This document shows positions 1 through 64,000 of a stretch of DNA of 64,000 nt, piece by piece. A program made the translations under genes and the position numbers. The first letter of the stretch is position 1. Every line of letters starts with the position of its first letter. The DNA is from Solimonas flava DSM 18980 (lineage in GTDB: Bacteria; Pseudomonadota; Gammaproteobacteria; Nevskiales; Nevskiaceae). The stretch covers positions 186,001 through 250,000 of the forward strand of contig NZ_AUFV01000003.1 of assembly GCF_000426685.1 (NCBI RefSeq), written 5' to 3'. Under the pieces are notes generated by a model, which worked only from the letters and a program-made list of their open reading frames with translations, was not told where the DNA came from and did no database searches.

Positions 1-88
1 TGATGCGCGTGCGCGGCCTGCATTCGATGCATCGGTGGGCTCAATACGGCTTCACCTCTAGCACCAAGTCAGCCAACAGAAGTCCCGC

Positions 89-835
89 TCATCCGCACTT
101 CGAATACCCGCAGTCCAGGCAGGTCGGACAGCCGTCCTTCATCACCATTTCGCCGCGGCATTGCGGGCAGGGGTCGGGCAGGGCGAAGGCGGCGAGCGCC
201 GATTCCGGCTGCGGCTCGCCGGGGCTCGGATTGTCGAGCGGCAGTGCGTCGCGGAAGCGGCGCAGCTGCGCGTAGCGGGTGGCGAGTTCGTCGAGGGAAC
301 GCTCGACACCGTAGGCATCGAGATAGCCGCGCTTCTGCAGCTCCTGCTCCATCGCCCAGGCGATCGCCGCGACTTCGGAATCGTGCACCAGGCCCTTGCC
401 GCTCTTGCTCTTGCCGTACCAGACCGGGCCGCGGTCCCAGGACACCTTGCGCAGATCGGCGAGCGCCTTGACGACGAAGCCGCCGCGCGCGGCGAGCGAC
501 AGCGTGCGCATGGTCGCCGACACCCACTGGTGCTCGGCGGCGGTCTGCCCGGCCGGCACGAAGAACTCCAGCGGGCGCTCGATGCAGATCGGCTCGCCGT
601 TGCGCCGTCCGCAAACGACGCCGAAGCCGATGACGAAATAAAGCGTCTTGGTGCCGGTCGCCGAAGTCAGGTTGATCTTGGTCGTCACCGATTCCCAGCT
701 GCCTTCCTCGCGCCGGTCGATGCGCAGCGTGCGCGGATCGACGTCCGGCGCCACATCGTTGGCGGGCGCGGCGCGCGCCACCGACCAGCCGACGATCTTC
801 TGCGCGATATGCGTGGGCTTCTTCGTTTCGGCCAT
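89..835 (-). CDS. nrdJb: B12-dependent ribonucleotide reductase, small C-terminal subunit (NrdJb)
   Basis: This is the second half of a split class II ribonucleotide reductase, which makes deoxyribonucleotides without needing oxygen. The 248-residue product has the TSCPD-type region that normally follows the catalytic barrel. It ends in a cysteine cluster (Cys 223, 226, 236, 239, 242 and 247), the part that in one-piece NrdJ proteins relays reducing equivalents to the active site. The ATG lies one base after the nrdJa stop, so the two genes are one operon and probably translationally coupled. The split resembles Pseudomonas NrdJa/NrdJb. The 88 bases between its stop and the window edge show nothing I can name. 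Confidence 0.85.
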   Translation of the reverse strand: MAETKKPTHIAQKIVGWSVARAAPANDVAPDVDPRTLRIDRREEGSWESVTTKINLTSATGTKTLYFVIGFGVVCGRRNGEPICIERPLEFFVPAGQTAAEHQWVSATMRTLSLAARGGFVVKALADLRKVSWDRGPVWYGKSKSGKGLVHDSEVAAIAWAMEQELQKRGYLDAYGVERSLDELATRYAQLRRFRDALPLDNPSPGEPQPESALAAFALPDPCPQCRGEMVMKDGCPTCLDCGYSKCG

Positions 836-836
836 G

Positions 837-2912
837 TCAGAGTTTCCCGTAGAACCCTTCCTTGAGGGCGTCGTACAGATTGGCGGCGGTATAGGTGGCG
901 CCTTCGTATTCGACCGGCGCGTCGCCGCTCAGTTGCACGTGGCTGCCGTCGGCGAGCTTGAACTCGTAGACCGTGGCGGCGAGGTCCGACTCGCGCACCA
1001 GCACGCCCTGATGCACTTCCGGATTGAAGCGGAACGTCGTGCAGCCCTTGAGTCCCTGGCCGATCGCGTACAGATACAGATCCTTGAATTCCTCGAAGGC
1101 GATGTCGCTCGGCACGTTGATGGTCTTCGAGATCGACGAGTCGACCCAGGCCTGCGCGGCGGCCTGCACGTCGACGTGCGCCTTCGGCGCGATCGCCGCG
1201 GCGGCGGCGAAGGCCGGCGGCAGGTTCTCGGCATCGACATCGGCGTCGACCAGCGCGCGGTAGGCGAGCAGCTCGAACGATTCCATGCGCACCGCGCGCT
1301 TGGCCTTCTCGCCGGGCACGATCAGGTTGCGCACATAGCTGTGCGCGAACGAGGGTTCGATGCCGTTGCTGGCGTTGTTGCCGACCGATGCGGCCATCGT
1401 GCCGGTCGGCGCGATCGAGGTCGCGTGCGTGAAGCGCGCGCCGGTCTCGGCGAGCTGCGCGACGAGCTCGGCATCGAGCGTGGCGATGCGCTGCAGGTGC
1501 TGCGAGTAGCGGGCGTGCAGCACGCGCGCCGGCAGGCGCTCGCCGGGCTGCAGGCCGTCGCGCGCCAGCGCCGGGTTCTGCACGAAATGGCGCGGCGTCA
1601 GCTCGACGGTTTCGGTCAGCGCCGGCGCCGGCCCCTTCTCGCGCGCCAGCTCCAGCGCCGCACGCCAGTTCTCGAGCGAGAGCCGCTGCGTGACCTGCGT
1701 GGTGAAGGCCAGCGACGGAGCCGAGCCATATTCGTGGCCGAGCAGGGTCAGCGCCGAGCCGAGCCCGAAATAGCCCATGCCGTGACGGCGCTTGCTGAGA
1801 ATCTCGGCGCGCTGCTCGGGCAGCGGCAGGCCGTTCATCTCGCACACGTTGTCGAGCATGCGCGCGAACACGCGCACGACGCCGGCGTAGGCATCGAAGT
1901 CGAAATGCGCCTGCGCGCTGAACGGCCGGCGCACGAAGGCGGCGAGGTTGACCGAACCGAGCAGGCAGGCGCCGTACGGCGGCAGCGGTTGCTCGCCGCA
2001 CGGATTGGTCGAGCGGATCTCCTCGCTGAACCACAGCGGGTTCATGCGGTTGCACTCGTCGATCAGGATGAAGCCCGGATCGGAGTAGTCGTAGGTCGAA
2101 CGCATCACCAGATCCCACAGCGCGCGGGCGCGCACCGTGCGGTAGATGCGGCAGCAGGTTTCACCGCGCTCGTTGACGGTATGCAGCGGGTCCTGACCGG
2201 GCCAGCGGCGCCACAGCGTCGGCTGCTCGCCGAGCTCGTGCTGGAAGGCCGGAAACACCAGCGGCCAGTCGGCATCGTCGCGCACCGCCTGCACGAAGGC
2301 CTCCGACACCAGCACCGAAAGATTGAACGCGCGCAGGCGGCCGTTCTCGCGCTTGGCGGTGATGAAGGATTCGATGTCCGGATGGCTGATATCGAGACAG
2401 CCCATCTGCGCGCCGCGCCGGCCGCCGGCGCTGGACACGGTGCGGCAGATCGCGTCGAACACGTCCATGAACGGCATCGGCCCGGAGGTCGTCGCGCCGG
2501 CGCCGGCAACATAGGCGCCGGCCGGACGCAGCGTCGTGAAGTCGTAGCCGATGCCGCAGCCGGCCTTCAGTGTCAGCGCCGCCTCGCGCGCGGCGTCCAT
2601 GATGCCGGCCATCGAATCGCCGATCGTGCGCGACACGGTGCAGTTGATCGTCGAGACGTTCGGCTTGACGTTCTCGGCCCCGGCGTTGGCCATGATGCGA
2701 CCGCCGGGAAAGGCGTAATGCAGCGCCCGGTAGAACGGCTCCTCCCAGCGCGCCGGCTGCGCCTCGACGGCGGCTAGCGCGCGCGCCAGACGGCGGCGCA
2801 TGGCGTCGAGATCCTCGCCCGGCAGGAAGTACTTGGATTCGGCGATCGCCGCCGCGGCGGTCTGCAGCGGCAGCGGGGGAAGATCCGACAGGGTGACATC
2901 GCGTGGCTTCAA
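837..2912 (-). CDS. nrdJa: Adenosylcobalamin-dependent ribonucleoside-diphosphate reductase, catalytic subunit (NrdJa)
   Basis: This is the catalytic barrel of class II ribonucleotide reductase, which reduces ribonucleotides through a thiyl radical generated from coenzyme B12. Family signatures are a first redox cysteine in an INCTV context (about residue 91) and the thiyl-radical loop NPCGE (Cys about 305). I place the start at a TTG at 2912 because GAAGGAGG lies five bases upstream of it. A longer frame opens at 2978, but its 22 extra residues are not family-like and lack a ribosome site. From the TTG the protein is 691 residues. It is followed after one base by nrdJb. A perfect FNR-type box lies about 90 bases upstream, which fits anaerobic induction. 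Confidence 0.88.
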   Translation of the reverse strand: MKPRDVTLSDLPPLPLQTAAAAIAESKYFLPGEDLDAMRRRLARALAAVEAQPARWEEPFYRALHYAFPGGRIMANAGAENVKPNVSTINCTVSRTIGDSMAGIMDAAREAALTLKAGCGIGYDFTTLRPAGAYVAGAGATTSGPMPFMDVFDAICRTVSSAGGRRGAQMGCLDISHPDIESFITAKRENGRLRAFNLSVLVSEAFVQAVRDDADWPLVFPAFQHELGEQPTLWRRWPGQDPLHTVNERGETCCRIYRTVRARALWDLVMRSTYDYSDPGFILIDECNRMNPLWFSEEIRSTNPCGEQPLPPYGACLLGSVNLAAFVRRPFSAQAHFDFDAYAGVVRVFARMLDNVCEMNGLPLPEQRAEILSKRRHGMGYFGLGSALTLLGHEYGSAPSLAFTTQVTQRLSLENWRAALELAREKGPAPALTETVELTPRHFVQNPALARDGLQPGERLPARVLHARYSQHLQRIATLDAELVAQLAETGARFTHATSIAPTGTMAASVGNNASNGIEPSFAHSYVRNLIVPGEKAKRAVRMESFELLAYRALVDADVDAENLPPAFAAAAAIAPKAHVDVQAAAQAWVDSSISKTINVPSDIAFEEFKDLYLYAIGQGLKGCTTFRFNPEVHQGVLVRESDLAATVYEFKLADGSHVQLSGDAPVEYEGATYTAANLYDALKEGFYGKL

Positions 2913-2996
2913 GACGGCCTCCTTCAATGCGTCCGGCCATCGTGCGCCGCCATCGCCATGCCGTCTACGCAGGATCAAATGCGCATCGGTTACGCT

Positions 2997-3010
2997 TTGA
3001 TCCAGATCAA
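2997..3010. promoter_or_regulatory. FNR/Anr-type binding site
   Basis: TTGATCCAGATCAA matches the FNR consensus TTGAT-N4-ATCAA exactly. It lies in the divergent gap between nrdJa (minus) and a lipoprotein gene (plus). A site centred at 3003.5 in the usual -41.5 activator position would start a minus-strand transcript near 2962, about 50 bases before the nrdJa TTG. The same geometry on the plus strand would place the start inside the lipoprotein gene (ATG at 3029). Activation of nrdJ is therefore the sensible reading. No strong -10 hexamer was seen. Confidence 0.75.
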
Positions 3011-3028
3011 TATCCGGACCCTGTCGCG

Positions 3029-3898
3029 ATGCGCTTCGTACGCCGCCTGCTGCTGTTGCTCTGCGCCGCCTGCATCGCCGGCTGCAGCGCCACGCAGTTC
3101 GCCTACCAGCGGCTCGACTTCCTCGCCCGCTGGGAGCTCGACAAGTACGTCGACATGACGCCGGAGCAGCGCACGCGCTTCGATGTCGAGTTCGGCCTGT
3201 TCTGGGACTGGCATCGGCGCAGCGAGCTGCCGCGCTACGCGGCGACGCTGCGCCAGATCACGGCGCGCACCGACACGCCGCCGGACGCTGCCGAACTGGC
3301 GCGCTGGAGCGAGCAGTACGGCGCCCTGTGGAACGACGCGCTCGAACATCTGATGCCGCTGTTCTGCAGCCTCGGCGGCAGCCTCAGCGACGCCCAGGTA
3401 CGCAGCCTGCTCGCACGCGCCGACGACGATCTGGCCGACTACGCCGAGGACGCCGTCGACGGCCGCGAGACGGATCTGCGCGACCGCGCCGAGCGCTCGC
3501 TGAACAAAAGCCTGCGCCGCTGGCTCGGCGACCTGACGCCGGAGCAGCGGCAGAGGCTGCACGAGTGGAACCGCACGCGGCCGTGGATCGCACCCGAGTG
3601 GCTGGCGTTCCGGCGCAGCTGGCGCGACGCGCTCGCCGATACGCTCGCCGCGCGCCAGGCGCCGGGCTTCTGTCCGCGCCTGAGCAGTCTGGTCACGGGC
3701 GGCGATGCGCTGTGGACCGAAACGCAGCGCGCCGACTTCGCCGCCAACCGCGAGCGCTGGCTGGCGCTGTTCGCCGATCTGGGCCCGAGCCTGACGCCGG
3801 CCCAGCGCCAGCATCTGCGCAAGCAGCTGCTCGGTCTCGCCGCCGATCTCGACGCGCTGTCGACGGCGCCTGCCGCGAACGCCGCCGAAGGCCGTTGA
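3029..3898 (+). CDS. Helix-rich outer-membrane-type lipoprotein of unknown function
   Basis: The 289-residue product begins with a short basic, leucine-rich signal peptide ending in a lipobox (IAGC, Cys19), so it should be lipidated and held at a membrane facing the periplasm. The rest is predicted alpha-helical, rich in Arg, Asp, Ala and Trp. It contains repeated patterns such as TPEQR near residues 49 and 170 and TPAQRQ near 260, resembling helical-repeat lipoproteins annotated as DUF6279. I chose the ATG at 3029 because the signal peptide starts there; the frame is open upstream but not signal-like. It is transcribed away from nrdJ, and the FNR box sits just upstream. The function is unknown. 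Confidence 0.75.
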   Translation: MRFVRRLLLLLCAACIAGCSATQFAYQRLDFLARWELDKYVDMTPEQRTRFDVEFGLFWDWHRRSELPRYAATLRQITARTDTPPDAAELARWSEQYGALWNDALEHLMPLFCSLGGSLSDAQVRSLLARADDDLADYAEDAVDGRETDLRDRAERSLNKSLRRWLGDLTPEQRQRLHEWNRTRPWIAPEWLAFRRSWRDALADTLAARQAPGFCPRLSSLVTGGDALWTETQRADFAANRERWLALFADLGPSLTPAQRQHLRKQLLGLAADLDALSTAPAANAAEGR

Positions 3899-4096
3899 CG
3901 GCCTCGCGCGCACGGCGCCGGGGCCGGCCGGACAAGCATGTCTGGCGCTGCGGCAGCTCCTGCATATTTGGGTGTTATTCCCCAGACGTTCCGTTAGACT
4001 TCCGGCCTGCTCGTGCCCGCAAACCCGCCCAAAGACGGTGTGACGGCCACGTGAAATCCTGATTTCGACTCGTTTTGCGCTCTGGAGCATTACAAC

Positions 4097-5224
4097 ATGC
4101 CGGTCAAAATTGCCGTGCTGAAGGAGACTCGTGCGAACGAACGCCGCGTGGCGCTCGTCCCCGCCGTGGCCGACAAACTCGTCAAGCTGGGCTGCGAGAT
4201 CCACATGCAGTCCGAGGCCGGCGCCGCCAGCCGCATTCCGGATTCGGCCTACAAGAACGTCACGTTCGCGGCCAATCCGCAGGGCCTGGTCAGCGATGCT
4301 GACATCGTCGTCGCCGTGCAGCCGCCGCCGGCCGACGTGGTCGACGCGATGAAGGACGGCAGCACGCTGATCTCCTTCGTCTACGCGCACAAGGAACCGG
4401 AGCTGACCAAGCTGCTGCGCGACAAGAAGATCACCACTTTCGCGATGGAGCTGATCCCGCGCATCACGCGCGCGCAGGCGATGGACGCGCTGTCCTCGCA
4501 GGCGGCGCTGGCCGGCTACTACGCGGCGCTGCTCGGCGCCACCAATCTGGCGCGCATCCTGCCGATGATGACCACCGCGGTCGGCTCGATCCGTCCGGCC
4601 AAGTGCCTGGTCATGGGCCTCGGCGTCGCCGGCCTTCAGGCGCTGGCCACCGCGCGCCGCCTCGGCGCGATGACCGAAGGCTACGACGTGCGTCCGGAAA
4701 CCAAGGAACAGGCCGAATCGCTCGGCGCCAAGTTCGTCGACACCGGTGTCGACGCGCGCGGCGAGGGCGGCTACGCCCGCGAGCTGACGCAGGAAGAGAA
4801 GGACAAGATCGCCGCGGTCGTCACCAAGCACATCCAGCAGGCGGACCTCATCATCACCACCGCCGCGATCCCGGGCCGGCCGTCGCCGAAGCTGATCAGC
4901 AAGGCGCAGGTCGACGGCATGAAGAACGGCGCGGTCATCGTCGACCTCGCCGCGGAAGGCGGCGGCAACTGCGAGTACACGCAGCCGGGCCAGACCGTGC
5001 AGATCGGCCAGGTGACGATCGTCGCGCCGCTGAACGTGCCCTCGCTGCTCGCCGAGCACGCCTCCGAGCTGTACTCGAAGAACCAGTTCAACCTGATCGA
5101 GCTGTTCGTCAAGGACGGCGCGCTCAACTTCGACTGGAGCGACGAGGTGCTGACCAAGGCGGCGCTGACGCACGGCGGCGAGATCAAGAACGAAGCGGCC
5201 AAGAAGGCCGTGGAAACGGCCTGA
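4097..5224 (+). CDS. pntAA: NAD(P) transhydrogenase, subunit alpha part 1 (domain I)
   Basis: This is the soluble NAD(H)-binding domain of the proton-translocating transhydrogenase, which transfers hydride from NADH to NADP+ using the proton gradient. The 375-residue protein opens with the alanine dehydrogenase/PNT motif (KETRANERRVAL). It has a dinucleotide-binding glycine loop GLGVAG near residue 173, where most homologues have GAGVAG. The ATG is preceded by GGAG eleven bases upstream. The gene is first in a three-gene operon with the membrane subunits pntAB (14-base gap) and pntB. This is the split arrangement of Rhodospirillum and Pseudomonas rather than the fused E. coli pntA. Confidence 0.96.
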   Translation: MPVKIAVLKETRANERRVALVPAVADKLVKLGCEIHMQSEAGAASRIPDSAYKNVTFAANPQGLVSDADIVVAVQPPPADVVDAMKDGSTLISFVYAHKEPELTKLLRDKKITTFAMELIPRITRAQAMDALSSQAALAGYYAALLGATNLARILPMMTTAVGSIRPAKCLVMGLGVAGLQALATARRLGAMTEGYDVRPETKEQAESLGAKFVDTGVDARGEGGYARELTQEEKDKIAAVVTKHIQQADLIITTAAIPGRPSPKLISKAQVDGMKNGAVIVDLAAEGGGNCEYTQPGQTVQIGQVTIVAPLNVPSLLAEHASELYSKNQFNLIELFVKDGALNFDWSDEVLTKAALTHGGEIKNEAAKKAVETA

Positions 5225-5238
5225 GAGGGAGACACGCC

Positions 5239-5550
5239 ATGGAATACACCACCACCATCCTGACGGGCTTCGTGGCCCTCTACATCTTCATGCTGGCCGC
5301 CTTCACCGGCTTCGAGATCATCGGCCGCGTGCCGGCGATCCTGCACACGCCGCTGATGTCGGGCTCCAACTTCATCCACGGCATCGTCGTGGTCGGCGCG
5401 CTGTGGGCGCTGCTCAATGCATCGAGCACGCTGCAGCAGGTGATCGGTTTCGTCGGCGTGCTGCTCGGCGCCGGCAATGCCGCCGGCGGTTACGTAGTGA
5501 CTGAGCGCATGCTCGAAATGTTCAAGCCTTCGGACAAGAAGAAGGGCTAA
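5239..5550 (+). CDS. pntAB: NAD(P) transhydrogenase, subunit alpha part 2 (membrane anchor)
   Basis: This 103-residue, strongly hydrophobic protein supplies part of the membrane domain II of transhydrogenase. It has three apparent membrane helices (about residues 5-25, 42-65 and 67-85) and a lysine-rich C-terminus, the usual size and shape of PntAB. The ATG at 5239 follows GAGAGGGAGA. It sits between pntAA and pntB with short gaps of 14 and 10 bases, as expected for co-translated subunits of one complex. Confidence 0.95.
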   Translation: MEYTTTILTGFVALYIFMLAAFTGFEIIGRVPAILHTPLMSGSNFIHGIVVVGALWALLNASSTLQQVIGFVGVLLGAGNAAGGYVVTERMLEMFKPSDKKKG

Positions 5551-5560
5551 GGGGAAGCTC

Positions 5561-6979
5561 ATGAATGCAGCCTTGATCATCGACGCGAGCTACTTCCTCG
5601 CGGCGTTTCTGTTCATCTACGGCCTCAAGCGCATGTCGTCGCCGGTCACGGCGCGCTCGGGCATCGTCGTCGCCGGCGTCGGCATGGTCGTCGCCGTGCT
5701 CGCCAGCTTCCTTTACACGCTCGACGTCGAGGAAGCCGCCCGACCGCATCTGACGACCAACGTCACGCTCGCCGTGATCGCGCTGGTGCTCGGCCTCGGC
5801 TGGGCCTGGTGGAGCGGCAAGCGCGTGGCGATGACGGCGATGCCGCAGATGGTCGCGCTCTACAACGGCATGGGCGGCGGCGCGGCGGCGGCGATCGCCG
5901 CGATCGAGCTGTTCGGCCACAAGGCGCACGGCGGCATCGGCCTCAGCCTCGCCGTGCTCGGCGGCCTGATCGGCTCGATCTCGCTGTCGGGCTCGCTGAT
6001 CGCCTGGGGCAAGCTCGACGGCCGCATCAACAAGACGCTGCGCATCAGCGGCCTGCAGGCGATCAACGGCACGCTGCTGCTGATCCTCGTCGCGCTCGGC
6101 GCCTGGATCGTCTGGCAGCACGGCGCGGTGCCGACGCCGCTGCTCGCCGCGTTCTTCGCGCTGGCGCTGTTCTACGGCGTGATGATGACGATGCCGATCG
6201 GCGGCGCCGACATGCCGGTGGTGATCTCGCTCTACAACGCCTTCACCGGCCTCGCCGTCGGCTTCGAGGGCTACGTGCTCAACAACCCGGCGCTGATGAT
6301 CGCCGGCATGGTGGTCGGCTCGGCCGGCACCCTGCTGACGCTGCTGATGGCCAAGGCCATGAACCGCTCGGTGTCGAACGTGCTGTTCAGCAACTTCGGC
6401 GCCGCCGGCGACGAGGCGCAGGGCGAGATCAAGGGTTCGCTCAAGCCGGTCGATGCGGGCGACGCCGGCATCAACATGCGCTACGCGAGCAAGGTCATCA
6501 TCGCACCGGGCTACGGCCTCGCCGTCGCGCAGGCGCAGCACAAGCTTTACGAGTTCGTGAAGCTGCTGCAGGAGGCCGGCGTCGAGGTGAAGTTCGCGAT
6601 CCATCCGGTCGCCGGTCGCATGCCGGGCCACATGAACGTGCTGCTCGCCGAAGCCGGCGTGCCGTACGACATCATCTACGACATGGAAGACATCAACGGC
6701 GAATTCAAGGAAGCCGACGTCGCCATCGTCATCGGCGCCAACGACACCGTGAACCCGGCGGCACGCACCAACAAGAGCTCGCCGATCTACGGCATGCCGA
6801 TCCTCAACGTCGACCAGGCCAAGCAGGTCTACGTCGTCAAGCGCGGCCAGGGCAAGGGCTACTCGGGCGTCGAGAACGAGCTGTTCTATGCCGACAACTG
6901 CAACCTCGTCTACGGCGACGCGCAGAAGGTGATGGTGGCGATGATCCAGGCGGTGAAGTCGCTGGAAGGCGGCCACTGA
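5561..6979 (+). CDS. pntB: NAD(P) transhydrogenase, subunit beta
   Basis: This is the beta subunit, with membrane helices over roughly residues 1-265 followed by the cytosolic NADP(H)-binding domain III (about 300-472). Domain III shows the expected signatures: IIAPGYGLAVAQAQH near 310, the HPVAGRMPGHMN loop near 348 and GANDTVNPAA near 393. At 472 residues the length is normal. It completes the operon, which ends at the hairpin terminator starting at 7009. The complex supplies NADPH for biosynthesis and oxidative defence. Confidence 0.96.
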   Translation: MNAALIIDASYFLAAFLFIYGLKRMSSPVTARSGIVVAGVGMVVAVLASFLYTLDVEEAARPHLTTNVTLAVIALVLGLGWAWWSGKRVAMTAMPQMVALYNGMGGGAAAAIAAIELFGHKAHGGIGLSLAVLGGLIGSISLSGSLIAWGKLDGRINKTLRISGLQAINGTLLLILVALGAWIVWQHGAVPTPLLAAFFALALFYGVMMTMPIGGADMPVVISLYNAFTGLAVGFEGYVLNNPALMIAGMVVGSAGTLLTLLMAKAMNRSVSNVLFSNFGAAGDEAQGEIKGSLKPVDAGDAGINMRYASKVIIAPGYGLAVAQAQHKLYEFVKLLQEAGVEVKFAIHPVAGRMPGHMNVLLAEAGVPYDIIYDMEDINGEFKEADVAIVIGANDTVNPAARTNKSSPIYGMPILNVDQAKQVYVVKRGQGKGYSGVENELFYADNCNLVYGDAQKVMVAMIQAVKSLEGGH

Positions 6980-7008
6980 GCGACGCGCCACTGCGAAGCA
7001 TCACGAAG

Positions 7009-7032
7009 AGGCCGCCGCGAGGCGGCCTTTTT
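7009..7032 (+). terminator. Rho-independent terminator of the pnt operon
   Basis: AGGCCGCC and GGCGGCCT form a perfect 8-bp stem around a GCGA loop and are followed by a run of T. It lies 30 bases after the pntB stop and just before the end of the convergent gene at 7050. Confidence 0.85.
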
Positions 7033-7049
7033 CGTGGCCGCGCCGAGCT

Positions 7050-7850
7050 TCAGCCGCCGCGCGGATCGCCCGGCAGGTACGCGCCGGTCAGGCGGCGGTA
7101 CGCGTCCGACGTGCGCGGTCCGGCGACGCCGTCGACGCGGACGTAGAGGCCCGGGTGCGTGTTGAGCCATTGCTGCAGCGCCACCGCGCGCGCGACCGCC
7201 GCCGGGTCGCGCGGCTTGCGCTCGGCGTAAGGCACGGGCTGCGGCACCGGCGCCACCTCGTCCGGGCGCGGCGGAAAATCGATTTCGCGCATTTCGGCGA
7301 GCCGGCGCAGCAGTGTCGCCGCGCCGCACTGGTCGGAGACCGCGCTGGCGCTCCACTTGCCGTCGGCGACGTACTTGCCGCGCTCGTAATGATTCGAATA
7401 GCTCCAGAGATAGGGACTCAGCACCTCCGGGTGCTGCTTGCGGTAGCCCCAGCCGTTGTAGCCCTCGAGCCGGTACAGCGTCGCCGCCAGGCTCCAGTCG
7501 GCGATGCCGTCCATGCCGTCGTAGCGCAGCGCGTCGCGCGCGCTGTCCTCCCACGTGAACGGCGGCGCGCCGTCGACCGGACGGCCGCGCGGCACGTGCA
7601 CGGTACGCGCGCTCAGCGGGTCGCCGTTGTGCAGGTGGGCGCGAAACGACAGGCCGGCCTCCAGATTGTGGATCGCGGCGACGACATACCAGGGTATGCC
7701 GAGCGGATCGCCGACCGCCGCGTAGCGCGCGCGGTCGGCGACGAGCTTGCCGGCCAGCCGCTCGACCGCCACGCGTCGCTCGGGCCGGACCTGGCAGCTG
7801 GCGAACAGCTGCTCGTACTCGTTGCGCAGCGCCTGCGTGAGCTTCGGCAT
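7050..7850 (-). CDS. Lysozyme-family peptidoglycan-active protein with C-terminal peptidoglycan-binding region
   Basis: The 266-residue product resembles the bacterial lysozyme-family proteins grouped as COG5526. These carry an AAIHNLEAGLSF motif (here near residue 73, with a candidate catalytic Glu) and an HLHNGDPL stretch. Further on, a WS...LYRLEGYNGWGYR block near residue 135 is typical of the fold. The last 70 residues (GLYVRVDGVAGPRTSDAYRR) look like a PG_binding_1 repeat. I see no clear signal peptide. I start at the ATG at 7850 because AAGGGGG lies six bases upstream; a second in-frame ATG sits two codons earlier. It is convergent with pntB. It may act on cell wall, but no partner gene is visible. 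Confidence 0.7.
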   Translation of the reverse strand: MPKLTQALRNEYEQLFASCQVRPERRVAVERLAGKLVADRARYAAVGDPLGIPWYVVAAIHNLEAGLSFRAHLHNGDPLSARTVHVPRGRPVDGAPPFTWEDSARDALRYDGMDGIADWSLAATLYRLEGYNGWGYRKQHPEVLSPYLWSYSNHYERGKYVADGKWSASAVSDQCGAATLLRRLAEMREIDFPPRPDEVAPVPQPVPYAERKPRDPAAVARAVALQQWLNTHPGLYVRVDGVAGPRTSDAYRRLTGAYLPGDPRGG

Positions 7851-7976
7851 GACCATCCCCCTTTTCACACGTCCGGCCGGCACGCTACGCCGGCCCCGGC
7901 GCCGCGCCCGTGATCCGCTTCACGGCGTGGCGGGCGGCGCGGACGCGGCGCCGTCGCGGGCGAACGACGGGGTTGT

Positions 7977-9416
7977 CTACAGGCGCAACACCTGCCACTG
8001 CGCGGCGTCGTCGAGATAGCGGATCGTCGCCGTTCTGAACTTGAGGTCGACGAACAGTTCGCAGGCCCGCTCGCCGTCGCGCCAGACCATCGCCACGCTG
8101 CTGTCGTTCGAATACTGCAGATGGAAGCGGCCGTTGAACGCCGGGTAGCGATAGCGGAACTCCAGCAGCGCGAACAGGCGCTGCACCACCGGCTGCTGCA
8201 CGGCCTCGGCGATCTCCTGCTTGCTGTAGTAGTGCCGGTTGACGTCGCGCGGCTCGCCGCTCGCCGCCATCAGCTCCTGATCGTTCTGGCCGGCAAGCAG
8301 GCCGACGTAGTAGATCTGCGGGATGCCCGGCGCGAAGCACTGGATCGCACGCGCGCACAGGTATGCGTCGTCGTTGCGGTTGAGCGCATCGTAGTAGGTG
8401 CAGGTCAGCTGGTAGATCGCGCCGACGCTGTGGATGTTCGCCGCCGAGCGGCGCAGGATCGGATCGGCGCTGCGTTGCGAGATGTTGTGGATCAGCGCCT
8501 GGATCTCGCCCGGCGGCAGCACGCCCTCGACGTCCGGGATGCAGATACCGTCATGCGTGTCGAGCACGGTGATCTGCGTGCGCGGGCACATGCGCAGCCA
8601 GTGCTTGAGCTGCACGCTGTTTCCCTCCAGCAAGGCATACAGCAACAGCGGCGCCAGCGCGAAGCCGTAGGGCCGCATGCCGTGCTCGGCGATCGCGTAC
8701 TGATAGCTGGGATGGTCGTGAATCTCCGGCAAGGTCTCGGCGCCATGCGCGCGCGCGGCGGCGTCGACCCAGCTGAGGATGTCGTAGACCTCCGGCTCGA
8801 CCAGAAAGCAGCTCGTGCCGATCTTCTTGGTCGTGTAGCCGAAGGCGTCGAGCCGGAACAGCCGCACCCCTCTCGCGGCAAGGAACTTGATGTAGTCCTC
8901 GATCAGCGCGTAGGTCTTCGGCGACTGGAAGTTCAGGTCGATCTGGTGCTCGGTGAAGGTGCACCAGACGCGGCCCTTGCCGCCGTCGCCGAACGTGACC
9001 TCGCGGAACGGCTCCTTCTCCTTGCGGATGTGAATCTTGGCGAGATCGTCCGGCGAGATCTCGCCGAACTGGTCGACATGCACGAACAGCCCGGCGGCAT
9101 CGGACGCGTAGCCGTGGCGCAGGAAATCCTGGAATTCCTCCGACGCGTCGGAAATGTGATTGATGATCAGGTCGAGCGTGAGATCGTACCTGGCGGAAAT
9201 CCGCTCGATGTCGGCCCAGCTGCCGTAGCGCGGATCGATCGCCTTGTGCGTCAGCGGCGAGAAGCCGCCGTCGGCGTTCGACGGGTACGGCGGCAGGATG
9301 TGCACGCCGCCGAGACGGCCGCTGCCATGCGTTTCGAGAAACTCGAACAGATCGGCGAGGTTCTCGCCGAGGCGGTCGGGATAGGCGATCAGCTGCACCT
9401 GATTGCGGAGAGTCAT
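7977..9416 (-). CDS. Sucrose phosphorylase-family enzyme (GH13 subfamily 18)
   Basis: This 479-residue enzyme should cleave an alpha-glucoside with phosphate to give glucose 1-phosphate. The catalytic set of the sucrose phosphorylase family is intact: nucleophile Asp190 (LFRLDAFGY), acid/base Glu231 (LPEIHDH) and stabilising Asp289 (THDG). The NRHYYS loop near 420 also fits. The subfamily includes sucrose, sucrose 6-phosphate, glucosylglycerate and glucosylglycerol phosphorylases, and I cannot tell these apart by eye. The start at 9416 is where family similarity begins; the frame continues upstream without it. The gene stands alone, with no transporter, kinase or regulator beside it. Confidence 0.85.
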   Translation of the reverse strand: MTLRNQVQLIAYPDRLGENLADLFEFLETHGSGRLGGVHILPPYPSNADGGFSPLTHKAIDPRYGSWADIERISARYDLTLDLIINHISDASEEFQDFLRHGYASDAAGLFVHVDQFGEISPDDLAKIHIRKEKEPFREVTFGDGGKGRVWCTFTEHQIDLNFQSPKTYALIEDYIKFLAARGVRLFRLDAFGYTTKKIGTSCFLVEPEVYDILSWVDAAARAHGAETLPEIHDHPSYQYAIAEHGMRPYGFALAPLLLYALLEGNSVQLKHWLRMCPRTQITVLDTHDGICIPDVEGVLPPGEIQALIHNISQRSADPILRRSAANIHSVGAIYQLTCTYYDALNRNDDAYLCARAIQCFAPGIPQIYYVGLLAGQNDQELMAASGEPRDVNRHYYSKQEIAEAVQQPVVQRLFALLEFRYRYPAFNGRFHLQYSNDSSVAMVWRDGERACELFVDLKFRTATIRYLDDAAQWQVLRL

Positions 9417-9577
9417 CAAGTTTTTCCGTAACGGCTGGATGCGTCGCGGCCGGCGACCGCGCGCGTTATGCTCGGCCTGCGGCGGCGGTGCGCAGGATGC
9501 GACGTTCCGGTTTCGAAACTCGGGGCGACGCGAAGGTTCCCGGGCCCGTCGCTGCGGCGCCGCCTCCACGACCTGCC

Positions 9578-10333
9578 ATGAACCACACCACCGCCGCACC
9601 GGCCACCGGACCGGCTTTCCGCTACTACGACTTCCTGCTCGGCGGCATGGTCGCCGTGCTGCTGTGCTCGAACCTGATCGGGCCGGGCAAGGTCTGCACG
9701 CTGACGCTGCCGCTGATCGGCAACGTCGACTTCGGTGCCGGCAACCTGTTTTTCCCGATCAGCTACATCTTCGGCGACGTGCTCACCGAAGTGTACGGCT
9801 ACGCGCGCGCGCGGCGCGCGATCTGGGCCGGCTTCGGCGCGATGATCTTCGCGACGCTGATGTCGGCGATCGTCGTCGGCATGGCGCCGAGTCCGGACGA
9901 GCCGTGGAACGCCACGCTGCAGCCGGCGCTGGAAGTGGTGTTCGGCAACACCTGGCGCATCGTCGCCGCGAGCATGTTCGCGTACTGGGTCGGCGACTTC
10001 GTCAACTCGTACGTGATGGCGAAGATGAAAATCTGGACGCAGGGCCGCTTCCTGTGGATGCGCACGATCGGCTCGACGATCTGCGGTCAGGGCGCCGATT
10101 CGCTGCTGTTCTATCCGATCGCCTTCGCCGGCATCTGGGAGACGCACTCGCTGATCGCGGTCGTCATCTTCAACTTCGCGATGAAGGTCAGCGTCGAGGT
10201 CGTGATGACGCCAGCGACCTACTTCATCGTCAACCGCCTGAAGCGCGCCGAGGGGGTCGACACCTACGACACGCACACGCACTTCACGCCGTTCTCGCTG
10301 CAGGACGAGGGCGAGGTCCGGCAGCGCCCGTGA
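9578..10333 (+). CDS. yhhQ: Queuosine precursor transporter (YhhQ/VUT family)
   Basis: This 251-residue integral membrane protein has about six hydrophobic segments and matches the YhhQ family, which imports the queuosine precursors preQ0/preQ1 for tRNA modification. Characteristic stretches are FPISYIFGDVLTEVYGY (about residues 60-76), WVGDFVNSY near 145 and the TIGSTICGQGADSL motif near 175. The ATG at 9578 begins the family-like sequence. The stop overlaps the start of the next gene, an AraC regulator (GTGA overlap), so the two are co-transcribed. A link between queuosine uptake and that regulator is not otherwise evident. Confidence 0.88.
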   Translation: MNHTTAAPATGPAFRYYDFLLGGMVAVLLCSNLIGPGKVCTLTLPLIGNVDFGAGNLFFPISYIFGDVLTEVYGYARARRAIWAGFGAMIFATLMSAIVVGMAPSPDEPWNATLQPALEVVFGNTWRIVAASMFAYWVGDFVNSYVMAKMKIWTQGRFLWMRTIGSTICGQGADSLLFYPIAFAGIWETHSLIAVVIFNFAMKVSVEVVMTPATYFIVNRLKRAEGVDTYDTHTHFTPFSLQDEGEVRQRP

Positions 10334-11151
10334 GCGATGAGGTCCCGCGTCCGCCGTCCGCGGCGCGCGCCGCGCTCGGCGGCTATCTGCAGATCAGCGC
10401 GCGCGGCTGCCACCGGCTGCGCAGCGTGCGCTTCACGGCGCCTGCGCTGATCGGCGTGCAGGCCGGGCGCAAGCGCCTGCGCCGCGGCCCCGAGCGGATC
10501 GAGTTCGGCGCCGGCGCCTGGTTCGCGGTGCCGGCCGGCGTCGTGCTCGACATCGAGAACCTGCCGCCGGCCGACGGACCGTACCGCGCGCTGTGCCTGG
10601 CGTTCGATCCCGCGCTGCTGCGCGCATCCGCCGTCGCGGCGCGCGCCGCGCCGCCGCCGTGGCAGGCGCTGCGCACCGAGCCGGCGCTGCTGCAGGCCGT
10701 CGAGCATCTGCACGCCGGCCTCGCACAGCCGCAGCCGCTGCCCGAACGCCTGCTGCGGCACCGTTTCGAGGAAGTCTGGCTGGCCCTCGCCGAACAGGGC
10801 TTCGTCGCCGGCCTGCAGGCCGCGCCGACGACCGCCGAGCGCGTGCGCGCGCTGCTCGCCGGGGCGCCGTCGCGACTGTGGCGCAGCGCCGAAGTCGCCG
10901 CGCGGCTGGCGCTCAGCGAGGCGACGCTGCGGCGCCGGCTGGCCGAGGAAGACACCGGCCTGCGCGAACTGCTCGGCGATCTGCGCCTCGGCCAGGCGCT
11001 CGCCGCGCTGCAAAGCACGCAGCAGCCGGTCGCGCGCATCGCCTACGACGCCGGCTATCGCTCGGCATCGCGTTTCGCCGCCGCGTTCCGGCGCCGCTAC
11101 GGCGTGGCGCCGTCGACGATCCGCGGCGACGAACGAGGCCCGCACGCCTGA
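10330..11151 (+). CDS. AraC-family transcriptional regulator
   Basis: The 273-residue protein has an N-terminal sensing region that looks cupin-like (a GAWFAVPAGVVLDIEN stretch near residue 70). Its C-terminal AraC/XylS DNA-binding domain spans about residues 180-268 with two helix-turn-helices. The second is recognisable by IAYDAGYRSASRFAAAFRRRYG and the closing P-S-T/R pattern. The GTG start overlaps the yhhQ stop by four bases. The next gene downstream is a PEBP-family protein, and the 97-base gap before it holds a possible pair of direct half sites spaced 21 bp. It may control that gene. Confidence 0.85.
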   Translation: MSDEVPRPPSAARAALGGYLQISARGCHRLRSVRFTAPALIGVQAGRKRLRRGPERIEFGAGAWFAVPAGVVLDIENLPPADGPYRALCLAFDPALLRASAVAARAAPPPWQALRTEPALLQAVEHLHAGLAQPQPLPERLLRHRFEEVWLALAEQGFVAGLQAAPTTAERVRALLAGAPSRLWRSAEVAARLALSEATLRRRLAEEDTGLRELLGDLRLGQALAALQSTQQPVARIAYDAGYRSASRFAAAFRRRYGVAPSTIRGDERGPHA

Positions 11152-11248
11152 GACCTGCGCGTTTCGGCACCGAAGTTGAGCGTTTGCGCGCACCGGCGGC
11201 CGGTCGTGGCCGCGATCATGGCCGCCCGTCCCGAACAGGAGAGCCGTC

Positions 11249-11809
11249 ATGCCGATCCATCCCGCCCTGATTCTCGCCGCCGCGCTCGCCGCCAGCGGCC
11301 CCGCGGCCGCCGGCGACGTCACCACGCTGCGCCTGAGCAGCCCCGACCTCGCCGAACAGCGCCCGCTCGCCGCCGCGCAGGTCTACGCAGGTTTCGGCTG
11401 CCACGGCGGCAACCGCTCGCCGGCGCTGGCCTGGAGCGCCGGGCCGGCCGGCACGCAAAGCTATGCGCTGACCGTGTACGACCCGGACGCGCCGACCGGC
11501 AGCGGCTGGTGGCACTGGGTCGTCGTCAACCTACCGGCCGAGACGCGCACCCTGCCGGCCGGCGCCGGAAGCGCCGATGGCGCGGCGCTGCCGGCCGGCG
11601 CGCGCCAGCTCGTCACCGACTTCGGCGCGCCGGGCTACGGCGGCGCCTGTCCGCCCGCCGGCGCGCCGGCGCACCGCTACCAGTTCACCGTCTATGCGCT
11701 CGACAGCGTCCTCGAACTGCCGGCGAACGCGACGCCGGCGCTGGCCGGTTTCATGATCCACGCGCACGCCCTGGCCAGCGCCCGCATCACCGCCGTCTAC
11801 GGCCGCTGA
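11249..11809 (+). CDS. Secreted YbhB/YbcL-type phosphatidylethanolamine-binding (PEBP) protein
   Basis: The 186-residue product has a signal peptide (cleavage likely after the AAAG region near residue 22) and a PEBP/Raf-kinase-inhibitor-like fold. Family marks are the ligand-pocket blocks GGNRSPALAWS (about 51-61), YDPDAPTGSGWWHWVVVNLP (about 77-96) and the C-terminal PAHRYQFTVYALD. AGGAGA lies seven bases before the ATG. Bacterial members are periplasmic or cytosolic and mostly of unknown function. It follows an AraC regulator on the same strand and is convergent with an MFS gene; the two stops are 13 bases apart. Confidence 0.85.
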   Translation: MPIHPALILAAALAASGPAAAGDVTTLRLSSPDLAEQRPLAAAQVYAGFGCHGGNRSPALAWSAGPAGTQSYALTVYDPDAPTGSGWWHWVVVNLPAETRTLPAGAGSADGAALPAGARQLVTDFGAPGYGGACPPAGAPAHRYQFTVYALDSVLELPANATPALAGFMIHAHALASARITAVYGR

Positions 11810-11822
11810 ACGCGGCCGCCGT

Positions 11823-13082
11823 TCACGCCGGACGGGTCGGCGCGCGCCGCGTGAACTGCAGCAGCAGGCCGATCAGCACGAACAGCACGGCGGCGCTCGC
11901 CGCCAGCGAACCGTGAATGCCGATGCGCGCGCCGACCAGGCCGACGGTGACGCCGCTGAAGGTGCGCATGCCCATCGCGAACATGTTGTAGACGCCGATC
12001 GCGCGGCCGCGCAGCGCCGGCGGCGCCTCCAGCTGCACGAGGGTCTGCGCCATCGCGTTGAACGCCAGCTCGACGAAGCCGGCGACGAACAACAGCGCAA
12101 GCGCCAGCGCGTAGTACGGCGAGACCGCGAAGCCGGCCAGCGCGACACACCAGATCAGCGCCAGCACGCAGGCGGTCTGCGGCCGCGGCCGCAGCAGGCC
12201 GCGGCTTTCGAGCACGAAGCCGGCGAGCAGCGCGCCGGCGGCGTCGGCGGCGAGCAGCGCGCTGTATGAGAAATCGACATGGCCGTGGCCGAGGTCCTGG
12301 GCGAAGCCCGGCATCTGCGCCTGGTAGGCGTTGCCGATCAGCAGCGAGGCGCCGCCGGCGAGCAGCGTCATCGAGGCGATCACGCGATGCCGACCGATCT
12401 CGGCCAGCGTGCGCGCGATGTCGCCGAAACCGCGCACCGCGCGCTGCGCCGCCGCCGCACCGGCGGCGCGGAAGCGCGGCCCGTACGGCGCGGCGACCAG
12501 CCAGAGGATGAACGGCAGGTACAGCAGAGCGTTGACGAGGATGCCGAGGTTCGGCCCGAGCACGAGCAGGAAGGCGCCGCCGAGCGCCGGGCCGAGCAGG
12601 AGGCCGAGCTGGCGTGCGGTGGCGTTGAGGCGCACCGCGCTCTGCAGATGCTCGCGGCCGACGATGTCGTGCAGCAGCACCTGCGACGGCGGTCCCCACA
12701 GCACGCCGGCGCAGCCGTGCACGATCAGCAGCAGCGCCGCGTGCCAGACCTGCAGCGCGCCGGTGATGAACAACACGCCCCAGGCCACCGACACCGCCAT
12801 GAACAGCGCCATGCCGAGCTGGATCATGCGGCGCGGGTCGTAGCGGTCGGCGGCGATGCCGGAGCTCAGCGAGAACAGCAGATACGGCAGCCAGTGCGAG
12901 ACCACCGCGAAGCCGCCGAGCGCCGGCGACTGGAATTTCTGGAAGATCACCCAGTAGCTGATCACGTGCTCGATGCTGTCGGCCATCATCGCCAGCGCCG
13001 ACAGCAGGAAATAGGCGCGGTAGCCGCGATGGCGGAGGGCGGCGAAGGCCACGTGCGGAACGGCGGGAGCGGCTTGCGACAC
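11823..13082 (-). CDS. MFS transporter, EntS-like (MFS_3) exporter
   Basis: This membrane protein has about twelve hydrophobic segments starting near YRAYFLLSALAMMAD. The loop between helices 2 and 3 has a SGIAADRYDPRRM motif, as in EntS-like and macrolide-type exporters. The reading frame extends to 13244, but that upstream part is arginine/proline-rich and not protein-like. It also contains a -10 type element (TACAAT on the minus strand, 13116-13121). I therefore place the start at the GTG at 13082, just before the conserved region (419 residues); no good ribosome site supports it. The substrate is unknown. It is transcribed divergently from priA. Confidence 0.7.
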   Translation of the reverse strand: MSQAAPAVPHVAFAALRHRGYRAYFLLSALAMMADSIEHVISYWVIFQKFQSPALGGFAVVSHWLPYLLFSLSSGIAADRYDPRRMIQLGMALFMAVSVAWGVLFITGALQVWHAALLLIVHGCAGVLWGPPSQVLLHDIVGREHLQSAVRLNATARQLGLLLGPALGGAFLLVLGPNLGILVNALLYLPFILWLVAAPYGPRFRAAGAAAAQRAVRGFGDIARTLAEIGRHRVIASMTLLAGGASLLIGNAYQAQMPGFAQDLGHGHVDFSYSALLAADAAGALLAGFVLESRGLLRPRPQTACVLALIWCVALAGFAVSPYYALALALLFVAGFVELAFNAMAQTLVQLEAPPALRGRAIGVYNMFAMGMRTFSGVTVGLVGARIGIHGSLAASAAVLFVLIGLLLQFTRRAPTRPA

Positions 13083-13367
13083 GTCAGTCGAGGGCTGGTT
13101 CTTCGAAAGCGCGCGATTGTAGGGCTTGCGGCGGCGCGGGACCGCCCGACCGCGCGGCACGCCGACCGCGCCGCAGCCCGCGAGCCGCAAGACCGGAATC
13201 CGCCCGGCAGCGCGGAGACGGACCGCGGCCGGCGCCCGTATCATGCGAGCCCGCCGCCGCGACGGCGCGTCCGTCCGGATCGCGCAAACGGCATGGTTTA
13301 GAAATCCTTATGCACAAGCCGGGCGGATCGAGCTTTGCTGTCACAATCAAGAGACGCCTCATTCACA

Positions 13368-13401
13368 TTCTATTCATATCGGTGCATTCCATTGAATAGA
13401 A
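13368..13401. repeat. Inverted repeat, 9-bp arms (operator-like)
   Basis: TTCTATTCA (13368-13376) and TGAATAGAA (13393-13401) are exact reverse complements separated by 16 bases, within the AT-rich part of the region upstream of priA. The spacing suits a dimeric regulator contacting adjacent grooves, or an RNA stem. No T-run follows, so it is not a terminator. Confidence 0.5.
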
Positions 13402-13494
13402 AAGCTTTATTCTTGACCCTCCAGTATCGCCCGCAGGCTCTGCGCGCCGCGCGCCGGGGCCGCCACGCGCAGGCCGCCCCCTTCATTCACATAG

Positions 13495-13503
13495 TTATCC
13501 ACA
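13495..13503 (+). promoter_or_regulatory. Consensus DnaA box at the priA start
   Basis: TTATCCACA is the strict consensus DnaA box and ends four bases before the priA GTG. Given the base composition here, an exact match is rare. A single box makes regulation of priA by DnaA possible but does not make an origin. Confidence 0.5.
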
Positions 13504-13507
13504 GGCC

Positions 13508-15679
13508 GTGAGCGTCCAGCTGACGAGCGTCGCGGTGCCGGTGCCGCTGTACCGGAGCTTCGACTACCGGGCACCGGCCGAGCTGGCGGCGCAGCTGCGT
13601 CCGGGCGTGCGCGTGCGCGTGCCGTTCGGGCGCCGCCGCGTCACCGGCGTGGTGCTGCGCGCGCCCTTCGAGGCGGGCGACGACGGCCAGGATTACCGTC
13701 CGGTCGAGACCGTGCTCGACGACACCCCGCTGCTCGGCGCCGATCTGCTGGCGCTGTGCGAGTGGGCGGCCGACTACTACCGCCACCCGATCGGCGAGGT
13801 CGTCGCCGCGGCGCTGCCGGGCAGCCTCAAGCACGAGGGCCGCGCCCGGCTCGACAGCGCCCGGCAATGGCAGCTGAGCGCCGCCGGCCGCGAGGCCCTG
13901 GAGCGCCTGCCGGCGCGCCACCGCGCGCAGCGCGCCGCGCTCGAGGCGCTGCGCGCCGGCCCGCTCGGCAGCGGCGACTGGGCGGTCGAGGCGGCGGTGC
14001 GCGCACGCCTGCTCGCGCAGGCTTGGGTCGAGGCGGTGCCGATCCCGGACCAGCCCACCGCGTCGCCGCCCGCGCCGACGCTGACGCCGGCACAGGCCGT
14101 AGCCCTGCAGGCGCTGGAAGCGGCGGCGGCCGCCGGCTTCAGCGTCAGCCTGCTCGAAGGCGTCACCGGCAGCGGCAAGACCGAGCTGTATCTGCGGCGC
14201 ATCGAAGTGGCGCTCGCCGCCGGCCGCCAGGCACTGGTGCTGGTGCCGGAGATCAGCCTGACGCCGCAGCTCACGCAGCGCCTGCGCGAGCGGCTCGGCC
14301 CGGTCGTGCTGAGCTTCCATTCCGGGATGAGTGAAGGCGAACGCGAGCAGGCCTGGCTGGCGGCCCGCGCCGGCAGCGCCGGCGTGATCGTCGGCACCCG
14401 CTCGGCGGTGTTCGTGCCGTTCGCGCGGCTGGGACTGATCGTCGTCGACGAGGAGCACGATCCCTCGTACAAACAGCAGGACGGCTTCCGCTATTCGGCG
14501 CGTGATCTGGCGATCGTGCGCGCGCAGCGCCTCAAGGCCGAAGTCATCCTCGGCAGTGCGACGCCGTCGCTCGAATCGCTGCACAACGCCCGCCAGGGCC
14601 GCTACCGGTACGTGCCGCTGCGCGAACGCGTGCACGCCCAGCCGCCACCGCGCATCCGCGTGCTCGACGTGCGCCAGCAGACGCTCGCGCACGGCCTCTC
14701 GCCGATGCTGCTGGACGCGCTCGACCGCTGCCTCGAACGCGGCGAGCAGGCGCTGCTGTTCATCAACCGGCGCGGCTACGCGCCGATGCTGCTCTGCCAC
14801 GACTGCGGCTGGCGCGCCGCCTGCACCGCCTGCGACGCCCGCCTGACGCTGCACCGCGGCCGCGGCCGCCTGATCTGCCATCACTGCGGCGCGCAGCAGC
14901 CGGTGCCGAAGACCTGCCCGTCCTGCGGCGGCAGCGAGCTGATGCCGCTCGGCCAGGGCACCGAACGCATCGAGCAGGCGCTCGCCAACCGCTATCCGCG
15001 CCAGCGCGTCGAGCGCCTCGATTCGGATCGCCTCGGCAAGCGCCACGAGCTCGAACGCCTGCTCGCCGACGTGCGCGCGCAGAAGATCGACGTGCTGGTC
15101 GGCACGCAGATCCTCGCCAAGGGCCACGACTTCCCGAACCTGTCGCTGGTCGGCATCGTCTCCGCCGATCAGGCGCTGTACGGCGCCGACTTCCGCGCGA
15201 TCGAACGCATGGGCCAGCTCGTCACCCAGGTCGCCGGCCGCGCCGGCCGCGCCGGCCAGGCCGGCGAGGTCTGGCTGCAGACGCACGAGCCGCAGCACCC
15301 GCTGCTGCGCACGCTGGTCGAACGCGGCTACGACGCGCTCGCCGACGCGCTGCTCGAGGAACGCGCGATGGCGAAGCTGCCGCCGTACGCGCATCTCGCG
15401 CTGCTGCGCGCCGAGGCGCAGGACAGCGGCCTGCCGCTGCGCTTCCTCGCCGCCGCGCGACAGCTGTACGCGCCGTTCGCCGACGTCGAGGCGATGGCGC
15501 CGATCCCGTCCGGCATGGAACGCCGCGCCGGCTACACGCGCGCGCAGCTGCTGCTGCAGTCGGACAGCCGCGCCGCGCTGCAGCGCGCGCTGGCCGCGAC
15601 CGTGCCGCGGCTCGGCGAACTGCCCGACGCGCGCCGCGTGCGCTGGTCGGTCGACGTTGATCCGGCCGATCTGTTCTAG
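13508..15679 (+). CDS. priA: Primosomal protein N' (replication restart helicase PriA)
   Basis: PriA recognises stalled forks and reloads the replicative helicase. The 723-residue protein has the N-terminal 3'-end-binding domain (about 1-100), then a superfamily 2 helicase core. The core shows Walker A GVTGSGKTE near residue 219 and the DEEH box near 314. Cysteine pairs binding two zinc ions lie at about 430-480 (CHDC, CTAC, CHHC, CPSC). The GTG at 13508 is the family start, with a weak ribosome site. In many gammaproteobacteria priA lies close to argS and a SPOR gene. Here a 4.5-kb block separates them, and the last 14 codons of priA are repeated at the far side of that block (20161-20208). 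Confidence 0.96.
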   Translation: MSVQLTSVAVPVPLYRSFDYRAPAELAAQLRPGVRVRVPFGRRRVTGVVLRAPFEAGDDGQDYRPVETVLDDTPLLGADLLALCEWAADYYRHPIGEVVAAALPGSLKHEGRARLDSARQWQLSAAGREALERLPARHRAQRAALEALRAGPLGSGDWAVEAAVRARLLAQAWVEAVPIPDQPTASPPAPTLTPAQAVALQALEAAAAAGFSVSLLEGVTGSGKTELYLRRIEVALAAGRQALVLVPEISLTPQLTQRLRERLGPVVLSFHSGMSEGEREQAWLAARAGSAGVIVGTRSAVFVPFARLGLIVVDEEHDPSYKQQDGFRYSARDLAIVRAQRLKAEVILGSATPSLESLHNARQGRYRYVPLRERVHAQPPPRIRVLDVRQQTLAHGLSPMLLDALDRCLERGEQALLFINRRGYAPMLLCHDCGWRAACTACDARLTLHRGRGRLICHHCGAQQPVPKTCPSCGGSELMPLGQGTERIEQALANRYPRQRVERLDSDRLGKRHELERLLADVRAQKIDVLVGTQILAKGHDFPNLSLVGIVSADQALYGADFRAIERMGQLVTQVAGRAGRAGQAGEVWLQTHEPQHPLLRTLVERGYDALADALLEERAMAKLPPYAHLALLRAEAQDSGLPLRFLAAARQLYAPFADVEAMAPIPSGMERRAGYTRAQLLLQSDSRAALQRALAATVPRLGELPDARRVRWSVDVDPADLF
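15623..15679 (+). repeat. priA 3' end, left copy of a duplicated segment
   Basis: The last codons of priA (PDARR-VRWSVDVDPADLF-stop) recur at 20161-20208. Apart from a 9-base in-frame difference near the start of the repeat, the copies differ by one synonymous base (GTT versus GTC) and by the stop codon (TAG versus TGA). Confidence 0.9.
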
Positions 15680-15824
15680 GGCGCCGCTCCGCGCGAGCGC
15701 GGCGCCCATGCTGGCAGTCACTTTCGGCGTTCGCGCCGCCGCGCTGCACGCAATGACGAACCGGCAAGCCGCGGCTGCCGTCGCGCCGGAGCAGCCCGCG
15801 CCAGGCCGCCGCTCACTGCCGAAA

Positions 15825-15856
15825 CGAAGACACCCCTTCGCAAAGGGGCGTCTTCG
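15825..15856 (-). terminator. Hairpin terminator for the lipoprotein gene ending at 15872
   Basis: CGAAGAC-CCCCTT and AAGGGG-GTCTTCG arms form a long stem with a single mismatch and a CGCA loop, 16 bases beyond the stop of the minus-strand lipoprotein gene. The T-run on the minus strand is short. It may stop transcription from both sides, since priA ends 150 bases to the left. Confidence 0.6.
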
Positions 15857-15871
15857 CCGCGGCGGACGGAC

Positions 15872-18091
15872 TCAGGGCCTGCGGCCGGTGAACCGCGACA
15901 CGCCCGTGCAGCGCGTCTCGCCCGGCCCGCGATAGGTCCAACTCGTCTGGCCGCTGAGCTCGGTGCTGTTCGGGATCGACACCCGCACGGTCTCGGTGGT
16001 CTCGCCGGGGCCGTCCTCCATCGTCACGGTCAGCTGACCCGAAAGGCCCGAGGGATCGTCGGCCGAGCCCATCGTCAGCTCGAGAGATTTGCCGGCGTAC
16101 TCGGTCAGGTACTTCGTGTCCGAGATCTTGCTGACGCCGACCGTGAAGCGGCTGTCCTCGTCCTCGCAGAGCCCCGGCTGCGACACGCTGGTCACCGTCG
16201 TGTGCGAGCTGATTTCCCAGGCGCCTTCGAAAACGCGCTTGATCGTCACGAGGACGGTGGCGGCCTTCGAATAGCCGTTCTCGTTCTTCGCCCGGTACGT
16301 GAAGCGGTCGGCGCCGAACGACTGTCCGGACGGCGTGTAGGTGAAGCGATCATCCGCCTGCAGCGACACGCTGCCCAGCGTCGGCGCGCTCACGACTTCC
16401 AGGCTGTCGGCACCACGCACCGAGAGCGTCGATTCCGCGGGCGTACCCTGCGTCACCGTGATCGCCGCATCGTCAGCCTCGGGCAGATCGATGCTGAGCT
16501 GCGCGGCGACGGTGATCGGATCGCCTTCGTCGCGAAGGAGCTTGAAGTCGAAATCGATGTTTTCCTCTTCCGGCTCGATCGCCTTGAACTTCAGCACGAT
16601 GTGCACGGCGGACGGCGCCGCGCTGCCGCTGATATCGCTCCTCGAGATGCCGCCGAGCGTGACCCCAGCCGCCGGCAGGTCTTCGGTCTTTTCGGTCTGC
16701 AGGCTGGCAAGGAGATTCTGCAGCGAGTCGGGCAGATACGGCAGACGCGAGATCATCGTCGCGAGACGCGCGAAGTTCGCCTGCACGACGCCGAGCACGC
16801 TGTCGTCGATGCGCAGCGTGCGCTCGATGCGGAAGGTCTGCGCCACGTCGTTGGCGAAGCCGATGCGCGCCGCGCCCGTCAGCGCGCGGACCTGCTTGTA
16901 CGCCGATCCGCCGCGACTGGCGTCCTCGCCGGTGATCACGCGCACCAGCTGCGCGGCCACTTCCTTCAGGCAGGTCCCCAGCACCGCGCCGACGCTGGTG
17001 CGCGTCTTGTTGAACTCCGTGAACGCGTTGACCGCGCTGCCGATCGCGACGCCGGCGTAGATCGCGCTGAGCACGCTGCCGTTCGCGATCTGCTTGCCGC
17101 TCCAGTAGGTGGCGCTCATCCACAGCGCCAGGCTGGCGTTGCTGCGGACGAACTCGGCGGTCTTGCTCTTGCAGGCGCTCAGATCGAAGGCGCGCGCCGG
17201 CGTCGCCGCAGCCGGAATCGAGCCGTCGGCGGCGATGAAGCCGTTCGCGACCAGCACGACGGCCGCCTCTTCGAGCTCGGCCGGCGTCGCACCGTCCAGC
17301 TGCGCCAGCGCCGCGTCGAGATCCTGCTGCTGCTGCTCGATCGTCGCCAGCTGGCTGGCGCTGAAGGTCGCGCCGTACGCCGTGACGATGTCGTCGAGCT
17401 GCGCCTTGAAATGACGCAGCGCCGCCGACACGACGGCGCCCGCATCGGCGATCGCCGGCGCGCCCTCGATCTGCAGCGGATACGCGTACGAGCGCGTGCC
17501 GATCGTCACCCGCAGGATCTTCTCGCCGGCGACGGCCGTGGCCGGCACCGCGAAGGTCAGCGTGCCGGCATCGCTGCGGTACAGCGTGAGGTCCTGGCCG
17601 TCGAGCGTGGCGACGTAGCTTTCGTCCTCGAGCGGCAGCTGGTCGGCGAACAGCAGGCCGAGCTCGCCGCCGGCGAGCGTCGACTTGCCGTCCGGAATCG
17701 TCAGGCTGGCGAGCGTCGCAGTGGCGCGGATCGTGACCTCGGCGCGAGCCGTGCGCTCGGCGGCGTCGGTCGCCGTCGCGGTGCAGACGATGTCCGTGTC
17801 CACGGTCACCGTCGGCGTGATCAGGAGCGTGCCTTCCAGCGTCCCGCCCGTGCACGCCAGCCCGACCTCGAGCGCGTCGCCTTGCGCATTGCGCGCCGTC
17901 GCGGTGAGGGCGACGGTCTCGCCGCCTTCCACCGTCGTCGCGGACGCCGTCAGGGCCACGCTCGGCGGCGCCTCATCGTCGCCGCCGCCACCGCCGCACG
18001 CCGCCAGCTGGACGATCAGCAGACCGGCCATCGCGCGCGACAGCAGGCGCCGCTGCGGCGGGTGACGTGAAACATGAAAAGCGCTGGACAT
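15872..18091 (-). CDS. Large surface/periplasmic lipoprotein with Ig-like repeats
   Basis: The 739-residue product has a lipoprotein signal peptide (lipobox LAAC, Cys32) followed by a glycine/aspartate linker. A first Ig-like domain covers about residues 40-130 (VALTASATTVEGGETVALTA), with a second beta-rich region to about 225. The middle (about 230-480) is alpha-helical. Near 590-640 there is a bacterial Ig/cadherin-like unit with the ADDRFTYTPSGQSFGADRFTY pattern. The C-terminal 100 residues carry two cysteines. I chose the ATG at 18091 because AAGGGAG lies nine bases upstream and the signal peptide begins there. It is divergent from a LuxR-hydrolase gene and lies inside the block bounded by priA-tail repeats. 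The function is unknown. Confidence 0.75.
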   Translation of the reverse strand: MSSAFHVSRHPPQRRLLSRAMAGLLIVQLAACGGGGGDDEAPPSVALTASATTVEGGETVALTATARNAQGDALEVGLACTGGTLEGTLLITPTVTVDTDIVCTATATDAAERTARAEVTIRATATLASLTIPDGKSTLAGGELGLLFADQLPLEDESYVATLDGQDLTLYRSDAGTLTFAVPATAVAGEKILRVTIGTRSYAYPLQIEGAPAIADAGAVVSAALRHFKAQLDDIVTAYGATFSASQLATIEQQQQDLDAALAQLDGATPAELEEAAVVLVANGFIAADGSIPAAATPARAFDLSACKSKTAEFVRSNASLALWMSATYWSGKQIANGSVLSAIYAGVAIGSAVNAFTEFNKTRTSVGAVLGTCLKEVAAQLVRVITGEDASRGGSAYKQVRALTGAARIGFANDVAQTFRIERTLRIDDSVLGVVQANFARLATMISRLPYLPDSLQNLLASLQTEKTEDLPAAGVTLGGISRSDISGSAAPSAVHIVLKFKAIEPEEENIDFDFKLLRDEGDPITVAAQLSIDLPEADDAAITVTQGTPAESTLSVRGADSLEVVSAPTLGSVSLQADDRFTYTPSGQSFGADRFTYRAKNENGYSKAATVLVTIKRVFEGAWEISSHTTVTSVSQPGLCEDEDSRFTVGVSKISDTKYLTEYAGKSLELTMGSADDPSGLSGQLTVTMEDGPGETTETVRVSIPNSTELSGQTSWTYRGPGETRCTGVSRFTGRRP

Positions 18092-18210
18092 ACCGCGAGC
18101 TCCCTTTGCAAAAGCACCGAATGGGTCGCCGGACGCGATGCCCGGAACGGCCCGGGCGCGCCCCTTCGTCCGGCGCTGCGAAGACCTTGGCACGACCGTT
18201 CGCGCCGACG

Positions 18211-18230
18211 CATTGCCCATTTGGGTAATG
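18211..18230. promoter_or_regulatory. 20-bp dyad, lux-box-like operator
   Basis: CATTGCCCATTTGGGTAATG is palindromic except at one position in each arm and the central pair. It sits between the lipoprotein start (18091, minus) and the start of a LuxR-type regulator (18312, plus), about 80 bases before the latter. The size and symmetry are those of LuxR-family operators, so autoregulation and control of the lipoprotein are plausible. Confidence 0.55.
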
Positions 18231-18311
18231 CTGCGTTGCGCGGGCCGGCGGCGGCGTGCTACTGCTGCGGCGTTCGCCGGTTTATCCGAAGCCCGCCCAT
18301 CCCGATCCCCG

Positions 18312-20141
18312 ATGACGTCCAGCCTTCCTCCGCCGCGCGCGCTGTCCGAGCTGATCGGGCTGGTCTACGACGCCGCCACCGATCTCAGCCTCTGGCCGGA
18401 GCTGCTCGAAGGCGTGTCCGGCTATCTGCAGCAGCTCGACGAAGACACGCCGCGCCTGAGCCATCAGACCGTGCACGGCCTCGTCACCCGCTGGTTCGAC
18501 CAGGGCACGCTGATCGAGGGCGCGGCGACGCCCGGCGAACGCCAGCTGCTGCAGCAGCTAATTCCGCATTTCGTTCGCGCCAACGCGATCCATCACGAGC
18601 TGGCGCAGGCTGAGGAGGAACGCGATCTGCTGGAAGGTGCCCTCGACCGCCTGCCAGTCGGCATGGCCATCGTCGACCGCGACGGCCGCGTCAGCGGCAT
18701 GAACCGCGCGCTGCTCGACGTCACGCGCGGCAAGGGCGCGCTGCGGCTCGAGCACGGCCGGCTGGTGGCAACGCCGGCCGCGCCGCTGCAGGCGGCGATC
18801 CGCGCCGCGATCGACCAGCCGGACAGCGCCGGCCGCTCGCTGCACCTCGACGCGAACAGCGCCGATGCGCTGTCACTGCTGGTCTCGCGCATGGCGCTGA
18901 AGGGGCGCAGCGACGCCAGCCGCGCCGTTGTGTTCGTCGCCAGCCGCCGCACGCACCAGCTGTCGGAACAGGCCCTGATGTCGGCGTTCGGCCTCACGCC
19001 GGCCGAGGCGCGCGTGACGCAGGGGCTGGTCCGCGGGCGCACGCTCGAACAGATCGCCCGCGAGCACGCGGTGACGATCCATACCACGCGTGCGCAGCTC
19101 AAGGCCGTCTTCGCCAAGACCGGCGTGAGGCGACAGCCGGAGCTGATGCAGACCCTGTACAGCAGTCCGGTCTGGCTGGATACCGTCGCCGAGGAAACGC
19201 GCGCCGCCGGGCCCGCGGCCTTCCGGGAGATGCCGTCGCCCGCGGCGCCGACGGAAGGGCTGCGCCTGCGCGACGGGCGCTGGCTGGCATACGCCGACGT
19301 CGGCGATACCGGCGACCTGCCGGTGATCCTGATGCACGGCATCTCCGGCTCGCGCTTCCAGCGCCATCCCGACGACAGCCTGCTGCCGCGCTGCGGCGTG
19401 CGCCTGATCCTGCCGGAGCGGCCCGGCTGCGGCGATTCCGACCCGCTGCCGGGCCGGCGCATCACCGACTGGCCGCGCGACGTCGCTGCGCTCGCCGATC
19501 ATCTCGGGCTCGATCGTTTCGCCGTCGCCGGTTTCTCCGGCGGCACCCCGTACGCGCTGGCCACCGCCGCACTGCTGCCCGAGCGCGTCAGCAGCGTCAC
19601 CCTGGTCGGCTGCGCGCCGCCGTTCACCGGCGTCGAGGACATCCGCCACTACCTGCCGGCCTTCCGCATGGCGATGCTGCTGGCGCGCTACACGCCGAGC
19701 TTGCTGTCGCCGGTGATGCGCGTGGTGATCAAGGGCATCCGCAAGGACCCGCAGCGCTACATCGAGCAGGTCAAGACGCAGGTCACGGACGCCGACCGCG
19801 AGATCCTCGACGACCCGGCACTGCGCAAGGCCTATGTCGACGGCCTGCTGGCCTCGGTGCGGCACGACGAGCGCGAGCTCGTGCTCGAGACGCTGCTGTC
19901 GGTGCAGGACTGGGGCTTCGAGCTGTCCGACGTGCGCGCGCCGGTGACGATCTGGCATGGCGAGGACGACCGCCACGTGTCGATCGCCCTGGCCGAACGC
20001 ATCGGCCGCCAGCTCGAGGCCGTGGCGCTGAACCGCCTGCCGCAGGCCGGCCATTTCGTCATCTACGCGCTGTGGCAGACCATCTTTTCGAGCATCGCCG
20101 ACGCGGAGCGGAGCGCCCAGCCGCTGGGCCTGGCGTCCTGA
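18312..20141 (+). CDS. LuxR-type HTH regulator fused to an alpha/beta hydrolase
   Basis: The 609-residue product combines two functions. Residues 1-215 include a PAS-like segment (LPVGMAIVDRDGRVSGMN near 120). Residues 220-290 are a LuxR-type helix-turn-helix (FGLTPAEARVTQGLVRG). From about 310 to 600 there is a complete alpha/beta hydrolase: nucleophile elbow GFSGG with Ser near 409, acid Asp near 551 and His near 580. All triad positions look intact, so it may be a regulator that senses or degrades its own ligand. The ATG at 18312 is the first in the family-like part, with no strong ribosome site. The upstream dyad at 18211 is a likely target. The gene lies in the block between the duplicated priA ends. 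Confidence 0.8.
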   Translation: MTSSLPPPRALSELIGLVYDAATDLSLWPELLEGVSGYLQQLDEDTPRLSHQTVHGLVTRWFDQGTLIEGAATPGERQLLQQLIPHFVRANAIHHELAQAEEERDLLEGALDRLPVGMAIVDRDGRVSGMNRALLDVTRGKGALRLEHGRLVATPAAPLQAAIRAAIDQPDSAGRSLHLDANSADALSLLVSRMALKGRSDASRAVVFVASRRTHQLSEQALMSAFGLTPAEARVTQGLVRGRTLEQIAREHAVTIHTTRAQLKAVFAKTGVRRQPELMQTLYSSPVWLDTVAEETRAAGPAAFREMPSPAAPTEGLRLRDGRWLAYADVGDTGDLPVILMHGISGSRFQRHPDDSLLPRCGVRLILPERPGCGDSDPLPGRRITDWPRDVAALADHLGLDRFAVAGFSGGTPYALATAALLPERVSSVTLVGCAPPFTGVEDIRHYLPAFRMAMLLARYTPSLLSPVMRVVIKGIRKDPQRYIEQVKTQVTDADREILDDPALRKAYVDGLLASVRHDERELVLETLLSVQDWGFELSDVRAPVTIWHGEDDRHVSIALAERIGRQLEAVALNRLPQAGHFVIYALWQTIFSSIADAERSAQPLGLAS

Positions 20142-20160
20142 ACCGCACCGCGCGCCTGCG

Positions 20161-20208
20161 CCCGACGTGCGCTGGTCGGTCGACGTCGATCCGGCCGATC
20201 TGTTCTGA
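20161..20208 (+). repeat. priA 3' end, right (non-coding) copy of the duplicated segment
   Basis: The sequence would encode PDVRWSVDVDPADLF followed by TGA in an open phase but has no start of its own. It repeats the priA terminal codons at 15623-15679. It falls 19 bases after the stop of the LuxR-hydrolase gene and just before the convergent UPF0016 gene. Confidence 0.9.
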
Positions 20209-20215
20209 AGCCGGC

Positions 20216-20791
20216 TCAGCCGCCGAGCGAATGGCGGAACAGCAGGGTGCTGACGCCGAGCACGAGGAACAGGCCGGCGGCGACGATGCGGATCGCCTTC
20301 AGCGGCAGCTTCTTGGCGAGCGCCGCGCCGACGAAGATCACCGGCACGTCGGCGAGCATCATGCCGGTCGTGGTGCCGGCGACGACGGCCGCCAGCGAGT
20401 CGAAGCGCGCCGCCAGCAGCGTGGTCGCGATCTGCGTCTTGTCGCCGATCTCCGCGAGGAAAAACGCCAGCGCGGTGACCAGAAAGGCGCTGCCGTCGCC
20501 GGCCGGCTTGGCCTCGTCCTCGTCGATCTTGTCCGGCACCAGCGCCCACAGGCCGACGGCGATGAACGAACCGCCGACGATCCACGGCAGCCACTGCGCC
20601 GGCACCACTGTGCGCACCCAGCCGCCGAGCGCGCCGGCCAGCGTGTGATTGAGCAGGGTCGCGACCAGGATGCCGGCGATCACCGGCGCAGGCTTGCGAA
20701 AGCGGGTGGCGAGGACCAGCGCGAGCAGCATGGTCTTGTCGCCGATTTCGCCGAGCAGCACGGCGCCGGTCGAAACGAGGAAGGCTTCCAT
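20216..20791 (-). CDS. UPF0016/TMEM165-family manganese exporter
   Basis: The 191-residue membrane protein has about six helices arranged as two related halves. Each half carries the family signature E-x-G-D-K-T (Glu15-Thr20 and Glu114-Thr119) that binds the transported cation. Bacterial members such as MneA export Mn2+; eukaryotic relatives (Gdt1/TMEM165) exchange Ca2+ or Mn2+. The charged, lysine-rich loop near residues 88-99 separates the halves. The start at 20791 opens the first helix; the frame continues upstream only through the leader. That leader contains a yybP-ykoY riboswitch, which strongly supports a manganese role. It is divergent from argS. Confidence 0.9.
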   Translation of the reverse strand: MEAFLVSTGAVLLGEIGDKTMLLALVLATRFRKPAPVIAGILVATLLNHTLAGALGGWVRTVVPAQWLPWIVGGSFIAVGLWALVPDKIDEDEAKPAGDGSAFLVTALAFFLAEIGDKTQIATTLLAARFDSLAAVVAGTTTGMMLADVPVIFVGAALAKKLPLKAIRIVAAGLFLVLGVSTLLFRHSLGG

Positions 20792-20867
20792 ATCGAAGTT
20801 CTGGATCGGATGAAGGGCCGGGCACTGGGCAAGACCGGACGCGCGAAGCCCGCCCGGCGGCCGCCTC

Positions 20868-21000
20868 GCTCGTCCTGGTCTCGCCAGGCGACGTGCGCGC
20901 CGTGCAGGCGGCTTCGTCGCTGGACGCGCCATGTCCCGACCGGGACAAGTCTGTTGACGCGTCCTCCCGCCTTGCGCGGGACGGCTACTCCCCAAAAACG
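20868..21000 (-). promoter_or_regulatory. yybP-ykoY manganese riboswitch
   Basis: Read on the minus strand, the leader of the UPF0016 gene starts with TTTGGGGAGTAGCC (near 20995-20982). It continues with a GTCCCGC/GCGGGA stem, then a GACGCG...CGCGTC helix enclosing CGTCAACA. It ends with GCGAGACC (20885-20878). GGGGAGUAGC, GUCAACA and GAGACC in this order and spacing are the hallmark conserved elements of the yybP-ykoY class, which binds Mn2+ and turns on exporters. A minus-strand TAGGCT at 21012-21007 would start transcription close to 21000. The expression platform (about 20792-20867) has no obvious terminator, so translational control is likelier. Confidence 0.85.
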
Positions 21001-21099
21001 GCGCGCAGCCTAGCCGAAAAGCGCGGCGCGCAAAAGACGCCGTCGTCGCCGCCCGGCTACAATCCGCGCCCAAAAACTCGCTGCCACCTTGGTTTTTCG

Positions 21100-22875
21100 A
21101 TGAAAACGCATTTGCAGGACCTGCTCGCCCGCGCCCTCGACCCGCTGCTCGCCGGGACCGAGATCGCGCGACCGGCGATCCAGCTCGATGCGACCAAGGA
21201 CCCGAAGTTCGGCGACTTCCAGACCAACCTCGCGCTGCAGCTCGCCAAGCCGCTCGGCAAGCCGCCGCGCGCGGTCGCCGAAGCGCTGGTCGCGGCGCTG
21301 CCGCCGGCCGGCATCGTCGCCAGGGTCGAGATCGCCGGGCCCGGCTTCATCAATTTCTTCCTGAACCGCGCGGCGTTCCAGAACGTCATCGCCGACGTGC
21401 TCGCGCAGGGCGAGCGGTACGGCCGCGACGATTCCGGCAGCCGCGGCCGCATCATGGTCGAGTTCGTCTCGGCCAATCCGACCGGGCCGATGCACGTCGG
21501 CCACGGCCGCGGCGCCGCGTACGGCGATTCGGTTTCCAAGCTGCTCGCCGCGACCGGCTGGACGGTGTGGCGCGAGTACTACATCAACGACGCCGGCCGC
21601 CAGGTCGACGTGCTCGCGGTCAGCGTCTGGCTGCGTTATCTGCAGGCCTGCGGCGAGACGATCGAGGTGCCGCGCCGCGGCTATCCCGGCGACTACATCC
21701 GGAAGACCGCCGCCGCCGTGCTCGCCACGCACGGCCGCGCGTTCGCGCACACCGCCGCCGAGGTGTTGGCCGGCCTGCCGGCCGACGCCGTTGCGCCGGA
21801 AGGCGCCGACGACGCGCAGAAGGAAGCCGTCAAGGCGCAGCAGGAGCGCTATCTCGACGCGCTGATCGAGCGCGCCAAGGCGCTGCTCGGCGACGGCTAT
21901 CGCACGATCCAGCAGGCCGCGCTCGACGACCAGCTCGGCGTCATCAGGAAGACGCTCGCCGACTTCAACGTCGAGTTCGACCAGTGGTCGTCGGAAGCGG
22001 CGCTGGTGCAGTCGGGTTTCGTGCAGATCGCGCTCAAGCGCCTCGCCGACCAGGGCCTCACCTACGAGAAGGACGGCGCGCTGTGGATGCGCACCGAGGC
22101 GTTCGGCGACGAGAAGGACCGCGTGCTGGTCAAGGCCGACGGCGCCGCAACCTACTTCTGCAACGACCTCGCCTATCACGTCGACAAGCTCGACCGCGGC
22201 TGGCCGATGCTGATGGACGTCTGGGGCGCCGATCACCACGGCTACATCGCCCGCGTGCGCGCCGCGATCGAAGCGCTGACCGGCCGCAAGGACGCGCTCA
22301 ACGTGCAGCTGATCCAGTTCGTCACGCTGTCCTCGGGCCGCATGGGCAAGCGCAGCGGCAATTTCGTCACGCTGCAGGATCTGATCGACGAGGCCGGCAC
22401 CGACGCGACGCGCTTCTTCTATCTGACGCGCTCGCACGACCAGCATCTCGAGTTCGACATCGACCTCGCGCGCTCGCAGTCGAACGACAATCCGGTCTAC
22501 TACGTGCAGTACGCGCACGCGCGCATCTGCCGCGTGTTCGAGCAGCTCGCCGAGAAAGGCGGCACGTGGAAGGCCGAAGATGCCGCGGCGGCGCTGCACC
22601 GTCTCGACACCGAACACGAGAAGGCGCTGCTGACGCTGCTGACGCGCTATCCGGAGATGCTGCGCAAGGCGGCGGCGGCGTACACGCCGCACACCGTGGT
22701 GTTCTTCCTCAAGGATCTCGCCGAGGCGCTGCACAGCTACTACAACGTGCACCGCTTCCTGGTCGACGACGATGCCGAACTGCAGAACGCGCGCCTCGCG
22801 CTGATCGCGGCGACCGGCCAGGTGCTGCGCAACGGCCTCGCCATCCTCGGCGTGTCGGCGCCGGAAAAGATGTAG
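21100..22875 (+). CDS. argS: Arginyl-tRNA synthetase
   Basis: The 591-residue enzyme charges tRNA-Arg. It shows the N-terminal additional domain, then the class I signature HVGH (about residue 132, in NPTGPMHVGHGRG). The degenerate KMSKS-like loop GRMGKRSGN lies near 414, and the C-terminal DALR anticodon-binding domain follows (about 470-591). The ATG at 21100 is the family start; no clear ribosome site precedes it. The SPOR gene follows on the same strand. Confidence 0.97.
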   Translation: MKTHLQDLLARALDPLLAGTEIARPAIQLDATKDPKFGDFQTNLALQLAKPLGKPPRAVAEALVAALPPAGIVARVEIAGPGFINFFLNRAAFQNVIADVLAQGERYGRDDSGSRGRIMVEFVSANPTGPMHVGHGRGAAYGDSVSKLLAATGWTVWREYYINDAGRQVDVLAVSVWLRYLQACGETIEVPRRGYPGDYIRKTAAAVLATHGRAFAHTAAEVLAGLPADAVAPEGADDAQKEAVKAQQERYLDALIERAKALLGDGYRTIQQAALDDQLGVIRKTLADFNVEFDQWSSEAALVQSGFVQIALKRLADQGLTYEKDGALWMRTEAFGDEKDRVLVKADGAATYFCNDLAYHVDKLDRGWPMLMDVWGADHHGYIARVRAAIEALTGRKDALNVQLIQFVTLSSGRMGKRSGNFVTLQDLIDEAGTDATRFFYLTRSHDQHLEFDIDLARSQSNDNPVYYVQYAHARICRVFEQLAEKGGTWKAEDAAAALHRLDTEHEKALLTLLTRYPEMLRKAAAAYTPHTVVFFLKDLAEALHSYYNVHRFLVDDDAELQNARLALIAATGQVLRNGLAILGVSAPEKM

Positions 22876-22938
22876 CGCGCCGCGGGCGCGCGCATGACAC
22901 ACTGAAGAACCCGACAACGACGTCGAGAAGCAAACGAG

Positions 22939-23616
22939 ATGGCCCGCGACTACGCGCATCGCAACAGCGGCAACCGCCGCCAGACCCGCAGCGGCGGCCG
23001 GCGCGGCGGCGGTGGCGTGCCCGGCTGGATCTGGCTGATCGCCGGCCTGTCGGCCGGCCTCGCGGTCGCCGCCTTCGTCTACATCAAGCGCCCGGTCGAC
23101 AGCACGCTGCTGCCGCAGGCCGGAGCGCCGGCGGCCGGCGCGGCGGAAGCCGATGGCGACGGCAAGCCGGCGCCGCGCAAGAACGGCGGCAAGCCGCAGG
23201 CCCTGCCGCTGCCGCCGAAGGAGAAGGACCGCTTCACCTTCTACGAGATCCTCAAGAACCAGGAAGTCGTGCTGCCGCGCGAGGCCGCCAAATCGGCGCA
23301 GCCGCCGAGCACGCCGAAGCCGCAGACGCCGCCGAACGCCGACGGCTCGGCGCCGGCCGCCGCCGCGGCCGACGCCAACAGCGGCAGCTACATCATCCAG
23401 GTCGCCTCGTACCGCTCGCAGACCGAAGCCGAGAAGCAGAAGGCCAGCCTCGCGCTGCTCGGCATCGAATCGCGCATCGAGACGGTGACGATCGACGGCA
23501 AGGACACCTTCTACCGCGTGCGCATCGGCCCCGACCGCAACTGGCAGCACGTGCAGGCGACGATGACGCGGCTCGAATCGAACGGCATCCAGGCGCTGCT
23601 GGTGAAGCTGCAGTAG
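22939..23616 (+). CDS. SPOR-domain protein, FtsN-like
   Basis: The 225-residue protein has a basic cytoplasmic tail, one membrane helix (about 29-50: WIWLIAGLSAGLAVAAFVYI), a low-complexity periplasmic linker and a C-terminal SPOR domain (about 150-225). SPOR domains bind the glycan strands stripped of peptides at the division septum. The topology and position downstream of argS match the FtsN-like protein of many gammaproteobacteria. It is followed by a strong terminator. Confidence 0.88.
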   Translation: MARDYAHRNSGNRRQTRSGGRRGGGGVPGWIWLIAGLSAGLAVAAFVYIKRPVDSTLLPQAGAPAAGAAEADGDGKPAPRKNGGKPQALPLPPKEKDRFTFYEILKNQEVVLPREAAKSAQPPSTPKPQTPPNADGSAPAAAAADANSGSYIIQVASYRSQTEAEKQKASLALLGIESRIETVTIDGKDTFYRVRIGPDRNWQHVQATMTRLESNGIQALLVKLQ

Positions 23617-23634
23617 GCACGCCGGCCTCATGAG

Positions 23635-23672
23635 AAAGCCCCGCGCGGCGCCTGCCGCGCGGGGCTTTCTTT
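23635..23672 (+). terminator. Rho-independent terminator of argS-SPOR
   Basis: A perfect 15-bp stem (AAAGCCCCGCGCGGC with its complement), a GCCT loop and CTTT follow the SPOR stop by 19 bases. The stem begins with AAA on one strand and ends with TTT on the other, so it could also serve the convergent gene ending at 23690. Confidence 0.9.
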
Positions 23673-23689
23673 ATGGCTGGAACGACGCG

Positions 23690-23911
23690 TCAGCTTTTGC
23701 GCGACGGCAGCACCAGCAGGACGATGCCGAGCACCACCGCGCCGCCGCCGAGCCAGGCGGGAATCGCCACCGACTCCTTCTCCTTCACGGAAAGATGCAG
23801 CGCGCCGAGATCGGCGTCGTGCGTTTCCTTGGTGTACGAGAACTGCTTGTAGCTCAGCGCCGCGGCGCCGGCGACGATCAGCACGATGCCGACGATCTTC
23901 AGGACTCCCAT
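23690..23911 (-). CDS. Small two-helix membrane protein
   Basis: This 73-residue protein has two hydrophobic helices (about 4-20 and 50-68). Between them is a hydrophilic loop with KETHDADLGALHLSVKEKE, a pattern seen in small conserved proteobacterial membrane proteins of unknown function. AAGGAGCGGAC directly precedes the ATG at 23911. It lies just downstream of the convergent argS-SPOR terminator and next to the MtfA-type gene on the opposite side. I cannot assign a function. Confidence 0.75.
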   Translation of the reverse strand: MGVLKIVGIVLIVAGAAALSYKQFSYTKETHDADLGALHLSVKEKESVAIPAWLGGGAVVLGIVLLVLPSRKS

Positions 23912-23996
23912 GTCCGCTCCTTGCATGCCCCGCGCCGCGTCGATGCGGCGATTCATTGTGTCGGGTCCGGCACCGAACCGCACCTGAACGCCGCGC

Positions 23997-24803
23997 TCAG
24001 GCGGCCGACCAGAGCGGCGGCGCGGCGGCCGGATCGAGCCGGTAATAGCCGGCCAGCAGCGCGTACAGCTCGGCGTGATGGCGGCGCAGTTCGACCGGAC
24101 GCTGGAAGAAAGCCTCGCTGACCACACCGAAGAACTCGCCCGGACTCTCGGCGCCGTACGGATCGAGCACCGGCGGCCGCCGGTGCCGTTGCAGGCGCTC
24201 GTACTCGCGCTGCATCACCTGCGACCACTGCGTGTAGTCGGCCATCGGCGGCGCGCCCTCGCTCCACGGATTCTCGTCGTCGAGCTGGTGCGCGAACTCG
24301 TGGATCACGACATTCACGGCGTCGCCGGCGAGCGCCGCCTCGACGTCCTCCCACGACAGGATCACGCGATCGCCCTGCCAGGACTCGCCGATCTGTTCGA
24401 CCGGCTCGTCGTCGACGAGACCGAGTTCGTCCGGCTCGTCGTGGCGCACGAGGAACGCGGCCGGATACAGCAGCACGCTGCGCACCGCGGGAAACAGCGT
24501 CGCGTCGTCATCGCGCAGCAGCAGCAGCGCCGCCAGGCCGGCGACGGTCAGGCGCATGTCGTCGTCGACCACCAGTCCGTTGCAGCCGATGAAGCGCTTG
24601 CGCGAGATGAAGGCCTCGACGCGCGCCTCGTAGCGCTCGCGCAGTGCCGCCGGCACCAGCGCCGCCTGCGGCACGCGTGCGTGGAGACGCGCGCGCCAGC
24701 CGTCCGGCAATCGCGGCGCGGACGCACGGGCGCGGCGCCGCCGGACGAACCAGGCGATCGGGATGGCCAGCAGGAGCAGTGACAGCGCGAGGAGCGGACT
24801 CAC
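23997..24803 (-). CDS. mtfA: Zinc-dependent peptidase, MtfA (M90) family
   Basis: The 268-residue protein has an N-terminal hydrophobic segment (about 3-20) followed by the M90 fold with zinc ligands in HEFAHQLD (His168, Glu169, His172). A glutamate-containing SPGEFFGVVSEAFF block near residue 218 supplies the third ligand. E. coli MtfA is a cytosolic aminopeptidase that also sequesters the glucose repressor Mlc. The N-terminal anchor seen here is common in homologues from other genera. Whether an Mlc partner exists cannot be seen in this window. Confidence 0.88.
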   Translation of the reverse strand: MSPLLALSLLLLAIPIAWFVRRRRARASAPRLPDGWRARLHARVPQAALVPAALRERYEARVEAFISRKRFIGCNGLVVDDDMRLTVAGLAALLLLRDDDATLFPAVRSVLLYPAAFLVRHDEPDELGLVDDEPVEQIGESWQGDRVILSWEDVEAALAGDAVNVVIHEFAHQLDDENPWSEGAPPMADYTQWSQVMQREYERLQRHRRPPVLDPYGAESPGEFFGVVSEAFFQRPVELRRHHAELYALLAGYYRLDPAAAPPLWSAA

Positions 24804-24863
24804 CGCGCAAGCTTAGCGTCCGGCCGCGCGCGGCGCCGGCGTCGGGCGCGGCGATGACGGCGC

Positions 24864-26378
24864 CTAGCGTGCCAGCCAGCCGCCGGGCCCGAAGTACTTC
24901 GTCACGCCGTCGAGCGCCGCGGCGTCGGGCGTCGCCAGCGCCCGCGCGCCGCGATCGAGCAGCAGCAGGCGGTCGCCCCTGGCGTCGTAGCGCGGCCAGT
25001 CCGCCGCGCAGCGCGGCTCGCCGTCGCGCGCGAACGCCGTCCAGCAGTCGGCGAGCGTCGCGGCGAGCGCGCGATCGCCGGCGTCGACCGTGGTGCCGAG
25101 CGCCTGCAGCGCGTCGAGCGTGTCGAACACGTAGGCGATCTCGGCGGCGTGGCCGGCGCCGGGCACCTGACCGCGGCGACCGGCGCTGACGTGCGCGAAG
25201 CGATACAGCCAGGTCGGCGCCTGCGCCGCATGGCGGGCGGCGAGCCAGCGCGCCGGCGCGGCGAAGACGATGTCGCGGAACAGCAGCGGCTGGCGTGCCG
25301 CGGCGTCGGCGGCCTGACCTTCGTACCAGCCGGAAACCGCCGGCAGGCGTACCAGCACGCCGTCCCAGAAGCCGGGCTTGCGCAGCTTCAGCAGGCTGCC
25401 CTCCCAGTCGTTGCTGCCGATGATCAGCGGCACGCGCGCCTCGCGGCCGGCGGCGAACACCGCGGCCGGCGCCTCGGACACGCTGTCGCCGTCGACGAAC
25501 GGACCGAAGCCGAGCGAGCGCTCGGCACGCTGCGCCTCGAGCAGCTTCTCCGGCGCCAGCGCGCGCAGCGCGGCGGCATCGGCCTTGCCGTCGACGCCGG
25601 CCACCGCGAGCGCGGCGACGACCTTGCGCTGCATCTGCTCGCGCGGCAGCGGCTTGCCCCAGCCGCCGCCGGACTCGACGATCGCGCGCTGGAACAGTCC
25701 CTCGCCGGCGCGGCTCGTCATCAGGTACAGCACGTCGGCGCCGCCGGCACTTTCGCCGAACACGGTGACGCGCTGCGGATCGCCGCCGAAGGCGGCGATG
25801 TGGCGCTGTACCCAGCGCAGCGCAGCGATCTGGTCGAGCAGGCCGAAATTGCCGGCCTTGCCCTCGGCGGCCAGCGCCGGGTGCGCGAAGTAGCCGAGAT
25901 AGCCGAGCCGGTAGTTCAGCGTCACCACGACGACGCCGCGCTGGGCGAGACGGCGACCGTCGTAGCTCGGGATCGAGGCGCTGCCGATGCGGTGCGCGCC
26001 GCCGTGCAGCCAGACCATCACCGGCAGCGGCGCGGTGCGCGCGGCCGGCGTCCACACGTTGAGATAGAGACAGTCTTCGCGGCGCAGCTTCGGCGTCAGG
26101 CCGTAAAGGCGATCCTCGCCCTGCGGGCAGGCGGGACCGAACTGCGTGGCGTCGCGTTCGCCGCTCCACGGCGCCGGCGCCTGCGGCGGCCGCCAGCGCA
26201 GGGCGCCGACCGGCGGTGCCGCGTATGGAATGCCGAGGAAGGCCTGCACGCCGTCGGCGCTGGCGCCGCGCAGCGCGCCGTCCGCGAACGTCGCGCGCGG
26301 CGCTTCGTCGGCGTGGGCCGCCGCCGCGAACGCGAGCAGCGCGGCGGCGAGCCCTTTGAGTGTGCCAGCGTAGGCCAT
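24864..26378 (-). CDS. Secreted type B carboxylesterase
   Basis: The 504-residue esterase has a signal peptide (cleavage near AHA-DE, residue 23). The catalytic triad of the acetylcholinesterase-like carboxylesterases is present: Ser210 in FGESAGG, Glu326 in SNDWEGS and His410 in GAGHAAE. The oxyanion loop is HGGAH near 125. EDCLYLNVW (about 101-109) is the family's second signature. It should hydrolyse ester bonds in the periplasm. It follows the TonB-dependent receptor by 53 bases on the same strand, so the two form an uptake-plus-hydrolysis operon. Confidence 0.9.
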   Translation of the reverse strand: MAYAGTLKGLAAALLAFAAAAHADEAPRATFADGALRGASADGVQAFLGIPYAAPPVGALRWRPPQAPAPWSGERDATQFGPACPQGEDRLYGLTPKLRREDCLYLNVWTPAARTAPLPVMVWLHGGAHRIGSASIPSYDGRRLAQRGVVVVTLNYRLGYLGYFAHPALAAEGKAGNFGLLDQIAALRWVQRHIAAFGGDPQRVTVFGESAGGADVLYLMTSRAGEGLFQRAIVESGGGWGKPLPREQMQRKVVAALAVAGVDGKADAAALRALAPEKLLEAQRAERSLGFGPFVDGDSVSEAPAAVFAAGREARVPLIIGSNDWEGSLLKLRKPGFWDGVLVRLPAVSGWYEGQAADAAARQPLLFRDIVFAAPARWLAARHAAQAPTWLYRFAHVSAGRRGQVPGAGHAAEIAYVFDTLDALQALGTTVDAGDRALAATLADCWTAFARDGEPRCAADWPRYDARGDRLLLLDRGARALATPDAAALDGVTKYFGPGGWLAR

Positions 26379-26431
26379 GCGAACTCCCGGTCGGCGACGG
26401 TGACGACGGCGCCGCGCGGCGCCACGTGAAA

Positions 26432-28675
26432 TCAGAAAAAGCGCTTGCGTACTTCCAGCCCGTAGCTGCGCGGCTGGCCGATGTAGCCGTTGTAGCTGCC
26501 GCTCTGCGCCGGGCTGTCGAAGATGATCAGGTTGTAGTGCTTGTCGGTGAGGTTGGCGCCCCACAGCGAGACCTCGAACTCGGCCGGCAGGTGCAAGCCG
26601 AGCCGCGCGTTGAGCAGCGTATAGCCGCCCTGGCGCTTGTGCTCGTCGAGATTGACGCCGGTGTTGACCTCGCTCTGGTAGCGCGCGACGACGTTGCCGA
26701 AGGCGCTCGCGTTCCAGACCGGCAGCGCGCGTTCGTAGCTGCCGCCGAACTGCCCGCTCCAGCGCGGCGCGTTGGTCATCTGCTTGCCGTCGTTCGGGCC
26801 GGCGCTGAACTCGGCGTCGGCCCAGGTCGCGGCGGCGCGCAGGCTCAGGCCGGCGAGCAGGTAGGCGGTCGACTCGAACTCGACGCCGCGCGAGCGCACC
26901 TGCGCGTTCTGCACCTGCCAGGTCTGGCCGTTGTAGCCGGCCAGCTGGAAGTCGTCGATGTCCATCCAGAACAGCGCCGTGCGCGTCTGCACGCGGTGCC
27001 CGAAGAACGGCGCCTTGATGCCGAGTTCGTAGGCATCGACGGTCTCGGGGCGGAAGGTCTGGTCGCCGTCGTTGGCGGTGGTCGGCGGATTGAGATTGAT
27101 GCCGCCGGACTTGAAGCCGGACGCATAGCTGCCGTAGACGTAGAGCCCGTTCGCGAACCGGCGGCCGAGCGCGGCGTTGCCGGTGTAGCGGTTGTCGTCG
27201 TAGTGCGCGTCGTACGGATCGGCGCCGCACAGGAAGCGCACCGAAGCCGGCAGCGGCAGCAGCGGATTGCACGACGGGCTGTCGGAGACGGTGGAGCCGC
27301 CGCCGTGCTTCTGCTCGTGCAGCCAGCGCAGGCCGAGCGTCAGGTCGAAGCCGGCGCCGAGGTCGATGATGTTATGCGTGAACAGCGACCAGCTCTGGCC
27401 GTTCTGCTGCGCGCGCGTGTCGGTCTGGCCGCTGCCGCTCGGATAGAGCAGGGCCGGCACCGCGCCGCCGCTGATCAGGTTGACGTAGGCGCCGGCGTCG
27501 TCGCCGAGCAGCGTCGCCATCGTCAGGTTCAGGTCCTCGTCGGCGCCGTAGACGCCGAGCAGCCAGTCGAGCCGTCCGGCGACGCCGTGCAGCGAGAGCT
27601 CGCCGGTCTTGGTGCGGATCGTGCCGTTCTGGTACGGGATGTAGACGAGGTCGACGTCGCTGTAGTCGCCGTCGGAACGGTCGCGGCCGTCGCTGTCGCG
27701 ATAGCTGGCGAGACCGCGTAGCTCGGCCCAGCCGAGATCCCAGTCGAGATGCAGCGAGGCGCCGGAATCGTTGGCCTTGCTCGCCAGCGGGCGGTCGAAG
27801 GCGACGCGATCCTCGGCCGGCGGATCGAACACCGTGCCGCCGAGCGCGGCCAGCGCCGGCGCCGTCGGTCCGTAGTGCGTGTACGGCGCCGCGCAGCAGC
27901 GCTCGTCCTTGGCGATGCGGTCGGCGATCAGGCGCAGCGACAGCGCCGGCAGCGGCCGGTACAGCAGCTGGCCGCGCAGCGTGTAGCGGTCGCGGTCGTT
28001 GGCATCGCGGCCGTCGGCGCTGTTGTGCAGGAACCCGTCGCGCTGGTTGAGCTGCGCCGCGAAACGCACCGCCAGCACCTCGTCGACCAGCGGCAGATTG
28101 AGCATGCCGCGCAGCAGCCAGGCGTTCTCGTTGCCGTAGCTGAGGCCGAGGCTGGCATCGCGGCGGAACACCGGCTGCGCGGTGACGATGCGGATCGCGC
28201 CGACCGAGGTGTTCTTGCCGAACAGCGTGCCCTGCGGACCGCGCAGCACCTCGATGCGCTCGACGTCGACGAGGTCGGTCAGCGCCAGACTGGAGCGCGA
28301 CAGGTAGACGTCGTCGACGAACACGCCGACCGAGCTTTCGAAACCGACGTTGCCGCCCGAGGTGCCGATGCCGCGGATACGGATCACCGAGCCGGCGTTC
28401 TCGCTGCCGGAGACGGTGACGGCCAGCGACGGCACCTCCATCTGCAAGGCCTGGGTGTCGCGGATCGCCGACTGTTCGAGCGTCTCGCCGCCGAGTTCGC
28501 TGATCGCCAGCGGCACGCGGTCGAGACTCTGGCTGCGCCGCGTCGCGGTGACGACGACGGTTTCGATCGCCGCGTCGGCGGCGGGCGGCGGCGGCGGGCT
28601 TTCCTGCGCGGCGGCGGCGCTCGCCAGCAAGGCCGAAGGGCCGATCCACCACAGACGTCCGAGCATCCGGTGCAT
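26432..28675 (-). CDS. TonB-dependent outer-membrane receptor
   Basis: The 747-residue receptor has a signal peptide (cleavage near AAAQ), a proline run, a TonB-box-like ETVVVTATRR near residue 37 and a plug domain (about 45-160) with VERIEVLRGPQGTLFGKN. A 22-strand beta-barrel follows, ending in the terminal phenylalanine (KRFF) needed for BAM insertion. GGGGAG eleven bases upstream fixes the ATG at 28675. It resembles receptors for organic substrates in catabolic bacteria rather than siderophore receptors, but I cannot name the ligand. The downstream carboxylesterase and the divergent GntR/CoA-carboxylase operon suggest an ester substrate. Confidence 0.92.
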   Translation of the reverse strand: MHRMLGRLWWIGPSALLASAAAAQESPPPPPAADAAIETVVVTATRRSQSLDRVPLAISELGGETLEQSAIRDTQALQMEVPSLAVTVSGSENAGSVIRIRGIGTSGGNVGFESSVGVFVDDVYLSRSSLALTDLVDVERIEVLRGPQGTLFGKNTSVGAIRIVTAQPVFRRDASLGLSYGNENAWLLRGMLNLPLVDEVLAVRFAAQLNQRDGFLHNSADGRDANDRDRYTLRGQLLYRPLPALSLRLIADRIAKDERCCAAPYTHYGPTAPALAALGGTVFDPPAEDRVAFDRPLASKANDSGASLHLDWDLGWAELRGLASYRDSDGRDRSDGDYSDVDLVYIPYQNGTIRTKTGELSLHGVAGRLDWLLGVYGADEDLNLTMATLLGDDAGAYVNLISGGAVPALLYPSGSGQTDTRAQQNGQSWSLFTHNIIDLGAGFDLTLGLRWLHEQKHGGGSTVSDSPSCNPLLPLPASVRFLCGADPYDAHYDDNRYTGNAALGRRFANGLYVYGSYASGFKSGGINLNPPTTANDGDQTFRPETVDAYELGIKAPFFGHRVQTRTALFWMDIDDFQLAGYNGQTWQVQNAQVRSRGVEFESTAYLLAGLSLRAAATWADAEFSAGPNDGKQMTNAPRWSGQFGGSYERALPVWNASAFGNVVARYQSEVNTGVNLDEHKRQGGYTLLNARLGLHLPAEFEVSLWGANLTDKHYNLIIFDSPAQSGSYNGYIGQPRSYGLEVRKRFF

Positions 28676-28760
28676 GTCCGTTCTCCCCCTCTTGCCAGCG
28701 CCTCGCGGTCTGGCGTGGACGGTCGTTTCCTTGCAGAAATCGCCGATTTCTGCAGCGAGT

Positions 28761-28772
28761 GTAGTCGACAAT
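28761..28772. promoter_or_regulatory. GTCGAC-core palindrome, operator site 1
   Basis: GTAGTCGACAAT matches the perfect palindrome at 29025 in 10 of 12 positions. It lies about 86 bases before the TonB receptor start, inside the predicted leader. GTCGAC flanked by T and A fits the general GntR half-site pattern GT-M-K-AC. Confidence 0.55.
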
Positions 28773-28850
28773 TCTGGGCACGCAAGCCCGGCGCACCGAC
28801 CGCTGGCCCGAACCCGCCGGCCACAGCGCGCGCTGCGCAGCGCCGTCGCT

Positions 28851-28878
28851 TTTTTAGCACTGACCCCATAATTGTCTA
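28851..28878 (-). promoter_or_regulatory. Candidate promoter of the receptor-esterase operon
   Basis: On the minus strand TAGACA (28878-28873) and TAAAAA (28856-28851) are spaced by 16 bases, giving a leader of about 170 bases. An ATTGTC half site resembling the GntR operator overlaps the -35 element. The hexamers are imperfect, so this is tentative. Confidence 0.35.
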
Positions 28879-29024
28879 AATATCATTGGCTTATTTTCTT
28901 ATCGCCGAAGCGGATCGTGGTCGACGGCCGACCGGGCGGCGGCAACCCCGCCGCTGGCGCCGGCTTGCCGCGGTCCGGCGAGCCGGCGTAGATTCCGCCG
29001 GACCTGGCATCCGGACCGCGGCCG

Positions 29025-29036
29025 ATTGTCGACAAT
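29025..29036. promoter_or_regulatory. GTCGAC-core palindrome, operator site 2
   Basis: ATTGTCGACAAT is a perfect 12-bp palindrome 43 bases before the GntR start codon. It fits the GntR-type operator pattern and is matched by site 1 upstream of the receptor gene. Confidence 0.65.
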
Positions 29037-29079
29037 GCGTCGACCCTCGGGCGGCACCGGCGCGGCGGCGGGAGCGACG

Positions 29080-29799
29080 ATGAAGGCGGCATCGACAGCG
29101 ACGGAAGCGGTGGAGATCGACAGCGAGAACGGCGCCGGCGACGAGGCGCCGCTGATCCAGCAGACGGTGCGCCGCCTGCTGCGCGACATCCTCGCCGGCG
29201 TCTACAAGCCGGGCGAGCGCATTCGCGAGTTCGACGTCGCGCAGCGGCTCGGCATCAGCCGCGCGCCGGTGCGCGAGGCGCTGCGCGTGCTCGAACAGGA
29301 CGGCCTGATCGAGCTGGCCCCGTGGCGCGGCGCGCGCGTCATCGATCCCGCGGCGGCCGAGATCGCCGATCTGTTCGACCTGCTCGGCGTCGCCTACGGC
29401 GCGGTCGCGCGCTTCGCCGTGCGCCATGCCAGCGACGCCGAGCTGCAGCGCTACGCCGACGCCGTCGACGAACTCGGCGCCCTGATCGCGCGCGGCGGCC
29501 GGAACGTCGAGCTGGTCGATGCCGCCTACCGCGCCGGCACCCAGCTCGGCGAGGTCTGCGGCAGCCGTCACGCGGCGACGGTGCAGCGCCGGCTCGGCCG
29601 CGTCGCCTACTGGCTGCATCGCTTCCTGCAGCCGGCGCCGAGCCGCTGGCGTCAGCAATCGGCGGCCCGCCATCGCAAGCTGGTCGCCGCGCTGCGCATG
29701 CGCTCGGAGCCGCACGCCGAGAAGGCGGCGCGGCGCATCGTCGAGCACACGCGCAGCTTCGTGCTGCAGCGCGTGGCGGCGACCGAGGCCGGGCGATGA
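29080..29799 (+). CDS. GntR-family (FCD) transcriptional regulator
   Basis: The 239-residue protein has an N-terminal winged helix (about residues 25-90) with the typical GERIREFDVAQRLGISRAPVREALRVLEQDGLIE block. A helical C-terminal effector domain of the FCD type follows. Such regulators usually bind a small organic acid or acyl compound and release DNA. GGGAG precedes the ATG at 29080 by five bases. It overlaps the biotin-carrier gene by four bases and heads an operon of CoA-dependent genes. The two matching palindromes in its upstream region are probable operators. Confidence 0.88.
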   Translation: MKAASTATEAVEIDSENGAGDEAPLIQQTVRRLLRDILAGVYKPGERIREFDVAQRLGISRAPVREALRVLEQDGLIELAPWRGARVIDPAAAEIADLFDLLGVAYGAVARFAVRHASDAELQRYADAVDELGALIARGGRNVELVDAAYRAGTQLGEVCGSRHAATVQRRLGRVAYWLHRFLQPAPSRWRQQSAARHRKLVAALRMRSEPHAEKAARRIVEHTRSFVLQRVAATEAGR

Positions 29800-30014
29800 G
29801 CGCGCGTCACGTGCGCGCGCCGGCGACCGGCACGGTCTGGCAGCTCGCCGCCGAGCTCGACGCGCCGCTCGCCGCCGGCAGCGTGGTGCTGTACGTGGAA
29901 TCGATGAAGATGGAAATCCCGGCGACGATGCCGCAGGCCGGCCGCGTGACGGCCTGGCTGGTGCGCGTCGGCGATGCCGTCGAGGAAGGCCAGCCGCTCG
30001 CCGAACTCGGCTGA
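29796..30014 (+). CDS. Mini biotin carrier protein (biotin/lipoyl attachment domain)
   Basis: This 72-residue protein is a free-standing biotinyl domain. The biotinylation motif ESMKME is complete (Lys38), and the flanking beta-strands APATGTVWQL and VEEGQPLAEL match the hammerhead fold. It should carry carboxybiotin between a biotin carboxylase and the carboxyltransferase encoded next. The ATG overlaps the gntR stop (ATGA). At 72 residues it lacks the N-terminal extension of AccB. No biotin carboxylase gene lies in this operon, so the carrier must be loaded by one encoded elsewhere. Confidence 0.85.
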   Translation: MSARHVRAPATGTVWQLAAELDAPLAAGSVVLYVESMKMEIPATMPQAGRVTAWLVRVGDAVEEGQPLAELG

Positions 30015-30049
30015 CGCGGCCCCCGCGCAAACGGAAAAAGACCCGCGCC

Positions 30050-31609
30050 ATGGACGACGAAGCCTTGCAGGAACTGCATGAGCGCCGCGCAGCGGCGCTG
30101 CGTCTCGGCGGCGACGCCGCGGTCGCGGCCTGGCACGCGCAGGGACGGCTGACGGCGCGCGAACGCATCGACGCGTTCGCCGATCGCGATTCGTTCCAGG
30201 AGCTCGGCCGCATCGCCGGCGCCGGACGCTACGACGCGCAGGGCCGCTATCAGGGCTTCACGCCGTCGAACAGCGTCATGGGCCGCGCCGCCGTCGACGG
30301 CCGGCCGCTGATGGTCGTCGCCGACGACTTCACGATCCGCGGCGGCTCGTCCGAGGCGGCGGTCGCCGAGAAGTGGATTTACGCCGAGCGCATGGCGCTC
30401 GACTTCCGCATGCCGCTGGTGCGTTTCGTCGATTCGGCCGGCGGCAGCGTCAAGCTGCTCGCCAAGGCCGGCCGCACCAAGCTGCCCGGCTATCCGCTGT
30501 GGCCGAGCACGGCGCTGATGGGCGCGGTGCCGGTCGCCAGCGTCGCCTTCGGCGCCTGCGCCGGACTCGGCGCGATCCGCGCCGTCGCCGCGCATTTCTC
30601 GGTGATGGTGCGCGACCAGGCGCAGGTCTTCGCGGCCGGCCCGCCGGTCGTCAAGCAGGGCCTCGGCGTCGATGTCGACAAGGAAGCGCTCGGCGGCACC
30701 GAGCTGTGCACGCGCCTCAGCGGCGCGATCCTCAACGCCGCCGCCGATGAGCGTGACGCGCTCGCGCAGGTGCGGCGCTTCCTGTCGTACCTGCCGAGCC
30801 ATGCCTGGGAAGCGCCGGCGCGCGCCAGCGTCGACGACGATCCGCAGCGCCGCGACGAGGCACTCAATCACGCGATTCCCGCCAACCGCCGCCGCATCTA
30901 CGCGGCACGGCCGATCGCCGTGTCGATCGCCGACCGCGACTCGCTGTTCGAGCTGGCGCCGGATTTCGGCGCCTCGCTGCGCACCTTCCTGGCCCGGCTC
31001 GACGGCCACGCCGTCGGCCTGATGCTCAACGATCCGGCGGTGGCAGGCGGCGCGCTGACGCGCGCCGCGGCGCAGAAGATGGAGCGCTTCGTCGATCTCT
31101 GCGACAGCTTCCACCTGCCGGTCGTGCACCTCGTCGACCAGCCGGGCGTGATGATCGGCCCCGACGCCGAACGTGCCGGCACGCTGCTCGCGGCGGCCCG
31201 CGCCGGCGCCGCGATCGAACAGGCCAGCGTGCCCTGGGTCAGCGTCGTGCTGCGCCGCGCCTATGGCGTCGGCGGCTCGATGCTGGGGCCGTGGAGCGGC
31301 CCGACCGGCACCGCGCTGAACCATCGCTTCGCCTGGCCGAGCGCGCGCTGGGGCTCGATCCCGATCGAGGGCGGCGTCGCCGCCGCGCACCGCCGCGAGA
31401 TCGAGGCGGCGGCCGACCCGCAGGCGCGGCGCCTCGAACTGGAGGCGTACTACGAGCAGCTCGGCTCGCCGTTCCGCAGCGCCGAGGCCTTCGGCGTGGT
31501 CGACATCATCGAGCCGGCGGAAACGCGCGCGCTGCTGTGCCGCTGGGTGCGCGACGCGGTGCGGCTGACGCAACTGCAGCCGGCGCCGAAGCGGCGGACC
31601 CAGCGATGA
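30050..31609 (+). CDS. Acyl-CoA carboxylase, carboxyltransferase subunit
   Basis: The 519-residue protein has both crotonase-like halves of biotin-dependent carboxyltransferases. The N-half has the FTIRGGSSEAAVAEKW and FVDSAGGSVK blocks (about 95-130). The C-half has LVDQPGVMIGPDAERAG and VVLRRAYGVGGSM (about 365-415). It transfers CO2 from carboxybiotin to an acyl-CoA. Relatives act on propionyl-, methylcrotonyl- or geranyl-CoA, and the acyl specificity is not evident here. The gene follows the biotin carrier by 35 bases and overlaps the CoA-transferase gene by four. AGCCGCC... codon use is like its neighbours, with no sign of recent transfer. Confidence 0.9.
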   Translation: MDDEALQELHERRAAALRLGGDAAVAAWHAQGRLTARERIDAFADRDSFQELGRIAGAGRYDAQGRYQGFTPSNSVMGRAAVDGRPLMVVADDFTIRGGSSEAAVAEKWIYAERMALDFRMPLVRFVDSAGGSVKLLAKAGRTKLPGYPLWPSTALMGAVPVASVAFGACAGLGAIRAVAAHFSVMVRDQAQVFAAGPPVVKQGLGVDVDKEALGGTELCTRLSGAILNAAADERDALAQVRRFLSYLPSHAWEAPARASVDDDPQRRDEALNHAIPANRRRIYAARPIAVSIADRDSLFELAPDFGASLRTFLARLDGHAVGLMLNDPAVAGGALTRAAAQKMERFVDLCDSFHLPVVHLVDQPGVMIGPDAERAGTLLAAARAGAAIEQASVPWVSVVLRRAYGVGGSMLGPWSGPTGTALNHRFAWPSARWGSIPIEGGVAAAHRREIEAAADPQARRLELEAYYEQLGSPFRSAEAFGVVDIIEPAETRALLCRWVRDAVRLTQLQPAPKRRTQR

Positions 31610-32835
31610 GCGCCGCCACGCCGCCCGCATCCGGACCGCTCGCCGGCTATCGCGTGCTGGAACTGTGCAGCACGATCGCCGGGCCGGCCTGCACGCGCCT
31701 GTTCGCCGACTTCGGCGCCGAGGTCATCAAGGTCGAGCCGCCGGAAGGCGACTCGGTGCGGCAGATCGGCCTGCCGGACGAGGGCATCGCGCTGTTCGCG
31801 GCCTCGATCCTGCGCAACAAGCGCGCGGTGACGATCGACCTCAAGACCGCGCGCGGCCGCGAGCTGGTGCTGCGCCTGGCGGCCGGGTGCGACCTCGTCG
31901 TCGAGAATTTCCGGCCGGGCACGCTCGAACGCCTCGGCCTCGGCTACGAGGCGCTGTCGGCGCAGAACCCGGGGCTGGTGCTGGTGCGCATCAGCGGCTA
32001 CGGCCAGAGCGGACCGCGCCGCGAGATGCCGGGCTACGGCGCGATCTGCGAAGCCTTCGGCGGCATCCGCCATCTGATCGGCGATCCGGACCGGCCGCCG
32101 CCACGCGTCGCCGTGCCGGTCGTCGATTACCTGACGGCGGCCTACGCCGCCTACGGCGCGACGCTGGCGCTGCTCGAACGGCAGCGCAGCGGCCGCGGCC
32201 AGGTCGTCGATTGCGCGCTGTACGAAGCGGCGTTCTCGATGCTCGAAGCCTCGGTGCCGGCCTACGACCGCTTCGGCTACGTGCCGAACCGCGAAGGTTC
32301 GCGCCTGCCGTACATGGCGCCGAACAATCTCTATCCGACGCGCGACGGCGGCTACGTGCTGATCGCCGCCAACAACGACGCGACCTTCCGGCGCCTGATG
32401 CAGGCGATCGGCCGCGCCGCGCTGCTCGACGATCCGCGCTACGCGACGATCAACTCGCGCTGGGAGCACGTTGACGCGCTCGACGCCGAGATCGGCGCCT
32501 GGACCGCCGCACGCGACGCCGCCGAGATCGGCGCGCAGCTCGACGCCGCCGGCGTGCCGTGCTCGCGCGTCTGCACGCTCGCCGACGCGGCGCATGATCC
32601 GCACTACGCGGCGCGCGAGATGCTGCTGCGCGCGCCGCACGCGCATTTCGGCGAGCTGCTGCAGGTCGGCATCGTGCCGAAGCTGTCGGCGACGCCGGGC
32701 GCCGTGCGCTGGAGCGGCCCGGAGCTGTCGGCCGACACGCGCGCCGTGCTCGCCGAACGGCTCGGCCTGTCCGACGCCGAGCTCGATGCGCTCGAAGCCG
32801 AGGCGGTGATCCGCTCGCGCGGGGCCACGCCATGA
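31606..32835 (+). CDS. Class III CoA-transferase (CaiB/BaiF family)
   Basis: The 409-residue enzyme moves CoA between carboxylic acids. The catalytic Asp of the family is Asp174 (PVVDYLTAAYAAYG). Other family blocks are GPACTRLFADFGAEVIKVE (about 26-44) and VENFRPGTLERLGLGY (about 99-114). In this operon it would activate a free acid, possibly the product of the secreted carboxylesterase, to the CoA thioester used by the carboxylase. ATGA overlap with the preceding gene and a four-base overlap with the MFS gene show one transcript. Confidence 0.93.
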   Translation: MSAATPPASGPLAGYRVLELCSTIAGPACTRLFADFGAEVIKVEPPEGDSVRQIGLPDEGIALFAASILRNKRAVTIDLKTARGRELVLRLAAGCDLVVENFRPGTLERLGLGYEALSAQNPGLVLVRISGYGQSGPRREMPGYGAICEAFGGIRHLIGDPDRPPPRVAVPVVDYLTAAYAAYGATLALLERQRSGRGQVVDCALYEAAFSMLEASVPAYDRFGYVPNREGSRLPYMAPNNLYPTRDGGYVLIAANNDATFRRLMQAIGRAALLDDPRYATINSRWEHVDALDAEIGAWTAARDAAEIGAQLDAAGVPCSRVCTLADAAHDPHYAAREMLLRAPHAHFGELLQVGIVPKLSATPGAVRWSGPELSADTRAVLAERLGLSDAELDALEAEAVIRSRGATP

Positions 32836-34136
32836 GCGCCGCGCAGACGCCGCGCCGCGCCTGGCTGGTCGTCGCCCTGCTGATGGCGGCGCACGTGCTG
32901 TCGTACGTCGACCGCCAGATCCTCAATCTGCTGGTCGGGCCGATCCGCGCCGATCTCGGCATCAGCGACACCGAGATGAGCCTGCTGATGGGCTTCAGCT
33001 TCGCGCTGTTCTACACGGTCTGCGGCATCCCGCTGGCCTGGTGGGCGGACCGCGGCAGCCGGCGCGGCCTGATCGCCGCCGGCGCGTTCGCATGGAGCCT
33101 GGCGACCGCCGCCTGCGGACTCGCACAGCGCTACGCGCACCTGCTCGTCGCGCGCATCGGCGTCGGCATCGGCGAGGCCTCGCTGTCGCCGGCCGCGTAC
33201 TCGCTGATCACCGACACCTTCCCGCGCGAGCGCCGCGCCACCGCGATCAGCCTGTTCGGCACCGGCGTCTACGTCGGCTCCGGCGTCGCCTTCCTGCTCG
33301 GCGGCGCGATCATCCACTACGCCAGCACGCATCCGCTGCCGGCGCTGCCGCTGCTCGGCACGCTGCGCCCCTGGCAATTCGTGTTCGTGCTGCTCGGCGC
33401 GGTCGGCGCGGTGTTCAGTCTGGTGCTGCTGGCGATTCGCGAACCGCCGCGCCAGCACCGGCGCGAGCACGGCGGCGGCTGGGTGCTGCTGCGCGCCGAA
33501 CTGCGCGCCAACGCGCGCACGCTGGCCTGCCATCACTTCGGCTTCGCGCTGATCGCGATCGGCGCCTACGGCAGCGCCGCGTGGATTCCGAGCTATCTGA
33601 TCCGCCTGCACCAGTGGACGCCGGCGCAGGTCGGCATCTGGTACGGCGGCGCGGTCGCGGTGTTCGGCACGCTCGGCGTGCTGCTCGGCGGCGCGCTCGC
33701 CGACCGCTGGCTGCGGCGCGGCGTCGAGGACGCGACGCTGCGCGTCGGCATGCTCGCCGCGCTGCTGGCGATACCGTGCACGGCGCTGTTCCTGCTCGCC
33801 GACGCGCGCGCGGCGATCATCGCCGCGATGCTGCCGGCGGTGCTGTTCTTCAGCATGCCGTTCGGCGTCGCGCCGTCGGGACTGCAGGACGCCGTCGCGC
33901 CGGCGGTGCGCGCGCGCGTCTCGGCGATCTACCTGTTCGTGCTCAACATGCTCGGCCTCGGCTTCGGCCCGACCGCGGTCGCGCTGGTCACCGACTACGG
34001 CTTCGGCAGCGATCTCGCGGTCGGCCGCTCGCTGCTGCTGGTCTGCACGCTGGCGCCGGCGCTGGCGGCCGTGCTGCTCGGGCTCGGCCTGGCGCCGTAC
34101 CGCGCCAGCGTCGCCCGGCAGCGCGCGGCCAGCTGA
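32832..34136 (+). CDS. MFS transporter (spinster-like, carboxylate-type)
   Basis: The 434-residue protein has twelve predicted helices with SYVDRQILNLLVGPI in helix 1 and the ADRGSRRG loop between helices 2 and 3. It has GVGIGEASLSPAAYSLITDTFPRERRA near residue 110, the pattern of the spinster-type and related organic-acid MFS carriers. It ends the GntR operon and probably imports the acid used by the CoA-transferase. It is convergent with a small gene, 10 bases away. Confidence 0.9.
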   Translation: MSAAQTPRRAWLVVALLMAAHVLSYVDRQILNLLVGPIRADLGISDTEMSLLMGFSFALFYTVCGIPLAWWADRGSRRGLIAAGAFAWSLATAACGLAQRYAHLLVARIGVGIGEASLSPAAYSLITDTFPRERRATAISLFGTGVYVGSGVAFLLGGAIIHYASTHPLPALPLLGTLRPWQFVFVLLGAVGAVFSLVLLAIREPPRQHRREHGGGWVLLRAELRANARTLACHHFGFALIAIGAYGSAAWIPSYLIRLHQWTPAQVGIWYGGAVAVFGTLGVLLGGALADRWLRRGVEDATLRVGMLAALLAIPCTALFLLADARAAIIAAMLPAVLFFSMPFGVAPSGLQDAVAPAVRARVSAIYLFVLNMLGLGFGPTAVALVTDYGFGSDLAVGRSLLLVCTLAPALAAVLLGLGLAPYRASVARQRAAS

Positions 34137-34146
34137 GGCACCGCGT

Positions 34147-34320
34147 TCACCAGAAACCGCTCGGCCGGTCCGGATCGTCCTCGTCGTCACGCGTCGGCGC
34201 CGCCGGCGGCGGCTTGCGCTGGTCGCGGTAGTACGAAATCGCGCGCAGCGTCGCGAACGGCCCGACGATCAGCGCGACGACCAGGACGATGACGCCGATG
34301 ATGGTGCCGGTCGCGCTCAT
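34147..34320 (-). CDS. Small membrane protein downstream of uvrD
   Basis: This 57-residue frame starts three bases after the uvrD stop on the same strand. It encodes one hydrophobic helix (about residues 6-24, TIIGVIVLVVALIVGPFAT), then a basic YYRDQRKPPP stretch and an acidic tail ending in GFW. The helix plus polar tail and tight spacing to uvrD make it a credible gene. I know of no named family and cannot give a function. Confidence 0.6.
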   Translation of the reverse strand: MSATGTIIGVIVLVVALIVGPFATLRAISYYRDQRKPPPAAPTRDDEDDPDRPSGFW

Positions 34321-34323
34321 CGC

Positions 34324-36642
34324 TCAGCCCGCCTGCAGATTGGCGAAGCTGAGCATCAGCCACTTGGTGCCGGCGCTCTTGAAGCGGACCTCGATGCGCG
34401 TGCGCTCGCCGTCGCCGTCGAACGCCAGCACCGTGCCCTCGCCGAACTTGTCGTGGCGCACCGTCTGGCCAAGGCGCAGACCGGCCGGCCCTTCGCTCTT
34501 GCCGGCCATCGCCGGCGTGATCTGCGGGCGCCGCAGCGGCGCCTCGTCGCGCGCGCCGTAGCCGCCGCGCCGCTCGCGCACCTCGTCGCGGCCCCAGCCG
34601 CCGCCGTAGCCCGACTGCGAGCCGCTGCCGTAGGCGCCACCGCGCGCCGCGAACGCCGGGCGCGTGACCTGCGCGCGCGGCCGCGTCTCGACGATGCACT
34701 CCGGCGGAATCTCGCGCAGGAACATCGACGGCGCGTTGATCTGCTCGACGCCGTGCAGGCGCCGCGTCTCGGCGTAGCTCATGTAGAGCTGCTTGCGCGC
34801 GCGCGTGATGCCGACGTAGCAGAGGCGGCGTTCCTCTTCGAGATTGCCCTCGTCGGTCGAGCGCGCGTGCGGGAACAGGCCGTTCTCCATGCCGACCATG
34901 AACACGATCGGGAATTCGAGGCCCTTGGCCGCATGCAGCGTCATCAGCTGCACGCAGTCCTCGCCGGGCCCGGCCTGGCGCTCGCCGGCTTCGAGCGCGG
35001 CGTGGGTGAGGAACTCGGTCAGCGGATCGGCGGGCGGCGGCTCGTTCTCGTCCGGCGGCGCCGCCTCGACGCGCGGCTCGAAGGCGCGCGTCGCGCTGAT
35101 CAGTTCGTCGAGGTTCTCGAGGCGCGCTTCGGCCTGCTCGCCCTTTTCCTTGCGATAGTGCTCGCGCAGGCCGCTGCGCTCGATGACGCGCTCGGTCGCG
35201 CGCGACAGCGCGACCGCCTTGGTTTCGGCGGCGAGCGACTCGATCAAACCGGTGAATTGCTGCAGGTTCGCGGCGGCGCGGCCGAGCGCGGGGTTACCCT
35301 GCGTCGCCGCCGTCCACAGCGACACGTCGCTCTCGCGCGCCAGCGCACGCAGACGCTCGACCGTGGTCGCGCCGATGCCGCGCGGCGGCGTGTTGACGGC
35401 GCGCTCGAAGCTGACGTCGTCGTGGCGGTTGTGCAGCAGGCGCAGGTAGGCGAGGGTGTCCTTGATCTCCTGGCGCTCGAAGAAGCGCAGGCCGCCGTAG
35501 ATGCGGTACGGCAGGCGCGCGCGGATCAGTGTTTCCTCGAGCACGCGCGACTGCGCGCCCATGCGGTACAGCACGGCGATGTCGGACAGCGCGCAGCGAC
35601 CGTCGAGATGCTCCTTGATGCGGTTGACGACGAACTCGGCCTCGTCGTACTCGTTGAACGCGGCGTAGAGCTGGATCGGCTCGCCGTCGTTGCCTTCCGT
35701 CCACAGCTCCTTGCCGAGGCGGCCGGCGTTCTTGGCGATCAGGCCGTTGGCGGCGGCGAGAATGTTGCCGGTCGAGCGGTAATTCTGTTCGAGGCGGATC
35801 GTCTCGCAACCGGGGAAGTCGCGCGCCAGCTTGAGCATGTTGTCGACGCGGGCGCCGCGCCAGGAATAGATGCTCTGGTCGTCGTCGCCGACCGCGAACA
35901 GCACGCCGGTCTTGCCGGCGATCGTACGCAGCCAGTCGTACTGCAGCTTGTTGGTGTCCTGGAACTCGTCGACAAGGATGTGGCGGAAGCGGCGCCGGTA
36001 GTGCGCCTGGATCTCGGCGTGGTCGCGCGTCAGCTCGTAGGCGCGCAGCAGCAGCTCGGCGAAGTCGACGACGCCCTGGCGATCGCACTGCGCCTGATAG
36101 GCGCTGTAGATGCGGACGAACTGGCGCTGCGTATAGTCGCCCTGGTCCTCCATCTGCTGCGGCCGGCGCGCCTCTTCCTTCTGCGCATTGATCCAGCCGG
36201 CGACGGTCTTGGCCGGCCACTGGTCCTCGGGCAGTTCGAGATTCTTGACGATGCGCTTGACCAGCCGCACCTGATCGTCGGCGTCGAGGATCTGGAAATT
36301 CTGCGGCAGCCCGGCTTCGTGGAAGTGCATGCGCAGCATGCGGTGCGCGATACCGTGGAAGGTGCCGACCCACATCGCGCGAATCGGCACGTCGACCAGC
36401 TGCTCGATGCGCGCGCGCATCTCCGCCGCCGCCTTGTTGGTGAAGGTCACCGCCAGAATCGACATCGGCGACACGCCCTCGGCGGCGATCAGCCAGGCGA
36501 CGCGGTGCGTCAGCACGCGCGTCTTGCCGGAACCGGCGCCGGCCAGCACCAGGCGGTGCTCCGGCGGCGCGGTGACGGCTTCGCGCTGCGCGGGATTCAG
36601 GGCCGAGACGAGGTGGGAGAGATCAGCGCGGGCTTCGAACAT
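34324..36642 (-). CDS. uvrD: DNA helicase II (UvrD)
   Basis: The 772-residue superfamily 1 helicase unwinds DNA 3' to 5' in nucleotide excision and mismatch repair. Walker A AGAGSGKT lies at 34-41 and the Walker B DEFQDTN near 225. The QNYRSTGNIL motif IV-type region, the TLHAAKGLEFP motif V and the VGITRARKQLY motif VI are all present. After a glycine-rich linker, the C-terminal GQTVRHDKFGEGTVLAF block (about 716-770) is the Tudor-like domain that binds RNA polymerase in UvrD/PcrA. The ATG at 36642 is the family start. Confidence 0.95.
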   Translation of the reverse strand: MFEARADLSHLVSALNPAQREAVTAPPEHRLVLAGAGSGKTRVLTHRVAWLIAAEGVSPMSILAVTFTNKAAAEMRARIEQLVDVPIRAMWVGTFHGIAHRMLRMHFHEAGLPQNFQILDADDQVRLVKRIVKNLELPEDQWPAKTVAGWINAQKEEARRPQQMEDQGDYTQRQFVRIYSAYQAQCDRQGVVDFAELLLRAYELTRDHAEIQAHYRRRFRHILVDEFQDTNKLQYDWLRTIAGKTGVLFAVGDDDQSIYSWRGARVDNMLKLARDFPGCETIRLEQNYRSTGNILAAANGLIAKNAGRLGKELWTEGNDGEPIQLYAAFNEYDEAEFVVNRIKEHLDGRCALSDIAVLYRMGAQSRVLEETLIRARLPYRIYGGLRFFERQEIKDTLAYLRLLHNRHDDVSFERAVNTPPRGIGATTVERLRALARESDVSLWTAATQGNPALGRAAANLQQFTGLIESLAAETKAVALSRATERVIERSGLREHYRKEKGEQAEARLENLDELISATRAFEPRVEAAPPDENEPPPADPLTEFLTHAALEAGERQAGPGEDCVQLMTLHAAKGLEFPIVFMVGMENGLFPHARSTDEGNLEEERRLCYVGITRARKQLYMSYAETRRLHGVEQINAPSMFLREIPPECIVETRPRAQVTRPAFAARGGAYGSGSQSGYGGGWGRDEVRERRGGYGARDEAPLRRPQITPAMAGKSEGPAGLRLGQTVRHDKFGEGTVLAFDGDGERTRIEVRFKSAGTKWLMLSFANLQAG

Positions 36643-36694
36643 CGGCGCATTTTACGCCGCGCGCCCGCGGCCCGCGGCCGGCTGCGTGTCGCCG

Positions 36695-36910
36695 TCACTT
36701 GTAGCGTGCGCTCGGCGCGAGCGCGCCGTAGGCGCGGACGATCCAGCGATTGAAGCGCTGCCAGCCGGCCGACGTCGCCCGAACCGGCGTCGCGGCCGCG
36801 GCGCCGGGCGCCGCCGCGATCGCCGCGTCGGCCGGCGCGTCGACGGCCCGGGACGACGCCGGAACGGCGGACGCGGGCAGTTCGACGAGGGCGTACAGAT
36901 CCTTGGCCAT
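36695..36910 (-). CDS. Small protein divergent from a LysR regulator
   Basis: This 71-residue frame, with an ATG at 36910 preceded by GGAGA at seven bases, begins MAKDLYALVELP. It has an alanine/proline-rich middle and ends with WQRFNRWIVRAYGAL, an amphipathic helix. A small protein divergent from a GcvA-like LysR gene is a common proteobacterial arrangement (often DUF1127), but the usual DUF1127 motif is not clear here. It may be the target of that regulator. Coding status is moderately supported by the ribosome site. Confidence 0.5.
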   Translation of the reverse strand: MAKDLYALVELPASAVPASSRAVDAPADAAIAAAPGAAAATPVRATSAGWQRFNRWIVRAYGALAPSARYK

Positions 36911-37024
36911 GGGCATTTCTCCGAAAGGCCGCCTACCATGCGAATCAGGAATGCAGGATGCGGCCGGGGCGGCATTCTTCCTCCGGCGGCTACGCCGTTC
37001 AAACGACATTTCGGAAGCTTTTGC

Positions 37025-37954
37025 ATGAGTCAGACGCATGCCAGACGACGCCTGCCGCCGCTCGACCTGCTGCGCGGCTTCGAGGCCGCGGCCCGCCACC
37101 TCAGCTTCACGCGCGCGGCCGCCGAGCTGTCGCTGACGCAATCCGCCGTCAGCCGTCAGGTACAGGCGCTCGAATCCCATCTGCAGCAGCCGCTGTTCGA
37201 GCGCCGGCATCGCGCGCTGGCGCTGACCCCGGCCGGCGAACTGCTGCGGCGCCAGGTCGGCGAGCTGCTCGCACGGCTCGGCGAGACGATCGAGCAGATT
37301 CGCGCGGCGCAGACCGCGCGGCTGGTGACGGTGACGACGCCGGGCAGCGTCGCCTCGCTGTGGCTGCTGCCGCGGCTGCCGGCATTCCGCGCCGCACATC
37401 CGCAGATCGACGTGCGCATCAGCGCCGACAGCCGCGTCGCCGACCTGACGCGCGAGCGCATCGACGTGGCGATCCGCTTCTGCCCGACCGAGCGCGCGCC
37501 GGGCGATGGCGAGCGGCTGTTCGGCGAGGCGACGATCCCGGTCTGCAGCCCGGCGCTGCGCGCCGATCGCCGGCGGCCGCTGCGTGCGCCGGCCGATCTG
37601 CGCCGGCACGTGCTGCTGCACTGCGACGCGACCTCGCCGTATCCGTGGCTGGCCTGGGATCTGTGGCTGGAGACGATGGGGCTGGCTGGCCTGCAGCCGG
37701 CCGGCGCACTGCGTTTCAGCCACTACGACCAGGCGATCCTGGCGGCGATCGACGGCCAGGGCATTGCGCTCGGCCGGCGGCCGCTGATCGATGCCCAGCT
37801 GGCGCGCGGCCAGCTGGTCGTGCCGTTCGCCCGACAGCTGCGCGCGGCGGTGGCACCGCGCGCGTACTACCTGCTGGTCGAGCCGGCGGCGCGGCAGCGG
37901 CCGGAAGTGCAGCGCTTCGTCGCCTGGCTGCGCGAGCAGGCGACGACTGCCTAG
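37025..37954 (+). CDS. LysR-family transcriptional regulator, GcvA-like
   Basis: The 309-residue protein has the N-terminal LysR helix-turn-helix (about 12-70). It shows the GcvA-subgroup phrasing LPPLDLLRGFEAAARHLSFTRAAAELSLTQSAVSRQVQALE. A periplasmic-binding-protein-like effector domain follows (about 95-300). The ATG at 37025 starts where the family does. It is divergent from a 71-residue gene. GAATGC/GCATTC arms at 36949-36977 in the gap could form its operator. It ends four bases before the convergent M61 peptidase stop. Confidence 0.9.
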   Translation: MSQTHARRRLPPLDLLRGFEAAARHLSFTRAAAELSLTQSAVSRQVQALESHLQQPLFERRHRALALTPAGELLRRQVGELLARLGETIEQIRAAQTARLVTVTTPGSVASLWLLPRLPAFRAAHPQIDVRISADSRVADLTRERIDVAIRFCPTERAPGDGERLFGEATIPVCSPALRADRRRPLRAPADLRRHVLLHCDATSPYPWLAWDLWLETMGLAGLQPAGALRFSHYDQAILAAIDGQGIALGRRPLIDAQLARGQLVVPFARQLRAAVAPRAYYLLVEPAARQRPEVQRFVAWLREQATTA

Positions 37955-37958
37955 ACGG

Positions 37959-39890
37959 CTACTTGCCGCGCGGCGCGAGGATCGCGTCGAGGCGCGCCGG
38001 CGTGCCCTTGAGGCGCTGCAGGTGCGGATAGCGCAGGCCGCCGTGGTAATCGAGCTTCACCGTCCGGTAGCGGTCGCCGTCGCGCACCAGCAGCTCGATC
38101 GGCGCCGCGCCCGGCGCGGCGGCGCGGCGCACCGCGTCCTTGAGCTCGTCGGCCTCGTAGGCAAAGCCGTTGACGGCGACGATCTGCACGCCGACCGCGA
38201 GCCCGGCCGCGTACGCCGGACCGCCCCAGACGACGTCGCCGAGCCGGGCTTCCTTGCCGACCGTGAAGCCGAGCGAATCGCTGAGATCGGTGACCTTGCG
38301 GCGCTTCTCGGCGGTCTTGAAGTAATCGCTCGGCGTGTCGGTGTAGACCAGTTCGTAACCGCCGCGGCGAAGGCCGTCGAGCGGGGCGCCGGCGGCGTGC
38401 TCGTCGAGGCGCTGGCGCAGCAGCGTCGCCCAGTCGTACGGCTGCACGGCGTCGAGCGCGGCAACCACGTCGTCGAAACGATAGGTCGCCGGCACCCAGC
38501 GGCCGTCGTCGATGCCGAAGAAGGCGCGGGCGAAATCGTCGAGCGACCTGCGGCCGCCGCTCTTCTCGCGAATCAGGGTGTCGACTTCGAGCCAGACGAG
38601 CTGGCCCTCGGAGTAATAGTCCTCGCTGCGCTGCCAGCTGCGCCACGGGATCGGCCGGCGGCCGGCGATGATCGGATCGTTGGTGGTGTCCTGCAGCGCG
38701 CGCCACTGGCGGCCGGCGAGGCGGTCGTAGTACGCGGCCGTCATCGCGATCGCGTCGAGCGTCTGCTCGCGGCTCAGCAAGCCCGAGCGGGCGGCGAGCA
38801 CATAGCCCCAGTACTGCGTCTGGCCCTCGTAGACCCACAGCAGGCTGTCCTGCATCGGCACGTTGAAGCTCGGCGTCCACAGATCGGCGGGGCGGCGGAA
38901 CTTGCCGTTCCAGGAGTGCGTGTACTCGTGCGCGAGCAGGTCGCGGCCGACGTAGGCCTTGTCCCAGTCGCTGAAGTATTTCGGCGCGACGCGGTTCTCG
39001 CTCGAACGGTGGTGTTCGAGGCCGATGCCGGACAGCTCCTCGCTCAGTGCGACGAGGAAATCGTAGTGGTCGTAATGGCGCGCGCCAAACAGGCGGTCGG
39101 CCTGCTGCACGAGGCGTTCGTGCGTTTCGATCTGCGCCGGCGTCGCATCGAGCAGTTCCGGACGGTCGGCGACCAGATTGAGGCGCACCGGATGCGCGGC
39201 GCCCGGCGGATCGAGCTGGATCTGCCTGAACCAGCGGCCGGCAAACATCGGCGAATCGACCAGCGTGTCGAACGGCACCGGCTTGAACGTCGTCGTGCCG
39301 TCGGCGCTGGCGGCGGCCTCGAGCGCGGTGCCGTAGCCCCAGCCCTCGGGCAGGCGCACGCTGGCCTCGACCGGGATGCGGCTCGTGTACCAGCCGGCCG
39401 GATACAGCGCGACCGCGTTCCACTGCAGGTTGAGCATCGCCGGCGTCATCACCACGCGGCCCTGCTTGTCCTCGGTCGGCGAGACGAACTGGAATTCGAG
39501 ATCGAGCGCGGCGACGCCGTCCGGCACCTCGACGTGGAAGGCGTAGACGTCGGCCGTGTCGCGTGTCCATTCGAGGCGGCGGCCGGCGGCGCTGACCGTC
39601 AGGCCGGCGAGGCTGTCGATGCGCCCGCTCGGGCTGTGGTTGCCGGGCAGCCACTTCGGATACAGCAGCGTCAGCCGGCCCGGCGCAGCGACCGGCACCG
39701 TCTCGCGCACGCGGAACACATGGCGTTCGAGATCGGTCGCGTCGACCTGCAGGCGGATCGTGCCGGGATACGGCCGGTCCTGCGGCGCGGCGATCGCCGG
39801 CGGCAGCGGCGCTGGCACCGGCAGCGGGGCTTCGGCATGAACGGCGGCAACGCTGCACAGCAGCGCGCTCGCGAGGAGCGTCTTCTTCAC
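37959..39890 (-). CDS. Secreted M61-family metallopeptidase with PDZ domain
   Basis: The product of about 643 residues has a signal peptide (KKTLLASALLCS, cleavage after VHA). An N-terminal beta domain follows, then the zinc motif HEYTHSWNGKFRRP near residue 322 with the downstream glutamate in WVYEGQTQYWG. A C-terminal PDZ domain (about 540-620) comes last. M61 enzymes are glycyl aminopeptidases; homologues are typically periplasmic. A longer frame from a GTG at 39935 adds 15 residues before the signal peptide; I prefer the GTG at 39890, though neither has a clear ribosome site. It is convergent with the lysR gene. Confidence 0.88.
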   Translation of the reverse strand: MKKTLLASALLCSVAAVHAEAPLPVPAPLPPAIAAPQDRPYPGTIRLQVDATDLERHVFRVRETVPVAAPGRLTLLYPKWLPGNHSPSGRIDSLAGLTVSAAGRRLEWTRDTADVYAFHVEVPDGVAALDLEFQFVSPTEDKQGRVVMTPAMLNLQWNAVALYPAGWYTSRIPVEASVRLPEGWGYGTALEAAASADGTTTFKPVPFDTLVDSPMFAGRWFRQIQLDPPGAAHPVRLNLVADRPELLDATPAQIETHERLVQQADRLFGARHYDHYDFLVALSEELSGIGLEHHRSSENRVAPKYFSDWDKAYVGRDLLAHEYTHSWNGKFRRPADLWTPSFNVPMQDSLLWVYEGQTQYWGYVLAARSGLLSREQTLDAIAMTAAYYDRLAGRQWRALQDTTNDPIIAGRRPIPWRSWQRSEDYYSEGQLVWLEVDTLIREKSGGRRSLDDFARAFFGIDDGRWVPATYRFDDVVAALDAVQPYDWATLLRQRLDEHAAGAPLDGLRRGGYELVYTDTPSDYFKTAEKRRKVTDLSDSLGFTVGKEARLGDVVWGGPAYAAGLAVGVQIVAVNGFAYEADELKDAVRRAAAPGAAPIELLVRDGDRYRTVKLDYHGGLRYPHLQRLKGTPARLDAILAPRGK

Positions 39891-40029
39891 GGTCAGGTTC
39901 GTGCGGTTGGGGGAGACGCCGACCGTACGCGCCACGCCGGCAACGTGTCCAGACGTCGCCCGATGCTTGGGGGTTTTCCGGCGCCGGCAACGCCGGGGCG
40001 TGCGGCCCCGGCGTGCGTAGCCGCGGCGC

Positions 40030-40752
40030 TCAGTGCTTCGCCAGCTTCGAGCGCATGCGGATGTTGACCATCTCGACCAGCGTCGAGAAGCCCATCGCGA
40101 AGTAGATGTAGCCCTTCGGCACGTGGAAGCCGAGCCCTTCGCCGACCAGCGCCATGCCGATCAGGATCAGGAACGACAGCGCCAGCACCTTGATCGTCGG
40201 ATGGTTCTCGACGAAGTTCGAAACCGGGCCGGCGAAGAACATCATCACGCCGATGGCGATGATGATCGCGGCGATCATCACCGGCACGCGATCGGTCATG
40301 CCGACGGCGGTGATCACCGAATCGAGCGAGAAGACGATGTCGAGGATCATGATCTGCACGATCACCGCGGCGAAGCCGGTCGCCGCCTTGCCGACCACGT
40401 GCTCGGCGTCGTGCGCGCCGCCTTCGACCGACTCGTGGATTTCCAGCGCGCTCTTGCCGAGCAGGAACAGGCCGCCGCCGATCAGGATGATGTCGCGGCC
40501 GGAAATGCCCCATTCGCCGACGTGGAACAGCGGCGTCGTCAGCTTGGCCAGCCAGGCCAGCGACAGCAGCAGCAGGATGCGCGTGCCGCAGGCGCCGGCC
40601 AGGCCGATGATGCGGGCCCTGGCGCGCTGATGCTCGGGCAGCTTGTTGGCCATGATCGACAGGAAAATGATGTTGTCGATGCCGAGCACGATCTCCAGCG
40701 CGGCGAGCGTGAAGAGGGCGATCCAGAGTTCGGGTTCGAGCAGGGCGTGCAT
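40030..40752 (-). CDS. TerC-family integral membrane protein
   Basis: The 240-residue protein has about seven helices and the TerC signatures: an acidic residue-rich first helix EIVLGIDNIIFLSIM (about 20-34) and the internal counterpart MILDIVFSLDSVITAVGM (about 134-151). These place conserved Asp and Glu residues in the membrane. TerC proteins are implicated in metal handling, including Mn2+ supply to exported enzymes, and in tellurite resistance. No leader riboswitch is evident here, unlike the UPF0016 gene. It lies after the Bax-inhibitor-like gene on the same strand. Confidence 0.9.
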   Translation of the reverse strand: MHALLEPELWIALFTLAALEIVLGIDNIIFLSIMANKLPEHQRARARIIGLAGACGTRILLLLSLAWLAKLTTPLFHVGEWGISGRDIILIGGGLFLLGKSALEIHESVEGGAHDAEHVVGKAATGFAAVIVQIMILDIVFSLDSVITAVGMTDRVPVMIAAIIIAIGVMMFFAGPVSNFVENHPTIKVLALSFLILIGMALVGEGLGFHVPKGYIYFAMGFSTLVEMVNIRMRSKLAKH

Positions 40753-40854
40753 GTCAGTACGTCAGGGTGGAGAGAAGAAGGACGAAAAAATCGAAAGCGG
40801 CGGCACCGGCCAGCCGCGCGCGGCCGCCGGCCGGGCGCGGGGTGGCGGGGCCCT

Positions 40855-41604
40855 TCAGCGACGCGACTTGGCGAGCAGGCGCAGGATTTCGAGATACAGC
40901 CAGACCAGCGTCACCATCAGGCTGAACGCGCCGTACCACTCCATGACCTTCGGCGCGCCCTGGGCGACGCTGCGCTCGATCGCATCGAAGTCGAGCGTCA
41001 GGTTCAGCGCGGCGAGGCCGACGACCAGCAGGCTGAAGCCGATGCCGGCGACGCCGCCCTCGTGAATGAACGGCATGCTGATGCCGCCGAACAGGCGCAG
41101 GCCGATGTCGACGAGATAGAGCAGGGCGATCGCGCCGGTCGCGGCGACGATGCCGAAGCGGAATTTCTCGGTGACGCGAATCACCCGCGTGCGGTACAGG
41201 AACAGCATCATCACCAGCACGCCGAAAGTCAGGCCGACCGCCTGCACGACGATGCCCGGATGACGCAGCTCGAAGAACGCCGACAGGCCGCCGATCGCGA
41301 AGCCCTCGGCCATCGCATAGAGCGGCGCGGTGACGTGCGACCAGGCGCTCTTGAAGACGGTGACGAGCGCCAGCCCGAAGCCGATCAGCAGGCCGCCCCA
41401 CAGGAACGGCGCGACGCTCGCCAGCGCCGCCTGCGGCCCGGCCTCGGCGAGCACGCCGTTGAAGCGCGTCCAGGTCCAGCCGGCGGCGATCAGCAGCAGC
41501 ACGAACAGGATCGCGGTCTTGCCGACCGTCCCGTCCATCGTCATGCGCTCGCCGGCGACGACGCCGAAATCCTTGTTGCGCAGTACCGGATTGCCTGTCT
41601 GCAT
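40855..41604 (-). CDS. YccA/Bax inhibitor-1-family membrane protein
   Basis: The 249-residue protein starts MQTGNPVLRNKDF, the exact N-terminal pattern of the bacterial COG4760 membrane proteins. It has seven predicted helices with an internal acidic helix end (NLTLDFDAIE near 205), as in BI-1 calcium-leak-type proteins. The ATG at 41604 has TAGGAAC next to it; upstream codons are not conserved-looking. Its cellular role in bacteria is not settled. The TerC gene follows 102 bases downstream. Confidence 0.88.
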   Translation of the reverse strand: MQTGNPVLRNKDFGVVAGERMTMDGTVGKTAILFVLLLIAAGWTWTRFNGVLAEAGPQAALASVAPFLWGGLLIGFGLALVTVFKSAWSHVTAPLYAMAEGFAIGGLSAFFELRHPGIVVQAVGLTFGVLVMMLFLYRTRVIRVTEKFRFGIVAATGAIALLYLVDIGLRLFGGISMPFIHEGGVAGIGFSLLVVGLAALNLTLDFDAIERSVAQGAPKVMEWYGAFSLMVTLVWLYLEILRLLAKSRR

Positions 41605-41797
41605 GTTCCTACTCCACGCGAGATCGCGGACGGACATCGTAGCGCAGCCACCGCCGCCGCGGCGCTCGGGCCGGCCCGGCGCTGGCCGCGGCGTCCGCGC
41701 ACCGTCATTTTTCTGTTGCGAGGCTGTCATCCACCGATCACCGCCCGTCAATAAGCTGCAAAGCGCCGATACCGGCGTCGACAGATGGGACGGCTGC

Positions 41798-43030
41798 ATG
41801 CGGATCACTTACGGCGTGATGGGCTACGGGCGTGGCCATGCCATGCGCACGATGTCCGTGCTGCCGGCGCTGCAGGCCGACCATGAGGTCACGGTGTTCG
41901 CCGGCGGCGACGCCTACGAGGTCCTCGCGCCACGCTTCCCGACGGTGCGCATCCCGACGATCGGCTACCAGTACAGCGCCGGCGGCACGCATTCGCTGCC
42001 GAAGACGGTCGCCCGCAACTTCGCGCCGATGCGTGATCTGCTGTTCGGCGGCGCCGGCGTCGCCCAGGTCGAGCGCGAGATGCAGACGCGCGGCATCGAG
42101 CTGGTGATCTCGGACTCCGAGGCCTGGACGCATCGCGTCGCGCAGAAGCTCGGCATCCCGCGCATCAGCTTCGATCACGTCGGCATCATCGCCTACTGCA
42201 AGCCGCACTTCCCGCCGGACCTGTGGACGCTCGGCATGCGCGACGCCTGGGGCTACCGCGCGCTGATGGGCGTGCCGGAGCGCATCCTGATCTCCAGCTT
42301 CTACCCGGCGATCCCGGCCTATCCGCAGGTCCGCATCGTCGGCCCGATGCTGCGCGACGAAGTCGTCGCCGAAACGCCCGAGGAAGGCGATTACCTGCTG
42401 GCCTACTTCAACAAGGGCGAGCATCAGTACCTGCCGCACGTCGATCGCGCACTGCGCGAGCTCGACTGCAAGGTGCGGGTCTACGGCACCGGCCTGCGCG
42501 GCGAGGACGAGAATCTCGAATTCCGCGCGCCGAGCGTGGCCGGCTTCGTGCGCGATCTGGCGCGCTGCCGCGCGGTGCTGTCGACCGCCGGCAACCAGCT
42601 GATCGGCGAGGCGATCCATTTCGGCAAGCCGGTGCTGGCGCTGCCCGAGCAGGCCTTCGAGCAGCGCCTCAACGCGCACATGATCGAGCGCATGGGCGTC
42701 GGCGCGCGCGGCGAGCTGATGCGGCTGACCCCCAGCGACGTCGACCGCTTCCTCGGCAACTACGCGTGGTACCGCTCGAACATGCGCGACCACGCCGGCG
42801 ACGGCCGCGCGCTGGCGATCGAGCATCTGCAGCGCGACATCGAGGCGATGGCGCCGCGCCGCCTGCCGGACGACGCGGCCGGCGGCGCGCGTGCGCGTCA
42901 GCAAGCGCGCCGAGGCCTGAGCGGCGGACCTCAGTCCGCCAGCCAGTTGTCGAGCAGGCGCCGCATCAGGCGGTTGTTCTGCGCGAAGGCGTCGAGCTCG
43001 CCGAGCACGCGCGCCGGCGACTGCACGTAG
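41798..43030 (+). CDS. Glycosyltransferase-like protein (MJ1255/VC2487 family)
   Basis: The protein starts MRITYGVMGYGRGHAMR, the glycine-rich UDP-sugar-transferase loop of the MJ1255 family. A second Rossmann domain shows STAGNQLIGEAIHFGKPVLALPEQAFEQRLNA near residue 270, as in MurG-like glycosyltransferases. The sugar and acceptor are unknown. The last 35 codons run into the convergent amidotransferase gene (overlap 42931-43030) and look unlike protein. In the neighbouring frame a TGA occurs at 42918, close to where the homologous part ends, so a late frameshift is possible. Confidence 0.8.
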   Translation: MRITYGVMGYGRGHAMRTMSVLPALQADHEVTVFAGGDAYEVLAPRFPTVRIPTIGYQYSAGGTHSLPKTVARNFAPMRDLLFGGAGVAQVEREMQTRGIELVISDSEAWTHRVAQKLGIPRISFDHVGIIAYCKPHFPPDLWTLGMRDAWGYRALMGVPERILISSFYPAIPAYPQVRIVGPMLRDEVVAETPEEGDYLLAYFNKGEHQYLPHVDRALRELDCKVRVYGTGLRGEDENLEFRAPSVAGFVRDLARCRAVLSTAGNQLIGEAIHFGKPVLALPEQAFEQRLNAHMIERMGVGARGELMRLTPSDVDRFLGNYAWYRSNMRDHAGDGRALAIEHLQRDIEAMAPRRLPDDAAGGARARQQARRGLSGGPQSASQLSSRRRIRRLFCAKASSSPSTRAGDCT

Positions 43031-43625
43031 CGCGCCGGCGCCGGCGTCTCGTGCTCGAACCAGACGCGGGCGTCGGCCGCCGTCACTTCGAGATGGAACT
43101 GGATCGCCGCGACTTTCGCCCCGCTCGCCGTACGCAGCGCAAAGGCCTGGTTGGCGCAGGCTTCGCTGTGCATCAGGCGGCGCGCGCCGGCCGGGATCGC
43201 GAAGGTATCGCCGTGCCAGTGGAACGCGCGGAAGCGCTCGGGAAAACCGGCGAAGGCCCAGCTCTGCGCCGCCTCCGGCGCCAGCGCCACGTCGAACCAG
43301 CCGATCTCGGCCTGCGCGTTGCGCGTGGTCGGCGCGCCGAGCACGTCGGCGACCAGCTGCGCGCCGAGACAGATGCCGAGCACCGGCCGGCCGGCGTCGA
43401 TGGCGGCGCCGATCGCCGCCTTCTCGGCGCGCAGCCACGGATAGGCCACGTCCTCGTAAATATTCATCGGCCCGCCCATGACCAGCAGCGCGTCATAGGT
43501 CTCCGGCCCCGGCGGCGTCTCGCCGGCATAGAAGCGCGTGGCGCTCAGGCGGTGGCCGCGCCCGGCCAGCGCCGGGGCGATGCAGCCGAAATCCTCGAAG
43601 TCGACGTGACGGAAGCCGTGCACCC

Positions 43626-43629
<4 letters not shown>
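42931..43629 (-). CDS. Class I glutamine amidotransferase-like protein
   Basis: The 232-residue protein has the glutaminase triad of the GuaA-type class: nucleophile Cys87 in LGICLGAQ, then His179 and Glu181 in QFHLEVT. It also has the GGPMNIYED loop near residue 52. It lacks a synthetase domain, so like similar free-standing proteins its acceptor is unknown. The GTG start overlaps the msrB stop (GTGA), so the two are translationally coupled. A second GTG two codons later is a possible alternative. Confidence 0.85.
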
Positions 43630-44021
<392 letters not shown>

Positions 44022-44114
44022 GTCATCCGTCCTTCATCTCGGCGGTTCATCGTGGCAGCGCCTGGGCTCGTGGCCCGGCTCTCAACCGTATTCCCATCGC
44101 GGGATCTTCCCCGA

Positions 44115-44136
44115 CCCAGCTCCGGCTGGGTTTTTT
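44115..44136 (+). terminator. Orphan plus-strand intrinsic terminator
   Basis: CCCAGC-TCCG-GCTGGG followed by six T forms a clean intrinsic terminator. It lies between the msrB start (minus) and the YhhN start (plus), so no annotated plus-strand gene ends here. It would terminate a short transcript started in the 44022-44114 region, such as a leader or a small RNA. Confidence 0.75.
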
Positions 44137-44224
44137 CTGGGCGTCGCGGCGACTACTCTAGCGGCCGCCCGGATCGCGCCGCGAACGCGGGCGCCATTAG
44201 AACAAACCTCCGGGGAATCCTGCC

Positions 44225-44866
44225 GTGCTGCCTGTCCTGCTCGCCGCCATCGCGCTGTGCGCCGTCGCCGCCATCGTCTCCGACTGGAATGAGGCGCGCA
44301 CGCCGTTGTTCAAGGTACTCAAGCCGCTGACCACGATCCTGATCGCGGCGCTGGCCTGGAGCGCGCCGGAGAGCGGCTACCGCGACGGCCTGCTGCTGGC
44401 GCTGGGCCTGTCGCTGCTCGGCGATATCGCGCTGATGTACGAATCGAACGGCGCGTTCCTGGCCGGCCTCGGCAGCTTTCTGCTCGCACACCTGGTCTTC
44501 ATGCTCGCGTTCCTGCACGGCGTCGGGCACTACACGCCGCCGCTGTGGGCGGCCGCCTTCGTACTGTACGGCGTCGCGCTCGGCACCATCCTCGTGCGCC
44601 GCGCCGACGCGCCGCTGCGCGTGCCGGTCGTGATCTACGCGCTGGTGCTGACCGGCATGGCGCTCACCGCGCTGCTGCGCTGGCAGGCGCTCGGCGGCGT
44701 CACCGGCGGCTATGCGCTGCTCGGCGCCGCGCTGTTCGTGCTGTCCGATTCGGCGCTCGGCATCCGCCGTTTCGTCGGCCGCTACCGCGGCGCGCAGGGC
44801 CTGATCCTCAGCACCTACTGGGGCGGCATCGCCTGCATCGCCTGGTCGGCGCAGGGCGCCGGCTGA
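44225..44866 (+). CDS. YhhN/TMEM86-family membrane protein (lysoplasmalogenase-like)
   Basis: The 213-residue protein has seven to eight predicted helices and the YhhN motifs KPLTTILIAAL (about 33-43), GLSLLGDIALMY (about 61-72, with the conserved Asp) and a SDSALGIRRF block near residue 175. Eukaryotic TMEM86B is a lysoplasmalogenase, and the bacterial activity is inferred from that family. The GTG start follows a weak GGGGAA site. A terminator-like hairpin lies 90 bases upstream and could attenuate it. Confidence 0.85.
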   Translation: MLPVLLAAIALCAVAAIVSDWNEARTPLFKVLKPLTTILIAALAWSAPESGYRDGLLLALGLSLLGDIALMYESNGAFLAGLGSFLLAHLVFMLAFLHGVGHYTPPLWAAAFVLYGVALGTILVRRADAPLRVPVVIYALVLTGMALTALLRWQALGGVTGGYALLGAALFVLSDSALGIRRFVGRYRGAQGLILSTYWGGIACIAWSAQGAG

Positions 44867-44981
44867 CGGCGAACGCGGGGGCGCTGCCGCATCCGTCGGG
44901 CGTGACTGGGGGAATTTCCGGCTGCGGATGCGGTCAAGGGATCGTTACAGTCCCCACTTTCCCGATGATGGAGTTCCTGCG

Positions 44982-47045
44982 ATGCGTGTATTCGTGCTCG
45001 GCGCCGTGAGTGCCGTCCTCGGCGCCAGCCTGCTCGGCGCCTGCGGCAAATCCTCGCAGGCGCCGGCGGCGCCGGCCAGCGTCGACCAGAAGGCCCTGGG
45101 CTCCGGTATCGAGACCGCCAACTTCGATCCGCAGGTGCGCGCCCAGGACGACTTCTACCGCCACATCAACGGCACCTGGCTGAAGAAGACCGAGATCCCG
45201 GCCGACAAGTCGAACTACGGCGCCTTCACCAAGCTCGCCGACGACGCCCAGCTGCACCTGCGCGAGATCATCGAAGCCGCCGCCGCCAACCCGGACAAGA
45301 AGCCGGGTTCGGACGAGCAGAAGACCGGCGACTTCTACGCCGCGTTCATGGACGAAGCCCGCGCCGACACGCTGGGCCTGCAGCCGCTCGAAGGCGAGCT
45401 GGCGACCATCGCCGCCCTCAAGGACCGGAAGGAGCTGCCGGCGCTGCTGGCGCACCTGGAGACGATCGGCGTGCCGACCTTCCCCGGCTACATCGAGCCG
45501 GACGCGAAGGACTCCAAGCAGTACATCGTCTACCTGAGCCAGGGCGGCACGCAGCTGCCGGACCGCGACTACTACCTCGAAAAGGGCGACAAGTTCGAGG
45601 CGATCCGCAAGGCGTACGTGGCGCACATCGAGAAGATGCTGACGCTCGCCAAGCTGCCGGACGCGGCGAAGAGCGCCAAGGCGATCATGGCGCTGGAGAC
45701 CCGGCTCGCCGAGGCGCAGTGGACGCAAGTCGCCTCGCGCGACGCCGAGAACACCTACAACAAGGTCGCCTTCGCCGATCTCGCCAAGCTGACGCCGGGC
45801 TTCGACTGGACAGCCTTCATCGACGGCACCGGCATCGGCAAGTCGCCGGGCCTGATCATCAGCCAGCCGAGCTTCTTCAGCGCCTGGGACAAGATCATCG
45901 GCGCCACCGCGCTGCCGACGCTGAAGGTCTACCTGCAGTGGCAGCTGCTGACGAATTACGCGCCGTACCTGTCGCAGCCCTTCGTCGACGAGAACTTCGC
46001 GTTCTTCGCCGGCACGCTCAACGGCGTCAAGGAAAACCAGCCGCGCTGGAAGCGCGGCGTCGAGGCGACCGAAGGCGCGCTCGGCGAGGTGCTCGGCCGC
46101 CTCTACGTCGCCAAGTACTTCCCGCCCGAGGCCAAGGCGCGCATGGAAGCGCTGGTGCAGAACCTGCTGAAGGCCTACCAGCAGAGCATCCAGTCGCTCG
46201 ACTGGATGACCGAGACGACCAAGCAGAAAGCGCTCGCCAAGCTCGCGACCTTCGATCCGAAGATCGGCTATCCGAAAAAGTGGAAGGACTACTCGGCGCT
46301 CGAAGTGAAAGCCGATGATCTGGTCGGCAACGTCATGCGCTCGCACCTCGTCGAGCATCATCGCGAGACGGCCAAGCTCGGCGGCCCGATCGATCGCGAC
46401 GAGTGGGGCATGACGCCGCAGACGGTCAACGCCTACTACAACCCGCTGAAGAACGAGATCGTGTTCCCGGCCGCGATCCTGCAGCCGCCGTTCTTCGACA
46501 TGAACGCCGACGACGCGGTGAACTACGGCGGCATCGGCGCGGTGATCGGCCACGAGATCGGCCACGGCTTCGACGATCAGGGCAGCAAGTTCGACGGCGA
46601 CGGCAACCTCAAGAGCTGGTGGACCGACGAGGACCGCAAGAACTTCGAGGCGCGCACGAAGGCGCTGATCGCCCAGTACGACGCCTACGAGCCGCTGCCG
46701 GGCCAGCACCTGCAGGGCGCCTTCACGATCGGCGAGAACATCGGCGACCTCGGCGGCCTGTCGATCGCCTACCAGGCCTACCAGCTGTCGCTGAACGGCC
46801 GGCCGGCGCCGGTGCTCGACGGCTTCACCGGCGACCAGCGCTTCTTCATCGGCTGGGCCCAGGTCTGGCGCCGCAAGTACACCGACCAGAACCTGCTGAA
46901 CCGCCTCAAGACCGATCCGCACTCGCCGTCCGAATTCCGCTGCAACGGTGTGGTCGTCAACGTGCCGGCGTTCTATCCGGCCTTCGACGTCAAACCCGGC
47001 GACAAGATGTATCTGGCCCCGGAAAAGCGCGTGAAGATCTGGTAA
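44982..47045 (+). CDS. M13-family metalloendopeptidase (neprilysin/PepO-like lipoprotein)
   Basis: The 687-residue peptidase has a lipoprotein signal (LLGAC, Cys21) and the M13 fold. The N-terminal peptidase domain has DDFYRHINGTW (about 50-60). The zinc motif HEIGHGFDD lies near 524, with the third ligand Glu in GENIGDLGG near 585. The family C-terminal tryptophan is present (KIW). NAYYNPLKNEIVFPAAILQPPF precedes the zinc site, as in relatives. It probably cleaves short peptides at the periplasm/outer membrane. A strong terminator follows. Confidence 0.95.
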   Translation: MRVFVLGAVSAVLGASLLGACGKSSQAPAAPASVDQKALGSGIETANFDPQVRAQDDFYRHINGTWLKKTEIPADKSNYGAFTKLADDAQLHLREIIEAAAANPDKKPGSDEQKTGDFYAAFMDEARADTLGLQPLEGELATIAALKDRKELPALLAHLETIGVPTFPGYIEPDAKDSKQYIVYLSQGGTQLPDRDYYLEKGDKFEAIRKAYVAHIEKMLTLAKLPDAAKSAKAIMALETRLAEAQWTQVASRDAENTYNKVAFADLAKLTPGFDWTAFIDGTGIGKSPGLIISQPSFFSAWDKIIGATALPTLKVYLQWQLLTNYAPYLSQPFVDENFAFFAGTLNGVKENQPRWKRGVEATEGALGEVLGRLYVAKYFPPEAKARMEALVQNLLKAYQQSIQSLDWMTETTKQKALAKLATFDPKIGYPKKWKDYSALEVKADDLVGNVMRSHLVEHHRETAKLGGPIDRDEWGMTPQTVNAYYNPLKNEIVFPAAILQPPFFDMNADDAVNYGGIGAVIGHEIGHGFDDQGSKFDGDGNLKSWWTDEDRKNFEARTKALIAQYDAYEPLPGQHLQGAFTIGENIGDLGGLSIAYQAYQLSLNGRPAPVLDGFTGDQRFFIGWAQVWRRKYTDQNLLNRLKTDPHSPSEFRCNGVVVNVPAFYPAFDVKPGDKMYLAPEKRVKIW

Positions 47046-47066
47046 CGGCGCGCAAAGCGTCATCCG

Positions 47067-47101
47067 AAGCCCGCGCTGCCGCCCGGCAGCGCGGGCTTTT
47101 T
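47067..47101 (+). terminator. Rho-independent terminator after the M13 peptidase gene
   Basis: AAGCCCGCGCTGCC and GGCAGCGCGGGCTT pair perfectly around GCCC and run into TTTTT, 21 bases after the stop. Confidence 0.9.
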
Positions 47102-47196
47102 CATGGCGTCATTTGCGCTCGGGCGGGCCCGCTCCGGATAATCCGGGCGTCTCCATTGCCTCGCGGCCCGCCGTGCATGCGGCCGGCCGCTCCTGA

Positions 47197-48522
47197 ATGA
47201 ACGATTTCGCGCTGACGCTGCTCGCGGTCCTGCTGGTCTTCATCAACGGCTTTTTCGTCGCCGCCGAATTCGCCATCGTCAAGTTGCGGCTGACGCGCGC
47301 CGAGGAACTGTCCGAGGAACGCGGTTTCCTCGGCCGCACGCTGTACAAGGTCCGCCACCGGCTCGACGCCTATCTGTCGGCCTGCCAGCTCGGCATCACG
47401 CTCGCCTCGCTCGGCCTCGGCTGGCTCGGCGAGCCGGCGTTCTCGCGCCTCGTCGAGCCGCTGCTGAGCGCGCTCGGGATCGAATCCGAGCAGGTGCTGC
47501 ACAGCGTGTCGTTCGCGATCGCGTTCGGCGTGATCTCGTTCCTGCACATCGTGCTCGGCGAGCTGGCGCCGAAGTCGATCGCGATCCGCCGCACCGAGGT
47601 GGTGTCGCTGTGGACGGCGCTGCCGCTGTTCCTGTTCTACTGGCTGATGTACCCGTTCATCGCCATCCTCAACGGCAGCGCCAACCTCGTGCTGCGCACG
47701 ATGCGCATGCAGCTGACCGAGGAAGGCGAGGAGCCGCACTCGGCCGACGAGATCCGCAAGCTGCTGCTCGCCAGCCACCGTCACGGCGAACTGGAAAGCG
47801 CGCAGGCGCAGGCGCTGTCGCATACGCTGGACCTGCCGGAGCTGACCGCCGGCGACCTCATGCGGCCGGTGTTCGACCTCGTCGCGATCGACATCCGCGA
47901 CGACATCCGCACCAAGCTCGCGCTGGTCGCCCAGCACCGCTACTCGCGCTACCCGGTCAAGGACAGCGAGCAGGACGACCGCTATCTCGGTCTGCTGCAT
48001 GTGCGCGATCTGGTGCCGGCGCTGCTCGACAACCCGAACCTCAGCGACCTGCAGCCGCTGCTGCGCGAGGTACCGATGGTGACCCGCGACGAACCGGCGC
48101 AGAAGCTGTTCCGGCGCTTCCGGCGCGGCCTGCCGCATCTGGCGCTGGTCACCGACGAGCTCGGCACGGTGATCGGCTTCATCACGCTCGAACACATCCT
48201 CGAAGCGATCTTCGGCAGCATCCAGGACGAGTTCCACCGCCGCAAGGAAGACTGGGTCGAGACCGGTCCGCATACCTACGAGGGTCCGGGCTGGCTGCCG
48301 ATCTACACGCTGGAGCGCATGATCGGCCGCGACATCGAGTCCGGCCACGCCGACACCATCGGCGGCCTGGTCATGCAGACGCTCGACCGCCTGCCGCAGC
48401 GCGGCGACGTGGTCGACGCCGACGGCCTGCAGATCGAAGTGCTGGAAGTCGCCGGTCCGCGCATCGAACGCCTGCGCGTGACCGCGCCGCCGCACGGCGA
48501 CGATCTCGAACACGAAGGCTGA
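47197..48522 (+). CDS. CorC/TlyC-type hemolysin-family membrane protein (CNNM + CBS)
   Basis: The 441-residue protein has an N-terminal DUF21/CNNM membrane domain (about 1-190) with four helices. Two CBS domains follow (about 205-330, including TAGDLMRPVFDLVAID), then a C-terminal CorC_HlyC domain (about 345-430). Members are implicated in Mg2+/Co2+ efflux, and the hemolysin name is historical. Start MNDFALTLLAVLLVFINGFFVAAEFAIVK is the family pattern with an intact PAE motif. Confidence 0.9.
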   Translation: MNDFALTLLAVLLVFINGFFVAAEFAIVKLRLTRAEELSEERGFLGRTLYKVRHRLDAYLSACQLGITLASLGLGWLGEPAFSRLVEPLLSALGIESEQVLHSVSFAIAFGVISFLHIVLGELAPKSIAIRRTEVVSLWTALPLFLFYWLMYPFIAILNGSANLVLRTMRMQLTEEGEEPHSADEIRKLLLASHRHGELESAQAQALSHTLDLPELTAGDLMRPVFDLVAIDIRDDIRTKLALVAQHRYSRYPVKDSEQDDRYLGLLHVRDLVPALLDNPNLSDLQPLLREVPMVTRDEPAQKLFRRFRRGLPHLALVTDELGTVIGFITLEHILEAIFGSIQDEFHRRKEDWVETGPHTYEGPGWLPIYTLERMIGRDIESGHADTIGGLVMQTLDRLPQRGDVVDADGLQIEVLEVAGPRIERLRVTAPPHGDDLEHEG

Positions 48523-48636
48523 GCGCCGCACGGCGGAAACGCTCTGTAACCATTTGCAACGACGGCTTGCACCCGCACGCGAACACGTGCGAGGTAGCCG
48601 CTGTCACTGAGCCGCCGCCCCGCACCCGAGACCCGC

Positions 48637-48903
48637 ATGAACGCCCGATACTGCGCCACCGCCCTGCTGCTGCTGACCGCAACCGTCCACGCCGAACCGG
48701 AAGGCAAGGCGCCGGAACCGCCCGCCGAGGCCTACGCGGCCTGCGCCGGCCGCAACGCCGGCGACCTGGTCAGCTTCACGACCAAGGAGCACACCATCGA
48801 AGGCGTCTGCGAGAAGCACGGCGGGCGCCTGGCGCTGCGGCCGTCGGCGCCGCCGCCGGACGGACGGCCGGCGCTGCCGGGTCACGCCGCACCGGAGCGC
48901 TGA
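48637..48903 (+). CDS. Small secreted protein of unknown function
   Basis: The 88-residue product has a signal peptide (cleavage after VHA). A conserved-looking core follows, EAYAACAGRNAGDLVSFTTKEHTIEGVCEKHGGRLALRP, with two cysteines, and then a proline-rich tail. Small periplasmic proteins with AYAACAGK and a second cysteine 22 residues on are common in proteobacteria without assigned role. No strong ribosome site was seen before the ATG; it stands alone between the CorC-type gene and a convergent ABC-F gene. Confidence 0.65.
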   Translation: MNARYCATALLLLTATVHAEPEGKAPEPPAEAYAACAGRNAGDLVSFTTKEHTIEGVCEKHGGRLALRPSAPPPDGRPALPGHAAPER

Positions 48904-48907
48904 GCGC

Positions 48908-50545
48908 TCAGCCCCGCGCGGCGTGCGGCCACGGCGTCATCGCCCAGCCGCCGGCCGAGCGCTGCAGCCGTGTGTCGAGCCCGAGGCCGTCGAGCAGCGC
49001 GGCGTCGTGCGAGACCACCAGCAGCGCGCCCGGATACTGACGCAGCATCGCGGCGAGCGCCTGGCGCGCCGCCAGATCGAGATGACGGTCCGGCTCGTCG
49101 AGCAGCAGCAGCTGCGGCGCCGGCTCGGCGTACAGCGCGAGCGCCAAGGCCGCCTTCACACGCTCGCCGCCGCTGAGCGCAGCCGCGGGCTGGACGACGC
49201 GCGCGGCGTCGAGCCCGAGCAGCGCCAGCCGCGTGCGCAGCTCGCCGTCGGCCAGTCGCGCGTTCGCGACCCGCAGCTGCTCGAACACCGAGCGCCCGGC
49301 GTCGAGACCCGACAGCGTCTGGTCGAGGTACGCGCCGGGCACGCGCAGCGCGCGCACGCCGGCCAGCGGCGCAAGGCGTCCGGCGAGAACCTGCAGCAGC
49401 GTCGACTTGCCGCTGCCGTTGGCGCCGATGAGGCCGATGCGCTGGCCGGCGCGGATGCACAGCTCGATGCGCCGGGCGGCGCCGGCCAGATACGGCAGCT
49501 CGACCGCGCGCAGCTCGGCGATGCGGCCGGCGCCGGCGCCGCCGGCGTCCGGCGCGAACAACAGCACCGGGGCCGCCGCCTCGACCTGCGCCGCCGCCTC
49601 GCGCACGCGCTGCGCGAGATCGGCCTGCCGGGCCTGCCGCTGCGCGCGGTGGCGGCCGGCGCTGGCCTCGCTGCGCTGACGGCGCAGGCCGAGCAGGATC
49701 GGCGCCTGATTCTCGGTCGCCGCCTGTCTGGCGCCGCGCGCCGCGCGGTGTTCGAGCCGTTCGCGTTGCGCGCTGATCTCCCGCTCGCCGCGCCGGCGCT
49801 CGTGCTGGCGGCGCGCCAGCTCGGCCTGCGCCAGCGCGTGCTCGTCGGCGCGGGTCTGCCGGTAGAACGCGTAGTCGCCGCCGTAGCGGTGCAGGCCCAG
49901 CGCGGACAGCTCGACGATGCCCTCCATCGCCTGCAACAGCGCGCCGTCGTGGCTGATCAGGATCAGGCCGCCGGACCAGCGCTGCAGCCAGGCGCCCAGA
50001 CGCTGGCGACGCACGCCGTCGAGATCATTGCCGGGCTCGTCGAGGATCAGCAGCTCGGCACCCGACAGGCGCGCCCCGATCAGCGCGACGCTGGCGCGCT
50101 CGCCGCCGCTGAGCCGCGCCGCCGGCGTGTCGGCGTCGAGATGCGCGAGCCCGTCGTCGACGAGCGCCTGGCGCAGCTGCGCGCGCAGGTCCCAACGGTC
50201 GGCCAGCGCCTCGAAGTCCTCGCTGCGGCTACTGCCGGCCTCGATGCGGCGCAGCGCCTCGAACGCGCCGTGCAGACCGGCCAGCCCGGCGACGGTCTGC
50301 GCCGGCGGTACGTCGATCTGCTGGCTGAGATAGTGGATGCGGCCGCGGCGCTCGACACGGCCCTGCGTCGGCGCCAGCGCGCCGGCGAGCAGGCGCGCCA
50401 GCACCGATTTGCCGATGCCATTGCGGCCGACCAGGCCAGTGCGGCGCGCGTCGAAATGCTCGTGCAGCCCGTCGAACAGCGGCCGGCCGTCCGGCAGCCG
50501 GTACGAAACGCCGTGCAGCGTGATGGAAGCGTGCGAAGTGCCCAT
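48908..50545 (-). CDS. ABC-F family ATPase (ribosome-associated type)
   Basis: The 545-residue protein has two ABC cassettes with no membrane domain. Walker A motifs are GRNGIGKS near 40 and GANGSGKS near 357. LSGGE signatures lie near 145 and 450, with an arginine-rich linker (about 230-300). The two Walker B ends read DEPGNDLD and DEPDRHLD rather than the usual DEPTNHLD of EttA/Uup. Family members modulate translation or give antibiotic protection; this subgroup is not assigned. Confidence 0.85.
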   Translation of the reverse strand: MGTSHASITLHGVSYRLPDGRPLFDGLHEHFDARRTGLVGRNGIGKSVLARLLAGALAPTQGRVERRGRIHYLSQQIDVPPAQTVAGLAGLHGAFEALRRIEAGSSRSEDFEALADRWDLRAQLRQALVDDGLAHLDADTPAARLSGGERASVALIGARLSGAELLILDEPGNDLDGVRRQRLGAWLQRWSGGLILISHDGALLQAMEGIVELSALGLHRYGGDYAFYRQTRADEHALAQAELARRQHERRRGEREISAQRERLEHRAARGARQAATENQAPILLGLRRQRSEASAGRHRAQRQARQADLAQRVREAAAQVEAAAPVLLFAPDAGGAGAGRIAELRAVELPYLAGAARRIELCIRAGQRIGLIGANGSGKSTLLQVLAGRLAPLAGVRALRVPGAYLDQTLSGLDAGRSVFEQLRVANARLADGELRTRLALLGLDAARVVQPAAALSGGERVKAALALALYAEPAPQLLLLDEPDRHLDLAARQALAAMLRQYPGALLVVSHDAALLDGLGLDTRLQRSAGGWAMTPWPHAARG

Positions 50546-50893
50546 GCGATGTCCTCGAAACCCGTGCCGGCCACGCAGGCGCGTGGCGCGAATGCAGCCG
50601 TCATGGCGACGGCGGGGGCTTCAGAGGAGCATCGGACCAATCTCCGGCGGGGGCGCGAATGGGGCACGCGCAGTATGCCGCGCGCCGGCCGGCGCCGCGA
50701 CGGGGGCAGCGCCCGCACGAGGCGCGCCGGCCAAGCCTTCGCGACGCGGCCGCGCGGTGCGTCGTCCGGGAAGGTCTGCATCGCTGCGTCGCACCTGGCC
50801 GCGCGGACGCCGTGGCGATCCCCAGACGCCCCTGGCGTCGGGCGTCGCCGGCGGCGCCTCGCCACGACGGGGCATGAACTTCTTCGGGGGCGC
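50546..50893. other. 348-bp gap without a recognisable gene
   Basis: Between the ABC-F start and the end of the alkyltransferase-like gene. It is GC-rich and open in several frames, but none shows a ribosome site, family-like sequence or signal peptide. I see no hairpin with a T-run. Confidence 0.4.
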
Positions 50894-51325
50894 CTAGTCG
50901 AGCACCGGCGCGTCGCCGCGCGGACGCCAGCGGCAGCGCTCGAAATCGACGCGGCCGCGCGCGTCGAAGATCACGCCCTCGGCTTCGAGGCGGCGGCGCT
51001 GCTCGCGCTGGCCGGCCTCGCCGGGCAGTGACGAACGTCCGGACGCGCTGATGACGCGGTACCACGGCAGGTCCATGCCGTCCGGCACGTGGCGCAGCGC
51101 CTGCGCGGTGAGACGCGGCTGCCGCGCGAAGCCGGCGAGATCGGCGACCTGCCCGTAGGTCGCGACCCTGCCGCGCGGGATGCGGCGGATCGTCGCCCAG
51201 ATCGCGGCGTGGCGTTCGGCGAGCGTCAGCGGCGGCGCGAGTGCGGCGCGCGACGCCGGCGCTGTCGCGGGCCGCAGCGGACCGGCCGCGCGCGGACCGG
51301 CTTTACGAGGGACGGTTTTCGACAT
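50894..51325 (-). CDS. Alkyltransferase-like (ATL) DNA-base-flipping protein
   Basis: The 143-residue protein matches the DNA-binding domain of O6-alkylguanine transferases. The helix-turn-helix IPRGRVATYGQVADLAG is present (about 49-65). At the active site, where the transferases have PCHR, this protein has PWYRV (Trp88 for the alkyl-accepting Cys). ATL proteins bind alkylated guanine and recruit nucleotide excision repair instead of removing the alkyl group. The ATG at 51325 begins the family-like region after a basic N-terminal tail. Confidence 0.9.
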   Translation of the reverse strand: MSKTVPRKAGPRAAGPLRPATAPASRAALAPPLTLAERHAAIWATIRRIPRGRVATYGQVADLAGFARQPRLTAQALRHVPDGMDLPWYRVISASGRSSLPGEAGQREQRRRLEAEGVIFDARGRVDFERCRWRPRGDAPVLD

Positions 51326-51438
51326 GCGCGCAGCTTGCCGCAGCGCCCGGCGGGCGAAAAGGCCGCGGCCGGGCCTGCGCCCGGCGCCGCTCTGTTTCCC
51401 CCACGCTTCCCCAACCGCAATGCCGATGCGACCTTCGC

Positions 51439-51801
51439 TCAGGCCGCCGCTTCCGCCGGCAGCGCATCGCGGCGCTGGCTCCATTCGACCTGCCAGCCCT
51501 CGCGCTCCCAGCGCGCGATCCAAGCCTGCGCCAGCGCCTCCGCGTAGGTCTGGCCGAACTGCATGCGCAGGCGGCGCTGCTCGGTCCAGCGCATCCAGCG
51601 CTCGTCGGCCCCTTCGCAGACGCGCAGCCAGTGCTGGCCGGCGGCAGTGCGCGACACGATCACGGCGCGCGCGCCGTACGGCGCGGCGCCGTCGCGGGGC
51701 ATCAGCAGGGCGTTGAACACGAGCGTCTCGACGCGCTCGATCTGGGCGCTGAACTCGTCGTGCGAACCGTAGGCCGGCAGGATGTGCGGGGTCGTCTCCA
51801 T
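51439..51801 (-). CDS. Conserved hypothetical protein, 120 aa
   Basis: The 120-residue soluble protein starts METTPHILPAYGSHDEF. It contains FNALLMPRDGA, GARAVIVSRTAAGQHWLRV and a WMRWTEQRRLRMQFGQTYAEAL helix. It has no signal peptide or membrane segment. The codon pattern is like neighbouring genes and the start follows a GGAG-like sequence weakly. I do not recognise a family. Neighbours are repair (ATL) and isomerase-like (PhzF) genes on the same strand. Confidence 0.6.
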   Translation of the reverse strand: METTPHILPAYGSHDEFSAQIERVETLVFNALLMPRDGAAPYGARAVIVSRTAAGQHWLRVCEGADERWMRWTEQRRLRMQFGQTYAEALAQAWIARWEREGWQVEWSQRRDALPAEAAA

Positions 51802-51914
51802 GATGAGGTTTGCGGCCGGCGCACGTTGGCTTTGAGACCGCCGTTGTCGACAGCCCCTGTAAGAAAAAGTCTGATCGGGTTGTCGGCCGGCTCGCGGCCG
51901 ACTTGAGCCCGGCT

Positions 51915-52808
51915 TCAGACGGCGCCGAACGTGCCGTCGGCGATCAGCACGCTGTGGCCGCCGACGCGCACCGCGCTGACCTGACCGCCGACGCGGTCGG
52001 CGGCGATGTGCAGCACGCTCGGCCGGCCCATCTCGACGCCCTGGTGCAGGGTCCAGGCGTGCGTGCCGTCGCTGCCAGCCTCGCTGGCGAGCGCGCCGGC
52101 CAGCGCCGCCGCCGCCGAGCCGGTGGCCGGGTCCTCGGCGATGCCCATGTCGGTCGCGAACATGCGCGCGCGCAGCTCGCCCTCGTAGCCGCGCGCGTAG
52201 ACGTAGAACGACGAGGCCCAGGCGCCGGCGAAACGCTGGCGGGCACCGGCCGCGTCGAAGTCGACGGCGGCGAGCAGTTCCGGCGCGCGCAGCGGCACCA
52301 GCACGAAGGGCACGCCGCAGGACACGGCGCGCGGCGCCTCGGCGCCGCTGCCGAGATCGCCGGCTTCGAGGCCGAGCACGGCCGCGACCGCGCCGACGTC
52401 CGGCGCCGGCCCGTACTCCGGCAGCTTGGCGACGCTCAGCTCGGCATACATCGGCTCGCCGGGCGTGCGGCGCACGCGCACCGGCACCGGGCCGACGCCT
52501 TCCTCGAGCACGAAGCTGACCTCCGCGCCCTTCGGCGCCAGGCCGAGCTCGGCGAGCAGGCAGGCGGCGCCGACGGTCGGGTGGCCGGCGAACGGCAGCT
52601 CGCGCGCGGGCGTGAAGATGCGCACGCGGTGCAGCGCCTGCGGCAGCGTCGGCGCCAGCACGAACACGGTTTCGGAAAGATTGAACTCGCGGGCGATGCG
52701 CTGCATCTGCACGGCCGTCAGGGCATCGCCGCCGAACACCACGGCGAGCGGATTGCCGCCGAACGGCTGGGTCGTGAAAACGTCGAGCGTGTGGAAGCGC
52801 AGCGTCAT
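51915..52808 (-). CDS. PhzF-family isomerase-like protein
   Basis: The 297-residue protein has the two-fold beta-alpha hot-dog-like PhzF architecture. Key family residues are the catalytic Glu46 in NLSETVFV, the FAGHPTVGAA block near 73-82 and the C-terminal DPATGSAAAAL near 225. PhzF itself isomerises a phenazine precursor, but no phenazine genes are here, so the substrate is unknown. The ATG at 52808 starts the family-like MTLRFHTLDVFTTQPFGGNP. Confidence 0.9.
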   Translation of the reverse strand: MTLRFHTLDVFTTQPFGGNPLAVVFGGDALTAVQMQRIAREFNLSETVFVLAPTLPQALHRVRIFTPARELPFAGHPTVGAACLLAELGLAPKGAEVSFVLEEGVGPVPVRVRRTPGEPMYAELSVAKLPEYGPAPDVGAVAAVLGLEAGDLGSGAEAPRAVSCGVPFVLVPLRAPELLAAVDFDAAGARQRFAGAWASSFYVYARGYEGELRARMFATDMGIAEDPATGSAAAALAGALASEAGSDGTHAWTLHQGVEMGRPSVLHIAADRVGGQVSAVRVGGHSVLIADGTFGAV

Positions 52809-52848
52809 GGCAACACCTGGGGGCGGGGGAAACGGGCCGGCTATTGTC

Positions 52849-53376
52849 CTACGCCGCGCCTGAACCGCGCGAGTACGGCGCCAGCGCCTCGCGCCAGGCC
52901 TTGAGCTTGGCGTCACGCGGCTGGCCGGCATTGGCCGGGCTGGTCGACGGCAGCGTCTGCACGCGCAGGTCGGCGACCAGCGCCGGCGCCGCGCGCACGA
53001 CGTGCCGCGCGAACGCTTCGGCCGCCTTGCCGCCGTTCAGGCAGACGCATTCCAGCCGGCGATGCCGGCGCCGGAACGCGGCGAAATCGTTGCCGACCTC
53101 GCTGTCGCGCGCGATGTGGCCGTCGAGACTGCCGGGCCGCACGCAGGCGGCGAGCACGTCCCAGACGGCGACGCCGTGTTCCTGCAGGCGCGCCAGGCGC
53201 GCCGCGTACGGCAGCGCCGGCCCGGCGCCGAACAGCTCGCCCATGAACGGCCAGAACAGATTGCGCGGATGCGCGTAGTACTGTTGCGCGCGCAGCGACG
53301 CCTGTCCCGGCATCGAGCCGAGGATCAGGACGCGCGCGTCGGCGCGCGCGGCGGGCGGAAAACTCTCGCAGTGCAT
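52849..53376 (-). CDS. Hypoxanthine-DNA glycosylase (uracil-DNA glycosylase superfamily)
   Basis: The 175-residue enzyme matches the small deoxyinosine glycosylase family. Motif A lies in LILGSMPGQASL (about 17-28), the NLFWPFM helix at about 39-45 and the TSPAN motif near 148. It removes hypoxanthine from deaminated adenine in DNA. It precedes the PhzF gene on the same strand and may share a transcript with it (40-base gap). The opposite strand begins the cytochrome b561 operon. Confidence 0.88.
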   Translation of the reverse strand: MHCESFPPAARADARVLILGSMPGQASLRAQQYYAHPRNLFWPFMGELFGAGPALPYAARLARLQEHGVAVWDVLAACVRPGSLDGHIARDSEVGNDFAAFRRRHRRLECVCLNGGKAAEAFARHVVRAAPALVADLRVQTLPSTSPANAGQPRDAKLKAWREALAPYSRGSGAA

Positions 53377-53513
53377 GTGATGACCGGACTGTCAGTTGCG
53401 GCTTCGGAGTTTGGCTTATCGTTCAGGGTTCTTGAATGAGCCTGCCGAAAATCCTCGCTATCGGCGCGAGGCCGGCAGTTCTAGCATCGTCGCACTTCGA
53501 ATCGGGAGGCGGC

Positions 53514-54068
53514 ATGGCGACGGCACCGCGCACGCAGTACACGGCACCGGCCCAGCTCGGCCACTGGCTGGTCGTGCTGCTGATCGTCGCCGCCTACGCC
53601 GTGGCCTGGACCATGGTCGATCTGAAGCTGTCGCCGACCAAGCTCAGGCTTTTCAACTATCACAAGTGGATCGGCGTCACCGTGTTCGCGCTCGCCGCGC
53701 TGCGTCTGGCCTGGCGCCTCGGCCACCGCCCGCCGCCGCTGCCGGCGGGCATGGCGGCCTGGGAGCGGCAGGTCGCGGAGATCGCGCATCGTCTGCTCTA
53801 CCTGCTGATGTTCGCGGTGCCGCTGTCCGGCTGGCTGATGAGCTCGGCCAAGGGTTTCCAGACCGTCTACCTCGGCGTGCTGCCGATTCCCGACGCGCTC
53901 GGCAAGAACGCCGCGCTCGGCCAGGCGCTGACCGAGGTGCACGAGGCGCTGACCTGGCTGCTGCTGGCGCTGGTCGCGCTGCACGCGGCGGCGGCGCTCA
54001 AGCACCATTTCGTCGATCGCGACGACGTGCTGCGGCGCATGCTGCCGCAGTGGCGCCGCCGGTCCTGA
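53514..54068 (+). CDS. Cytochrome b561 (YceJ-type)
   Basis: The 184-residue protein has four membrane helices with haem-ligand histidines in LGHWLVVLL, FNYHKWIGV, VHEALTW and LHAAAALKHHF. The topology and the two following YceI genes match the yceJ-yceI arrangement of enterics. It probably passes electrons across the membrane to a quinone partner. GGGAGGCGGC is directly before the ATG at 53514; an upstream frame without such a site is rejected. Confidence 0.9.
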   Translation: MATAPRTQYTAPAQLGHWLVVLLIVAAYAVAWTMVDLKLSPTKLRLFNYHKWIGVTVFALAALRLAWRLGHRPPPLPAGMAAWERQVAEIAHRLLYLLMFAVPLSGWLMSSAKGFQTVYLGVLPIPDALGKNAALGQALTEVHEALTWLLLALVALHAAAALKHHFVDRDDVLRRMLPQWRRRS

Positions 54069-54086
54069 TCCAGAGGAGAACCGTTC

Positions 54087-54656
54087 ATGTCCCTGCACGT
54101 CCGTACCGCCGTCGCCGCCGGCCTGCTCGCCGTCTGTGGTCTCGCCCTGGCCACGCCGCGGCCGCTGGTCGCGGCCAAGAGCCGCATCGACTTCAGCGTC
54201 AAGGAAATGGGCGTCACCGTCTCCGGGCAGTTCCGCAAGTTCGAGGCGACGATCGATCTCGATCCGGCCCGGCCGGAAGCCTCGAAGGCCGAGGTCATCG
54301 TCGACATCGCCAGCCTGACGACCGGCGACGCCGATACCGACGCGATCGCCGTCGACAAGCCCTGGCTCGACAAGCTCGGCTTCCCGAAAGCGACGTTCAG
54401 GAGCACCGCGGTGAAAAGCCCGGCGCCGAACCGCTACGAAGTGAGCGGCGTGCTGACGATTCGCGGCAAGGCGCGCCCGATCGTCGTGCCGCTGACCACC
54501 GCCGCGCAGGCCGACGGCGGCCTGCTCGCGACCGGCGGCTTCTCGGTGCGCCGCTCCGATTTCGGCATCGGCGGCGGCGAATGGAACGAGGGCGACCTCG
54601 TCGCCGACGACGTCCCGGTCACGTTCAGCCTGACGCTCGGCCCGGCCGCGCGCTGA
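54087..54656 (+). CDS. Periplasmic YceI-family protein (copy 1)
   Basis: The 189-residue protein has a signal peptide (cleavage after GLALA) and a YceI lipocalin-like barrel: SRIDFSVKEMGVTVSGQFRKFEATIDLD (about 32-59) and a terminal SDFGIGGGEW block. YceI proteins bind a polyprenyl chain, probably quinone. It lies 18 bases after the cytochrome b561 gene and 42 before a second YceI, so the three act together. Confidence 0.9.
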   Translation: MSLHVRTAVAAGLLAVCGLALATPRPLVAAKSRIDFSVKEMGVTVSGQFRKFEATIDLDPARPEASKAEVIVDIASLTTGDADTDAIAVDKPWLDKLGFPKATFRSTAVKSPAPNRYEVSGVLTIRGKARPIVVPLTTAAQADGGLLATGGFSVRRSDFGIGGGEWNEGDLVADDVPVTFSLTLGPAAR

Positions 54657-54698
54657 CTCGCCATCTCATCCCCCCACGCGTTTCCCAGGAGTTCCCGC

Positions 54699-55262
54699 AT
54701 GAAGAAGATGCTCGTCGCCGCGCTGCTCGCCAGCGCCTCGTTCGCCGCCGCCGCGGCCGACACCTACGATCTGGAGCCGAACCACACGTTCCCGCGCTTC
54801 GCCATCAACCACCTCGGCTTCTCGACCTTCCACGGCCAGTTCAACAAGACCAGCGGCACGGCGACGATCGACCTCGCCAAGAAGACCGGCAGCGTCGACG
54901 TGACGATCGACGTCGCCTCGATCTCGACCGGCGTCGCCAAGCTCGATGAGCACCTGCAGACGCCGGACTTCTTCGACGTGGCCAAGTACCCGACGATCAC
55001 GTTCAAGTCGAGCCAGTTCAAGTTCGACGGCGGCAAGCTCGAGGAAGTCCGCGGCGAGCTGACCATGCACGGCGTCACCAGGCCGGTGACGCTGGAGGTC
55101 GAGAACTTCGTCTGCAAGGATCACCCGATGACCAAGAAGCCGGCCTGCGGCGCCGATCTCGAGGCCAAGATCAAGCGCTCCGACTGGGGTATCACGACCT
55201 ACGTGCCGGCGGTCGGCGACGAGGTGACGCTGTCGATCGAGGTCGAGGCGGTGAAGAAGTAA
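54699..55262 (+). CDS. Periplasmic YceI-family protein (copy 2)
   Basis: The 187-residue protein has a signal peptide (cleavage after AAA-D near 20) and the canonical YceI pattern: DLEPNHTFPRFAINHLGFSTFHGQFNKTSG (about 24-53), FDVAKYPTITFKS near 91 and SDWGITTYVPAVGDEV near the C-terminus. It has the canonical cysteine pair (C144/C151) of E. coli-type YceI. It shares little with copy 1 beyond the fold, so the two paralogues are old. A strong terminator follows. Confidence 0.92.
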   Translation: MKKMLVAALLASASFAAAAADTYDLEPNHTFPRFAINHLGFSTFHGQFNKTSGTATIDLAKKTGSVDVTIDVASISTGVAKLDEHLQTPDFFDVAKYPTITFKSSQFKFDGGKLEEVRGELTMHGVTRPVTLEVENFVCKDHPMTKKPACGADLEAKIKRSDWGITTYVPAVGDEVTLSIEVEAVKK

Positions 55263-55285
55263 GGCTGCGATCGGCGGCAGGCAAG

Positions 55286-55312
55286 GGGCGCGTCGCAGGA
55301 CGCGCCCTTTTT
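55286..55312 (+). terminator. Rho-independent terminator of the b561-YceI operon
   Basis: GGGCGCGTC and GACGCGCCC form a 9-bp perfect stem around GCAG, followed by TTTTT, 23 bases after the YceI stop. Confidence 0.92.
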
Positions 55313-55328
55313 GCTGCGCGGCGCGCGC

Positions 55329-55619
55329 CTACATGAACTTGCCGCCGACGATCTTGCCGTCGCCGCCGAGCTCGGCGAAGTAGCGGCTGTTGTTGGTGCG
55401 GAACTCGCGGGTCGCGATCTGGCCCGGCAGCACGAGCGTGACGTCCGGGTAGGCCTTGCGGAACTGCTCCGGCGTCGGATGGGTGCCGATGAAGCGGTGG
55501 AACGCGTCCAGATCGGTGACGTGGCCCGGCACGGGCTTGGGGTCGCTCATCGTCGTGTGCTGGCAGGCGGCGGCCAGCGTCGCGACACTGATGAAAGCGG
55601 CGCAGAGCAGGCGGCGCAT
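55329..55619 (-). CDS. Small lipoprotein-like secreted protein
   Basis: The 96-residue product has a hydrophobic signal (RRLLCAAFISVATLAAAC) with a lipobox-like Cys19, so it may be a lipoprotein. The mature part reads FHRFIGTHPTPEQFRKAYPDVTLVLPGQIATREFRTNNSRYFAEL. This pattern is found in small hypothetical periplasmic proteins. GGAGAA lies six bases before the ATG at 55619. It is divergent from the M1 aminopeptidase. The function is unknown. Confidence 0.7.
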   Translation of the reverse strand: MRRLLCAAFISVATLAAACQHTTMSDPKPVPGHVTDLDAFHRFIGTHPTPEQFRKAYPDVTLVLPGQIATREFRTNNSRYFAELGGDGKIVGGKFM

Positions 55620-55745
55620 GCGGATTCTCCAGGAACGTTCGGGACCGCGCCGAGTATGCGCGCAGCCTGCGGCCCGGGAAAACCCCGGCGCGGACACGGC
55701 ACGGCTTCGCTAAGATCGGCCGCTTCCCCCGTCAGGCCTGATGCC

Positions 55746-57620
55746 ATGTTCCGCCTTCTCAAGCCCGCGGCCCTGAGCGCCGCCCTGCTGTCCGGACCCG
55801 CCATGTCGACTATCGCGTTGCCCGAGGCTGCGCAGCGCAGCGATCCGCATTCGTACGCCAACACGCAGGACTTCCGCACCCGCGACCTGGCGCTCGATCT
55901 CGACGTCGACTTCGAGCACCGCGTGCTGCGCGGCACCGCCGAGCTGACGCTCGAGCGCGTCAACCCGAAGGCCGACACGCTGGTGCTCGACACCCGCGAC
56001 CTCGATGTCGGCGCCGTCGAGGCCGGCCACGACGGCACGCTGGCGAAGACCGCGTTCAAGCTGGCGCCGCACGATCCGGTGCTCGGCAGCGCGCTCGTCA
56101 TCCACATGCCGAAGGGCGCCGACCGGGTGCGCGTGCACTACGCGACGCAGCCGCAGGCATCCGGCCTGCAGTGGCTGACGCCGGCGCAGACCGCCGGCCA
56201 GAAGCATCCGCTGCTGTTCAGCCAGTCGCAGGCGATCCACGCGCGCAGCTGGATTCCGCTGCAGGACACGCCGCAGGTGCGGCAGACCTACAGCGCGCAC
56301 ATCACCACGCCGAAGAACCTGCGCGCGGTGATGAGCGCCGACAATGATCCGCAGGCGCCGCTGTCCGGCGCGTATCGCTTCAAGATGCCGCAGCGCATTC
56401 CCTCGTACCTGATCGCGCTCGCGGTCGGCGATCTGGCGTTCCGCGCGACCGGTCCGCGCACCGGCGTCTACGCCGATCCGGGCGTGGTCGACGCCGCGGC
56501 CCGCGAGTTCGAGGACACCGAGAAGATGCTGGAGCGCTGCGAGGCGCTGTACGGTCCGTACCGCTGGGGCCGCTACGACCTGCTGATCCTGCCGCCGAGC
56601 TTTCCGTACGGCGGCATGGAGAACCCGCGCCTGACTTTCGCCTCGCCGACCGTGATCGCCGGCGACAAGTCGCTGGTCTCGCTGGTCGCGCACGAAATGG
56701 CGCACTCCTGGTCCGGCAACCTCGTCACCAACGCGACCTGGGCCGACATCTGGCTCAACGAGGGCTTCACCGAGCACGCGACCTTCCGCATCGTCGAAGA
56801 GGTCTACGGCCGCGACGCCGCGCAGCAGGAGCGCGTGCTGTCGGCGCGCCGCCTGCAGGCGGAACTGGCCGAGACCGCGCGCGACGACGACAAGACGCTG
56901 ACGCCGGATCTGGTCGGCCGCGATCCGGACGACGGCCTGTCCGGCGTGCCGTACGCGCGCGGCAGCCTGTTCCTCGATTACCTCGAAGCCAAGTTCTCGC
57001 GGCCGGTGATCGACGGCTTCCTCAACGGCTGGTTCAACAGCCACGCGTTCCAGAGCGTGCGCACCGCCGACTTCGTCGCTTACCTGCACGAGCAGCTGAT
57101 GGCGCAGAAGCCGGGCCTGCTCAGCGAGGCCGAGCTCGACGCCTGGCTGCACCAGCCCACGATGCCGGCCGACACGGTCTGGCCGAAGTCGGACGCCTTC
57201 GACCGGGTCGACGTGCAGCGCCAGGCCTGGCTCGCCGGCCAGACGCCGGCCGCGGCGCTCGACACCAAGGGCTGGACCACGCATCAGTGGCAGTACTTCA
57301 TCGACACGCTGCCGACGCTGTCGGCGGCGCAGCTCGACCAACTCGATGCGGCGTTCGGCTTCTCGAAGACGCGCAATCAGATCATCGCCAGCCACTGGTG
57401 GAAGCAGTGCCTCGCCAACCATTACGCGAAGGCCGACGCCGGCGTCGAGCAGTACCTCGGCGCGGTCGGCCGCATGCTGCTGATCATGCCGCTGTACCGC
57501 GAGATGGCGAAGACGCCGGACGGTCTGGTGCGCGCGAAAGCCATCTACGCGAAGTGGAAAGACCGCTATCACCCGATCGCGCAGGACGCGATCGAGAAGA
57601 CGCTCGCCCGGGCCGGTTGA
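55746..57620 (+). CDS. M1-family aminopeptidase (leukotriene A4 hydrolase-like)
   Basis: The 624-residue enzyme has a signal-like N-terminus and the M1 architecture: N-terminal beta domain, GGMENPRLTF exopeptidase motif near 289, zinc motif HEMAHSW (His316) with Glu 19 residues later in NEGFTEH, and a C-terminal helical domain. The C-terminal LTA4H_C-type domain makes it resemble the LTA4H subgroup. It removes N-terminal residues from peptides. The ATG at 55746 is the first in frame after the gap; another lies at 55803. Confidence 0.92.
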   Translation: MFRLLKPAALSAALLSGPAMSTIALPEAAQRSDPHSYANTQDFRTRDLALDLDVDFEHRVLRGTAELTLERVNPKADTLVLDTRDLDVGAVEAGHDGTLAKTAFKLAPHDPVLGSALVIHMPKGADRVRVHYATQPQASGLQWLTPAQTAGQKHPLLFSQSQAIHARSWIPLQDTPQVRQTYSAHITTPKNLRAVMSADNDPQAPLSGAYRFKMPQRIPSYLIALAVGDLAFRATGPRTGVYADPGVVDAAAREFEDTEKMLERCEALYGPYRWGRYDLLILPPSFPYGGMENPRLTFASPTVIAGDKSLVSLVAHEMAHSWSGNLVTNATWADIWLNEGFTEHATFRIVEEVYGRDAAQQERVLSARRLQAELAETARDDDKTLTPDLVGRDPDDGLSGVPYARGSLFLDYLEAKFSRPVIDGFLNGWFNSHAFQSVRTADFVAYLHEQLMAQKPGLLSEAELDAWLHQPTMPADTVWPKSDAFDRVDVQRQAWLAGQTPAAALDTKGWTTHQWQYFIDTLPTLSAAQLDQLDAAFGFSKTRNQIIASHWWKQCLANHYAKADAGVEQYLGAVGRMLLIMPLYREMAKTPDGLVRAKAIYAKWKDRYHPIAQDAIEKTLARAG

Positions 57621-57646
57621 AACGGCCGCGGTAGCGGCTGCGGTAC

Positions 57647-57675
57647 ACGACGGCGCCGGCGGGCGCCGTCGTCGT
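57647..57675 (+). terminator. Likely terminator between convergent genes
   Basis: ACGACGGCGCC and GGCGCCGTCGT form a perfect 11-bp stem around GGCG, followed by a short T-run. It lies 26 bases after the M1 stop and 20 bases before the convergent EamA stop, so it may serve both directions. Confidence 0.7.
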
Positions 57676-57694
57676 TTCCGGCCTGCGCCGGACC

Positions 57695-58579
57695 TCAGTC
57701 GCGGCGGCGCGCGCGCTGCGCGAGCCAGGGATGCACGAGCACCGAGGCGAGCAGGATCGCCGCGCCGGCGTAGAACGAAGCGCCGAGCTCGCGCTGCTCG
57801 CCGAACAGCAGCGCGGCGAGGATGATCGCGTACAGCGGCTCGAGGTTGACGGCGAGCTGGGCCGCGAACGCCGTCAGCCGGCGCAGCGCGAACAGGTAGA
57901 TCGTGAACGGGGTCAGCGTGCAGCAGACGACCAGGATCGCCAGCAGCAGCGCGTCGCGCGCACCCGGCACGTGCAGCAGGCTCGACAGCCCGCCGAACAG
58001 CGGTGCGAGCAGCGTCAGCGAGGCGCCGCCGACGCCGAGCTCGATCGCCGTCACCACGACCGGATCGGCGCGCTCGACGTAGCGCTTGTTGAACGAGCCG
58101 AAGACCGCCACCAGCAGCGCCGACAGCGCGCCGACCGCGAAGCCGGCGAGCATGCCCGGCGGCACGCCGCCGGCGACCAGCGCGACGCCGGGCACGGCGG
58201 CGAGACCGACGACCAGTTCGCGCAGGTCGGGGCGCCGCTGCGCGACCACCGGCTCGATCAGCGCGAGGAACACCGGCGCCAGCGCCAGGCAGGTCGCCGC
58301 CACCGAGGCGTTGGCGAGCTTGATCGCAGCGTAGAACGTGAACCAGTGCAGCGCGACGATCACGCCGATGCCGGCGTAGGTGGCGAGCAGGCGCCGCGGC
58401 AGCGCCAGCAGGCCGCGCCAGACGCGCGGCACCAGCAGCAGGATCGCCGCGACCATCAGCATGCGCCACCACACCAGCGCCAGCGCCGGCATCGAGATCG
58501 CCTTGCCGAGGATCGGCGTGAAGCCCCAGAGCAGGACGCAGAAATGGATTTGCAGCTGGGCTTTGAGGGAGGGCGACAT
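57695..58579 (-). CDS. EamA-family (DMT) transporter
   Basis: The 294-residue membrane protein has ten hydrophobic segments forming two EamA repeats (about 7-140 and 148-285), with HFCVLLWGFTPILGKAI opening the first. Substrates of such drug/metabolite transporters range from amino acids to nucleotides; this one cannot be assigned. The frame extends far upstream, but the ATG at 58579 (MSPSLKAQLQIHF) starts the first helix. It is convergent with the M1 gene. Confidence 0.88.
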   Translation of the reverse strand: MSPSLKAQLQIHFCVLLWGFTPILGKAISMPALALVWWRMLMVAAILLLVPRVWRGLLALPRRLLATYAGIGVIVALHWFTFYAAIKLANASVAATCLALAPVFLALIEPVVAQRRPDLRELVVGLAAVPGVALVAGGVPPGMLAGFAVGALSALLVAVFGSFNKRYVERADPVVVTAIELGVGGASLTLLAPLFGGLSSLLHVPGARDALLLAILVVCCTLTPFTIYLFALRRLTAFAAQLAVNLEPLYAIILAALLFGEQRELGASFYAGAAILLASVLVHPWLAQRARRRD

Positions 58580-58791
58580 GGCGGAGCCCGCGGACAGGGC
58601 GCGCAGCTTGCCGCGTCGGCCGGCGCTTGAAAAGGCCGGCGTCGCGACAGCGCGTACCGCTATCGGTCCCGGCCGGCCCGGGCGGGCGGCGCCGCGCTCA
58701 GTCAGGCGCGTCGGCGCCGGCGCGGGTGACGCCGCCTCAATCGGCGCCGCGAGGCGACGAACCCGGGGCGGCGCGCGCCGCCAGCGCGAAC

Positions 58792-59388
58792 TCAGAAATC
58801 GCCGTAGCGGCGGCGACGGCGGCTCTGCATCAGCCACGGCAGCAAGAGGCCGAGCACGACGCCGCCGCTGAGCAGGCCGGCGCCGGTCAGCAGCGTGGCA
58901 CGCCGCGCGCGCTCCTGGTCGAACTGCTGGCGCAGCGCCTGGCTCGCCTGCTCCTTGGCGGCGAGCTCCGCCTTCAGGCGCGTGTTGTCCTGCGCCAGCT
59001 CGAAGGCCGGGCGCGCCTTGTCGAGCTGCGCCTTGGCCGCGCCCAGCTCGGCCTGCAGCGACTTGATCTGATTCTGTGCGGTATCGAGATCGGCCTTCAG
59101 CTGCGCGACGCGATCCTTGGCGGCCGGCTGCGCCGACAGGTAGCGCGCCGTCATCCAGCCTTCGCGGCCGTCCGTGGTGCGGACGCGTGCGAAGCTGTCG
59201 GGGCCGAGCGTTTCGAGCACCGTGACTTTCTGGCCGCTGCGCAGGCTGCCGAGCGAACCGGCATCGTTGCGCGGCGCTTCGCGCAGCACCACGGCGATGT
59301 CATCGGAGATGAATTGCGTGGTGCCGGACTGGGCATGCACGAGCGGCGCCGCGATCAGCAGCGCGAGAGAGAGAAGCGAGCGATTCAT
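58792..59388 (-). CDS. TIGR04211-type SH3 domain/coiled-coil membrane protein (YgiM-like)
   Basis: The 198-residue protein has a signal peptide, a bacterial SH3 domain (about 22-85, with FISDDIAVVLREAPRNDAGSLGSLRSGQKVTVLE), a coiled coil (about 95-162) and a C-terminal membrane helix (about 168-187) followed by an RRRRYGDF tail. This is the YgiM/TIGR04211 design. Its role in envelope maintenance is unclear. The start has no neighbouring gene; about 210 bases separate it from the EamA gene. Confidence 0.88.
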   Translation of the reverse strand: MNRSLLSLALLIAAPLVHAQSGTTQFISDDIAVVLREAPRNDAGSLGSLRSGQKVTVLETLGPDSFARVRTTDGREGWMTARYLSAQPAAKDRVAQLKADLDTAQNQIKSLQAELGAAKAQLDKARPAFELAQDNTRLKAELAAKEQASQALRQQFDQERARRATLLTGAGLLSGGVVLGLLLPWLMQSRRRRRYGDF

Positions 59389-59483
59389 GGCGGATCGAGT
59401 CTAGCAACGCGATCCCGCAGTGAACACCCGCACGCGCGCCTGCCGCTTCAGCCGCGATTCAGCTTCGCGGCGCGACCGCGCGT

Positions 59484-59936
59484 TCAGTTGCGCTGCGCGC
59501 GCCGCTGGCCGGCCGCTGCGAAGCGACGCTGTTCCTCGGGCGTCTGCGGCACGAGCGGCGGCACCGCTTGCGGCTCGCCCTGCTCGTTGACTGCGACCAT
59601 CGTGAAGAAGCAGCTGTTGGCGTGGCGCACGACATCCTTGCGGATGTTTTCGGTGATGACCTTGATGCCGACCTCCATCGAGGTGCGGCCGGTGTAGTTC
59701 ACCGAGGCGAGGAAGGTGACGAGCTCGCCGACGTGGATCGGCTGGCGGAACATGACGCGGTCGACGGAAAGCGTGACGACGTAGCTGCCGGCGTAGCGGC
59801 TGGCGCAGGCGTAGGCGACCTGATCGAGCAGCTTGAGGATGTGCCCGCCGTGCACGTTGCCGGAGAAGTTCACCATGTCCGGCGTCATCAGCACGGTCAT
59901 CGTCAGTTGATGCTTGGGCAAGTCCATGGTTCGCAT
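59484..59936 (-). CDS. Acyl-CoA thioesterase (YciA-type hot-dog)
   Basis: The 150-residue hot-dog-fold protein carries the GNVHGGHILKLLDQVAYACASRYAG block (about 26-50), with the catalytic Asp/active-site helix of the YciA/ACOT group. The SCFFTMVAV strand lies near 108. It hydrolyses acyl-CoA to free acid. The likely start is the ATG at 59936, with one three codons later also possible. It is downstream of aceF, 136 bases away. Confidence 0.88.
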   Translation of the reverse strand: MRTMDLPKHQLTMTVLMTPDMVNFSGNVHGGHILKLLDQVAYACASRYAGSYVVTLSVDRVMFRQPIHVGELVTFLASVNYTGRTSMEVGIKVITENIRKDVVRHANSCFFTMVAVNEQGEPQAVPPLVPQTPEEQRRFAAAGQRRAQRN

Positions 59937-60072
59937 TCTTCGCTGTCTGCTGTTGGCCGATCGGCTGGCCGATCGCGGTGCAAGAAACGAACCACGGCTT
60001 CATGTCGGCCGCGGCGCAAGGCGCGCGCCGGCAGCCGGACCGTCCATCGAGCCGTGGTTCTCGCCGCGCGCT

Positions 60073-61779
60073 TTACAGCGCCAGACGCCGCAGATCGGAC
60101 AACAGCTTGGTCAGCAGCACGATGAAGCGCGCCGCGTAGGCGCCGTCGATGACGCGATGGTCGTACGACAGCGACAGCGGGCACAGCAGACGCGGCTGGA
60201 AAGCCTTGCCGTCCCAGACCGGTTTGATCTGGCTCTTCGACACACCGAGGATGCCGACCTCCGGCGCGTTGACGATCGGCGTGAAGAAGCTGCCGCCGAT
60301 GCCGCCAAGCGAGGAGATCGAGAAGCAGCCGCCTTTCATCTCTTCGGGCTTGAGCTTGCCGTCGCGCGCCTTCTTGGCCAGCTCGGCGGTTTCCTGCGCG
60401 AGCTGAACGATGCCCTTGCGGTCGGCGTCGCGCACCACCGGCACGACCAGACCGTTCGGCGTATCGGCGGCGAAGCCGATGTGCATGTACTGCTTGAGGA
60501 TCAGGCTCTCGCCATCCGGCGACAGCGAGGCGTTGAACTCCGGATACTGCTTCAGTGCCGCCGTCACCGCCTTGATGATGAACGGCAGCAGCGTCAGCTT
60601 GACGCCGCCTTCCTCGCTCTGCGCCTTGCGGAAGGCTTCCAGCTCGGTGATGTCGGCTTCGTCGGTCTGGGTGACATGCGGGATGTTGAGCCAGGCGCGA
60701 TGCAGGTGCGCGGCCGAGAGCTTGCGGATGCGCGCCAGCGGCCTGGTCTCGATCGCGCCGAACTGCGCGAAGTCGATGGCCGGGATCGGCGGAATGCCGG
60801 CACCGCCGGCAGCAGCCGGCGCCGCGGCGGGCGGCTGTGCGAGGCGCTGCTTGACGAAGCCCTGCACGTCCTCGATCAGGATGCGGCCGCGGGCGCCGCT
60901 GCCGTGCACCTGGAACAGATCGACGCCGAGTTCGCGCGCGAACTTGCGCGTCGCCGGACCGGCGTACGGCACCTCGCCGTCGCGGCGCGCGGCGGCTGCC
61001 GGCGGCGGGATCGGCGCGGTGTCGGCGATGATCGCGAGCGGATTGGCCGGCAGCGGCTCGGTCGGCGTCGCCGGATCGCGCGGCGGCGGCGATTCCGCTG
61101 CGGCGGCGGGCGGCGGCGCGGATGCGGTGCCGGCCGCGGCGAGCAGCGTGCAGACTGCATCGCCCTGCGAGACCTTGTCGCCGACCTTGAGCTTGAGCGC
61201 GCGCACCGTGCCGGATGCCGGCGCCGGCACTTCCAGCGTCGCCTTGTCGGATTCCAGTACCAGCAGCGGCGCGTCCTTCTCGATCGCGTCGCCGTCCTTC
61301 ACCAGCAACTCGATCACCGGCACGTCGTGATAGTTGCCAATGTCGGGAATGCGCACATCGATCTCGGCGCCGGCCGCCGCCGGCACCGGCACCGGCACCG
61401 GCACCGGCACCGGTGCAGCGACCGGCGCGGCGGCAACGGGCGGCAGCGGCGCGGGCGCGACCGGGGCGCTGGCCGGCGGCGCTGCGACCGGTGCCGCCGT
61501 AGCGGCGGCCGGCGCCGGAGCCGGCGCGGACACCGCCGCTTCGGCGGTTTCGAGCTCGCAGATCTCGGCGCCCTGCGAAACCTTGTCGCCGACCTTGAGC
61601 TTGAGCGCGCGCACCGTGCCGGCCGCCGGCGCCGGCACTTCCAGCGTCGCCTTGTCCGATTCCAGTACCAGCAGCGGCGCGTCCTTCTCGATCGCGTCGC
61701 CGTCCTTGACCAGCAACTCGATCACCGGCACGTCGTGATAGTTGCCGATGTCGGGGACCGTGACTTTCTGATTCGCCAT
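60073..61779 (-). CDS. aceF: Pyruvate dehydrogenase complex E2, dihydrolipoyllysine acetyltransferase
   Basis: The 568-residue E2 has two lipoyl domains (about 1-75 and 140-215, lipoylated Lys in ESDKATLEVP), each followed by an Ala/Pro hinge. The first hinge contains a run of five Val-Pro units. A peripheral-subunit-binding domain follows (about 270-310, ATRKFARELGVDLFQVHGSGARGRILIEDV). The catalytic domain (about 335-568) has the His in SLSYDHRVIDGA. The two lipoyl regions are nearly identical at the DNA level. It lies 13 bases downstream of aceE. No lpd follows. Confidence 0.96.
   Translation of the reverse strand: MANQKVTVPDIGNYHDVPVIELLVKDGDAIEKDAPLLVLESDKATLEVPAPAAGTVRALKLKVGDKVSQGAEICELETAEAAVSAPAPAPAAATAAPVAAPPASAPVAPAPLPPVAAAPVAAPVPVPVPVPVPAAAGAEIDVRIPDIGNYHDVPVIELLVKDGDAIEKDAPLLVLESDKATLEVPAPASGTVRALKLKVGDKVSQGDAVCTLLAAAGTASAPPPAAAAESPPPRDPATPTEPLPANPLAIIADTAPIPPPAAAARRDGEVPYAGPATRKFARELGVDLFQVHGSGARGRILIEDVQGFVKQRLAQPPAAAPAAAGGAGIPPIPAIDFAQFGAIETRPLARIRKLSAAHLHRAWLNIPHVTQTDEADITELEAFRKAQSEEGGVKLTLLPFIIKAVTAALKQYPEFNASLSPDGESLILKQYMHIGFAADTPNGLVVPVVRDADRKGIVQLAQETAELAKKARDGKLKPEEMKGGCFSISSLGGIGGSFFTPIVNAPEVGILGVSKSQIKPVWDGKAFQPRLLCPLSLSYDHRVIDGAYAARFIVLLTKLLSDLRRLAL
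61163..61348 (-). repeat. aceF lipoyl-domain DNA repeat, copy A
   Basis: This 186-base segment (encoding most of the second lipoyl domain) repeats copy B at 61571-61756 with only about seven differences by my count, some of them synonymous. Confidence 0.85.
61381..61416. repeat. Hexanucleotide tandem repeat in the aceF hinge
   Basis: CGGCAC occurs five times in a row followed by a degenerate sixth unit. On the minus strand it encodes the Val-Pro repeat of the first hinge. Units are multiples of three, so slippage would change hinge length without a frameshift. Confidence 0.85.
61571..61756 (-). repeat. aceF lipoyl-domain DNA repeat, copy B
   Basis: This 186-base segment covers the first lipoyl domain and pairs with copy A at 61163-61348. 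Confidence 0.85.
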
Positions 61780-61792
61780 CGTCGGATTCTCC

Positions 61793-64000
61793 TCAGCTCA
61801 GCCAGGGCGCGCGGCGATCCGGCTTGATGCCGTAGATCTTGATCGCCTGCTCGACGCGCTCCGGCGGCAGCCGCTTCTGCTCGGCGAGCGCCATCAGGCT
61901 GCGGACCACGATCCAGCGGCGATCGATCTCGAAGAAGTCGCGCAGCGCCGGACGGTTGTCGGAACGACCGAAGCCGTCGGTGCCGAGCACATGGTAACGG
62001 CCGGGCACGTACGGGCGGATCTGCTCGGCGTAGGCGCGCACCCAGTCGCTCGACGCGATCACCGGGCCGGTCGTGCCTTCGAGGCATTCCTGCACGTAGC
62101 TCTTCTTCGCCGGCTGCGTCGGATGCAGCAGGTTCCAGCGCTCGGCTTCGCGGCCCTCGCGCGCCAGCTCGGTGAAGCTCGGCACGCTCCAGATGTCGCT
62201 GCTGACGCCCCATTCTTCCTTCAGCAGGTCGGCGGCGGCGATCACCTCGCGCAGGATGCAGCCGGAGCCGAGCAGCTGCACGTGCGCCTCGCCCGGCTGC
62301 TCGTCCGCGCGCAGCCGGTACATGCCTTTGATGATGCCGGCCTCGGCGCCGGCCGGCAGCGCCGGGTGCGGATAGTTCTCGTTGTAGACCGACAGGTAGT
62401 AGTAGACGTCGTGGTTGTCGACGTACATCTCCTGCATGCCGTGCTGGATGATGACGGCCAGCTCGTAGGCGAAGGCCGGATCGTAGGAGCGGCAGTTCGG
62501 CACCGTCGCGCTGTAGACGTGCGAATGGCCGTCCTCGTGCTGCAGGCCTTCGCCGTTGAGCGTCGTGCGGCCGGCGGTCGCACCGAGCAGGAAGCCGCGC
62601 GCACGCGCGTCGCCCGCCGCCCAGGCGAGATCGCCGATGCGCTGGAAGCCGAACATCGAATAGAAGATGTAGAACGGCAGCAGCGGCGTGCCGTGATTGG
62701 CGTAGCTCGTCGCCGCGGCGAGCCACGAGGACATCGAGCCGGCCTCGGTGATGCCTTCCTCGAGGATCTGGCCCTTGATGTCTTCCTTGTAGAACGCGAG
62801 CTGGTCGGCGTCCTCCGGCTTGTACTTCTGGCCGACGATCGAATAGATGCCGAGCGAGCGGAACATCGCCTCCATGCCGAAGGTGCGCGCCTCGTCCGGC
62901 ACGATCGGCACGACCAGCTTGCCGATGTTCTTGTCGCGGCACAGCGTCTGCAGCATCTGCACGAAGGCCATCGTCGTGCTGATCTCGCGCTCGCCGGTGC
63001 CGGCGGTGATCTTGTCGAACGCCGCAAGCGGCGGAATCTCCAGCTGCACCCGCATCGGCCGCCGTGCCGGCAGCGAGCCGCCGAGTGCGGCGCGGCGCTG
63101 CTTCAGGTACTGGATCTCCGGCGAATCGTCGGCCGGCTTGTAGAACGGCGTCTCGGCGATCTTCTCGTCCGAGATCGGAATGCGGAAGCGGTCGCGGAAC
63201 GCGCGCAGCGCGTCCTCGCCCATCTTCTTCTGCTGGTGCGTGATGTTCTGGCCCTCGCCGGCCTCGCCCATGCCGTAGCCCTTGACGGTATGCGCGAGGA
63301 TCACCGTCGGCGAACCCTCGTGGCGGCTCGCCGCCGCGTAGGCGGCGTAGATCTTGTGCGGATCGTGGCCGCCGCGGTTGAGCCTTGCGATGTCCTCGTC
63401 GGACATGGTCTCGACCAGCCTGCGCAGCTCCGGGTATTTGCCGAAGAAGTTCTCGCGCGTGTACTTGCCGCCCTTGGCCTTGTAGCTCTGGTACTCGCCG
63501 TCGACTGTCTCGTTGAAGGCCTCGAGCAGCTTGCCCGAACGGTCCTGCGCGATCAGCGGGTCCCACAGCGAGCCCCACAGCAGCTTGATGACGTTCCAGC
63601 CGGCGCCGCGGAACGTACCTTCCAGCTCCTGCACGATCTTGCCGTTGCCGCGCACCGGACCGTCGAGGCGCTGCAGATTGCAGTTGACGACGAAGATCAG
63701 GTTGTCGAGCTTCTCGCGCGCGGCGATGTCGATCGCGCCCAGCGATTCCGGCTCGTCCATCTCGCCGTCGCCGCAGAAGCACCAGACCTTGCGCCCGGCG
63801 GCCCTGGCCAGACCGCGGTTCTCCAGATACTTCATCAGGCGCGCCTGATAGATCGCGGTGATCGGGCCGAGGCCCATGCTCACCGTCGGGAACTGCCAGA
63901 AGTCCGGCAGCAGCCACGGATGCGGATAGCTCGGCAGGCCCGGCTGCAAGGCTTCCATGCGGAAGCGCTTGAGCTGCGCCTCGCTGAGGCGGCCCTCGAG
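61793..64000 (-). CDS. aceE: Pyruvate dehydrogenase E1 component (homodimeric), 3' part
   Basis: This is the decarboxylase that feeds acetyl groups to AceF. About 735 C-terminal residues are visible and the frame continues past the right edge (the first codon seen reads Leu at 64000), so the start and roughly the first 150-160 residues are missing. Thiamine-diphosphate binding motifs are visible: WCFCGDGEMDEPESLGAI with FVVNCNLQ. GxIVVP-like and GRTTLNGEGLQHEDGHSH follow. LEEGI and SYDPAFAYELAVIIQHGM are E1-typical. It is followed by aceF after 13 bases, giving an aceEF operon. Confidence 0.96.
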   Translation of the reverse strand, partial: LEGRLSEAQLKRFRMEALQPGLPSYPHPWLLPDFWQFPTVSMGLGPITAIYQARLMKYLENRGLARAAGRKVWCFCGDGEMDEPESLGAIDIAAREKLDNLIFVVNCNLQRLDGPVRGNGKIVQELEGTFRGAGWNVIKLLWGSLWDPLIAQDRSGKLLEAFNETVDGEYQSYKAKGGKYTRENFFGKYPELRRLVETMSDEDIARLNRGGHDPHKIYAAYAAASRHEGSPTVILAHTVKGYGMGEAGEGQNITHQQKKMGEDALRAFRDRFRIPISDEKIAETPFYKPADDSPEIQYLKQRRAALGGSLPARRPMRVQLEIPPLAAFDKITAGTGEREISTTMAFVQMLQTLCRDKNIGKLVVPIVPDEARTFGMEAMFRSLGIYSIVGQKYKPEDADQLAFYKEDIKGQILEEGITEAGSMSSWLAAATSYANHGTPLLPFYIFYSMFGFQRIGDLAWAAGDARARGFLLGATAGRTTLNGEGLQHEDGHSHVYSATVPNCRSYDPAFAYELAVIIQHGMQEMYVDNHDVYYYLSVYNENYPHPALPAGAEAGIIKGMYRLRADEQPGEAHVQLLGSGCILREVIAAADLLKEEWGVSSDIWSVPSFTELAREGREAERWNLLHPTQPAKKSYVQECLEGTTGPVIASSDWVRAYAEQIRPYVPGRYHVLGTDGFGRSDNRPALRDFFEIDRRWIVVRSLMALAEQKRLPPERVEQAIKIYGIKPDRRAPWLS

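Follow-up and report, generated by a model that had tools for sequence, protein, structure and literature searches.

The 3' end of priA occurs twice in Solimonas flava DSM 18980, and the two copies bracket a two-gene block that, on comparison with related genomes, is most plausibly inserted DNA at a variable site between priA and gdt1. The right copy, which ends in TGA, is quite possibly the native end of priA, stranded when imported DNA, bearing a TAG-terminated priA end together with the two genes, recombined at priA, a reading that we favour while stopping short of calling it probable.

The duplicated priA end and the block between its copies

The complete priA gene (13508..15679, plus strand, stop codon TAG) matches the Pfam families PriA_3primeBD, PriA_C, DEAD and Zn_ribbon_PriA, and its product is 96% identical at the amino acid level to that of Solimonas variicoloris DSM 15731, the nearest named relative found by PriA, with S. 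soli next. A 40-base stretch made up of the final 39 codon bases of the gene and the first base, T, of the stop codon (15638..15677, plus strand) recurs 4529 bases downstream, at 20167-20206, with 39 of the 40 bases identical; the one difference is GTT in the left copy and GTC in the right. Extended without gaps, the match covers 49 nt at 92% identity (15629-15677 and 20158-20206, E about 1e-12) and is the second-strongest self-match in the window, by which we mean the whole 64-kb stretch of DNA analysed. The strongest is a 187-bp repeat near 61 kb, a direct repeat whose copies (61161-61347 and 61569-61755) are 97% identical. No third copy of the priA end was found in the whole 4.46-Mb S. flava genome with up to three mismatches allowed and the differing base left open, and a reversed-pattern control also gave 0 matches; the search for the tail as an attachment site elsewhere, which the earlier note had proposed, was thus negative.

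The left copy is translated as PDARRVRWSVDVDPADLF followed by the stop codon TAG, and the right copy (20158..20208, plus strand) as PDVRWSVDVDPADLF followed by TGA. The right copy lacks a start codon, is out of frame with the gene that precedes it, and ends 7 bases from the stop codon of gdt1. Relative to the left copy it lacks 9 bases near its left end, in frame, and the same stretch of PriA is also variable in length in S. terrae and in a further relative, G001. The earlier note had described such a start-less recurrence, with the GTT/GTC difference and the change from TAG to TGA, and our comparison bears it out; its 9-base in-frame gap is likewise a fair reading of the two translations. The boundary of the match falls precisely inside the stop codon, beyond which each copy completes a valid stop of its own, and the 9-base gap preserves the frame. 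Two alleles of a genuine gene end would look like this; in a random patch of DNA, such a gene-end match would be a coincidence.

Between the priA and gdt1 stop codons, both excluded, lie 4536 bases, 4050 of which are occupied by two genes. The first, lip (15872..18091, minus strand), encodes a large putative lipoprotein, so named from a lipobox read in the sequence, with an Ig-like Big_9 domain (Pfam) near its C-terminus. The second, lux (18312..20141, plus strand), encodes a putative LuxR-type regulator-alpha/beta hydrolase fusion. The hydrolase half of this label, which was given in the earlier note, is supported by a Pfam Abhydrolase_1 match, whereas its LuxR half corresponds to a weak NCBIfam match at residues 221-284, far below the cut-off, with no Pfam LuxR match. 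The start of lux is probably at 18312 and not, as first called, at 18138, because its residues from 18312 on agree with the beginning of the S. variicoloris gene, and the two frames diverge further upstream. Searches against Pfam, NCBIfam and PHROGs revealed no integrase, transposase or recombinase in the two block proteins. The codon use of the block was not found to be foreign: ranked by deviation, lip is 27th and lux 31st of 41 window genes (reading frames chosen mechanically, a few of which may be wrong). The departure in codon use for which the earlier note had suggested looking is therefore not seen, and the native codon use makes it likely that the block came from the genus itself or from close to it. 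The gap between priA and lip, which we tested as a repeat, is present in a single copy in the S. flava genome. The locus lies in the middle of its contig, and an artefactual join in the assembly is unlikely.

On the far side of the block lies gdt1 (UPF0016 family; Pfam GDT1; 20216..20791, minus strand), the original neighbour of priA, which directly follows priA in G001, S. terrae and S. fluminis. A manganese riboswitch (Rfam RF00080, yybP-ykoY) lies upstream of it at 20886-21005 on the minus strand and fits a manganese-controlled exporter; nothing else in the window reaches an Rfam gathering score. The conserved flank continues with argS (21100..22875, plus strand), assigned from its Pfam domains and present in all 11 genomes of the genus, S. 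flava included.

The priA-gdt1 junction in related genomes

We compared 11 of 70 priA loci, five of which share the junction; together with S. flava and G001, this gives seven genomes in which priA and gdt1 are convergent at this place. The junction is empty in three of the seven, with 24 bases between the stop codons in S. terrae, about 38 in G001 and about 109 in S. fluminis. Just ahead of the gdt1 stop codon the S. flava sequence shows a likeness to S. terrae, over a length too small to be informative. In S. soli it holds a single gene for an Mrr-type restriction endonuclease (L048 4411-5400), with a GC content of 0.572 and a GC3 of 0.667, against a GC3 of 0.919 for priA. In S. aquatica it holds one gene for a 261-residue protein (L081 12166-12951) that matches CarO porin weakly, at a score far under the cut-off, and the 3' end of this gene overlaps that of priA by 4 bases on the opposite strand. 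The lip-lux pair occupies the junction in S. flava and S. variicoloris. Among the other loci compared, priA lies about 85 bases from argS in Fontimonas, with gdt1 not between them; gdt1 was not found in the priA-argS gaps of G006 (3 kb) and G005 (7 kb); and the stretches L085, L087 and L088 contain neither gdt1 nor argS. In G004 and G009 priA and argS are apart.

The single-tail, uninterrupted junctions of S. terrae, G001 and S. fluminis agree with the proposal of the earlier note that the two genes were inserted between priA and gdt1. Insertion is supported by the finding of an empty junction in three of the seven genomes and of unrelated genes in two others, and since the cargo differs between species and is absent in others, it would represent gain at a variable site and not loss. 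It is thus very improbable that the block is ancestral in the genus and was lost elsewhere, the repeat being secondary. Such an origin would account for the native codon use of the block, but the other relatives carry different cargo or none, and lip homologues are present in only two of 11 genomes of the genus (S. flava included) and in three of 85 genomes of the order at E≤1e-20. At the level of the family, lip homologues at E≤1e-10 occur in four of 58 genomes, that of G043 being a partial match at 26%, and a close lux homologue (95%) was found only in S. variicoloris among the 58 searched.

In G042 (L151 5881-9306) a 43% lip homologue stands beside a LuxR-family gene in convergent orientation, unlike the arrangement in the block. 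We considered whether this pair, and the partial match in G043, represent the block as a mobile pair elsewhere; LuxR genes are common, and we therefore draw nothing from them. In the S. variicoloris stretches compared, three further genes called in the window (7977-9599, 11249-11809 and 48908-50545) have no match, and these are either additional differences or wrong calls.

A second copy of the priA tail was present only in S. flava among the compared genomes, and no second full tail was found beside the S. soli insert, the S. aquatica insert or the S. variicoloris block. This bears on the mobile element that the earlier note had invoked, one that enters a gene end and re-creates it. Islands inserted by integrases at the 3' ends of genes rebuild the gene end and leave the old end on the far side, and the anatomy of the S. 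flava locus is like theirs; a direct repeat of the priA 3' end borders the block on both sides in S. flava but not in S. variicoloris. Even so, we regard it as highly unlikely that a small element inserted itself here in the manner of a tyrosine integrase, with the 3' end of priA as its specific target and the two tails as attachment sites. Neither of the genes that fill most of the block encodes an integrase, the tail has no further copy in the genome, the same block lacks the repeat in S. variicoloris, and the other occupied junctions compared are without a shared repeat. Together with the native codon use, these results tell against a mobile element of this kind.

Origin and timing of the second priA end

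In the explanation that we favour, the junction of the S. flava lineage would originally have contained no added genes, priA terminating with TGA a few bases short of gdt1. The incoming DNA would have come from a relative and carried a priA 3' end with TAG, followed by lip and lux. On the left, it would have been joined by homologous recombination with the resident priA, and on the right without real homology, a few codons ahead of the resident priA stop codon. The outcome would be a rebuilt priA and, as the right copy, a resident tail stranded before gdt1. Entry of a circularised fragment through a single crossover in the tail would be an alternative route to the same product. The repeat, the empty and filled junctions, the lack of an integrase among the block genes, the two different stop codons and the greater divergence of the block are observed; the direction, the mechanism and the timing of the insertion are inferred.

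The stop codons support a native right copy, since TGA also ends priA in S. soli and G001 and TAG ends the left copies of S. flava and S. variicoloris; their ancestry is ambiguous, however, as TAG is also found in S. terrae, S. aquatica and S. fluminis. The right copy is identical to the S. variicoloris priA end at 40 of 40 bases, and the GTT of the S. flava left copy is absent from the other Solimonas priA ends compared.

Fourfold-degenerate sites of S. flava and S. variicoloris differ at 99 of 1322 positions (0.075) in five flanking genes (mfs, priA, gdt1, argS and SPOR). In the block the silent divergence is about twice as high (0.14-0.16 vs 0.075): lux differs at 53 of 368 sites when read from 18312 (61 of 378 from 18138), and lip at 43 of 268 sites outside a near-identical tract (Fisher p vs the flanks about 1e-4 and 3e-5, respectively). 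The tract, 16930-17720, with two differences at 163 fourfold sites, was set apart post hoc after a sliding comparison; when it is included, lip differs at 45 of 431 sites (p 0.055). About 750 bases of lip (16950-17700) are near-identical to S. variicoloris, and much of the remaining block is several percent off; this stretch is either a recent recombination tract or strongly conserved. When 37 window genes were ranked by fourfold divergence (the 41 minus three without a match and one with a poor match, 33 fourfold sites at 0.515), a single gene, at 0.181, exceeded lux. The deeper divergence of the block than of its flanks supports the idea that the block travelled separately, and may reflect either separate arrival in the two lineages or weaker constraint on accessory genes. 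Within priA itself, the rise in divergence over the last 120 codons is only marginal (p 0.049, post hoc), and thus falls short of demonstrating an imported priA end.

In S. variicoloris the block is present at the same place with one full priA tail, so the block does not always come with the duplication. Of the proposal in the earlier note that the insertion made the duplication, the insertion of the block stands, and the coupling of the two is weakened by this genome, which has the same genes at the same place and only one full tail, half of the outcome that the note had named as refuting. The lux-gdt1 gap of S. variicoloris contains a strong hairpin (z -3.0), which is absent from the S. flava gap (z +1.2). 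The lack of a second tail in S. variicoloris, together with this hairpin, supports the import reading. Part of the hairpin is a stretch that matches the core of the tail at 17 of 20 bases. A match this good was equalled in 10 of 2000 shuffles of the S. variicoloris gap, and in a control with nine other loci 20 of 3075 stretches scored as high, 18 of them on the relatives' own priA ends; once these ends were removed, two of 3039 did so, which makes the likeness more remarkable and shifts some weight to an older insertion. The stretch may be a decayed tail, an annealing place for a copied tail, or a chance likeness aided by the make-up of the hairpin. If it is a decayed tail, then the event that duplicated the tail is older.

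We further compared the 60 bases downstream of genes between S. flava and S. variicoloris, retaining from 39 gaps the 28 that overlap a called gene by at most 10 bases (gaps between convergent genes were counted from both sides). Half of them (14/28) are at least 90% identical and seven of the 28 are at most 58% identical (5/26 once the two gaps of the block are removed), as if some gaps had been rewritten in one step.

Such rewriting bears on two other accounts of the second tail. According to the first, the block and the duplicated tail date from the common ancestor of S. flava and S. variicoloris, and the right copy was later lost or overwritten in S. variicoloris. The identical place of the block in both genomes, the tail-like stretch, rare in both controls, and the loss of similarity in some gaps agree with this older insertion. 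On the other hand, the tail-like stretch belongs to a hairpin, and the right copy would have stayed unchanged relative to the S. variicoloris left copy over 40 non-coding bases, for which the chance is 0.22-0.007 at a neutral divergence of 0.075-0.25. An attempt to date the right copy by neutral divergence was undecided, as the rates from fourfold sites and from intergenic gaps are about threefold apart. We consider the older insertion fairly unlikely, while giving it serious weight.

The second account reverses the order of events: about 45 bases of the priA end were copied into the lux-gdt1 gap after the block had arrived, either through short-patch illegitimate recombination or by template switching, perhaps where the 17/20 similarity lies. 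Short-patch double illegitimate recombination is known as a mechanism. The second tail is confined to S. flava among the genomes compared, the tail-like stretch of S. variicoloris offers a possible annealing site, and gaps are sometimes rewritten, all of which would fit a later short copy. It needs, however, three chance events, namely an end in a stop codon, a new stop codon and an in-frame difference of 9 bases, and the right copy is without the GTT change that is particular to S. flava. This course of events seems unlikely to us. The short name of short-patch double illegitimate recombination was not found in the main text of PMC8116780 as searched.

Known routes of integration and meaning of the locus

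The import reading resembles homology-facilitated illegitimate recombination (HFIR), in which one end of the incoming DNA is anchored by homology and the other is joined without homology, so that foreign genes are added beside a conserved gene without the help of a recombinase gene (PMC3240628). In S. flava the insert lies beside a conserved gene able to serve as the anchor, priA, it carries no recombinase gene, and its site is empty in relatives. According to the same source, HFIR products generally lose a comparable length of resident DNA, and microhomology was absent from the junction in three of four HFIR clones of E. coli. On the non-homologous side of the S. flava block, the lux-gdt1 gap differs from that of S. 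variicoloris. At the S. flava locus, in contrast, no resident DNA appears deleted, the priA end being present twice and gdt1 intact, and this absence of a deletion on the illegitimate side lowers the claim of a standard HFIR product. Homologous or illegitimate recombination, the fallback of the earlier note, survives as the favoured reading, without the deletion expected of HFIR.

The circularised-fragment route has a counterpart in E. coli, where, according to the same source (PMC3240628), 56 of 60 clones from the insertion of a circularised fragment gave the PCR product of a duplication, and 14 sequenced single-crossover clones carried duplications of 109 to 950 bp. Such Campbell-type integration, which needs only partial homology, likewise leaves part of a gene end directly repeated on either side of the insert, but the duplication in S. 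flava is only about 45-50 bases. A comparable outcome is described for the T6SS effector-immunity clusters of V. cholerae, in which a 5' anchor is constant, new genes are found downstream and the old 3' part is kept, and for which HFIR has been proposed (PMC5361080). The V. cholerae orphans keep whole immunity genes, whereas S. flava keeps about 15 codons without a start. A length of 45-50 bases, the size of the S. flava duplication, is short for a RecA-dependent crossover.

Two families of DNA-uptake proteins, which we take to be ComEC and DprA, were found in all four Solimonas genomes examined. They are also present in 10 and 11 of 14 control genomes, E. coli included, and their presence is therefore no evidence of competence.

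A broader interpretation, which we regard as speculative and rather doubtful, is that priA-gdt1 serves Solimonas as a permanent landing site that needs no integrase, used by three unrelated cargoes, and that stranded tails like that of S. flava are datable scars of natural recombination anchored in the upstream core gene. The part of the literature covered by our search yielded no report of a landing site at priA. The locus has the appearance of a commonplace remnant left by the untidy joining of imported DNA, and not of a new mobile element, and the finding leaves the functions of priA and gdt1 unchanged. Bacterial genomes commonly differ by small insertions without a recombinase, but how these entered can rarely be seen. 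A leftover gene tail that keeps its own stop codon records the entry directly, and the priA-gdt1 junction, empty or variously filled within one genus, is a usable site at which to test it.
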